Below are positions 1 to 31,830 of a DNA stretch of 31,830 nt, piece after piece. The notes beneath the pieces were generated by a model that did not search any database, was not told the DNA's origin, and was given only the letters and a program-made list of their open reading frames with translations. The translations under genes were made by a program, and so were the position numbers. The stretch comes from a virus: positions 1 through 31,830 of IMG/VR virus record IMGVR_UViG_3300030106_001999, one strand, 5' to 3'. The number at the start of each line of letters is the position of its first letter. Position 1 is the first letter of the stretch.

Positions 1-1
1 C

Positions 2-55
2 CGCTGCGCCGACTGGGCCGCCCCCTGCACCCAGGGAAAAGACGAAGACTCATGA
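2..55 (+). CDS. 3' end of an unidentified small early protein (partial)
   Basis: Only the last 17 codons are inside the window (ending ...GKDEDS, stop TGA at 53-55). The fragment carries two cysteines (RCAD and PCTQ) and a charged tail. It has the same strand and the same ATGA stop/start overlap as the genes that follow, which is why I treat it as a real gene end. Function cannot be inferred from so little sequence. Confidence 0.45.
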   Translation, partial: RCADWAAPCTQGKDEDS

Positions 56-171
56 CTCGAATGTGCGGGGTTGCTCTGTTCGGGGTTGCGCTTCTACTGG
101 CCGCAACAACCACGCCACACTTTGGCCTAGTCGCAGGCGTAACATGGCTCTCGTTAACCCTTACCGGATAA
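52..171 (+). CDS. Small hydrophobic (single-pass membrane) peptide, 39 aa
   Basis: The ATG at 52 overlaps the stop of the preceding frame (ATGA). The 39-residue product is almost entirely hydrophobic: a short MTRMCG start, then a Leu/Ala/Val-rich stretch (about residues 5-18), a Thr-rich turn and a second apolar part ending in LTG. It could be one transmembrane helix or a helical hairpin. A GAAGA stretch lies 5' of the start but is a weak ribosome site. The next gene follows after 12 nt. I do not recognise a family. Small early membrane peptides in phages are often exclusion or host-membrane effectors, but that is only a guess here. Confidence 0.5.
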   Translation: MTRMCGVALFGVALLLAATTTPHFGLVAGVTWLSLTLTG

Positions 172-183
172 CCAACGAGGCCA

Positions 184-330
184 GTGCCAAAACGTAAACA
201 CGTCTGCAAGCCGCCCGACGGATACGAATGCATCGACGGGTCGCTGTATGACGACAGCGTGCGGACAGCCCGACCGCTGTGCCCGTGCGGCTGCCACTTG
301 CCGCCCGGAACTACCAAAAGGAAACCATGA
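184..330 (+). CDS. Small cysteine-rich protein, 48 aa
   Basis: GTG start at 184 with a clear GAGG ribosome site at 177-180; the stop at 328-330 overlaps the next ATG at 327 (ATGA). The product is basic at both ends (MPKRKHV..., ...TKRKP) and has five cysteines: C8, C16 and a tight CPCGC cluster at C33, C35 and C37, followed by a histidine at 38. This could bind zinc, but the spacing is not that of a zinc finger I can name. Its tight packing between two other small genes supports expression. Function unknown. Confidence 0.6.
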   Translation: MPKRKHVCKPPDGYECIDGSLYDDSVRTARPLCPCGCHLPPGTTKRKP

Positions 331-500
331 AAGATACCCGTTACATCCAACACCTCGAAAAGCCGCTGCGGCCCCCTCCGGGCAAGTCCCGCGACCTACG
401 GTCAGACCAAAAGCCAGCCGACTGGATTCGGCAGATTCTTAAAGAAGCTCGCAGCCAGTGCGACGCCCAAGCCCCGACCAAAAAGGCAGACAAGCCATGA
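327..500 (+). CDS. Hypothetical basic protein, 57 aa
   Basis: I start this gene at ATG 327 (MKDTRYIQH...) because an AAAAGG ribosome site lies about 6 nt upstream and the ATG overlaps the previous stop. An upstream ATG at 279 is in frame but would lie inside the preceding gene. The product is basic and rich in Pro, Arg and Lys, with one predicted amphipathic helix (WIRQILKEAR) near the middle. The stop TGA at 498-500 overlaps the ATG of the DnaA-like gene at 497. No family recognised; it may be a small nucleic-acid or protein-binding peptide. Confidence 0.6.
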   Translation: MKDTRYIQHLEKPLRPPPGKSRDLRSDQKPADWIRQILKEARSQCDAQAPTKKADKP

Positions 501-919
501 GCAGCATGGATGAAATAAACGTTCTTAACGTCGTCGCCTGCCACTCCAACATCTCGACCTCACGCATTTTAGGGAAGGAACGGACACGGACAGTCGTACG
601 TGCGCGGACCCTGGCCGCCCTGTGTTTTCGACACTTGGGTTACAGCTATCCAGAGATCGGGAACGCGCTTCGCCGACACCACACGACCGTCCGGCATCTG
701 ATCACGAAGGCCGACGAAGACGCACACGGGTACGCAGAGAGGTGCCTCAAAACCATTAAGGAAACAAGCTATCTGTTGCGGTACCTGCCGCCGACGCCTT
801 TCAACACTTCCTTGACATGGGTTGTCACCGACCCCCGCACCGACCAAGAGGTCATGTTGCCGCGTGGTTCGTCTGACTTCCTGTCCGCCGTGTTGCTTTC
901 GGAGGCTGCGGACGAGTGA
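497..919 (+). CDS. DnaA domain IV-like DNA-binding protein (no ATPase domain), 140 aa
   Basis: Start ATG 497 (MSSMDE...), overlapping the preceding stop. Residues 24-70 match the C-terminal DNA-binding domain of the replication initiator DnaA: a basic entry helix (RTRTVVRARTLA), a helix ending in RHLGYSYPEIG, then the signature loop and recognition helix with RRHHTTVRHLI, which corresponds to the RDHTTV-type motif that reads DnaA boxes. The AAA+ ATPase (domain III) is absent, and residues 95-140 are not recognisable. A free DnaA DNA-binding domain could occupy DnaA boxes at the phage origin, or compete with host DnaA at oriC. It is followed with overlap by WhiB, so both are probably made early. 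Domain assignment is strong; role is inference. Confidence 0.8.
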   Translation: MSSMDEINVLNVVACHSNISTSRILGKERTRTVVRARTLAALCFRHLGYSYPEIGNALRRHHTTVRHLITKADEDAHGYAERCLKTIKETSYLLRYLPPTPFNTSLTWVVTDPRTDQEVMLPRGSSDFLSAVLLSEAADE

Positions 920-1215
920 CCAACGAGTGGATGCAGGACGCAGCATGCCGCGACTATGACACCGACCTGTTCTTTCCGGTCAAAGGAGTTGCCGCTGGGA
1001 GAGCATTAAGGCGGGTAGAGGCTGCCAAAGCGATTTGCCGTCGCTGCCCGGTCATTAACGACTGCCGCGAATACATCTTCGACCGCCCGAGATACGACGA
1101 CGATTGGGGGATATATGCGGGGATGACGCCTGAAGAGCGGCACGCCGCTGATTTTAAAATTCGTAACGAGCGCCAGCGAGAGCGCCGCCGACAACTTCGG
1201 TACAACAACAAGTAA
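916..1215 (+). CDS. whiB: WhiB-family iron-sulfur transcriptional regulator, 99 aa
   Basis: GTG start at 916, overlapping the previous stop (GTGA), with GGAGG at 901-905. The protein has the four invariant cysteines of WhiB proteins, C11, C41, C44 and C50 (CxxC plus a fifth-residue spacing), which hold a [4Fe-4S] cluster. It also has the turn WGIYAGMTPEER (residues 64-75, family form G[VI]WGG), followed by a basic C-terminal tail (residues 82-99, Arg/Lys-rich) for DNA contact. WhiB proteins bind the primary sigma factor of actinobacteria and redirect transcription; phage copies such as WhiB of mycobacteriophage TM4 alter host septation and superinfection. Cytoplasmic. It indicates an actinobacterial host. 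Confidence 0.92.
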   Translation: MTNEWMQDAACRDYDTDLFFPVKGVAAGRALRRVEAAKAICRRCPVINDCREYIFDRPRYDDDWGIYAGMTPEERHAADFKIRNERQRERRRQLRYNNK

Positions 1216-1216
1216 C

Positions 1217-1233
1217 ACAGTGTGATACACTGT
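1217..1233. promoter_or_regulatory. Perfect inverted repeat, likely operator
   Basis: ACAGTGT-GAT-ACACTGT: two exact 7-base arms around a 3-base centre, 1 nt after the whiB stop and just before the AGGAGG (1237-1242) of the next gene. The right arm overlaps a TACACT hexamer (1226-1231) that could be a -10 box. Two-fold symmetry of this size fits a dimeric repressor site; a small RNA hairpin next to the ribosome site is the alternative. A ribbon-helix-helix protein and an excisionase-like protein are encoded downstream and are candidate binders. Confidence 0.55.
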
Positions 1234-1250
1234 TTGAGGAGGTTTACATC

Positions 1251-1511
1251 ATGTTTATTTACACGTCCCGCCATGACGAACTGTTCTTCGTGACCGTTAC
1301 GGCCGAAGACAGCGACGGGAAGGAGGCCACAACGATCACCCTGAGGCTTACGCGCGACGACGCAAATACCTTGTGCCGTCAGCTAGAGCACGACTTGACC
1401 GATTGGGACATTGAACAGGACCCCCACGAGAAGGCAACGCTTATGGCGGAATACCATGAGGAACGCGCCGAGATCGAACGGGACTTGGCGTTTGCCGACG
1501 AGCCTTTCTAA
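1251..1511 (+). CDS. Hypothetical acidic protein, 86 aa
   Basis: ATG at 1251 with a perfect AGGAGG (1237-1242) 8 nt upstream, the strongest ribosome site in this region. The N-terminal half looks like a short beta sheet (FIYTSRHDELFFVTVTA), the C-terminal half is a charged helix rich in Glu and Asp (residues 38-80). It contains one cysteine. It is the first gene after the palindrome at 1217-1233, so it may begin a separately controlled segment of the operon. It ends in TAATG, sharing its last base with the next start. No family recognised. Confidence 0.75.
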   Translation: MFIYTSRHDELFFVTVTAEDSDGKEATTITLRLTRDDANTLCRQLEHDLTDWDIEQDPHEKATLMAEYHEERAEIERDLAFADEPF

Positions 1512-1708
1512 TGCTGGCTCTACTAGCCGCTGCGGGCGGCGTTATCGTTGGGTTCGGTGTTGCCCGGTCCCTGTTCTATGAGCGATGGTTGCGAGACCGT
1601 CGCGACCTAGCAGCGATCGCACGTCGCCAACAGATGCACAAACGGTACACACAAGGGGGGAGCGTAAATGCTCGACGCTCAAACAAAGTGGCACGACTTC
1701 AAGATTAA
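1511..1708 (+). CDS. Small single-pass membrane protein, 65 aa
   Basis: Starts at ATG 1511 inside TAATG, coupled to the upstream stop. Residues 2-18 form a hydrophobic segment (LLAAAGGVIVGFGVA) followed at once by a strongly basic helix (RWLRDRRDLAAIARRQQ), so the N terminus probably faces out and the basic tail lies in the cytoplasm. The last 41 nt overlap the start of the nuclease gene at 1668 in another frame. Function unknown; it may be an anchor or a membrane-stress or exclusion factor. Confidence 0.6.
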   Translation: MLALLAAAGGVIVGFGVARSLFYERWLRDRRDLAAIARRQQMHKRYTQGGSVNARRSNKVARLQD

Positions 1709-2540
1709 ACAACGCGCCGCTGAAGGCCCTAAACCGACAGCGTTTGGCACGCCTTTTAGAATTAGCGACGCTGGGGCTTGCATCCGTAAGCGCACTTTTA
1801 GCGCATTCGGTGCAGTGGAGTCCGAGGAGTTTTCGCCTCAGACCTACATGGCTTTCACAATAGGTACCTCGGTTCACGAGGACATCCAGGCTGCGCTGGC
1901 TGAAGGCGGCGACGACTGGGAGTTCGCAGCAGAGGTCCCGATTGATTTGACCGAGGCCACAAGGGTGGTAAGCCCCGTAAAGGAGTCGTTCGGCCTTAGT
2001 GGGCATTGCGACGGGATTATTACCGATCAACACGGCACCCGCACAGTCGCTGAATTCAAAACGGTGAGCGGGTTCGCTGCCAAACTTGCTTGGTCTGCTG
2101 GCCCCAAACGTGAGCATTGGGCACAAGCTGCGCTGTATGCGGTCGGTGTTGACGCCGATTTTGTGACCATCGTTTACGTGTCGAAGGAGGCTGACTGGCG
2201 GGCCGGTATTAAAGCCGGGGAAATGAGACAGTGGGAGCGGGGGCTGTACGAGGTCGACGAAGACACAGGGCTGTCGCTGTATGACTTGGCCCTGGAGGAA
2301 CTGCGTCACTTTCAGCACGCTGCCCGCTACTTTCATCGCAGGCAGATCGCTCCTGCGTTTGTGCCTGATGACAACGGCGAATTGCGTTTAATCCACGAAC
2401 GGCCCGAGTACATGGCGAAACAGGGCGAATGGCGTTGCCGCTACTGCAACTACAACACGACATGCCGGAGCTTGCCTGAGGACGAGGTGCCGGTCGAAAT
2501 GATCGAGCGGGTGCAGCCCGCAAACAACAAGGAGGTCTGA
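1668..2540 (+). CDS. Cas4/RecB-like PD-(D/E)XK exonuclease with Fe-S cysteines, 290 aa
   Basis: Start ATG 1668 after a GGGGGGAG ribosome site. The nuclease core is readable: H70 (GTSVHED), D115 (GHCDGI), E129-x-K131 (EFKTVSGF) and the RecB-type motif QAALY (Q153 to Y157). One cysteine before the core (C38) and three at the end (C257, C260, C266 in CRYCNYNTTC) match the arrangement that holds a [4Fe-4S] cluster in Cas4 and AddB nucleases. Such enzymes resect DNA ends to give 3' single strands. The next genes encode a Rad52-like annealing protein and SSB, so the three probably form a phage recombination or end-processing module. Overlaps the next start (TGATG). Confidence 0.85.
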   Translation: MLDAQTKWHDFKIKQRAAEGPKPTAFGTPFRISDAGACIRKRTFSAFGAVESEEFSPQTYMAFTIGTSVHEDIQAALAEGGDDWEFAAEVPIDLTEATRVVSPVKESFGLSGHCDGIITDQHGTRTVAEFKTVSGFAAKLAWSAGPKREHWAQAALYAVGVDADFVTIVYVSKEADWRAGIKAGEMRQWERGLYEVDEDTGLSLYDLALEELRHFQHAARYFHRRQIAPAFVPDDNGELRLIHERPEYMAKQGEWRCRYCNYNTTCRSLPEDEVPVEMIERVQPANNKEV

Positions 2541-2962
2541 TGACCACAGAACTGCAAGCCCTAGCTAAACCCGTACCCGACAACTGGGTACATCAGAAGC
2601 CCGGCAAGTTTGCCGCTGACTACATCAAGCACGGCGACGCAGTGCAGATCGCACTGTCGAAGCTGGCCGTACCACCCTCGCAAGAGATCACACAGCTCAT
2701 CAGAAACGCAGATGGGCATGTTGGCGGCGTGGTGCTCCGTATGGTGCTCCAGATCGACGGCAACACCGTCGTCATTGACGAGGTGGGCGAATCCGAAAGG
2801 CCCGGATCAGTCGATGCCGTCAAGTCAGCCGTGTCAGATGCATACAAGCGATGCCTCATGCGCACTGGCGTGGCGCTCTCGCTTTATTGCGACAACTATG
2901 TGCTAGATCAGCTACTCGCAAAGAAGAACCCAAACAATGAAGGGAATGACAATGCTGAATGA
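2540..2962 (+). CDS. Rad52/ERF-like single-strand annealing protein, 140 aa
   Basis: ATG 2540, with GGAGG at 2531-2535 and overlap with the nuclease stop. The diagnostic part is residues about 82-114: a GESERPGSVDAVKSAVSDAYKR-type stretch, the conserved G...AxxxAxSDAxKR motif of Rad52-, Sak- and ERF-type phage annealing proteins, preceded by a beta sheet (VVLRMVLQIDGNTVVI). At 140 residues it is short, near the size of a minimal Rad52-like core. These proteins form rings on single-stranded DNA and anneal complementary strands. The gene lies between a RecB/Cas4-like nuclease and SSB, the partners expected for Red-like recombination. The exact subfamily cannot be decided by eye. Confidence 0.75.
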   Translation: MTTELQALAKPVPDNWVHQKPGKFAADYIKHGDAVQIALSKLAVPPSQEITQLIRNADGHVGGVVLRMVLQIDGNTVVIDEVGESERPGSVDAVKSAVSDAYKRCLMRTGVALSLYCDNYVLDQLLAKKNPNNEGNDNAE

Positions 2963-3386
2963 CGGACAGATCCAGAACATTGAGGGCAACCTCGGGCGTG
3001 ACTGGGAATCGAAGACGGTGGCCGTGCAGGGTGTCGAGAAGACGCTGTGGGAGTCGGCTGTTGCCTTGTCGAACGGCAAGGATGAGCCTGCGACGTGGGT
3101 AAGCCTGACTGTGTGGCCGAACCGCAACGACAACTCCGACGCTGAGGGTCAGGCCATCGCCAAGGCCACTGGTAAGGGGTCGAAGGTGATGGTGCGTGGC
3201 AAGGTTAAGGCCGGTTCGTATGTGAACAAGCAGGGCCAGACGGTGCAGACGTGGGAGATGGGGGTGTACCGGTTGGGTCAGCAGATCCTGCCGCCCCGTG
3301 ACAACACTGCGGCTGTTGCCGATGCGTTCCCTGGTGCGACCATGCAGAAGTCCCAGTACACCGAAGAGATGATGGAGCCGTTCTAA
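2952..3386 (+). CDS. ssb: Single-stranded DNA-binding protein, 144 aa
   Basis: I choose ATG 2952 (MLNDGQIQNIEGNLGRDWE) because AAGGGA sits 6 nt upstream; ATGs at 2937 and 2946 are in frame but poorly placed. Residues 5-110 read as an OB fold of the bacterial SSB type (opening strand with EGNLGRDWE, core WVSLTVWPN, then GSKVMVRGKVKAGSYVNKQG). The C terminus ends in EEMMEPF, resembling the acidic ...PF tip through which SSB recruits partner proteins. It coats single strands during replication and recombination, and follows the annealing protein with a short overlap. Confidence 0.88.
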   Translation: MLNDGQIQNIEGNLGRDWESKTVAVQGVEKTLWESAVALSNGKDEPATWVSLTVWPNRNDNSDAEGQAIAKATGKGSKVMVRGKVKAGSYVNKQGQTVQTWEMGVYRLGQQILPPRDNTAAVADAFPGATMQKSQYTEEMMEPF

Positions 3387-3388
3387 TA

Positions 3389-3646
3389 ATGCAAACACCA
3401 CACAACACTGCCGAGAGAAGGCGTGAACTCATCCCCGACATGGTCACGACCAAAGAACTTGCCGAACTGATCGGCGTGCCGGTCACGACTCTCAACAACT
3501 GGCGCTGCATCGGACGTGGACCTCGCAGTTTCCGCCTCGGGCGCTCTGTAAAGTATGTCGTCACTGACGTTGCAGCTTGGATTGAGTCCCGGCAGCAAGC
3601 CGACAAGCGTTTCCAACCCAGTGCAGCCGACACGGAGTCGTCCTAA
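3389..3646 (+). CDS. Excisionase/AlpA-like helix-turn-helix protein, 85 aa
   Basis: Starts 2 nt after the ssb stop. Residues 18-66 form a MerR-like winged helix of the HTH_17 (excisionase) type: MVTTKELAELIGVPVTTLNNWR then a wing with GRGPRSFRLGRSVKYVVTDVAAWIES. Such proteins bend DNA at attachment sites as recombination directionality factors or act as small regulators (AlpA). An internal ATG at 3440 would give just the domain, but the upstream start fits the spacing. No integrase is visible in this window, so a regulatory role is as likely as excision. The last base overlaps the next ATG. Confidence 0.8.
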   Translation: MQTPHNTAERRRELIPDMVTTKELAELIGVPVTTLNNWRCIGRGPRSFRLGRSVKYVVTDVAAWIESRQQADKRFQPSAADTESS

Positions 3647-4026
3647 TGATGCAGTTAGCTCCCGACGCTTACAAACTGGCCCGCTCCACTGACCCAGAAA
3701 CGTCAAAGGCTGCGGCTCAGTCTATTTCGCTAAGACTGAAAGACAGTCACCGTTGGATTCTCAACTGGCTCACGGCTCACGGCCCAGCGACCGATGACGA
3801 GATGGCACTCGCAGCAGTAGACGCTGGTCTAGTGTCCCGCACCGAGTCGGCACGAAGGCAGGTCCGAACCCTGCGCGAAAAACACGAACTTATTGTTTCG
3901 GCAGTCGATGAACGCACAGGAATCCAGCGTACGTTCGTCAACGCTTCCGGCAGGCAAGCTCTGGCGTGGGTGGCAAAAGACGCAAACGGCCACTTCCAAC
4001 CTGAAATGTTTGCGGGGTACGCCTAA
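3646..4026 (+). CDS. Winged-helix DNA-binding protein with DPETSKAAA motif, 126 aa
   Basis: ATG 3646, overlapping the previous stop. The N terminus has RSTDPETSKAAAQ, a short motif I know from many uncharacterised phage proteins. It is followed by a winged helix (about residues 33-85: HRWILNWLTAHGPATDDEMAL, then a recognition helix SARRQVRTLREKHEL and a wing with Thr/Phe). The C-terminal 35 residues are not recognisable. The likely role is as a DNA-binding regulator or a replication accessory protein. Coupled to the next gene by TAATG. Confidence 0.7.
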   Translation: MMQLAPDAYKLARSTDPETSKAAAQSISLRLKDSHRWILNWLTAHGPATDDEMALAAVDAGLVSRTESARRQVRTLREKHELIVSAVDERTGIQRTFVNASGRQALAWVAKDANGHFQPEMFAGYA

Positions 4027-4196
4027 TGAGTAACGACACCGCAGTCACGCTACGTCTACCCCAAGACGTGCTTGACCGTTTGACCGAGCTTGCAGAGGAA
4101 GACGGAGTGAGTCGTTCGTTGTTGATACGCCGGTTCTTGCTGACCAGCATTTACCAAAGGCTCATACTCGACGAAGAACTGCCAAGTGGCGGTTGA
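4026..4196 (+). CDS. Ribbon-helix-helix (CopG/Arc-type) regulator, 56 aa
   Basis: ATG 4026 inside TAATG. The whole protein is a ribbon-helix-helix: a short beta strand TAVTLRLP (residues 5-12), helix A DVLDRLTELAEEDG (14-27), then SRSLLIRRFLLTSIYQRL (29-46) as helix B. This is the layout of Arc/CopG/MetJ dimers, which insert the paired strand into the major groove of palindromic operators. It is a candidate autoregulator of the early operon and a candidate binder of the palindrome at 1217-1233 (inference). The stop at 4194-4196 overlaps the GTG start of the next gene at 4186. Confidence 0.8.
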   Translation: MSNDTAVTLRLPQDVLDRLTELAEEDGVSRSLLIRRFLLTSIYQRLILDEELPSGG

Positions 4197-4914
4197 CCAC
4201 CCGTTTGCCATCGTCCCGCTAGGGATGCTCGGCACTGTCTCGGCTAGTGCAGTGTGCGTTTACGCTGTGCTGTCTGAGGCTGCGAACCAGCACCAGACTT
4301 CGTGGCCCAGCAAAGCAACGATCGGTGATCGTACTGGGCTGTCGGCTCGGACGGTGCAGCGGTGCATTGCGGAGTTGCGTGACGCAGAATGGATTCGTGT
4401 CTCGGAACGCAATCGCAACAACGGTTCGCAAACTTCAAACACGTATGCTGTCATGCGTGTTAGGGGAGACACTGGTGTCCTGCCCCCCCAGGACATTGGT
4501 GTCTCCCCCCCCGAGACAGCCATGTCTCCCCCAGAACCAGACCCAGAAGAACCAGACCCAATAGGTTCTGAACTTTTATTTTCTATCGTCCATCCGCAAG
4601 CGGATGAACAACCTAACGAAAAACACTTCGACATCTGGTGGGCTGAATACCCACGCAAGGTGCGGAAGCCTGAAGCCAGGAGGGCTTATGCCAAAGCGAT
4701 TAAGAAAGTCAGCCATGACCGCTTGTTGGAAGCAATGCGGGATTACCGAGACCTTGACCATCGAGTGGCAGAAGGGTACATCCTTCATGCGTCGACCTGG
4801 CTTAACCAAGAATGCTGGGACGACGAAATCGTTGAATCCCGCCAGAACGACGAGGAGCGCCAATGGGAGCTTCTAAGACAACAAATGGGCGCAGGCACCG
4901 GCGATGGCTCCTAA
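4186..4914 (+). CDS. HTH_36-type phage replication initiation protein, 242 aa
   Basis: GTG start at 4186. The N-terminal third (about residues 15-85) is a helix-turn-helix of the HTH_36 type: ASAVCVYAVLSEAANQ, then TSWPSKATIGDRTGLSARTV and WIRVSERNRNNGSQTSNTYAV. A flexible Pro/Glu linker (about 95-140) leads to a C-terminal domain with FDIWWAEYPRKVRKPEARRAY and HASTWLNQECW, the pattern of phage replication proteins that bind an origin and help recruit the helicase. This is a domain-level resemblance; the DNA target is unknown. The downstream gene begins 52 nt inside this one in another frame. Confidence 0.75.
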   Translation: MAVDHPFAIVPLGMLGTVSASAVCVYAVLSEAANQHQTSWPSKATIGDRTGLSARTVQRCIAELRDAEWIRVSERNRNNGSQTSNTYAVMRVRGDTGVLPPQDIGVSPPETAMSPPEPDPEEPDPIGSELLFSIVHPQADEQPNEKHFDIWWAEYPRKVRKPEARRAYAKAIKKVSHDRLLEAMRDYRDLDHRVAEGYILHASTWLNQECWDDEIVESRQNDEERQWELLRQQMGAGTGDGS

Positions 4915-5711
4915 GCGCAACAGCGGCCCTCCTGACGTTTCTGACGGCGTGTGCGGCGGACGACCCGTTACCGTCTACGAACTCAACCTTTCAGAGCTAC
5001 GAGCCTACGCCCGACAGATCGGAGGTCCAGATAGCTACGACCGTGCCGCCCTCATCGACCACTGCGTCGCCTACCACGGGTTCTGGCGCGCCCGACGAAC
5101 CCAAAGTTGAACAAGACCCGGTTCCTCCCACGACCACAATCCCTCCGGCGCTAACCGCAACATACAAATGGGGCGAACGGTCTGACACGGTTCGCTGGCT
5201 CCAACGCACCTTGCGCGTCGAGGCCGACGGCGTGTACGGCCCAATAACACAAATGGCTCACGCCGCTGCGCTTGAAACCGCCGGGCTACAAACCTACGAC
5301 GTCCCCACCCGGCCAGCCGCAGTCCGGTCAGCACCGTCCCGCACGTTTGCCGACGCACCAGCCCCGATCCTTGCCGCAATCCACAACTTGTGGCCCGAAC
5401 ACGAATGGGCCAGAGCGCAATCGGTTGCATGGTGCGAGTCGAACTACCGCCTTGACGCAGCTAACCCAACCTCGTCTGCCCGAGGCGTGTTCCAGTTGCT
5501 CGCCCCGTGGACCCGTGACCCCGGCTCAGGCCGTCAGGTATGGGGATGGCATTACGCTGACAACGGAGAGAAGCTATCGGCTGCTGCCGGGCTTGGGATT
5601 GCCGAGAACGACGCCCGTTACGGCCTCGGCAATATCAGCGTTGCTTACGAGATTTGGCGACGTTCTGGCTGGGGCCCGTGGGCTGCATCGCAAACCTGCT
5701 GGGCAGAATAA
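4863..5711 (+). CDS. Lipoprotein lytic transglycosylase with peptidoglycan-binding domain, 282 aa
   Basis: ATG 4863 is supported by GAGGAG (4852-4857) 5 nt upstream, although it overlaps the previous gene by 52 nt. Order of parts: basic n-region (RRHRRW, 10-15), hydrophobic core, lipobox LTAC with C30, a Ser/Thr/Pro linker (35-95), a PG_binding_1-like repeat (100-141, DTVRWLQRTLRVEADGVYGP) and a lysozyme-like/transglycosylase domain (165-282) with candidate catalytic E192 in AWCESNYRLDAANP followed by GVFQLL. It should be exported, lipid-anchored and cut glycan strands from outside the membrane. A lipid-anchored wall hydrolase in the early operon is unusual: the classic lysis genes lie elsewhere on the opposite strand. 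Confidence 0.82.
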   Translation: MGASKTTNGRRHRRWLLSATAALLTFLTACAADDPLPSTNSTFQSYEPTPDRSEVQIATTVPPSSTTASPTTGSGAPDEPKVEQDPVPPTTTIPPALTATYKWGERSDTVRWLQRTLRVEADGVYGPITQMAHAAALETAGLQTYDVPTRPAAVRSAPSRTFADAPAPILAAIHNLWPEHEWARAQSVAWCESNYRLDAANPTSSARGVFQLLAPWTRDPGSGRQVWGWHYADNGEKLSAAAGLGIAENDARYGLGNISVAYEIWRRSGWGPWAASQTCWAE

Positions 5712-5744
5712 ATGCCCCGTAGACGCACAACGACCGCCCCGTAA

Positions 5745-5770
5745 TTCATTGCCTCCAAGCTAGCAATGAA
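5745..5770. repeat. Inverted repeat, 8-bp arms (hairpin)
   Basis: TTCATTGC (5745-5752) and GCAATGAA (5763-5770) are exact reverse complements around a 10-base loop. It lies 34 nt after the transglycosylase stop, so it may be a transcript-end hairpin, but no T-run follows on either strand. A protein-binding site is the alternative. Confidence 0.5.
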
Positions 5771-5839
5771 CATTAACCGGGACGGTCTCGGGACGGCCGC
5801 TGAGCTACTATGTCTAAGCAACGATCACTATAGCGCTTG

Positions 5840-5983
5840 TTAGCCACGCCCACAACAGTAACCCTTGCTGCAACACGTATTTCCACGACGGCAGCCGCAA
5901 CGAAGGCAGCCGCTATTGTCTGATGCGGAGATGCCGGGCGAAGGTTCCCAGCCGTTACAGAAACAGTTTTCGCAGAAGGTCAT
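5840..5983 (-). CDS. Candidate cysteine-rich mini-protein, 47 aa
   Basis: On the minus strand, ATG at 5983-5981 opens a 47-codon frame ending at TAA 5842-5840. Ten of 47 residues are cysteine: C4, C7, C9, C26, C29, C31, C37, C38, C43, C44. CxxC pairs recur in the N half (CENC) and middle (CLRC) and CC pairs at the end. This looks like a metal-binding or disulfide-rich peptide rather than random translation. Against it: no good ribosome site is visible upstream, it lies antisense between plus-strand genes, and the GGCAGCCGC repeats of the DNA explain part of the cysteine pattern. No family recognised. Confidence 0.4.
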   Translation of the reverse strand: MTFCENCFCNGWEPSPGISASDNSGCLRCGCRRGNTCCSKGYCCGRG

Positions 5984-6022
5984 ACCGAAGCCGACTTTAG
6001 CTCACAACCGAAATGGACAATA

Positions 6023-6418
6023 ATGAAACGGCACGAAGCAGCCGACCTCGCAGCCCACGCAAAAACCCTGTGGGGCGCAACGATGAAAGTCACCGCCACG
6101 ACAACAGACGAATGGGCACAACACTCAGGCGACCTACCCCCTGCCCTCATACGCAACGCACTTGACCTTTACGCCGCTGAAGGACGCGAGTTTCCACCGC
6201 CACTTGCAACCCTCATGGCACGAGCACGAGGACTACGCCCCCAACGCTCATGGGACAGCGGCAGCAACAAAATGCAATGCCCCGAATGCTCAGGCCCCAC
6301 ACCAATCAACCACGACACCGGCACCCAACAAGCGCACTTTGCGTACTGCCCCACCTACGGCACAGGGCCAATGAAACTAACGAAACCAGCCGCTGACCCC
6401 AAATGGTATGTTGTGTGA
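6023..6418 (+). CDS. G39P-like helicase loader candidate with C-terminal zinc ribbon, 131 aa
   Basis: ATG 6023, GGA about 6 nt upstream. Residues 1-70 are helical and follow the pattern of phage helicase loader/inhibitor proteins of the G39P type: an opening helix (AADLAAHAKTLWG), a central W, then LPPALIRNALDLYAAEGREFPPPLATLMARA, where the aromatic helix followed by FPP and a final helix is typical. Residues 84-110 carry C85xxC88 and a later C109, with H97 and H105 nearby, resembling a zinc ribbon. A helicase loader would fit a phage with its own replication genes, but the helicase is not in this window. Family assignment is tentative. Confidence 0.55.
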   Translation: MKRHEAADLAAHAKTLWGATMKVTATTTDEWAQHSGDLPPALIRNALDLYAAEGREFPPPLATLMARARGLRPQRSWDSGSNKMQCPECSGPTPINHDTGTQQAHFAYCPTYGTGPMKLTKPAADPKWYVV

Positions 6419-6634
6419 ATGAATTTCGACGGCGACGAAGACTTCGCGGGTCTTCTTGTAATCGGGTGGGACAGGTACGAAAACGAAGCAATCGCCGCGA
6501 CCACAGTCGACCCCTGGCTGGACCTAACTATTGATCAAGAACGAGCTGTTTGGCAACTTGTTGCAAACATTGCGCTAGAAAACTGCGCTCGTTGCGCCGT
6601 CCCAGACACTCTTGACGGAATGTTCCCAGAGTAA
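6419..6634 (+). CDS. Hypothetical acidic protein, 71 aa
   Basis: Starts directly after the stop of the previous gene (TGA then ATG), with the stop TAA forming the edge of the terminator stem. The N terminus is very acidic (MNFDGDEDF). Later come a helix (DQERAVWQLVANIALENCARC) with two cysteines at CARC, and a short acidic end. The last gene of the plus-strand block. No family recognised; CxxC alone does not justify a zinc call. Confidence 0.65.
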   Translation: MNFDGDEDFAGLLVIGWDRYENEAIAATTVDPWLDLTIDQERAVWQLVANIALENCARCAVPDTLDGMFPE

Positions 6635-6668
6635 AACCCCCCCGGAGGCAAGCTCAACAGGGGGGTTT
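6634..6668. terminator. Strong bidirectional terminator
   Basis: AAACCCCCC (6634-6642) pairs exactly with GGGGGGTTT (6660-6668) around a 17-nt loop, so A/T-tracts flank a GC stem on both strands. It sits between convergent blocks: the plus-strand early genes end here and the minus-strand lysis cassette ends at 6753. Confidence 0.9.
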
Positions 6669-6752
6669 ATATTGCGGGTGTTTCAACACGCAAACAAGGA
6701 CGCGTCCAAGGATCTCCCCTGGCACCATGCCCGCAACAACGACTATAGCAGT

Positions 6753-7394
6753 TTATTTCCGGGATTGTTTCTTCATGGCAGCCCACAAATGATTCATAGA
6801 ATTGCTCTCGTACACGCCAGTCATGCGGCCCTTAGCAATCACTTCACGCCAATGATCTGGCGAGTTCACGGCGGCTGAACCCACGCCTGCCACGTGGACA
6901 ATCCACTCGTCATTGTCGGGGTCGTGAGTCATAAACATTTCTTCGCCTCCTGGCGATGGTTGGGGGCCATCAATCCAGCCCTGACTTGTGAGTGCCTGGA
7001 CATGCCACCACTCTTTCGGCCACACCGTCTGCCTTAGCCCCCATTTTTCCATAAACGGCCTGACAGCTTTATCGGCCATAGCCCGGGTTACGTTCCACGG
7101 ACGTCTTAAATCTACGGCGTGCGAATACCCATCAGCTTGAACCTGGTGCCATGACCCACGCGGTTTCCACTTATACGGGAAATTGCGACCAGTTCTTAAA
7201 ATCCGGTCAGGGTTCGCTGCCAAGTTAAAGCCACGCTTGCCAGCTTTGTACCCGTCATACAGATACTTCTGCTTTGAATACAACCGAGTTGCGGGATACG
7301 TTCCGTAACGCTTCAACTTGGGTTCCGACAGCAAACCGCGTATCCGGAACTCAAGAATCGGGTGTGTCCCGCGAAGGTTTTCGTCAAGCGACAT
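6753..7394 (-). CDS. Endolysin, M15 (VanY-like) peptidase, 213 aa
   Basis: Start ATG 7394, coupled to the holin stop in TAATG. Residues 78-96 carry the zinc-peptidase signature in spread form (GSWHQ at 80-84, SHAVDL at 91-96), and residues 126-133 give PKEWWHVQ, with E128 as the likely general base and H131 as a zinc ligand; D95 and H83 or H92 complete the site. M15 peptidases cut the D-Ala or L-Ala linkages of peptidoglycan peptides. There is no signal peptide, so it should need the adjacent holin to cross the membrane. The C-terminal 60 residues (155-213) form an additional small domain, perhaps wall-binding. The other PG-cutting enzyme in this phage (4863-5711) is an exported lipoprotein. 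Confidence 0.8.
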   Translation of the reverse strand: MSLDENLRGTHPILEFRIRGLLSEPKLKRYGTYPATRLYSKQKYLYDGYKAGKRGFNLAANPDRILRTGRNFPYKWKPRGSWHQVQADGYSHAVDLRRPWNVTRAMADKAVRPFMEKWGLRQTVWPKEWWHVQALTSQGWIDGPQPSPGGEEMFMTHDPDNDEWIVHVAGVGSAAVNSPDHWREVIAKGRMTGVYESNSMNHLWAAMKKQSRK

Positions 7395-7648
7395 TAGTCG
7401 TTTAGGTCAGCTTCAGTAGCTGGGTCAAGATTTACGACACTTGGGTTTGGCCCGCCAATCGGCCCTTTAACCGCTGCATAGCTTTTCACAATAGAAAGCA
7501 CACCAGCGGCCACAGACGCCTGCACGGCGTCAAGAAGGTCAATGTCAAGAATCCCAGCACCGTCAGTACCTACAAGAGCTACAAACGTCTGGCACAAAGT
7601 CGACAATGCCCGCTCAACAGAATCTTTAAACACAGTCGATGAGAACAT
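7394..7648 (-). CDS. Holin, r1t type, 84 aa
   Basis: ATG 7648, 17 nt after the upstream membrane gene. The pattern SVERALSTLCQTFVALVGTDGAGILDIDLLDAV followed by ASVAAGVLSIVKSYAA matches the r1t holin family found next to endolysins in many actinobacteriophages: a first helix with Ser/Thr/Cys, a GTDGAGI turn, then a second hydrophobic helix. Two membrane spans are expected. It should permeabilise the inner membrane and release the M15 endolysin, whose start overlaps this stop (TAATG). Confidence 0.85.
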   Translation of the reverse strand: MFSSTVFKDSVERALSTLCQTFVALVGTDGAGILDIDLLDAVQASVAAGVLSIVKSYAAVKGPIGGPNPSVVNLDPATEADLND

Positions 7649-7665
7649 GCAGCTTACTTTAGCAG

Positions 7666-7842
7666 TCAGTCTCTACCCAAGAAAACACCAACGAGATGGG
7701 CAGCCAGACTGCCGCCCGCAATCCACAACCCCCACTCCAACGTGCGGCCCGACATCGTAATCAACACTAACGCAACGCCCCCGACCGTCCACGCCAACGC
7801 AGACGACTCCAACAGCACCGCTTTAACAAACCGTTTAATCAT
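7666..7842 (-). CDS. Two-span membrane protein, possible second holin or antiholin, 58 aa
   Basis: On the minus strand, ATG at 7842-7840 with AGGGG about 6 nt upstream and a stop at 7668-7666. Two hydrophobic helices are clear: ALAWTVGGVALVLITM (about 15-30) and WGLWIAGGSLAAHLVGVFL (about 38-56), separated by SGRTLE; the N terminus is basic (MIKRFVK). Size and position between the secreted protein and the holin suggest a holin partner. It overlaps the end of the preceding gene by 8 nt. No family is recognised; an antiholin is equally possible. Confidence 0.7.
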   Translation of the reverse strand: MIKRFVKAVLLESSALAWTVGGVALVLITMSGRTLEWGLWIAGGSLAAHLVGVFLGRD

Positions 7843-9322
7843 TTCTACCCCTAGAACTACGGCGAGATGGCCCTCCAGAAGTAGGTGCTCCTCCCGGGCC
7901 AGCAGTAGGTGCTGGGGGAGCAGGCGGTTTCGGTCGCGCGGCTGCCGCCATCGCTACACCGGCAGACTGTACAGCAATAATCGCACGACGGTCTTCGACA
8001 TCGACCCGGCTACCGGCAGGCACATACTCTTCGGTCGCGCCAGCAAACACGTCGACTTCTTCCTCAAACGCTTCTTTGACCTCGTCTTCCTGGTCGTTCA
8101 GGGCAACAGAGATAGCGCCGACCTGCTCGTCGGTCAGCGTGTCGAACGCCTCATCCTGCACGACTTCTTCGATGTCTTCGACCGTGACCTCTTCTTCGGT
8201 CAACACCTCAAAGACTTCTTCAGCTAGTTCCTCGTCGGCAATCTGCTCAACTAGTTCAACGGCTTGTTCAATTTCAGGCGGGGACGAGGGAGGCGGCAGG
8301 AGGAGGGTCGTCGTCGTCGTCGTCGCCGGAGGAATCGTGGTTGGGGCCACGGTAGTTGAAGTTGTAGTCGTAGTAGGTGCCTGGGTCGTTGACGTTGTAG
8401 GCGGGGCCGTTGTGGTGGGAGGCGGCAGGGTTGTTGTCGTACTCGTAGTAGTGGATGTTGACGGTGAGGGCGGGACCGTCGTCGGGGGCAACGACGTAGT
8501 AGTCGTGGTGGGAGGCACCGTCGTAGTCGGCGGCACCGTTGTGGTGGGAGGCGCCGTTGTTGTCGGCGGCACCGTCGTCGTAGTGGTCGTGGTCGTGGGC
8601 GGCACCGTCGTCGTAGGCGGCACCGTCGTTGTCGTTGTCGTTGTCGTCGTTGGAGGCAACGAAGTCGTAGTGGTAGACGTAGTGGTTGGGGCTGCCGTTG
8701 TAGTAGTTGGGGGCAACGTTGTAGTCGTCGTGGTCGTCGTCGTAGTGGTAGATGGGACTGCCTCCGTCGTCGTGGTTACCGGAACCGTCGTCGTAGTCGT
8801 TGTTGTGGGAGCAACCGTAGTCGTTGTTGAAGTCGTCGTCGTAGTAGTCGATGTGGTCGTTGTTGAAGAGGTCGTTGTGGTGGTCGGAGGCGGGGGGCTG
8901 TACCCGTCCGTAGACCAGGTAACGGTTGCTGAGCCTTCTGGAACATCTCTTCCAGATTGTTCTTGGTACGTTCTGAATCGCAATACATAGTCACCAGCGG
9001 GCGGCGTCAGATGCAGTTTTGACCCGTAACAGTTGTTTTGTGGATTGTGGTTGCCGTCGTCATCGTCGGCGACCATATTGCCAGACGCATCAAACAAGCG
9101 TAGCCACGGGTCAATCGTTGTGCTGAAATCCAAAGGGCACGCCACGTTTGAGTCAAACGTGACATGCAACAATGTTTCGCCGTCAAGAGTTAAAGGGTGG
9201 TCGTAATAGGTCTGATTGGGTCCGAGAGCGACGCTTGTTAAAGCCTGCGCTGCTGGCGCAAACCACGCTGTAATATAAAAAAACACCAACAGTGCTCTGC
9301 TGGTCCGCCGCCACGCCCGCAC
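7835..9322 (-). CDS. Secreted Thr/Pro-linker protein with beta-sandwich and acidic domain, 495 aa
   Basis: GTG start at 9322. Order of parts: signal peptide (1-27, basic MRAWRRTSR, hydrophobic core, cleavage likely after AAQA); a beta-sandwich-like domain (30-135) with DPWLRLFDASGN, an acidic DDDDG loop and GDYVLRF, resembling the PPC/bacterial pre-peptidase type; a Thr/Pro/Ser linker of roughly 200 residues (147-345) made of runs such as TTTTTVPP; an acidic helical region (about 350-435, EEVTVEDIEEVVQDEAFDTL); and an RRAIIAVQSAGVAMAAA segment, then a Pro-rich basic tail. The middle and end resemble surface proteins of Acidimicrobiia as I recall them. No good ribosome site precedes the GTG. 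Possible role: host-surface interaction or exclusion, or a virion adhesin. Confidence 0.7.
   Translation of the reverse strand: MRAWRRTSRALLVFFYITAWFAPAAQALTSVALGPNQTYYDHPLTLDGETLLHVTFDSNVACPLDFSTTIDPWLRLFDASGNMVADDDDGNHNPQNNCYGSKLHLTPPAGDYVLRFRTYQEQSGRDVPEGSATVTWSTDGYSPPPPTTTTTSSTTTTSTTTTTTSTTTTVAPTTTTTTTVPVTTTTEAVPSTTTTTTTTTTTLPPTTTTAAPTTTSTTTTSLPPTTTTTTTTTVPPTTTVPPTTTTTTTTVPPTTTAPPTTTVPPTTTVPPTTTTTSLPPTTVPPSPSTSTTTSTTTTLPPPTTTAPPTTSTTQAPTTTTTSTTVAPTTIPPATTTTTTLLLPPPSSPPEIEQAVELVEQIADEELAEEVFEVLTEEEVTVEDIEEVVQDEAFDTLTDEQVGAISVALNDQEDEVKEAFEEEVDVFAGATEEYVPAGSRVDVEDRRAIIAVQSAGVAMAAAARPKPPAPPAPTAGPGGAPTSGGPSRRSSRGRND
8280..8890. repeat. Low-complexity Thr-codon tract
   Basis: About 600 bp of GTC/GTA/GTT/GTG-like triplets on the plus strand, i.e. 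ACN threonine codons on the minus strand, interrupted by CCN (Pro). This is a coding minisatellite inside the 495-aa secreted protein, likely to vary in length by slippage. It also produces spurious Val-rich frames on the plus strand. Confidence 0.85.
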
Positions 9323-9338
9323 AGGAGGACACTACCAG

Positions 9339-9761
9339 ATGAGCAAAGCCAAACAGAAAGGCACTACGGGCGAGAACGAAATCCTTGAACTGCTACAGCA
9401 AGCAGGGTTTCTTGACGCTCACCGCACCGAAGCATCCCGAGAATCGCACGACATTCATTGCAAACCGTTTATTGTCGAAGTCAAGTTTCGCAAAACCTGG
9501 GCGCTGTTCGACTGGATACCTAAACTTCGCAAAGTCGCAGGCAATAAACCTTGGGTGCTGTTCGCAATCCACGGCGACCGCCGCACCGACAAAGGCCGAC
9601 ACGTCGGACGCGTAGCCGTCCTAGACGCAGACTTCGCAGCCGAACTCATGCACCTATGGTGTGCTACCGTTAAACCTCGTGGACGCGTCAACCGGGATAC
9701 TGTCGATCCTGACTATCCTGCTGCTGCCGTGGATGGCCTGGGTCAGCAAAATTCTGATTAG
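9339..9761 (+). CDS. PD-(D/E)XK nuclease, Holliday-junction-resolvase-like, 140 aa
   Basis: ATG 9339 with AGGAGG (9323-9328) upstream. The nuclease core reads as KGTTGENEILELLQQAGF (E12/E14), D38 in HDIH, and E47-x-K49 in IVEVKFRKTW, the order E-D-ExK of archaeal Hjc-type and related phage resolvases. A Gln-rich loop and a terminal DPDYPAAAVDGLG tail follow. It could resolve recombination or replication intermediates before packaging. It is transcribed against the surrounding minus-strand blocks and diverges from the secreted protein gene with only 16 bp between the two starts. Substrate is inferred. Confidence 0.78.
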   Translation: MSKAKQKGTTGENEILELLQQAGFLDAHRTEASRESHDIHCKPFIVEVKFRKTWALFDWIPKLRKVAGNKPWVLFAIHGDRRTDKGRHVGRVAVLDADFAAELMHLWCATVKPRGRVNRDTVDPDYPAAAVDGLGQQNSD

Positions 9762-9861
9762 TATCCAGGTGCGTCTGGCCCGTGGCGAAGAAAACTTTGA
9801 CCGCGTTCGTGACACGCTAACCGACCACGAAGCCAGACTTCGAGCGTTAGAAGCGCGTTAA
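9661..9861 (+). CDS. Membrane-anchored coiled-coil protein, 66 aa
   Basis: GTG at 9661 (alternative GTG 9679) opens a frame that overlaps the end of the nuclease gene by about 100 nt. Residues 12-36 form a transmembrane helix (GILSILTILLLPWMAWVSKILI). Residues 40-66 form an amphipathic helix with heptad-like Leu/Val spacing (ENFDRVRDTLTDHEARLRALEAR). No ribosome site is obvious, which leaves the exact start uncertain. Its stop TAA at 9859-9861 shares TTAA with the stop of the facing exonuclease gene. The organisation recalls XhlA-like hemolysis accessory proteins in reverse order, but I would not name it. Confidence 0.55.
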   Translation: MLPLNLVDASTGILSILTILLLPWMAWVSKILISIQVRLARGEENFDRVRDTLTDHEARLRALEAR

Positions 9862-10592
9862 ACATATTCGGGGCGAGCCGTTGTTTCGGCCAGCCGCTTC
9901 TTAACCCAAGCACCGCAAGCCATGCATTGGAACCTGCGATACGTCATCGTCTTTGTAGCGCGCAAACCGTTTGATTTCAGCGGCCCCCCGCCGCACTGCG
10001 GGCACGCATCGGGCCTGTTTATTGCCAACGACATCGACGGGTGGTTCTGAATCCAAGGAAGCAGCTTGTCGTACAACTCCTCTGTAAGCCGAACGTCTTG
10101 GATGTTGTACTTCTTCATCAACGCCCAAGCCTTGTCGTCCCCCATCATGCAATCACGCCACAAATCAAACCCTGTGTGCGGAGTCTTCTTGCCAATCCCC
10201 AACGCCTCCGAGACGTGCGTCAGTTTGTTCGACGGAAACCGAAACTGGCTACGCACGGTTTTAAGCAAGTCAATGTCAACGTGCGGAGCAGCAGGCGCCA
10301 TATCAGCCAACAAAAACTCCCGCTGAAGATGCTTTACGTCAAACGCTTTGCCGTTGTAATGGATCAGGCTGTCAGCAGCAGACAGCAGTTCGTGCGCTGC
10401 ATAGACCATTTCGTCGTGGCCGTCGTGATGATCCGAGTAGAACATCACCTTCTTAGAACCGTGCCACTTCGCAGCAAAGCAAATTACCGAACCAGTCTTC
10501 TCAATCTGGTTCAGGCCGACGTTTTGATTCCACAGCCCCCAGATGTATCCAAGATTCGGACTCGTTTCAATGTCAATTACGAGCTTTTTCAT
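9858..10592 (-). CDS. DnaQ-like DEDD 3'-5' exonuclease with zinc ribbon, 244 aa
   Basis: I start at ATG 10592 (MKKLVIDIETSPN) because AAAGGG lies upstream; a longer in-frame start at 10667 would run into the next gene. The DEDD exonuclease core shows D7 and E9 (DIETSP), D85 (GKAFDVKHL) and Y162/D166 (KYNIQDVRLTEELY), which is the polymerase proofreading fold. A four-cysteine ribbon follows at C197-C200 and C223-C226 (CPQC...CMAC). No polymerase domain is fused or nearby, so it may be a stand-alone exonuclease acting in repair or degradation, or the partner of a polymerase encoded elsewhere. It lies downstream of the structural block. Confidence 0.82.
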   Translation of the reverse strand: MKKLVIDIETSPNLGYIWGLWNQNVGLNQIEKTGSVICFAAKWHGSKKVMFYSDHHDGHDEMVYAAHELLSAADSLIHYNGKAFDVKHLQREFLLADMAPAAPHVDIDLLKTVRSQFRFPSNKLTHVSEALGIGKKTPHTGFDLWRDCMMGDDKAWALMKKYNIQDVRLTEELYDKLLPWIQNHPSMSLAINRPDACPQCGGGPLKSNGLRATKTMTYRRFQCMACGAWVKKRLAETTARPEYV

Positions 10593-10624
10593 ATCCACAA
10601 CCCTTTGCCGTGTTGTGTATAACT

Positions 10625-12478
10625 CTATGGCACGGTGAGAATGCGAAGCGTCATGGTGCCTTCCCACCAGTCGCCATCAGCCGACAACTGCTCCGCAGAC
10701 ATCGACATTTGATCTACTACAACTGAGTCAGAACGCGACCCTTCCCGGTACGTCACGACCTGCTTGTTAACCATCAACGCACGCAACGCGTCGTACTCGC
10801 CCTGCGGGTCCTGCTGCGCCGCAGCACCCATCCCCCGAGACGTCGCTACACGCTTACGCATCACAACCGGCAACACGATCTCGTCAATACGGGTCGGGGC
10901 CGGGAACGCCAACAACTGCCACGACTCCAAGTTCGGGCCAGCAGTCGCCGTAGTGCCGTCACGCTCCAACGTAAATTTAACGGTGTACTTGTCCGACAAG
11001 CTGTACTCAACCACTTGCGACGTACGATCAGTCAACGTCAACACGGCAAGATCGTTGCCGGTGTCAGGCGTAAACGTCACCTTGACCGTGCCAGACACAG
11101 GCGCTGCCAACCCGTTGTAGAACAAGTCGGCGTCGTTGTACGTCTCGCCCGACTCGTTGTACTCAGTCGTCCCGGCCACAGCCAAAGTAGGCGACGCACG
11201 CATCTCGACCTGCCGCAACGACTTCCCAAACTGGCTGTTCCAACGCACATCGCCGATCGTCAACGTCCCCGACGCGACCTTGTTGCCTGACGCAGCCTCC
11301 CCCTGCACGCCGTTTGCAGCATCCACGAAAAACGTTTTGCCGTTATCACGAGCAACCCACGTCACGTTGCCTGCCGACCCGCCCGTTGACACAACATCAG
11401 ACGCCCACGCTGGCACCAGCGTCTCAGTAAACACCGACAAATCAGCCCGGTACACCTGGCCGCTGCCAGTGCCAAACCAAACAAACCGCTCGTCAGTTGC
11501 CAACGAGTACGCCGCCCCGCCATTGTCTACAACAGGCCCGTAAGTAATGCTTCCGTCTTGATTCATTGCAGCAAGACGCAAACCCTTGCTAGTCGCTATC
11601 GCCAACAAGCCGCCATAAGAAGTCATGGCGTTAACCGTTTCGCCCCGAGGCAAGTCAGCTACCTGCTGCGGGCTAGTTAAAGCGCCGTTAGTGCCAGCAG
11701 CCAAAAAGAAAATCGACCCGGTGCCGCTAATGTTCGCTGCGGCATACACCCCTACAGCGCCGACACACGCGTCTTCCCAAACTCCGCTGTGCGTCAAAGC
11801 AAACGACGCAGACCCAAGAGTTGACCCGTCTGCTGCCACTTCGCTCAACGTGTCGCCATCCAGCGACAACAACCTGCCCCCAACAAACGCAACCTTGTCA
11901 GGGTTTTTAGACCCAAGGTTTGTTGGAGCAGTTCCTGAATTAATATTGGTCTTTGACAACGGCTCCGCAGAACCATACGCAACAAAAATCGAAGTGCCGT
12001 CACTTGTAAAATCAGTAATCGTGCGGCTACCGCTAATGCCTGTTACCGGAGACCACGATGGCGACGCGTTCGCAAAGGTGGTTGCGTAATACAGGTCGGT
12101 GCCCGAAGCAACGTACATATACGCAGTGCCGGAACTTTCAAACACCTTCATAATTACGTCGTTGCCAGTGTTGCCCTTGTCCTCACAAACAGGCAGCAGC
12201 GACACCTGACCCTTTGTCCACGGGTCAATACCCGAAGACGTGTTAAACCTGCGGCGGTCCGAATCGTCGTTATCGAAATACTCCTGACCAGCCCCCCGCG
12301 ACCAATCAGTCTGCGACCGCACCCAAAACTGCGTGTTAAGCCGCTGCTCGCCCGCCTCGTTTGACGTGTCCCGCTGCTCGCGCAACGTCGGCACAGTCGT
12401 CCGGCTGTACCCTTCCGTCTCAATTAAATACGACCGGCCATCAATCGTAACAGGCAGTCGCTCCGCAGCGTGCGCCAT
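10625..12478 (-). CDS. Nozzle-like (beta-propeller) tail protein, 617 aa
   Basis: I place the start at ATG 12478 (MAHAAERLPVTIDGRSYL) with AGGGA upstream and 2 nt after the adaptor gene's stop; the frame opens 18 codons earlier inside that gene. The sequence is beta-rich with repeated strand/turn units (TAYMYVASGTDLYYATT, TSDGTSIFVAYG, VGGRLLSLDGDTL, SYGGLLAIATSKGLRLAAM, ATDERFVWFGTGSGQVYRADL), the look of a beta-propeller, followed by a C-terminal beta domain (about 430-600). In podoviruses of the T7 and P22 type the nozzle is a propeller that follows the adaptor gene, as here. Assignment by context and fold pattern only. Confidence 0.6.
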   Translation of the reverse strand: MAHAAERLPVTIDGRSYLIETEGYSRTTVPTLREQRDTSNEAGEQRLNTQFWVRSQTDWSRGAGQEYFDNDDSDRRRFNTSSGIDPWTKGQVSLLPVCEDKGNTGNDVIMKVFESSGTAYMYVASGTDLYYATTFANASPSWSPVTGISGSRTITDFTSDGTSIFVAYGSAEPLSKTNINSGTAPTNLGSKNPDKVAFVGGRLLSLDGDTLSEVAADGSTLGSASFALTHSGVWEDACVGAVGVYAAANISGTGSIFFLAAGTNGALTSPQQVADLPRGETVNAMTSYGGLLAIATSKGLRLAAMNQDGSITYGPVVDNGGAAYSLATDERFVWFGTGSGQVYRADLSVFTETLVPAWASDVVSTGGSAGNVTWVARDNGKTFFVDAANGVQGEAASGNKVASGTLTIGDVRWNSQFGKSLRQVEMRASPTLAVAGTTEYNESGETYNDADLFYNGLAAPVSGTVKVTFTPDTGNDLAVLTLTDRTSQVVEYSLSDKYTVKFTLERDGTTATAGPNLESWQLLAFPAPTRIDEIVLPVVMRKRVATSRGMGAAAQQDPQGEYDALRALMVNKQVVTYREGSRSDSVVVDQMSMSAEQLSADGDWWEGTMTLRILTVP

Positions 12479-12480
12479 CG

Positions 12481-13416
12481 CTAAATCCCTCGGTAAATCG
12501 AAGTCTGCGTTCTGCCGCCTGAACGGGTCCACGTTGCCGGATACTGGCTGTACAAACGAGTTGCTTCAGCGTTAATCCGGTCCATCCTCAACGCCCGCAG
12601 ATCGCGCATTGACGCCGACACGGCACCAGGCGGCACCTCTTGAGCAGATCGCGACGACCCCTGTTCATCCAAGAACTCGCGTCGAACCGGGCGAGACGAC
12701 ATCAACCGCAACGCTGCACCCAACGCAGGCAAATCATACGCCTCGGCATGCAACCCAGTTGTTGACAACGCAGTGCTTGAGCTTGCCAACGCCGTAAACC
12801 CGCACTTGTACAAGACACGAACCTTTTCTCCAGGCCAAGCATCCGAATGCAGAATCAGCGCGTAGCCTGACGCAAACGACGACGTGTTGCGGTTGCGTCG
12901 GAACGCATAGTCAGTAATCGCAGGCTCTGACGCCTCAGATCCAGGGTCCGAGTAGGTCACTTGGTAGATGGACAAGATGTCGTCGGTGACGCCGGTCAGG
13001 TCGTAACCGTCTTGGGCAGTGTCAAACGTGACCTCAACCGTTTTGATCTGGAACAAGCTGTGTTGCGGCGACGACAAGTCGCGCAGCTCGTGGTTGATCG
13101 CGTCGAGAATCTGGTAAGCAGGAAACTTCGGGTTAACTGTTACAAGGTCGCCTGAAGAATGCGACGCAGCCTCAGACCCTTTGTAGCCCCGCTTAACCGT
13201 CGCCAACCCAGCGTCCGACACAGCAAACACGTACATCAGCTCAGTGCCAACCTCAATCGTCGCCCCAGCGACAACACCAGGTACAACCGCCGTCGGCAAC
13301 GCAAAACTAACCGACGTAGCCGACGTGTCTAGCGCCCCGGAAAGGGTTGCCTGCTCCTCCACATAATCGGTAAGAAGCAAGTCACGCGTCTCGTCAATCC
13401 AAGTCTGAGCAGTCAT
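12481..13416 (-). CDS. Adaptor/head-tail connector-like protein, 311 aa
   Basis: ATG 13416 in a TAATG with the upstream stop. An N-terminal helix (TWIDETRDLLLTDYV) is followed by a beta domain (residues about 25-95, ATIEVGTELMYVF, DAGLATVKRGYKG), then a helix AYQILDAINHELRDL and a mixed middle part. A C-terminal helix pair (RDLRALRMDRINAEATRLYSQ) ends the protein. Position just before the nozzle-like gene and after the fibre and repeat genes suits the adaptor (gp4/gp11-like) ring between portal and nozzle. No sequence motif proves this. Ends immediately before the nozzle start. Confidence 0.55.
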   Translation of the reverse strand: MTAQTWIDETRDLLLTDYVEEQATLSGALDTSATSVSFALPTAVVPGVVAGATIEVGTELMYVFAVSDAGLATVKRGYKGSEAASHSSGDLVTVNPKFPAYQILDAINHELRDLSSPQHSLFQIKTVEVTFDTAQDGYDLTGVTDDILSIYQVTYSDPGSEASEPAITDYAFRRNRNTSSFASGYALILHSDAWPGEKVRVLYKCGFTALASSSTALSTTGLHAEAYDLPALGAALRLMSSRPVRREFLDEQGSSRSAQEVPPGAVSASMRDLRALRMDRINAEATRLYSQYPATWTRSGGRTQTSIYRGI

Positions 13417-13808
13417 TATTCACCCAACGCATCCCGCACAAGTCCCATGCCACGCCTACGACTGGTAGCAGTCGCAAACGTCTTGCCAGAGTTTATCTCA
13501 TGCTTTTCTTCCGCTTTGGCCTCCAACCGTGCGGAACCATTAATGGACGGCGGTTGTACTCCGTCCTGACGCAAACGCTTATATGCGTCCATATCGACAT
13601 TCTTATTTTTCTCGGCCTGTTTCGTCGCTTCAAAATCAATAACATTGTTGCGCGACGGGACAGCAGACGGCGACACATACGGCATCCCCAACATTTTGCC
13701 CATCACCGCGCCACACTCCATGCAATAAATATCCGGTTCGTCTTTGAACCCGTGCAACGCTTCCTCGATCGCCCCGCAAACTTTGCAACGGTAGTCGTAC
13801 CTTGGCAT
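13416..13808 (-). CDS. FmdB-type zinc ribbon protein, 130 aa
   Basis: ATG 13808 within a TAATG overlap. The N terminus MPRYDYRCKVCG...YCMECGAVM gives two CxxC knuckles (C8/C11 and C29/C32), the FmdB zinc-ribbon signature. The remainder is charged and helical (KRLRQDGVQPPSINGSARLEAKAEEK) and ends in RRRGMGLVRD. FmdB-like proteins occur in phage structural operons with unknown role, perhaps as small head or tail components or assembly factors. The two starts/stops around it (13808 and 13416) both overlap, indicating co-translation with the repeat protein and the adaptor. Confidence 0.75.
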   Translation of the reverse strand: MPRYDYRCKVCGAIEEALHGFKDEPDIYCMECGAVMGKMLGMPYVSPSAVPSRNNVIDFEATKQAEKNKNVDMDAYKRLRQDGVQPPSINGSARLEAKAEEKHEINSGKTFATATSRRRGMGLVRDALGE

Positions 13809-14566
13809 TAACGAACCTCCACAGAATATCCAGCGCCTACCAGCGCATCTAATTCTTCTGATGTTAGATCAGTGGGGGACTCGTGCCCACCCAACAACTC
13901 CCGACTAACCAACGCTGGATTAATCGGCTGACGGGTCGTGACCGCCCCACTCGTCAAAATAAACACGTTACGGCCCCGCGCCCCAGGTGTACGGAACCGT
14001 GCCAAACGGCGCGCTGGGTCGTTCGTGAAATACGGAACTACGTCTAGCTGCGGCACAATGTTTTCGGTCGTCGGCACATACCGCATCGCAAGGTCTATCG
14101 ACGGCACTGTAGCAACCCCGTCAATCTGCGAAGGCGTAACCGTTATGCCCGCACCTTCGCCAACCGTTGCCTCAGGAGCTGTTGCAGCAGCCGCTACAGC
14201 CGAAGGCGTAACTGTAACGCCAGTTCCTTGCGTAACTGTCGGGTCTGGGATTGTTCCAGCAACTGCAACAGTAGAAAGACTGACTGTAACGCCAGCGCCT
14301 TGAGTGACGGTAACCGACGGCACCGCGGCAGTGCCAGTAATTGTGCTGGCCGCAACATTTGCATCTGCGGTTACAGTCACCGCAGGGGTCGTTGCCGCTG
14401 TCGCAATAACCGCAGGTGTAACGGTAACACCGGCACCTTGAGTAACTGTTACCCCTGGAACCGTCGAAGTCCCAGCTACTGTCGAAACAGCGACGGTAAC
14501 ATTAACGCCGCCGTCGTACCTAAGCAGGTCTTGGCGGTAGTCGTTAGATGACCGGTACGCGGTCAT
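13808..14566 (-). CDS. Repeat-rich beta protein, possible tail spike or whisker, 252 aa
   Basis: ATG 14566, 4 nt after the fibre gene's stop. Residues about 20-160 are six imperfect repeats of 22-24 residues, with cores such as VTVTQGAGVTVTP and TTPAVTVTADANVA. The alternating Val/Thr pattern with Gly turns is that of a beta-solenoid. The C-terminal 90 residues are different (YFTNDPARRLARFRTPGARGR... then a helix DLTSEELDALVG) and may anchor or trimerise it. It lies beside the two fibre genes and before the FmdB-type and adaptor genes, so a virion surface role is likely. No family recognised. Confidence 0.65.
   Translation of the reverse strand: MTAYRSSNDYRQDLLRYDGGVNVTVAVSTVAGTSTVPGVTVTQGAGVTVTPAVIATAATTPAVTVTADANVAASTITGTAAVPSVTVTQGAGVTVSLSTVAVAGTIPDPTVTQGTGVTVTPSAVAAAATAPEATVGEGAGITVTPSQIDGVATVPSIDLAMRYVPTTENIVPQLDVVPYFTNDPARRLARFRTPGARGRNVFILTSGAVTTRQPINPALVSRELLGGHESPTDLTSEELDALVGAGYSVEVR
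14090..14510. repeat. Imperfect coding tandem repeats, about 66-72 bp
   Basis: Six copies of a 22-24-codon unit lie within the 252-aa gene. Near-identical stretches such as GTAACTGT or GTAACGGTAAC recur at roughly 14190, 14210, 14280, 14420 and 14445 on the plus strand, so the repeats are still visible at DNA level and probably expanded by duplication. Confidence 0.75.
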
Positions 14567-14570
14567 GAGG

Positions 14571-15683
14571 CTACGCCGCCTCTAGCGCAGCGACCCGTTG
14601 CCGCAGAAACTGACATTCCGCAATTAGAATTGGAACAATCTTAGAGTAGTCAAGCGCCGCCGCCACGTACTGCTCTTCGCTGTCAGCAGTGGCTGGCTCA
14701 ACCGCCGGAGCGTTCACAATCGACTCAGGCAACACGTCAATAGCTTCTTGAGCAAACAAGCCGATCTGACCGGTGACATCGCCTTCTTTCCAGTCAAACT
14801 CGTGAACCTGCAACCCATCAATAATCGATCCGATGCGCGAAGCAGCAGCAATGCCCCGATCGGTTTTAAGGGTCGAATCAGACGTTGTACTGAAATTCAC
14901 CGACGCCGAGCCAGTACCGCGCACCGACCCGATTGTCGTGTTGTTGCCCTTCCGAAACAGAATCCAGTAGTCGTTCGTACCAGGGTCCGTGCTGTCAGTG
15001 CCGATCTGCATAATGCCGCACGTCACAGCGTTAGAAGAAACATCCTGATCACGCTCAAACCGAAACGCCCGCTGGTCGGTACTAACAACTTCAATCTGGC
15101 TGTTCGGGGAAGCATCACCGATGCCGACGCTGCCCGACGAAGTAACCGTTACGCGATCCGCAGCAGACCCGCCAGTGCCTGTCCCGAAACGCAACTGCAC
15201 CCCGCCACTCGTGCCGTCACCATCCGCATGGATGTACGCACCCACCCCAGCATTGTCAGTGTCGCTAGTGTAAAACTCAACCGACGCCGCAAGTTCATCG
15301 TCCGCCAAGCCAGTATCGGTGCCTGTAAACCGCAATACAGGAGCGCCGCTTTTAATGTCAAGGTCAGTAGCAGGCGACGTAGTGCCGATACCAACGCGAT
15401 CATTCGTCGCATCCACATGCAACGTGTCTGTATCAACCGTTAGACCGCTAAGCGTTGGAGCAGTCGCCCAACCAGACGTACCTGAACCAGTGCCAGCCAG
15501 CACCGAATTGGCTACAGCGTTTGAATCGCCAGTACCAACTTTCGTTTCCAACGCGATAATCGCACCAGAATGATTCGTATGAACGGCATCATGCTCAAAC
15601 CCAGAGTCGTCCATCTCCGTCGAAGCAGACGGCGACGGTTGCTGTGAGCTTGTGTCCAGCGACCCTGGGTAATTTGTAGCCAT
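14571..15683 (-). CDS. Tail fibre with S74 chaperone domain, 370 aa
   Basis: ATG 15683 in TAATG. Residues 1-80 (MATNYPGSLDTSS..., KVGTGDSNAVANSVLAGTGSG) share the opening of the neighbouring 402-aa fibre. The middle is beta-rich with VGIGTTSPATDLDI-type repeats typical of fibre proteins with self-processing. Residues about 265-370 form the intramolecular chaperone of the S74 family: SDSTLKTDRGIA, EFDWKEGDVTGQIGLFAQEAIDVLPESI, then a coiled coil ECQFLRQRVAALEAA. The chaperone helps trimerisation and is cut off at the Ser. A receptor-binding role is likely. Confidence 0.85.
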   Translation of the reverse strand: MATNYPGSLDTSSQQPSPSASTEMDDSGFEHDAVHTNHSGAIIALETKVGTGDSNAVANSVLAGTGSGTSGWATAPTLSGLTVDTDTLHVDATNDRVGIGTTSPATDLDIKSGAPVLRFTGTDTGLADDELAASVEFYTSDTDNAGVGAYIHADGDGTSGGVQLRFGTGTGGSAADRVTVTSSGSVGIGDASPNSQIEVVSTDQRAFRFERDQDVSSNAVTCGIMQIGTDSTDPGTNDYWILFRKGNNTTIGSVRGTGSASVNFSTTSDSTLKTDRGIAAASRIGSIIDGLQVHEFDWKEGDVTGQIGLFAQEAIDVLPESIVNAPAVEPATADSEEQYVAAALDYSKIVPILIAECQFLRQRVAALEAA

Positions 15684-15808
15684 TACTCTTCCTCAACAGC
15701 CTGCGGCTGCGACAACTTCGCAATCTGCACCGTTTGTACAGCAATTTCAAAGTGTAGAGGGAACCGTTCACGGATTACTTGCACTACCTCCTCCGCAGTA
15801 ACCTCCAT
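15683..15808 (-). CDS. Small acidic protein between the two fibre genes, 41 aa
   Basis: Minus-strand ATG at 15808-15806 overlaps the stop of the 402-aa fibre (TAATG), and its stop TAA (15685-15683) overlaps the ATG of the 370-aa fibre, again as TAATG. Residues 1-30 (MEVTAEEVVQVIRERFPLHFE...QIAKL) look like one helix followed by a short strand. This perfect chaining makes it very likely translated. Possible fibre assembly factor or small virion component; function unknown. Confidence 0.7.
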   Translation of the reverse strand: MEVTAEEVVQVIRERFPLHFEIAVQTVQIAKLSQPQAVEEE

Positions 15809-17016
15809 TAACCCTCCAGAGCTTCAAGTCTTACTGTTAATTCCTGGATAGCCTTTACCATCGGGGCAATAAACTCTGTGTACGCCAAACTTTGACGTTC
15901 CATACCGTCTTCGTCTACATCAGACTGCCACATTGCGTGTGCATCAGCGTCAGAACCAAGAACTGTCGCAATCTCTTGCGCGACAAACCCGTACCGCACA
16001 TCGCTTGACGTTTCAGAATCTCCACGCTTGTTGAATTTGTAACTAACGGCACGCAACGACTTCACAAAATCAAGACCACGAGCCAGATCCGCAACGTCAG
16101 TCTTATCTCGTTCATCAGACGTGTTCAACGCATTATCAGCGAACACGGTCGTCCAACGCCTACCGCTAGTACCAAGAGTCATGGCACTATCCGCAAACGG
16201 TTTATGCGCTGAGTTATCCGTCGACACACGCGCCCCGTCGCCCGCCACAATAATTACAGCACCAGAATCTCCGTAAATGCCCTCGTCAGCGTCATTAAAC
16301 TGAATAGCCGGGGCTGACGCTGAACCGCTAGGCGCAACAATCGCGCCCGAGGCAGTCAGCCCAGTCAAAGTACCAACCGACGTAACGTTCGCCTGAGCAG
16401 CAGTCGTCAGCGTCCCAGCCAGGTTCGTGGCAGTAACCGTCGTAAACGTCGGAGACGCAATCAACTGATCGTTGCCGACAGCGTTGTCAGCAATCTTTGC
16501 CTCAGTAACCTGATTGTCCCCAATGTGCTCAGTGTCGATTGCCCCAGCAGCAATATGCTCCGAGTCGACAGCGTCGTCTTCGATTTTGGCTCCGGTTACC
16601 GCATCAGCAGCAAGCTCCGTCGTGTCGACAGCGCCAGCAGCGATCTTCGCCTGCGTCACGTTGTCATCAACAATCGACGCAGTAACAACAGCGCTTGAAG
16701 CCAACTGGTCGGCCCCCACGGCGTCGTCAGCAATCTTGGCCTGCGTCACCGCATCATCAGCGATCATCGCAGTAGCCACCGTCGCCCACGCCGACGTGCC
16801 CGAACCAGTACCCGTCAAAACAGAGTTAGCAGCCGGAGTCGAAGCCCCAGTACCAACCTTGTCCTCAATGGCGTTAATTGCCAAACCAGTATTTTGATGC
16901 AACGAATGATGGGCAGGCCCGCCAGTCGTAGACGACAACGCCTCGTCAGCAGACGGGTGCGTATCATCACCAACCGTCGCAGCAGTATCAACGGAACCAG
17001 GAAAGTTAGTAGCCAC
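15808..17016 (-). CDS. Tail fibre with ADDAV repeats and S74 chaperone, 402 aa
   Basis: GTG start at 17016, with GAGG about 7 nt upstream. Residues 1-75 share MATNFPGSVDT and KVGTGASTPAANSVLTGTGSG with the 370-aa fibre. Residues about 80-190 are short repeats (ADDAVTQAKIADDAVG, AAGAVDTTELAADAV, IEDDAVDSEHIAAGAI), a shaft seen in many phage fibres. The end (about 300-402) is an S74 chaperone: NTSDERDKTDVADLARGLDFV, VSYKFNKRG, YGFVAQEIATVLG and a coiled coil VKAIQELTVRLEALEG. It is probably trimeric and receptor-binding. Confidence 0.85.
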   Translation of the reverse strand: MATNFPGSVDTAATVGDDTHPSADEALSSTTGGPAHHSLHQNTGLAINAIEDKVGTGASTPAANSVLTGTGSGTSAWATVATAMIADDAVTQAKIADDAVGADQLASSAVVTASIVDDNVTQAKIAAGAVDTTELAADAVTGAKIEDDAVDSEHIAAGAIDTEHIGDNQVTEAKIADNAVGNDQLIASPTFTTVTATNLAGTLTTAAQANVTSVGTLTGLTASGAIVAPSGSASAPAIQFNDADEGIYGDSGAVIIVAGDGARVSTDNSAHKPFADSAMTLGTSGRRWTTVFADNALNTSDERDKTDVADLARGLDFVKSLRAVSYKFNKRGDSETSSDVRYGFVAQEIATVLGSDADAHAMWQSDVDEDGMERQSLAYTEFIAPMVKAIQELTVRLEALEG

Positions 17017-17025
17017 GAATCAACC

Positions 17026-17460
17026 TCACGGGGTCAAATCAAGAGTAAAGATGCCTGACGCGTTAAACGTCAACACAAAGTCACCGGCCGACGACGTCTT
17101 GTCTGCACCAAAGTCGATGTAACAAATCAGCGGGTCGTTCGTCAACGAATCGTCGTATATCACCGCTGCACGAGCCGTAATTGAAGAAGAACTCCAAGTC
17201 AAGTCAGCAGCATCAAACGTAATAGTGCCGCCCGACTGGGTAAGAGCCACCGACGTCAACGACTTGCCGCCAGCGCTATAGCCGGTGCCAGACACCTCGT
17301 TAGTAACATCCGACTTAAAATCGTGCGTTCCAAAGTTTGGGGTGTACGACGAAGTAACCAGCATGGCCTTAAACCGGTCAGCGGTCGTGTCGTCCAAATC
17401 AAGAGCAAGATCGTTCTTTAGCGCGTTAAGCAACGTAATGCCGTAAAGACCACTAGCCAT
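17026..17460 (-). CDS. Conserved phage virion protein, 144 aa
   Basis: ATG 17460 overlapping the stop of the 29-residue protein (TAATG). The beta-rich sequence (MLVTSSYTPNFGTHDFKSDVTNEVSGTGYSAGGKSLTS, then DLTWSSSSITARAAVIYDD and DFVLTFNASGIFTLDL) follows a pattern I recognise from many phage structural modules that are usually left as hypothetical. Position after capsid and the Lys-rich mini-protein suggests a capsid decoration or a small tail protein. Family name not certain. Confidence 0.65.
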   Translation of the reverse strand: MASGLYGITLLNALKNDLALDLDDTTADRFKAMLVTSSYTPNFGTHDFKSDVTNEVSGTGYSAGGKSLTSVALTQSGGTITFDAADLTWSSSSITARAAVIYDDSLTNDPLICYIDFGADKTSSAGDFVLTFNASGIFTLDLTP

Positions 17461-17549
17461 TACTTCTTCCTTTTCTTGCTAGCAGCTTTCTTAGCAGCAG
17501 CCTTGCCTTTTGCGGTGTAACTGTATTTCTTGCCTTTGACCATCGGCAT
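17460..17549 (-). CDS. Lysine-rich mini-protein, 29 aa
   Basis: ATG 17549-17547, with GGAG about 7 nt upstream, and a stop overlapping the next ATG (TAATG). The product opens MPMVKGKKYSYTAKGKAA and then alternates Ala and Lys, ending SKKRKK: 12 of 29 residues are Lys and one is Arg. I recall similar MPMV-K-G-KK-Y-openers beside capsid genes in other phages. A basic peptide made late and packed next to capsid could bind the packaged DNA or the inside of the shell; this is inference. Confidence 0.7.
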   Translation of the reverse strand: MPMVKGKKYSYTAKGKAAAKKAASKKRKK

Positions 17550-17570
17550 AACAAAACTCCAAACAACGCG

Positions 17571-17606
17571 GAAGAGGGGCCGGGGGTCACGTCCCGACCC
17601 CTCTTC
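17571..17606 (-). terminator. Hairpin after the capsid gene (terminator or attenuator)
   Basis: GAAGAGGGG (17571-17579) pairs with CCCCTCTTC (17598-17606). Inside, CGGG (17581-17584) pairs with CCCG (17593-17596) after one mismatch, giving a stem of 13 pairs around an 8-nt loop. It lies 22 nt after the capsid stop. On the minus strand T-rich bases (TTGTTTGGAGTTTTG) follow some 10-25 nt later, so it may terminate partly or protect the capsid mRNA 3' end. Confidence 0.75.
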
Positions 17607-17627
17607 ACACTACACCATCAACGCCTA

Positions 17628-18581
17628 TTAGTTAGCGCCGATGCTAGACGAGGTTTCGATCCGCTGGAGCGAAGCCTCACGGAAACGGCTGTAACCAACG
17701 AGGTGGTACCAGCCAACCGTCTGGAAACGACGGAGCGAGTCGGTCACAGGACCGAACACAATCGACGGGTTGTCACCGAAACCAGGGGCACGGCTGGTCG
17801 CCTTAGCGAGAGCCTGCTTGCCACAGATAACGGTGTTGTAACCGTCGACGTTGGATGCGCCGTCGTTGGTGCCGTGGTCAATACGGGGCGTCTCAATGAA
17901 GTCCACGCCGCCGAACTGGCCGATGCTGCCCATACGGACGCCAGCGCCATCCTGACGGATCTGGTGCTGAATAACGTCGGTAACAGCGGTCAGCGCACGA
18001 AGGTCGAACGACACGTCCGGGTGAATGAAGCCGACGTAGAAGCCGCCGTCCATCGTCGGAGCCGAATCGCCACGAAGCCCAGCAACAGCCTTGCGAATCA
18101 ACGCAGCCGTAATAGTGTCGCCAGCAGCAAGCTCGCCGGTAGCAGTAGCATCGCCACCGTAAGCAACGTTCGAGCCAGCAACCAGGACAGCCTGCACGAT
18201 CTTGTCGATCGAGTTGCCCATGTTGTAGCCGATGATGTTTGCAGCATCAGCGTCAACGTTCAGGAACGAGGTGCCACGCAGCTTCGCAGTCGTAGTAACA
18301 GCGTTGCCGTACTCAGCAAGAGTAACGGTCACGGTGCTGTCGCCCAACTGAACGGCGGTGACGTCGGAACCTTCGGTCAGAGCACTGGTGATCTGAGCAA
18401 GGTCGTTGTAAATATTGAACTGAACAGAAGCGCCGTTGTGCGACTGGTTCGTAGACTTAACGTCTGCGACCATCTCAAACATCGGCTGGCTACGCAGCGC
18501 GAAATACGCAAGCTGTTCAAATGCAGCGGTATCAGAACCAACCTGACCGACTGCGGTAACGGAAGCAACGGGGTTTGCCAT
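17628..18581 (-). CDS. Major capsid protein, N4-gp56-like, 317 aa
   Basis: ATG 18581, with GGAAGGA about 9 nt upstream. The sequence has the features of N4-gp56-type HK97-fold capsid proteins: an N arm (MANPVASVTAVGQ), SVQFNIYNDLAQITSALTEG for the first strands, the TAVQLGDSTVTVTLAEYGNAV extended loop, a spine-helix part (IIGYNMGNSIDKIVQAVLV), a GFIHPDVSFDLRAL core strand-helix, and a C-terminal P/A domain with GWYHLVGYSRFREASLQRI. 317 residues fits the family. It self-assembles over the scaffold encoded just upstream. A promoter upstream of scaffold and a hairpin after this gene suggest high separate expression. Confidence 0.88.
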   Translation of the reverse strand: MANPVASVTAVGQVGSDTAAFEQLAYFALRSQPMFEMVADVKSTNQSHNGASVQFNIYNDLAQITSALTEGSDVTAVQLGDSTVTVTLAEYGNAVTTTAKLRGTSFLNVDADAANIIGYNMGNSIDKIVQAVLVAGSNVAYGGDATATGELAAGDTITAALIRKAVAGLRGDSAPTMDGGFYVGFIHPDVSFDLRALTAVTDVIQHQIRQDGAGVRMGSIGQFGGVDFIETPRIDHGTNDGASNVDGYNTVICGKQALAKATSRAPGFGDNPSIVFGPVTDSLRRFQTVGWYHLVGYSRFREASLQRIETSSSIGAN

Positions 18582-18619
18582 GAGTGGGATTCCTTCCCAT
18601 CAGGCCCACCTCGGCTAAA

Positions 18620-19066
18620 TCAAACTGCTGCGTTCCAAGTGTGGCCGTGTGCTTCCATCAATGCGCGAAGTTCAGCTTCGTCATTAGTCAAACGAATAAG
18701 CTCGTTCAAATCAGGGTTTGCAACAGGCCCGGCATCGTCAGCCGCCATCGCAATCCGCTGCTCAGCCCCATAATCAACTTGGGGTTGCTCCGCCTGTACC
18801 GGTTGTCCGGTAAGGCCCAGTTCGGCAGCTTCTGCACGAATAGCGTCCGCAGTCATCTCGCCGTCGTAGCCCCGCATGAAATACTGACCCTGCTTTGTGT
18901 TCGGGTCAACACCTGCATCTCGGAACGACAACTCACGCTGCAACTGCGCCAACTGTGCAACGGCTTCGTCTCCGGCCTTAGCCCGAGCTTCCATATCGCG
19001 TCGCCAGTTTGGCTTCGATTCTTGGCTAACAGAGTCCTCAGCCTCGGTAGGCATTTCATCTGTCAT
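18620..19066 (-). CDS. Scaffolding-like protein, 148 aa
   Basis: ATG 19066, preceded by AAAGGTGAG. Acidic N terminus (MTDEMPTEAEDSVSQES), a long helix with charged heptads (DMEARAKAGDEAVAQLAQLQRELSFRDAG), a DPNTKQGQYFMRGYDGEMTADAI middle as seen in scaffolds next to N4-gp56 capsids, and a C terminus rich in Glu/Asn. It lies directly before the capsid gene in transcription order. It would shape the procapsid and be removed on maturation. Assignment by position, size and composition. Confidence 0.72.
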   Translation of the reverse strand: MTDEMPTEAEDSVSQESKPNWRRDMEARAKAGDEAVAQLAQLQRELSFRDAGVDPNTKQGQYFMRGYDGEMTADAIRAEAAELGLTGQPVQAEQPQVDYGAEQRIAMAADDAGPVANPDLNELIRLTNDEAELRALMEAHGHTWNAAV

Positions 19067-19160
19067 ATGTCACTCACCTTTGATACGCGCCTACAACGGT
19101 GGAATGCAGACGGAAAATGGATGGAACAGCTCACCCCGCATGAGGGCCGATCCGTCAATA

Positions 19161-19190
19161 ACAATACAGGTTCTGTTCTGTTTATGTCAA
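19161..19190 (-). promoter_or_regulatory. Sigma-70-like promoter for scaffold and capsid
   Basis: On the minus strand a consensus -35 TTGACA (19190-19185) is followed after 18 nt by TATTGT (19166-19161) with a TG just upstream. Transcription would start near 19154 and leave an untranslated leader of about 88 nt before the scaffold ATG at 19066. The -35 lies at the end of the upstream gene (its stop is 19189-19187). The largest non-coding gap within the structural block is here, about 120 bp. Confidence 0.7.
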
Positions 19191-20077
19191 GTAGCCCGGC
19201 CAAGACCAGTTGCGCCAACTCCAGCCACCAAAGCGCCCATCTGACGACGGCCTCTCTGCTGACGTTGCTCACGCAAACGAGCAATGTCAGCCGTCGCCTC
19301 AGAATCCAACCCGAATTCTGCTGCCGCCAACTCAGAGGTTGTCACAGCCTGGTCTTCGCCCAACAGTTGCTGCGTCAACGCGCCCTGGCCTTGAAGCCGC
19401 TCAGTAATCTCCCGGCGTTGCACACCAAGGTCAGCAAGCCGTTCCGCCGTCTGTTGTTCTAGTCCGCCGCCCAGTGTTCCTACAGCCGCAGCGGAAAGCC
19501 CCGCAGCTTCCATCTGCAACCGCTGTTCAATAACGCTTGTGCCCCGGTCAGGGTCCAAGAAAAACGCTGTTAGCTCTCCAGGGCTTTCAACACCGATGCC
19601 GTACAGTTCTTGTAGCTGTGTTTGCAAGTTCGGGTCAACAGATCGTGCTGCGGTTGCAGCCATAGCTATCCGTTGCGTCATTTCGGCCTGCGACACGTCG
19701 TTGCCAATAAACGCCGCGAAGTCGTCAGGCGAGTCGTAAAACCCTTCAGGAATACCTGCGGTCACCATTGCTTGCCGATAGCTGCGTTCTAAGTTGATGT
19801 ACTCAGCCGGTGAAATCGCTGGCAAACCTGCTTCTCGGCGCAGCTCCATACCCTTGAAGCGTTCCTGAAACCGTTCTGATTCCCGTAGGCGCAACACGAC
19901 AGCTTCGGTAGACGACCCTTCGATCAGCATGTTGTACGCCTCGCTCGTCAAGTCCTCCAAGCCGTACTGCCTCAAAGTGTCTCGGATAATCTCAACAGCG
20001 TCGCGTGCTTCTTGCTGTTCCTGCGCCGTCAACGCAAGCTCGTCTTCCGTCACGCTCATAGGTCCGGTATCAGTCAT
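19187..20077 (-). CDS. Helical internal-virion-like protein, 296 aa
   Basis: ATG 20077 overlapping the preceding stop (TAATG). Residues about 30-125 (RDTLRQYGLEDL, LRESERFQERFKGMELRREAGLPAISPAEYINLERSYR, GIPEGFYDSPDDFAAFIGNDVSQAEM) follow a pattern I remember from large structural proteins of other actinobacterial phages. The C-terminal third is low-complexity Ala/Gln/Arg-rich helix with a terminal small hydrophobic segment (GALVAGVGATGLGRA). A role as an ejection or internal head protein is inferred from the neighbours; no enzyme motif is visible. Confidence 0.6.
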   Translation of the reverse strand: MTDTGPMSVTEDELALTAQEQQEARDAVEIIRDTLRQYGLEDLTSEAYNMLIEGSSTEAVVLRLRESERFQERFKGMELRREAGLPAISPAEYINLERSYRQAMVTAGIPEGFYDSPDDFAAFIGNDVSQAEMTQRIAMAATAARSVDPNLQTQLQELYGIGVESPGELTAFFLDPDRGTSVIEQRLQMEAAGLSAAAVGTLGGGLEQQTAERLADLGVQRREITERLQGQGALTQQLLGEDQAVTTSELAAAEFGLDSEATADIARLREQRQQRGRRQMGALVAGVGATGLGRAT

Positions 20078-21507
20078 TAGGCCACCTCACCAAACACTTT
20101 GCCAATCGAGAACGACAACGCCCTCGCAGATTCCTGACCCTGCGACGACTGCTGCCACTCATCCAAGCCGCGCACATACTTACGCACCTCGCCCAACGTC
20201 ATCGGACGAGCCTCGCCAGTCCCCGTATTAGGAATAAACTCAATCACGTCACCAAACTCTTCGTACAGATCAACGTTCGGACGGTCCAGCATCCGTTCGA
20301 TTTCGTACTTGTACGGCGCAAAATATTGCTCTGGCGTGATGCCAGCGTTTAACGAGTTCTCTAGTTGCGGGAACTTTGCCCCAGCCATCTCACGGAAGTA
20401 CTGCTCGACACCCTCGCTTGTCTTTGTGCCGACGTAAACGTCCTCAGCAAACTGGGCTGCGTCGGCCTCGTTGATCGGCGTAAAGTACCGTTTCGCCATC
20501 GCAATAATCTCGTCACGAGCCGCAGCAAAACTAGACGCCGAAACCTCAGCAGCGTTAAACGAGTCCTCGGCAGCTAGCAGACCACGGATGTACTCGCTGT
20601 CGTTTTCTTCACCCATACGAGTGATCTGCTCAGCCAACCGACGGGCACGACCACTTTCCAACTCGAACCCAAGGAACTGCGCTTCTTCACGCAACACGTT
20701 AAGCACCGGTTCCAGGTACTCGGTCTTCTGAGGTTCAGACATGTCTGCGGTGAGCACGTCGTACTCCCGCATCTTGGCGTCAGTCTGTTTCCACCACTCG
20801 GTGTTCTTAATCAAGCCAGCAACACGGGTCGGTGCCGTAATGCCCTGCTCAACGATTACGTCAAGGATGTTCTTGACAGTTGCTGCGTTAGGGTCGTCGG
20901 CTGCGACTACCTGGCCGTCCGCAGTAAGACCGACTTGGAGGTCGCTGCGGTGCTTTTGAAGAAAGAACGCAAACCCGCCAAACTGGTTTGCGAGAAGTGC
21001 TTCGACCTCGGTTTGGTTGGCTTCGCGCATTTCGGCTGCGGTAAGCCGCGGCGCACCGCCGCCCCCGCCGCCCCCGCCGCCCCTGCGCACTGCTGCCAGC
21101 GCAGCGTTTACGGCAGCGTCGATCTGTTCTTGAACCGTCATTCCGGGACGCGTTGCCGTAGCCTGCATGAACTGGGCGCGTTGCGTTTCAGCATCAGCAC
21201 CGACAAGCTCGGCAGGTTCCGCAGGTTGGGGACGGCCATCAACCAGCATCTCCCCAGCCCCCTCCGGGACAGGAGCAGGCTCACGTTCCATGCCGCCTAA
21301 CCCACGAGGAGTTCTTAAAGCGCTCAACCCGCCTACAGAAGCCTGGTCAGAATCAGCCTGGTCAACCATCAACCCAGACTGATCGGATTGCATCGCGATA
21401 TCTAGCAGTGTGACGCCAGCATCAGCAAGATCTTGACGTTCCTCAATGCTCATGTTGTTGTATTCGTCCTCCGTTGGGATCGGAGTACCGTCACGTTTGG
21501 TTGCCAT
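20077..21507 (-). CDS. Helical internal-virion-like protein with Gly9 linker, 476 aa
   Basis: ATG 21507 in TAATG. N-terminal 120 residues are flexible and acidic (PVPEGAGEMLVDGRPQPAEPAEL), then a helix, RRGGGGGGGGGAPRL (nine Gly in a row, about residues 142-150), and a helical body (160-476) with QFGGFAFFLQKHRSDL, IKNTEWWKQTDAKM, RFTP-like IAMAKRYFTPINEADAAQF, and EQYFAPYKYEIERMLDRPN. The Trp-rich NTEWWKQTDAKMREY and the ARYF-type motifs suggest a virion protein that travels with the giant protein. Its position between portal and scaffold matches its neighbours. Not identified more precisely. Confidence 0.6.
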   Translation of the reverse strand: MATKRDGTPIPTEDEYNNMSIEERQDLADAGVTLLDIAMQSDQSGLMVDQADSDQASVGGLSALRTPRGLGGMEREPAPVPEGAGEMLVDGRPQPAEPAELVGADAETQRAQFMQATATRPGMTVQEQIDAAVNAALAAVRRGGGGGGGGGAPRLTAAEMREANQTEVEALLANQFGGFAFFLQKHRSDLQVGLTADGQVVAADDPNAATVKNILDVIVEQGITAPTRVAGLIKNTEWWKQTDAKMREYDVLTADMSEPQKTEYLEPVLNVLREEAQFLGFELESGRARRLAEQITRMGEENDSEYIRGLLAAEDSFNAAEVSASSFAAARDEIIAMAKRYFTPINEADAAQFAEDVYVGTKTSEGVEQYFREMAGAKFPQLENSLNAGITPEQYFAPYKYEIERMLDRPNVDLYEEFGDVIEFIPNTGTGEARPMTLGEVRKYVRGLDEWQQSSQGQESARALSFSIGKVFGEVA

Positions 21508-22274
21508 TATCGTCCCCGAATCCCCAACGCCTGCATCAACACGCCAGCAGCACCAGCGTAATCCATCGCCTTCGCCTCCTCAGGAGCCTGCTCACGAGCA
21601 AACGCTTCAGCACGGGCGCCCACACTGATCCCAGTCGCACCCGAAGCCTGCAACCCGTGAATCATCTTTACAAAATCACGTTGTTCCTTAGGCGTAGCGC
21701 GGCGGCCAGTCACAGCCGAAGACGCCTGCTTCGCAGCAGCCGCCAACCCAACTGGATCAATGTAGCTAATTACACGCCCACCCTTTTGGGACTTTGCTTT
21801 CGCTTCCTGCATAACCGCCATAAGTTCTTCAGGCGACCGCTGCCCGCTTTCCTTCATCAACACATCAAGAAAGTCAGTGCCTAGGTTCATCTCGGCCTGT
21901 GCTGCTGCTAGACCAACCGCAGTGCTGACCTGCTGCACAAAGTACTTGTTGTTCAGTTCGCCGTTGTCGTCAAACATGTCGTTGATGTCGTCGTAAACCC
22001 CGACGTTAAACATGTCAATAGCCAGCAGTGCCTTGTCTTCAGCACTGAACCCGTCCAGCGCGTTTGCAAAGTCTGATGCAAACAACAGTTCGGGAGCTTC
22101 GCCGTACTCCAACCGAAACCCGCCACGGCCTTCCATCCGGACTTCTTCGATTGCTCGCACAGGATCGCCAAAGCCAATAAACGGACCAGTCACGGGGGTC
22201 GCAGAAGCAACCGCTTGTTCACGAGTCACTGTGAGAGTTGACTCGTTTCGCCATTTGTCTTCATAGTCACTCAT
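21507..22274 (-). CDS. Helical internal-virion-like protein, 255 aa
   Basis: ATG 22274, overlapping the giant gene's stop (ATGA, 22274-22271). After a short N terminus (MSDYEDKWRNESTLTV) comes a compact domain with LLFASDFANALDGFSAEDKALLAIDMFNVGVYDDINDMFDDNGELN, then helices KYFVQQVSTAVGLAAAQAEM and LDVLMKESGQRSPEELMAVMQEAKAKSQKG, and a small Ala-rich end. No catalytic motif is visible. The DMFDDNGELN loop looks calcium-binding but that is weak. Likely part of the same ejection/internal head set. Confidence 0.55.
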   Translation of the reverse strand: MSDYEDKWRNESTLTVTREQAVASATPVTGPFIGFGDPVRAIEEVRMEGRGGFRLEYGEAPELLFASDFANALDGFSAEDKALLAIDMFNVGVYDDINDMFDDNGELNNKYFVQQVSTAVGLAAAQAEMNLGTDFLDVLMKESGQRSPEELMAVMQEAKAKSQKGGRVISYIDPVGLAAAAKQASSAVTGRRATPKEQRDFVKMIHGLQASGATGISVGARAEAFAREQAPEEAKAMDYAGAAGVLMQALGIRGR

Positions 22275-25200
22275 GCGAAGAAACTCCGAACTAATGCGCC
22301 TTCCTCAATGAAAGACCCCACAACAATCATATCCCTAGAGAAGAAACGGTCGAAGATTTGTGAAAACTCCGGCCGGTCAGCCAGCAACTCTCGCTCTTCT
22401 TCGAAGAACAACAACAAATCAGTGTTGGAATCAGCCCGCAAGCTCAAATTGCCGCCCTGCGCCTCGCGCCGCACCAACTCGTCCTGCACAACAGTACGCA
22501 ACTCCAAGTAATCCAACACGTGCCGGTACGACGGGCGGCTACGCATCCGCTCATCTTCAGCAACCGCAACAAACCCGTCAACAACGCGTTTCATCTTGGC
22601 TGAAGACGACCCAAAGTCGTTTAGCTCTTGCGCCCAAGCAGGGTACTCCTGAGCCAGCAACGTCATCTCGCGATCTCGGAACTCCTTGAGATCAGCCATC
22701 GTAGAATGATTCATGTGAGACGGCAGGCCAGCGTCCTCGCGACGTGACTGCTCGCCACGAACAACTTCTTGCAACTCGTTGTACTTCATCCAACCCAACT
22801 CGATCTGCGGGTCGGCAAGCGTGTCAAGCAACGGCTTGCGCTCACGACGCGTACTCGGATCAGACGGGCTGACCTGCATCTGCTGCTGACGCCGGTACAC
22901 CGCCTGCGAGAACACAGCCTTCTCAGACATCGGGCCAACGCTGCCAGAAATGTACGCACCAATCTCAGGATGGGCTTGCGCCAAATCCTGCAACCGGATG
23001 TACTCGTTTTCGTTCACGACAGACGCAAACACGCCATCGTTCAACTCAGTCATCCGAGTCGTCAACGTAAAGAACTCTTCGCCATGCTCAGACAAGAACC
23101 GAGCGTTGCCCTCCATCGTCCCGTACTCTTGCTGCAAACGACGCGCTTCACGCATCAGTTCGTCATACGGCGACGCAACCGTTGTTGAAGAAGGCGAAAA
23201 CAACCCTGTTCCGATGCGGAACAGATGGAACGTGCGGGCACGCTCGTTTGCGATTTCGATTGCTTCGTTAACGTCACCCAAATCAGTCGGGTCAATCGGA
23301 TCGCCCGCAAGCTCTCTTTCAACCGCATAGTCAATAAACATCGACTGAACAACGCGCTCGTTGCGAGGCGAGCCAATCACCAAGTCACGTACCGACTGCG
23401 CGTAGCTAGGCAACTGGGCAGCAGTCAACCGGCCAATGAACCCTTCTTCGGGATGCCCGAACGGGAACAAGAACTCGGTGACCTCAACCAAATCAGGGTC
23501 ACGCAACACAGCTTCACGCACCGGGATAGTCACCAACGGACCAAACCCTGGAGTCGTGGACTGCAACATCGTTGCCAACCCCTCCTTCGACATTTTGATT
23601 TCGCCGCCCATGTCGCGCACAACGTTAGGAGTCAGCAAGTTCTGCACTTTGGTCGGCATCAAACCCCAGATGCTTTCCACGTCGTTCTCGCCAGTCGGCG
23701 CAGCCGTAGGCCACTGGAACATCAAGTAATCGGTTTCGTCATCGCCGAACTCGACAGTGACTTCGGTAATGCCGAGAGCTTCAGCGTTCCAAGGCTTCTG
23801 ATACAAGCGGAAAGTGTTTGCTACGAAATACGGGTTGTCGATAGCGATGCCAGCCCAACGCGAAAACACCTCAGCCCAAGCGTTGTAGAACGGCATCAAG
23901 TTCGACACTGCCTCGCCAAACTTGGTCTGCTCAGTCAGGTCGTACAACAACCGGCGTGTTTCGTCCAACGCAGACTTCTGAGCCTGCTTTTGGATAGTCA
24001 TGATTGCGCGCTGGTTGACAACAGCGTTGCCCGCAGCGTCAATCTGCTTTGCCATCAACCGGTTAGCTTCGCGCTCGTACACCGCTTGGAAATACGGGTT
24101 ACGAGCAATGTTGTCAGTGACCTGGGTGCCCAGCAGATCAAACGCGTAATCGCTCTTCCGGCGGATGTAATCAAACACCCCGTTGCCTCTAGGCGAGTTG
24201 TCAGGAGCCAACGTGACCCCGAACCCTGCGTGGCGTGACTGAACGTCAGCAACAAGATCAGGTATCTTCTTATCGGGATCGACTTTCTGTAGCTTCGCTT
24301 CAATCTTCTGCCAGCTCAACTCGCCGCCGTTAGCAACTTCCTCACGCAACTCACGGAAAACGCCGTCAGCGTAAGCAGCAGGCAACAGGTTTTCGTAGTT
24401 CTGAACCAACGCCTCCGCTGCCAGCGGCAAATCTTCATCAGGCAAAATGCCCATGCGGCGGCGCAACGCTTCGTTTTCCCTCAAGTGTCCAGCAAGCCTG
24501 GCTTGACGATCGCTAAGCGCTTCGTTTGACCAAACAATGTCGTAGAACTCGCGGAACTCCTTGCTGCCGCCTGGAGTAAAAATGTCCGCAGCACGAGCAA
24601 ACTGCGACGCAAACTCGTCTTTCGTGCCCTGCCCATACCGGTACTGCTTGAACCCCTTGTAGAACTGCTCCAGTTCCCTAGACGCAGTGCCATGCACAGA
24701 ACGCGTGGTTGCTTCTACAGAGTTCTTGCTAGACACCTGACGGCGGGTCTGCTCAATAGCGCGACGCTCATCACCGTATGCGCTAGTCAGCCGGTAATTG
24801 CTGACCGACAGATGCGGCACACCCGAGTCAATCATTATCTTGTCGGCTTGATCCAGAAGGTTCGTGGCCTTCTGCATTTTCTCAAACTTCTCAACGTCGT
24901 CCAGAACAACCCGACCCTTGCGGATCATGTTGGCTGCCGCGTCAATCTGAACAGAACGGACGCCTGCGCTGAGATTGTCAGAAAACTCCAACGCCTCTTC
25001 CATCAACGAACGCCCTTCTCTTTGAAGAGCCTGGCCGACCGTTCGCTTGGCGTTGATTTCGGCAACCTGCAACATGCGGCGACGACGCGAGTAATGCGAA
25101 ATTCCCGCATACGTCACACCCACAAACGGGTTCACAACAAGACCGACACCAGCACTCTTCAACGCAGAGTTTGCAGCGCGCCGGTTCTTGTTCTGGGCCA

Positions 25201-27835
25201 TTGCTTCGTTAATAAGCTCGCGATAAACGCCCTTCAACCACTTATCAGGGGCCTTGACTTGCTTCTGCACCGCTTCAAGCGCATCAGCAACCGTTGCGAA
25301 AGAACCTTCTTCCTGACCCAGCTTTTTCGCAATCGCATTTGTAATGTGATCTAGATCCTGCGTGTTCTCCAACGCCTGCGGGGCCTTGCGAGTCAACGCT
25401 TTCGCCGCATAGGTACGCGACAAATTAGGCATGTTCTTCATCAACATGCCCAGACCCTCAATACCGCCCAACGTGCCAGCGATACGAAGCTGCTCATCCA
25501 AACTGACCCGCATCGGCCACTTCGGCGTCAGCAACACCATCGGCTTCCACACGTTCATAGACGCGTCAGCCCCACGCTGCCCCGCTTTGTAACCAGCCCG
25601 GACAGCCTCCAACGGCGTAGACACGTAACCAGGCAGCCGACTCATGCGGTCAAGCCGGTTCAACTCGGCAGTCACCAAGTCCCAACGAGGCAACACCCGA
25701 GTCGTGCCAATCTGCGAAGGCGACATCATCTTGTCGTAGGAAATAACTGCCGTCTCGCCACCTTCACGAATAATCTGGGTAGTTCCACCCGGCAAAATGT
25801 TCAAAGCATTTTCGGTTATGTGCCGGTCTTTGATGCCGTTAGCCTCAGCCAACGCTTCTTCCAGACTATTAAAGTTTACCTTGAACTCTTTGGCAGTCTC
25901 GTCAAACTTCGTAACAAGCGCCTCAACAGTCTCGTCAAAGATCTGCAACGCAACGCCGTACGCACCATCTTGTACCAGCCCTCGTTCAAGCTGCTGCTGA
26001 AAACGGCCAAGAGTCGTGCCAATCTCTTCCTGAGAAATCAACCGACTCTTCGGCTCGCCTTTTGGCGTAGGCAACTCAACTTCGCCAGCCTGCCGCAACA
26101 TGCGCTCAAACTGAGAATACGCATTCGGGTCGCGCGTGTCCAACGTAGTCTGCGGCAACTTTGACGTGTAAATCTTGAACCGCTTGCTGCCACGCCCAAT
26201 AACACGAGGAACCAAACGCTCCTCTACGTGCAAGCCAGTAATGCTGTTGCGGGCATACTCACGGTTGCGTTGCAGCAGCCGCTGAAGCGGCGACGCATAC
26301 GGCAACTCGTCCATAACCGGCAGTGCCTTGTTAACCGACGCTAGCAACGGGTCCGTACGGACCAGTATCTGATTAAGCGCCATGACCGTCAGCGCTGTGT
26401 CTTCAACCGTCTGGAACGACAAGTTAAAGTTGTCGTTCAAATCAAACTGGCCGTACCCGCCAACAACGCCACGGTTCTGAGCGTTTTGCAAAGCCACGTT
26501 TAAATCAAACATTGCTTCAAACGGGATGTCTGCTACCGCAGTGTTGAAGTCAACAACCTCAGGCAGCAGTTGGTCTTTACGTGCTTCAAGACGAGCACGC
26601 TCATCCGCAGGCATCTTCTTCTTGTCAGGCTTAACAGCGTCGTCAGCCAACCGCCTCAAAATTGATTCATGCTCAATAACCTTCGGCATGAAGTTCGTGT
26701 CGTTGAGGTACGGCATTAGATTCTGAGCAAGCTGCCTAGCCTCAGCAACAGCACTCACGTCACCGGCAACGCCACGCATCATAAGATTGCGCGCCTTAGC
26801 GGTCTGGCCTTGAGCAACCGCTGAAATTGCTTCTTGCGGCATCTTTGGGAATGCGCTTCTAACAGCGGCATACCGGAGCGCAACAGCTTCGTCGGTTATC
26901 CCGGCGTACTTGGCATCATCAAGAACGCCGACAACCGCTTGGCCGTTACCGCCAATACCGCCGTTTAGTTCTTTCCACTGGTTAGTTTCAAGAAACTGAT
27001 AGATGCTTTGCCGCTGCCACTCTTCAACCATCCCGCCGTGGTTGCTTGACCCAGGCTGACCCCACGCCCGACGAGCCGCATCGGGGTTAGCACCAATAAC
27101 TTGTGCAGGATCATAACCAGCACGATGAGCAGGAGAACGAGGACTGCGTCTACCAATTTCGTAAACACGCGTGCCCGAACCAATCGTGGCAGCAGCACCG
27201 CGACGGCCAATAACTGTGCCGCCAACAGAAACAGCACCGGTACCCTTAACCGCTTTAGCTGCGCCTCCCGTTGCCCACGACACAGGGTCAAGGAACTCCT
27301 GCACAAAGTCAGCAGTGCCCGACAAAAGGTTAAACACGGGGTCTTGCCGAAGAGCGTTAAACTCGTTTTCGTTAAACGGGTCAACGTCTCTGTTCATTTC
27401 AAACGCTGCCATCGACTGCCCAAACGTGCGAGCGTCGTTGACTTCCCATGCTTTGCTGTACGTGTCAAAGTCCAAGAGTGCGCTAGCGCCGTTAGCTGTT
27501 GCTGCGTTCAAAACCGTAAACGCTGTGCCAAGCGGCCGGTCAACAACTTCGTCGATAACCCACTGCCACGCATCAAGCGTGGGAGTAATGATCGCACGGG
27601 ACGCACGGACCTCTTCAGGCAACGCCCCGATCAAAGAGCCGCCAACGCCTTCAGGCCCGAACGCGCCTTGAAGCGACTTGCCCATCAAGTCTTCAAGAAC
27701 CGAACCGTAAAGAATCTCAGCAGCTTCGCCAGGGTCGCCTTGGAACAGTTCGCTGGCTGCTTTGCCACTGTCTAAAATGAAGTCAACGCCGCCTTCACCA
27801 ATATCAGTAAGGCCGTTCCAAATGCCTTTTAGCAT
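22271..27835 (-). CDS. Giant internal virion/ejection-like protein, 1854 aa
   Basis: ATG 27835, 2 nt after the upstream stop. Almost wholly helical and charged, with scattered hydrophobic pieces: near the start (about 90-115), and about 885-915 (SALKSAGVGLVVNPFVGVTYAG) directly followed by a basic SRRRRM. The stretch about 1270-1340 (MAKQIDAAGNAVVNQRAIM, LYDLTEQTKFGEAVSNLMPF, YNAWAEVFSRWAGIAIDNPYF) resembles the LMPFFNA region of large polyvalent phage proteins (LPD38-like). No tape-measure-like repeats or tail genes accompany it, and it lies between portal and scaffold. I infer a DNA-ejection or internal-core protein, like T7 gp16 or N4 vRNAP in place but not by sequence. No active site found. 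Confidence 0.6.
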   Translation of the reverse strand: MLKGIWNGLTDIGEGGVDFILDSGKAASELFQGDPGEAAEILYGSVLEDLMGKSLQGAFGPEGVGGSLIGALPEEVRASRAIITPTLDAWQWVIDEVVDRPLGTAFTVLNAATANGASALLDFDTYSKAWEVNDARTFGQSMAAFEMNRDVDPFNENEFNALRQDPVFNLLSGTADFVQEFLDPVSWATGGAAKAVKGTGAVSVGGTVIGRRGAAATIGSGTRVYEIGRRSPRSPAHRAGYDPAQVIGANPDAARRAWGQPGSSNHGGMVEEWQRQSIYQFLETNQWKELNGGIGGNGQAVVGVLDDAKYAGITDEAVALRYAAVRSAFPKMPQEAISAVAQGQTAKARNLMMRGVAGDVSAVAEARQLAQNLMPYLNDTNFMPKVIEHESILRRLADDAVKPDKKKMPADERARLEARKDQLLPEVVDFNTAVADIPFEAMFDLNVALQNAQNRGVVGGYGQFDLNDNFNLSFQTVEDTALTVMALNQILVRTDPLLASVNKALPVMDELPYASPLQRLLQRNREYARNSITGLHVEERLVPRVIGRGSKRFKIYTSKLPQTTLDTRDPNAYSQFERMLRQAGEVELPTPKGEPKSRLISQEEIGTTLGRFQQQLERGLVQDGAYGVALQIFDETVEALVTKFDETAKEFKVNFNSLEEALAEANGIKDRHITENALNILPGGTTQIIREGGETAVISYDKMMSPSQIGTTRVLPRWDLVTAELNRLDRMSRLPGYVSTPLEAVRAGYKAGQRGADASMNVWKPMVLLTPKWPMRVSLDEQLRIAGTLGGIEGLGMLMKNMPNLSRTYAAKALTRKAPQALENTQDLDHITNAIAKKLGQEEGSFATVADALEAVQKQVKAPDKWLKGVYRELINEAMAQNKNRRAANSALKSAGVGLVVNPFVGVTYAGISHYSRRRRMLQVAEINAKRTVGQALQREGRSLMEEALEFSDNLSAGVRSVQIDAAANMIRKGRVVLDDVEKFEKMQKATNLLDQADKIMIDSGVPHLSVSNYRLTSAYGDERRAIEQTRRQVSSKNSVEATTRSVHGTASRELEQFYKGFKQYRYGQGTKDEFASQFARAADIFTPGGSKEFREFYDIVWSNEALSDRQARLAGHLRENEALRRRMGILPDEDLPLAAEALVQNYENLLPAAYADGVFRELREEVANGGELSWQKIEAKLQKVDPDKKIPDLVADVQSRHAGFGVTLAPDNSPRGNGVFDYIRRKSDYAFDLLGTQVTDNIARNPYFQAVYEREANRLMAKQIDAAGNAVVNQRAIMTIQKQAQKSALDETRRLLYDLTEQTKFGEAVSNLMPFYNAWAEVFSRWAGIAIDNPYFVANTFRLYQKPWNAEALGITEVTVEFGDDETDYLMFQWPTAAPTGENDVESIWGLMPTKVQNLLTPNVVRDMGGEIKMSKEGLATMLQSTTPGFGPLVTIPVREAVLRDPDLVEVTEFLFPFGHPEEGFIGRLTAAQLPSYAQSVRDLVIGSPRNERVVQSMFIDYAVERELAGDPIDPTDLGDVNEAIEIANERARTFHLFRIGTGLFSPSSTTVASPYDELMREARRLQQEYGTMEGNARFLSEHGEEFFTLTTRMTELNDGVFASVVNENEYIRLQDLAQAHPEIGAYISGSVGPMSEKAVFSQAVYRRQQQMQVSPSDPSTRRERKPLLDTLADPQIELGWMKYNELQEVVRGEQSRREDAGLPSHMNHSTMADLKEFRDREMTLLAQEYPAWAQELNDFGSSSAKMKRVVDGFVAVAEDERMRSRPSYRHVLDYLELRTVVQDELVRREAQGGNLSLRADSNTDLLLFFEEERELLADRPEFSQIFDRFFSRDMIVVGSFIEEGALVRSFFA

Positions 27836-27837
27836 CG

Positions 27838-28230
27838 TTACATCTGCTCACTAACAGGATTCATGCTTGCAAAATCGTTTACATCGCCAACAAACGACTT
27901 CAACCTGCGCACCGTGTTACGCAAATGCGGGCTAGCGCCAGGCACCGACGCAAGCGGTTCCAACGCAACCAACGCACGCATAGCGTCAAACCTGCGCTGC
28001 GGGTTTGCGACGTTTGCCATGCCTGCTGAATCAATCTGAGTAGTTACTGTTTCGTTAGGCCGATCAGACGCGCGATTAAACGGCATTTGGCCCGGACGTT
28101 GCCGGGGCACGCTCGGCTGCTCCATCTGCGGCAACGAAATAATCCGCTGCGCTTCTTCCTGCTTCTGAGCCTGCCCATACTGCTGGCCCTGAGCAGTCTG
28201 CACCTTTTGACCTTTGCCGCCACGTGGCAT
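27838..28230 (-). CDS. Gln-rich structural-block protein, 130 aa
   Basis: ATG 28230 within TGATG with the portal stop. N-terminal half is Gln-rich and disordered (VQTAQGQQYGQAQKQEEAQR, QPSVPRQRPGQMPF). The C-terminal half has a helix (QRRFDAMRALVALEPLASV) and SPHLRNTVRRLKSFVGDVNDFA. Size and position right after the portal are like small head or ejection accessory proteins. Not identified. Confidence 0.6.
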   Translation of the reverse strand: MPRGGKGQKVQTAQGQQYGQAQKQEEAQRIISLPQMEQPSVPRQRPGQMPFNRASDRPNETVTTQIDSAGMANVANPQRRFDAMRALVALEPLASVPGASPHLRNTVRRLKSFVGDVNDFASMNPVSEQM

Positions 28231-29981
28231 CAGAGCGCTCCTAGCAATGCACGAAGATCAGGCGGACCAGCGGGCGCACCGCCCCCAGCCTCAGCGCCAG
28301 CACCCGGCTGCGCGATACCCGGCTGAGCCTCAGGCGCCCCAGGCTCAACCTGCTCAGCCTGACGTTCCTGCGCTTCGCGCTGCACACGAGTTACCGCTTC
28401 AGCCAAGTCGGCCTGATCGTTCTTGACTAACTCCATAATGCGAGCAAGGTCACTAGGCGGCAACGCACCCTGCGCTGCCTGCTGCTGCAACCCAGACAAC
28501 AACGATTCTTCCAACTGCTCAGCCACAACCGAGTCGCGTTCCTTTTCGACATCCTCAACAAGCGGGTCGATCCGCATAAACGCTTCTTTAGACATCGTGC
28601 CCATCGCTAGACGCTGCCCGCCAGCAATCACAAGGTTGTTAATGTCTGCGCCAGCCTGCGAATACGACACCACGTTGTCGTCGGTGGTGAAGTGCTTGTT
28701 CGGCGTGTAGTCGACCTTGCCTTTCACCTTGCCCATCGACACATAGAACGACCGAGGCTTGTTACCGGCATACGCCTTGCACTGAGCAATCGCGATCCGG
28801 TTCTCTTCCTCAAGGGCGCGAGCAAGTGTCTTCTGCGTTTCTTGCACCGTGAAGTCGACAACAGCGGACAGGACAGCGTCGCCACGACGACCCGTCCGAA
28901 TGTTCGACGTCGACTCGCCGCCAAACTCGGCAGGGATGCCAGCGGTCAGACGCTGTGCCCGCTCCAACCGGTCAATCGCCGGGTTCGTCATAAACCCTGG
29001 CTGCATCTGCATGTCGCGCAACTGCCCGCCACGCACCACGCCAACTTCGCCAGTCAAACCATTAGCGGTGTTGACGATCTTGGGCTGCTCCCCGGCGTTG
29101 CCAACAAGCCAAGTGTCAGGGAACACGCCCTTCTGGACAGCCAGCACCTCAAGCGCCATCAACTTAGCTTGCTGCTGGTACATGCCAAGAATGCCGTCAA
29201 ACTGGCCTCGGGACTCATCTAGCGAAATTCGGCTAGACACCACAACCGGGCACCGACCAATAAGATTTGGAACACGTTCTAGTTCTGCGATGACCGGCGT
29301 TTCGTTGGTGCTGCCGTAACCAGTCGTTGCCGGGTTGCGGACAGCGACCAACACCGTTTCTTCGTGGTCGGTGTACTCAATCAATTCAATCGGACGATCA
29401 GTGTCGTACGGCGCTTCGTTAACGCCGCCAGCAAACCGCAACGCCGTCTCTGGATAAACGCTGCGGATATAACCAAACGACTTTTCGTAGCCGAACACGC
29501 AGTCGGCCGGAGACATGTCGTCCACGCCCCGCAAGTTCGACGGATACGCCGTCAGCGGGTCACGGCAATGCCACGTAGGCACCCCTCTTTTAGGGTCAAA
29601 CCGCAACTGGGTCACTGTTTGCGAATAACCAATCAGGTGACGGGCACGCTTCGCTAGCTGAAGGTCAAGCATCGAATTCTGCCACCAACCAAACATGGCC
29701 TTGCGGCGAATCTGCGCGTGCTTACGAGCTTGCTTCGACGTGTCGTCAGCAGGCGGGCACACAATGTCAGGCAATACCGACGCGACACGCATAGCAGTCT
29801 GGTCCAAGCCTTGAGCGAGAAGGTTGGCAACCGCCGTAGATTCAGTCGTGTCAATTTCGGGCAACGGCACTAACACATCGCCGTTGTAATGGTCACGGAT
29901 ATGACGCATCCGCGACTTAACGCCCGCATGATTTTGCGTACGGCTATAGTACAGATCAACAATGTCCTCAGCGGACTTCAT
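28230..29981 (-). CDS. Portal protein, 583 aa
   Basis: I start at ATG 29981 (MKSAEDIVDLYYSRTQ) since it overlaps the terminase stop as ATGA; the frame extends 12 codons further into terminase. Features: N-terminal RMRHIRDHYNGDVLVPLPE, a long helix QARKHAQIRRKAMFGWWQNSM with LAKRARHLIGYSQTV, a beta clip/stem region (YDTDRPIELIEYTDHEETVLVAVR), QFDGILGMYQQQAKLMALEVLAV, GIPAEFGGESTSNIRTGRRGDAVLSAV, and a C-terminal Gln/Pro-rich crown (about 480-583). Arrangement and motifs fit a dodecameric portal of the podovirus/HK97-like class. It forms the DNA gate for packaging with TerL. Confidence 0.85.
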   Translation of the reverse strand: MKSAEDIVDLYYSRTQNHAGVKSRMRHIRDHYNGDVLVPLPEIDTTESTAVANLLAQGLDQTAMRVASVLPDIVCPPADDTSKQARKHAQIRRKAMFGWWQNSMLDLQLAKRARHLIGYSQTVTQLRFDPKRGVPTWHCRDPLTAYPSNLRGVDDMSPADCVFGYEKSFGYIRSVYPETALRFAGGVNEAPYDTDRPIELIEYTDHEETVLVAVRNPATTGYGSTNETPVIAELERVPNLIGRCPVVVSSRISLDESRGQFDGILGMYQQQAKLMALEVLAVQKGVFPDTWLVGNAGEQPKIVNTANGLTGEVGVVRGGQLRDMQMQPGFMTNPAIDRLERAQRLTAGIPAEFGGESTSNIRTGRRGDAVLSAVVDFTVQETQKTLARALEEENRIAIAQCKAYAGNKPRSFYVSMGKVKGKVDYTPNKHFTTDDNVVSYSQAGADINNLVIAGGQRLAMGTMSKEAFMRIDPLVEDVEKERDSVVAEQLEESLLSGLQQQAAQGALPPSDLARIMELVKNDQADLAEAVTRVQREAQERQAEQVEPGAPEAQPGIAQPGAGAEAGGGAPAGPPDLRALLGAL

Positions 29982-31828
29982 ACGTGCGCATCTCCAGAAA
30001 TCCACGACGGGCGCCACTGCCGTACCGTCTCAACAGATGGAGTGTATATCTTTTCAAGATTGTGCTCCATAAACCATTGTGCCATAACACAGTCATCCGT
30101 GCGAGAACCAGTCCCCTCAGGGTTCCACTTTGTGACTTCGTTAACGAGCAATAACGAATGCGGGCGCGCAGCAGTCTGTTGTTTCCCCGGCAACCGCACC
30201 CGCCCGGCCCGATACAACGGACCCAACATTTGCACCCCGTACTTAGGGTCACCTTTGTTTTTGGAATGCGTGTAATGCGGGACTAGCTCGACATTTCTTT
30301 GCGACGCCCACCTACGAAAATGGTCGTACTGAAGAATAAACTTTTGCGCCGCGTTTGCTTCCACAATCCAGTACTGGATCGGGTGCCCCATATCGTTTGA
30401 TATCTGCCACCAATCCTCGGCGACGCCCGTAAACGTTTGAAATTCATGGTTCCAGTCTAAGAACGACGGCGCGTCCATTTTGCGCCGGTACGACTCCAAC
30501 AAATACCGGTACTCTGTTTCTTCAACATAAGCCCAACATTGCAAAGCCCAAAAGTTTGACGGGCTGGGGTCAGCCGAAGCAATGATGACAGGATCAGACG
30601 GCAAATACGGCGGCAACTCCCACAAGTCACGATCGTTGTCCCAACACCCAACGTGGCTTATGCCTTCACGGCCTTCGCCGCCCGACACCCAAACCGGGTC
30701 AACCAAAACCGTCGACGGATCAGAGTCTTCCTGCTGATACAAAATTTCGTACCGGTCAGGCGTCTGCGCTTTAATGTGCCGAATTTTTTTCCAAGGCAAA
30801 CGACGCGGATACAACAGGCACCCATCAGGCCACGGCTTTGCATGGACGCTGTGGTCCCCGTTGCAGTTCTCCTCGTAATGCACCTTGTACTTCAAATGAT
30901 GGTACTTAGATTCTACGTCAGTGGGGGAGGGTGTTTCACAAGGCAAGGAGGAAGCCTGTTCTGGGATCTCCCCAGACACCATGCCCTCCCCCACAAGCTC
31001 AAGATTGTCCTCGTCTAGTGGAGCTTTCTTATCTAACGCATACCGGTAAATATCGTCAGACGACATGCGCTGACCATTTAAGACTAACAGGCCGCCAGGT
31101 TCCAGTCGCGTCTCAGCTACCTCATCCCACCAGCGGTACATGTCGCTACGAGACTCCGAGTTACGCATTTTGCGCGGGTCCCAAACGTCGTCCCAAATAA
31201 CAAGATCAAACCGGCCGCCCAGAAAGCCAGAGTCCATACCGAACGCCGACCACGTAGGTTCCTTCTGCGAAAGAGGCTGATCGTCAGGCTGCAAAATGGT
31301 AAACGCTTCAGCCCGCCAAATTTCTTTAGCGTCTGGTTTAAACGCGCCAAAGTCCTGCTGCATTGTGCGGGTAGCGTCGACAGCGATACCGATCTTCTGA
31401 TCGTTAAGTTCAGCACGAGCCACATGCTCACGTTCAAACTCTGCCCGCAAACGGCGGCTGTACCACTCGGCAAGGCGTTGCGTAGACGAACCCATCATGC
31501 CTCGCAAAGCACGGTTCCGCACAGTCGCCCACGCTGGAAGCACCTTTGCAAAAAACGTAGATTTGCCGGACCCCGGAGGCGCGTTGATAACGATGTATTC
31601 TTCGTCGAAGGTGTTAAGGAGTTCGTTTACTTTCTCGGTCGCTTCGATCTGCCAAGGTTGAAGAATGATCCCGAAGTAGCGGAGCGCAAACGCTTCGATG
31701 TTGTCAAACGCTTCTTGCGCGTCTGGTTCTAGCTGTTCATACGTCGGAATTTTTGATACACCAATTTTGTCTACTTGCTCTTTGGCTTGCACCCAAGACC
31801 GGGTAGACGTCCGGCCTGATTCGTTGTC
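29978..31828 (-). CDS. terL: Terminase large subunit (5' end may lie outside the window)
   Basis: ATP-driven DNA packaging motor. Numbering from GTG 31792: ATPase with Walker A APPGSGKS (71-78) and Walker B DLVIWDD (196-202), and a C-terminal nuclease domain with likely metal-binding D408 (ASADPSPSNFWAL) and later VEANAAQ and DDCVMAQWF. The frame stays open through 31828 without a stop upstream of the GTG (…ESGRTSTRSWVQAK…), so translation may begin further right; the 604-residue form is the minimal version. An inserted 50-residue Glu/Pro-rich loop (about 258-310) separates the two domains. The stop overlaps the portal ATG (ATGA). No small subunit is visible. Confidence 0.9.
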   Translation of the reverse strand, partial: DNESGRTSTRSWVQAKEQVDKIGVSKIPTYEQLEPDAQEAFDNIEAFALRYFGIILQPWQIEATEKVNELLNTFDEEYIVINAPPGSGKSTFFAKVLPAWATVRNRALRGMMGSSTQRLAEWYSRRLRAEFEREHVARAELNDQKIGIAVDATRTMQQDFGAFKPDAKEIWRAEAFTILQPDDQPLSQKEPTWSAFGMDSGFLGGRFDLVIWDDVWDPRKMRNSESRSDMYRWWDEVAETRLEPGGLLVLNGQRMSSDDIYRYALDKKAPLDEDNLELVGEGMVSGEIPEQASSLPCETPSPTDVESKYHHLKYKVHYEENCNGDHSVHAKPWPDGCLLYPRRLPWKKIRHIKAQTPDRYEILYQQEDSDPSTVLVDPVWVSGGEGREGISHVGCWDNDRDLWELPPYLPSDPVIIASADPSPSNFWALQCWAYVEETEYRYLLESYRRKMDAPSFLDWNHEFQTFTGVAEDWWQISNDMGHPIQYWIVEANAAQKFILQYDHFRRWASQRNVELVPHYTHSKNKGDPKYGVQMLGPLYRAGRVRLPGKQQTAARPHSLLLVNEVTKWNPEGTGSRTDDCVMAQWFMEHNLEKIYTPSVETVRQWRPSWISGDAHV

Positions 31829-31830
31829 AC

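Follow-up and report, generated by a model that had tools for sequence, protein, structure and literature searches.

The stretch of DNA analyzed here, hereafter the window, is the 31,830 nt IMG/VR virus record IMGVR_UViG_3300030106_001999, and the single gene of interest within it lies on the minus strand. This gene begins with a GTG codon at position 9322 and its stop ends at 7835; the features of its product and of its neighbors are collected in Table 1. A plus-strand reading of the same interval was rejected, the frame being interrupted by stops. Close relatives were compared, and against L002, for example, the gene has a dN of 0.053 and a dS of 0.686 in the segment coding for the N-terminal tip domain and a dN of 0.030 and a dS of 1.047 in the C-terminal module. 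Because dN is far below dS in both, we conclude that the gene encodes a real protein under purifying selection, and this low dN/dS (well below 1), together with the 48 homologous loci recovered in one scan, shows that it is not a chance reading frame.

Table 1. Features of the stalked-protein gene, its product and the adjacent genes in the window, with the short forms of the gene found in relatives
Feature	Residues or length	Positions	Strand	Basis
Stalked-protein gene (secreted, predicted type I membrane protein)	495 aa	7835..9322	-	ORF calling, homologues, purifying selection
Signal peptide, cleavage after AQA	1-27	9242..9322	-	sequence; hydrophobicity; n-h-c layout recurs in homologues
PPC-like beta-sandwich tip with DDDDGN loop	28-143	8894..9241	-	AlphaFold2 and structure comparison
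Thr/Pro stalk	142-346	8285..8899	-	composition and codon use
Acidic helical domain ending in FEEEVDVFAGATEEYVPAGSRVDVED (conserved C-terminal module)	347-444	7991..8284	-	alignments; homologue model
Hydrophobic helix AIIAVQSAGVAMAAAA after RR, predicted membrane anchor	447-462	7937..7984	-	hydropathy; homologue model
Tail rich in Pro and Gly, with RRSSRGRND as its basic end; predicted to be cytoplasmic	463-495	7838..7936	-	sequence; basic end conserved
Two-helix membrane partner, whose start overlaps the stalked gene's stop	58 aa	7666..7842	-	ORF; conserved in loci; phrog_29041; fusions
r1t-type holin gene		7394..7648	-	PF16945 E = 9.8e-11; phrog_443
Endolysin-like gene, VanY-like peptidase by motif		6753..7394	-	E = 1e-25 to L002 homologue
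Short forms: signal peptide, helix and basic end, partner next		L162 4471-5004; L163 4765-5004; L164 559-798; L165, L171 and L173 4765-5004		

The signal peptide was divided by eye into the regions MRAWRRTSR, ALLVFFYITAWFAPA and AQA, and its h-region has a mean Kyte-Doolittle hydropathy of 1.8-2.1. The stalk consists largely of threonine and proline (118 Thr and 41 Pro in 205 aa), and its origin as a simple DNA slippage artefact is ruled out by the mixed use of its threonine codons, all four of which occur, the longest run of any single one being five. At the other end of the protein, alignments reveal a C-terminal module common to all the homologues, with FEEEVNIF, YVPxGS, an RR pair, a hydrophobic helix and a basic end. 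At 16 residues the helix is short, and its hydrophobicity is only moderate (mean hydropathy 1.81 in the window and 1.46-2.42 across 51 distinct homologues), and the model of a homologue has a long helix at this segment. Because the conserved YVPxGS...RR motif is followed by such a helix and then by a basic tail, we predict a type I membrane protein with its N-terminus outside the cell and its C-terminus inside. A sortase-processed surface protein was considered and rejected, as the motif is YVPxGS with the RR pair a few residues later, and LPXTG is absent. Comparison of the C-terminal module with PDB folds gave a best VIA Z of 5.5 and nothing above noise, a result that does not in itself imply a new fold.

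AlphaFold2 models the tip with high confidence (mean pLDDT 96.1) as nearly all beta. The best structural matches of the model are 1nqj, the collagen-binding domain of ColG, and 5sv5, a PPC domain from a Bacillus collagenase; each has a VIA Z of 10.0, with an rmsd of 2.0-2.2 across 87-89 residues and an identity of 11-12%. The best E value with Foldseek was 3e-4. As modeled, the tip is a domain of the PPC/collagen-binding fold, and among the aligned tips D44, D61 and D62, which may be calcium ligands, are invariant. At the level of sequence the window protein has no match to the Pfam PPC model, nor to any Pfam family or PHROG at E <= 0.1, and no meaningful match came from comparing the tip sequence with those in the PDB. 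The PPC and bacterial collagen-binding domains share the predicted fold; here, by contrast, a phage protein bears it as its outermost domain. A sequence-only reading of this DNA had proposed, at the same position, a signal peptide, a beta-sandwich with an acidic DDDD loop, a Thr/Pro linker of about 200 residues and an acidic helical domain. The gene is indeed there, but on the minus strand; the signal peptide is upheld by the by-eye reading and by hydropathy, the sandwich by AlphaFold2 and by the DDDDGN in the sequence, the linker by its measured length, and the helical domain by the model of a homologue. The Pfam and PHROG searches with the window protein gave no match to a phage tail family. 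That reading had overlooked three things: the predicted membrane helix and basic tail at the C-terminus, the two-helix partner whose gene overlaps this one, and the way in which N-terminal domains are exchanged as modules.

The ORF of the partner was too short to pass the length threshold of the initial ORF listing. Its product has a basic N-terminus, two hydrophobic stretches and the family signature WTxAGTGLVLITLSG, the sole basis for its predicted N-in, C-in topology being the positive-inside rule. All 24 of the partner sequences scanned match phrog_29041 (best E = 8.3e-34; window copy E = 2.9e-6), a family with no assigned function whose tie to the stalked protein, and whose fusions with it, emerge from the present analysis. 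No match to a named holin family emerged from the PHROG and NCBIfam searches, phrog_29041 being the only PHROG hit and no NCBIfam match being informative; the candidate identity of a sortase was rejected, the partner having some 55 residues and lacking the conserved catalytic residues. The coupling of the two genes is close to invariable. The partner lies beside the homologue, or is fused to it, in 110 of 113 module loci, a count which, like the others given here, measures consistency and not probability because the loci lack independence, with many of them near-identical and a few contigs represented twice. It is adjacent in 101 loci by pattern and in 3 more by inspection (L070, L074 and L088), and it is fused in frame to the C-terminus of the homologue in 6 (L032, L038, L115, L090, L098 and L128); as for the remaining three, one contig ends 154 nt past the gene and two are close relatives of L070 that were not inspected. 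In 100 loci the start of the partner falls between -11 and +39 nt of the stop of the stalked gene. The association also holds in reverse: a search with the partner alone yielded 80 loci, in 73 of which the module lies upstream; another 6 carry a short form of the gene, and the last lacks any upstream sequence. In total, the partner was found in at least 589 viral stretches.

The stalked gene heads a lysis cassette, as the sequence-only reading had it, and is followed in the window by the partner, the r1t-type holin and the endolysin-like gene. The last of these has no direct family match; its homologue in L002 matches the endolysin phrog_2649. In the relatives as well, the next genes are often holins, VanY or peptidoglycan-binding endolysins: VanY was recognized in 12, an r1t holin in 6 and endolysin phrog_2649 in 13 of 48 proteins scanned. 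The exceptions are L073, L115 and DSL-LC01, in which the adjacent gene is not a recognizable endolysin. WhiB genes are characteristic of the actinobacteria and their phages, and one is present in the window (916-1212, E = 1.8e-18) and in 18 of the 26 records searched. Because of these genes in the window and its relatives we take the hosts to be actinobacterial; the earlier suggestion of an Acidimicrobiia-like host lineage is supported at this broader level. The closest relatives of the window's capsid protein, at about 40% identity, come from uncultured phages and Streptomyces phages. Just upstream of the stalked gene, within the minus-strand late block, are two plus-strand ORFs (9339-9761, nuclease/resolvase-like by eye, and 9661-9861); since they interrupt the block, the lysis cassette may need a promoter of its own. 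Elsewhere on the minus strand are two consecutive tail-fibre-like genes (14571-15683 and 15808-17016), each with a terminal S74 intramolecular chaperone domain, a gene for a protein of VTVTPA and VTQGAG repeats (13808-14566; phrog_23524, E = 1.7e-7) and, in the late block, a gene for a very large protein of 1854 aa (22271-27835).

A scan for the C-terminal module found it encoded in 386 viral stretches, in 2 contigs among 84,980 prokaryote genomes and in none of 72,556 plasmid records. The two genome contigs, L128 (JAURLY010000091.1) and L129 (CALKUW010000343.1), are both metagenome-assembled and titled as non-actinobacterial; in L128 a phage-type endolysin gene lies directly downstream of the module gene, and both are probably mis-binned phage contigs. 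The genome titles are Gammaproteobacteria and Flavobacteriales, and the sequence inside is of the actinophage type. Among 50,697 annotated phage records the module occurs only in Actinomycetia phage DSL-LC01, itself metagenome-assembled (PMC10611076), as the hypothetical protein WJZ48438.1 (tblastn, 49% identity with 65% of the query covered). A structure search of BFVD gave as its significant matches uncultured-phage proteins without known function and one unnamed entry; the uncultured Caudovirales proteins A0A6J5P167 and A0A6J5QEK5 share the module, with some 45-55% identity among the best rows. The only annotations of these Caudovirales and DSL-LC01 copies are as uncharacterized or hypothetical proteins, or they are named for a different domain (fibronectin type III, PA14, TerB-like).

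Such a distribution bears directly on the proposal, made from the sequence, that this architecture is rare in phages and was borrowed from the surface proteome of the host. Rarity in phages is not supported, and at least for the conserved part of the protein the contrast of 386 viral stretches with two genome contigs and no plasmids argues against a captured host surface protein. Only the N-terminal domain belongs to a type that is common in cells. PPC, PA14 and fibronectin type III domains, like Thr-rich linkers, do occur in cellular proteins, and the PPC fold of the tip and the Thr-rich stalk speak for a capture without any phage-specific role; but both the module and the partner are specific to phages, and of all the explanations weighed here we regard this one as the most improbable.

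The N-terminal part of the protein is exchangeable. PA14 is carried by 9 and fibronectin type III by 2 of 32 homologues, among which other domains also occur, and typing with HMMs assigned 67 tips to a PPC-like class, 23 to a PA14-like class, 12 to a third beta-type and 4 to others, with 8 truncated sequences. C-modules that are 100% identical over 80 aa were found joined to different tips. The exchange is well illustrated by L120, whose tip is PA14-like, and L124, which has a different beta domain: their DNA is 89% identical upstream through the signal-peptide codons and 82% identical downstream, and the roughly 440 bases coding for the tip fail to align. In-register swapping of this kind suits a tip that binds a ligand and is under diversifying selection, and such exchange between near relatives is, we argue, the pattern to be expected of a ligand-binding tip.

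What the tip would bind, and where, can be envisaged in more than one way. The protein could be displayed on the host late in infection, its tip occupying or masking a phage receptor or other envelope sites and so blocking the adsorption of related phages, or of progeny, to the doomed cell or its debris, with the partner serving as an anchor or export aid. The predicted N-out topology fits the sequence-only suggestion of an altered infected-cell surface and, like the long stalk, the binding-type domains of the tips and their swapping between near relatives in the manner of receptor-linked modules, it favors such a display. But the gene is located in a lysis cassette with holin and endolysin and not among early genes, the short forms have neither tip nor stalk, and this view does not explain why a two-helix partner should be obligate; we consider display for exclusion possible, if somewhat unlikely. 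Decoration of the virion, with the stalked protein mounted on the particle and binding host cells, would also account for a tip as variable as a receptor-binding module, and 1 of the 32 homologues matches the phrog_8482 "attachment protein" (E = 6e-5). The signal peptide, the predicted membrane helix with its basic tail and the membrane partner in the same operon nevertheless disfavor it, the S74 tail fibre genes are separately encoded in the window, and we hold this earlier suggestion to be very doubtful.

Six relatives (L162-L165, L171 and L173) have, in place of the gene, a short frame, 79 aa long in five of them, which encodes a signal peptide, a few dozen residues, a hydrophobic helix and a basic end, and is followed by the partner. 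Comparison of five of these loci with L034, where a full-length gene occupies that place, showed all five to be syntenic with it. Because the short forms lose the ectodomain alone, we regard the membrane part and the partner as the constant core of the system and the ectodomain as its variable part. The retention of just the helix, tail and partner would also suit a role in the control of lysis timing, in which the stalked protein senses a signal from outside (superinfecting virions or the state of the wall) and regulates the partner, itself a class II holin or antiholin. The tight coupling and fusion with a small two-helix protein, the position in the cassette and the precedents of T/RI (PMC11413866) and LysF1a/LysF1b (PMC13056207) point in the same direction. 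Yet the partner is not a recognized holin and a separate holin lies downstream, there is no evidence for any sensed signal, and a single common signal would not require such wide swapping of tip types; a timing function thus seems to us unlikely.

We tentatively prefer, while granting it less than an even chance, that the stalked protein and its partner are a membrane pair of the actinophage lysis cassette, acting at lysis through a variable ectodomain that binds the envelope of the host itself; display for exclusion comes second in our order of preference and the control of timing third. In phages infecting actinobacteria the two genes would form a membrane module, with the stalked protein as its large subunit: exported by its signal peptide, this protein would be held in the membrane by its single C-terminal helix and basic cytoplasmic tail, with the co-translated partner beside it. 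The helical domain and the stalk would bring the tip through or past the cell wall, where it might bind a component of the envelope and help to disrupt or detach that envelope after the holin and endolysin have acted, much as has been proposed for the corynephage LysZ. Topology, ligand binding and a physical complex of the two proteins are here inferred from sequence features, and a role in lysis is suggested by the position of the gene, its coupling to a holin-like small protein and the precedents of LysZ and LysF1a/LysF1b. Against this lysis-stage reading, the membrane helix is short and no more than moderately hydrophobic, the partner showed no similarity to a named holin in the searches above and a holin is already present downstream, L073, L115 and DSL-LC01 lack a recognizable endolysin in the adjacent place, LysZ has been described with the opposite topology (PMC13056207), and an essential role in envelope binding is hard to reconcile with the absence of the ectodomain from some phages; moreover, gene position and fusion are evidence of association and not of function. 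A fuller version, to which we give rather little credence as a whole, would see in the pair a phage-specific two-subunit lysis apparatus for Gram-positive actinobacteria, with a constant membrane core and a stalk that spans the wall and bears an exchangeable ectodomain matched to the host, such that a strain-specific ligand in the envelope would determine lysis or its timing.

LysZ and LysF1b are recent examples of how phages may break the actinobacterial envelope beyond the action of holin and endolysin. Hundreds of phage contigs carry the module described here, although the annotated copies, few of which were found, are listed as hypothetical proteins. A role at lysis would make it a modular lysis factor of wide occurrence, with tips matched to the host; receptor masking would make it an exclusion system widespread among the uncultured actinophages. 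In both cases the exchangeable tip could be a marker of host envelope type that can be read from sequence.

In the open-access literature we found no earlier description of the obligate pair, its fusions, the exchangeable tip or the short forms. Three known systems nonetheless resemble it in part, each compared here by its published description. LysZ of the Corynebacterium phages CL31 and Cog is a 177 aa protein with one helix and an extracellular part, and has been proposed to be spanin-like (PMC13056207). Like the stalked protein it is a one-helix membrane protein encoded among actinobacteriophage lysis genes and proposed to act on the envelope; it differs in its proposed N-in-C-out topology, whereas the stalked protein is predicted to be N-out-C-in and has a signal peptide, a stalk, an exchangeable tip and an obligate two-helix partner. 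In the T4 system the secreted antiholin RI binds the periplasmic domain of the holin T (PMC11413866), so that there too a secreted signal-peptide protein works with a membrane lysis protein, but with neither stalk, nor tip exchange, nor fusion. LysF1a and LysF1b of the mycobacteriophages Girr and NormanBulbieJr are both needed for efficient lysis, the former being N-in-C-in with two helices and the latter N-out-C-in with one (PMC13056207). The likeness to our pair is that of overlapping lysis-cassette genes for a small two-helix protein and a one-helix protein, the latter predicted in our case to be N-out-C-in; the gene order, however, is reversed, and of the 124 aa of LysF1b 22 are extracellular and a long charged domain lies in the cytoplasm, whereas the mass of the stalked protein is predicted to be extracellular. 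The parts of the stalked pair have known analogues among the accessory lysis membrane proteins of actinophages.
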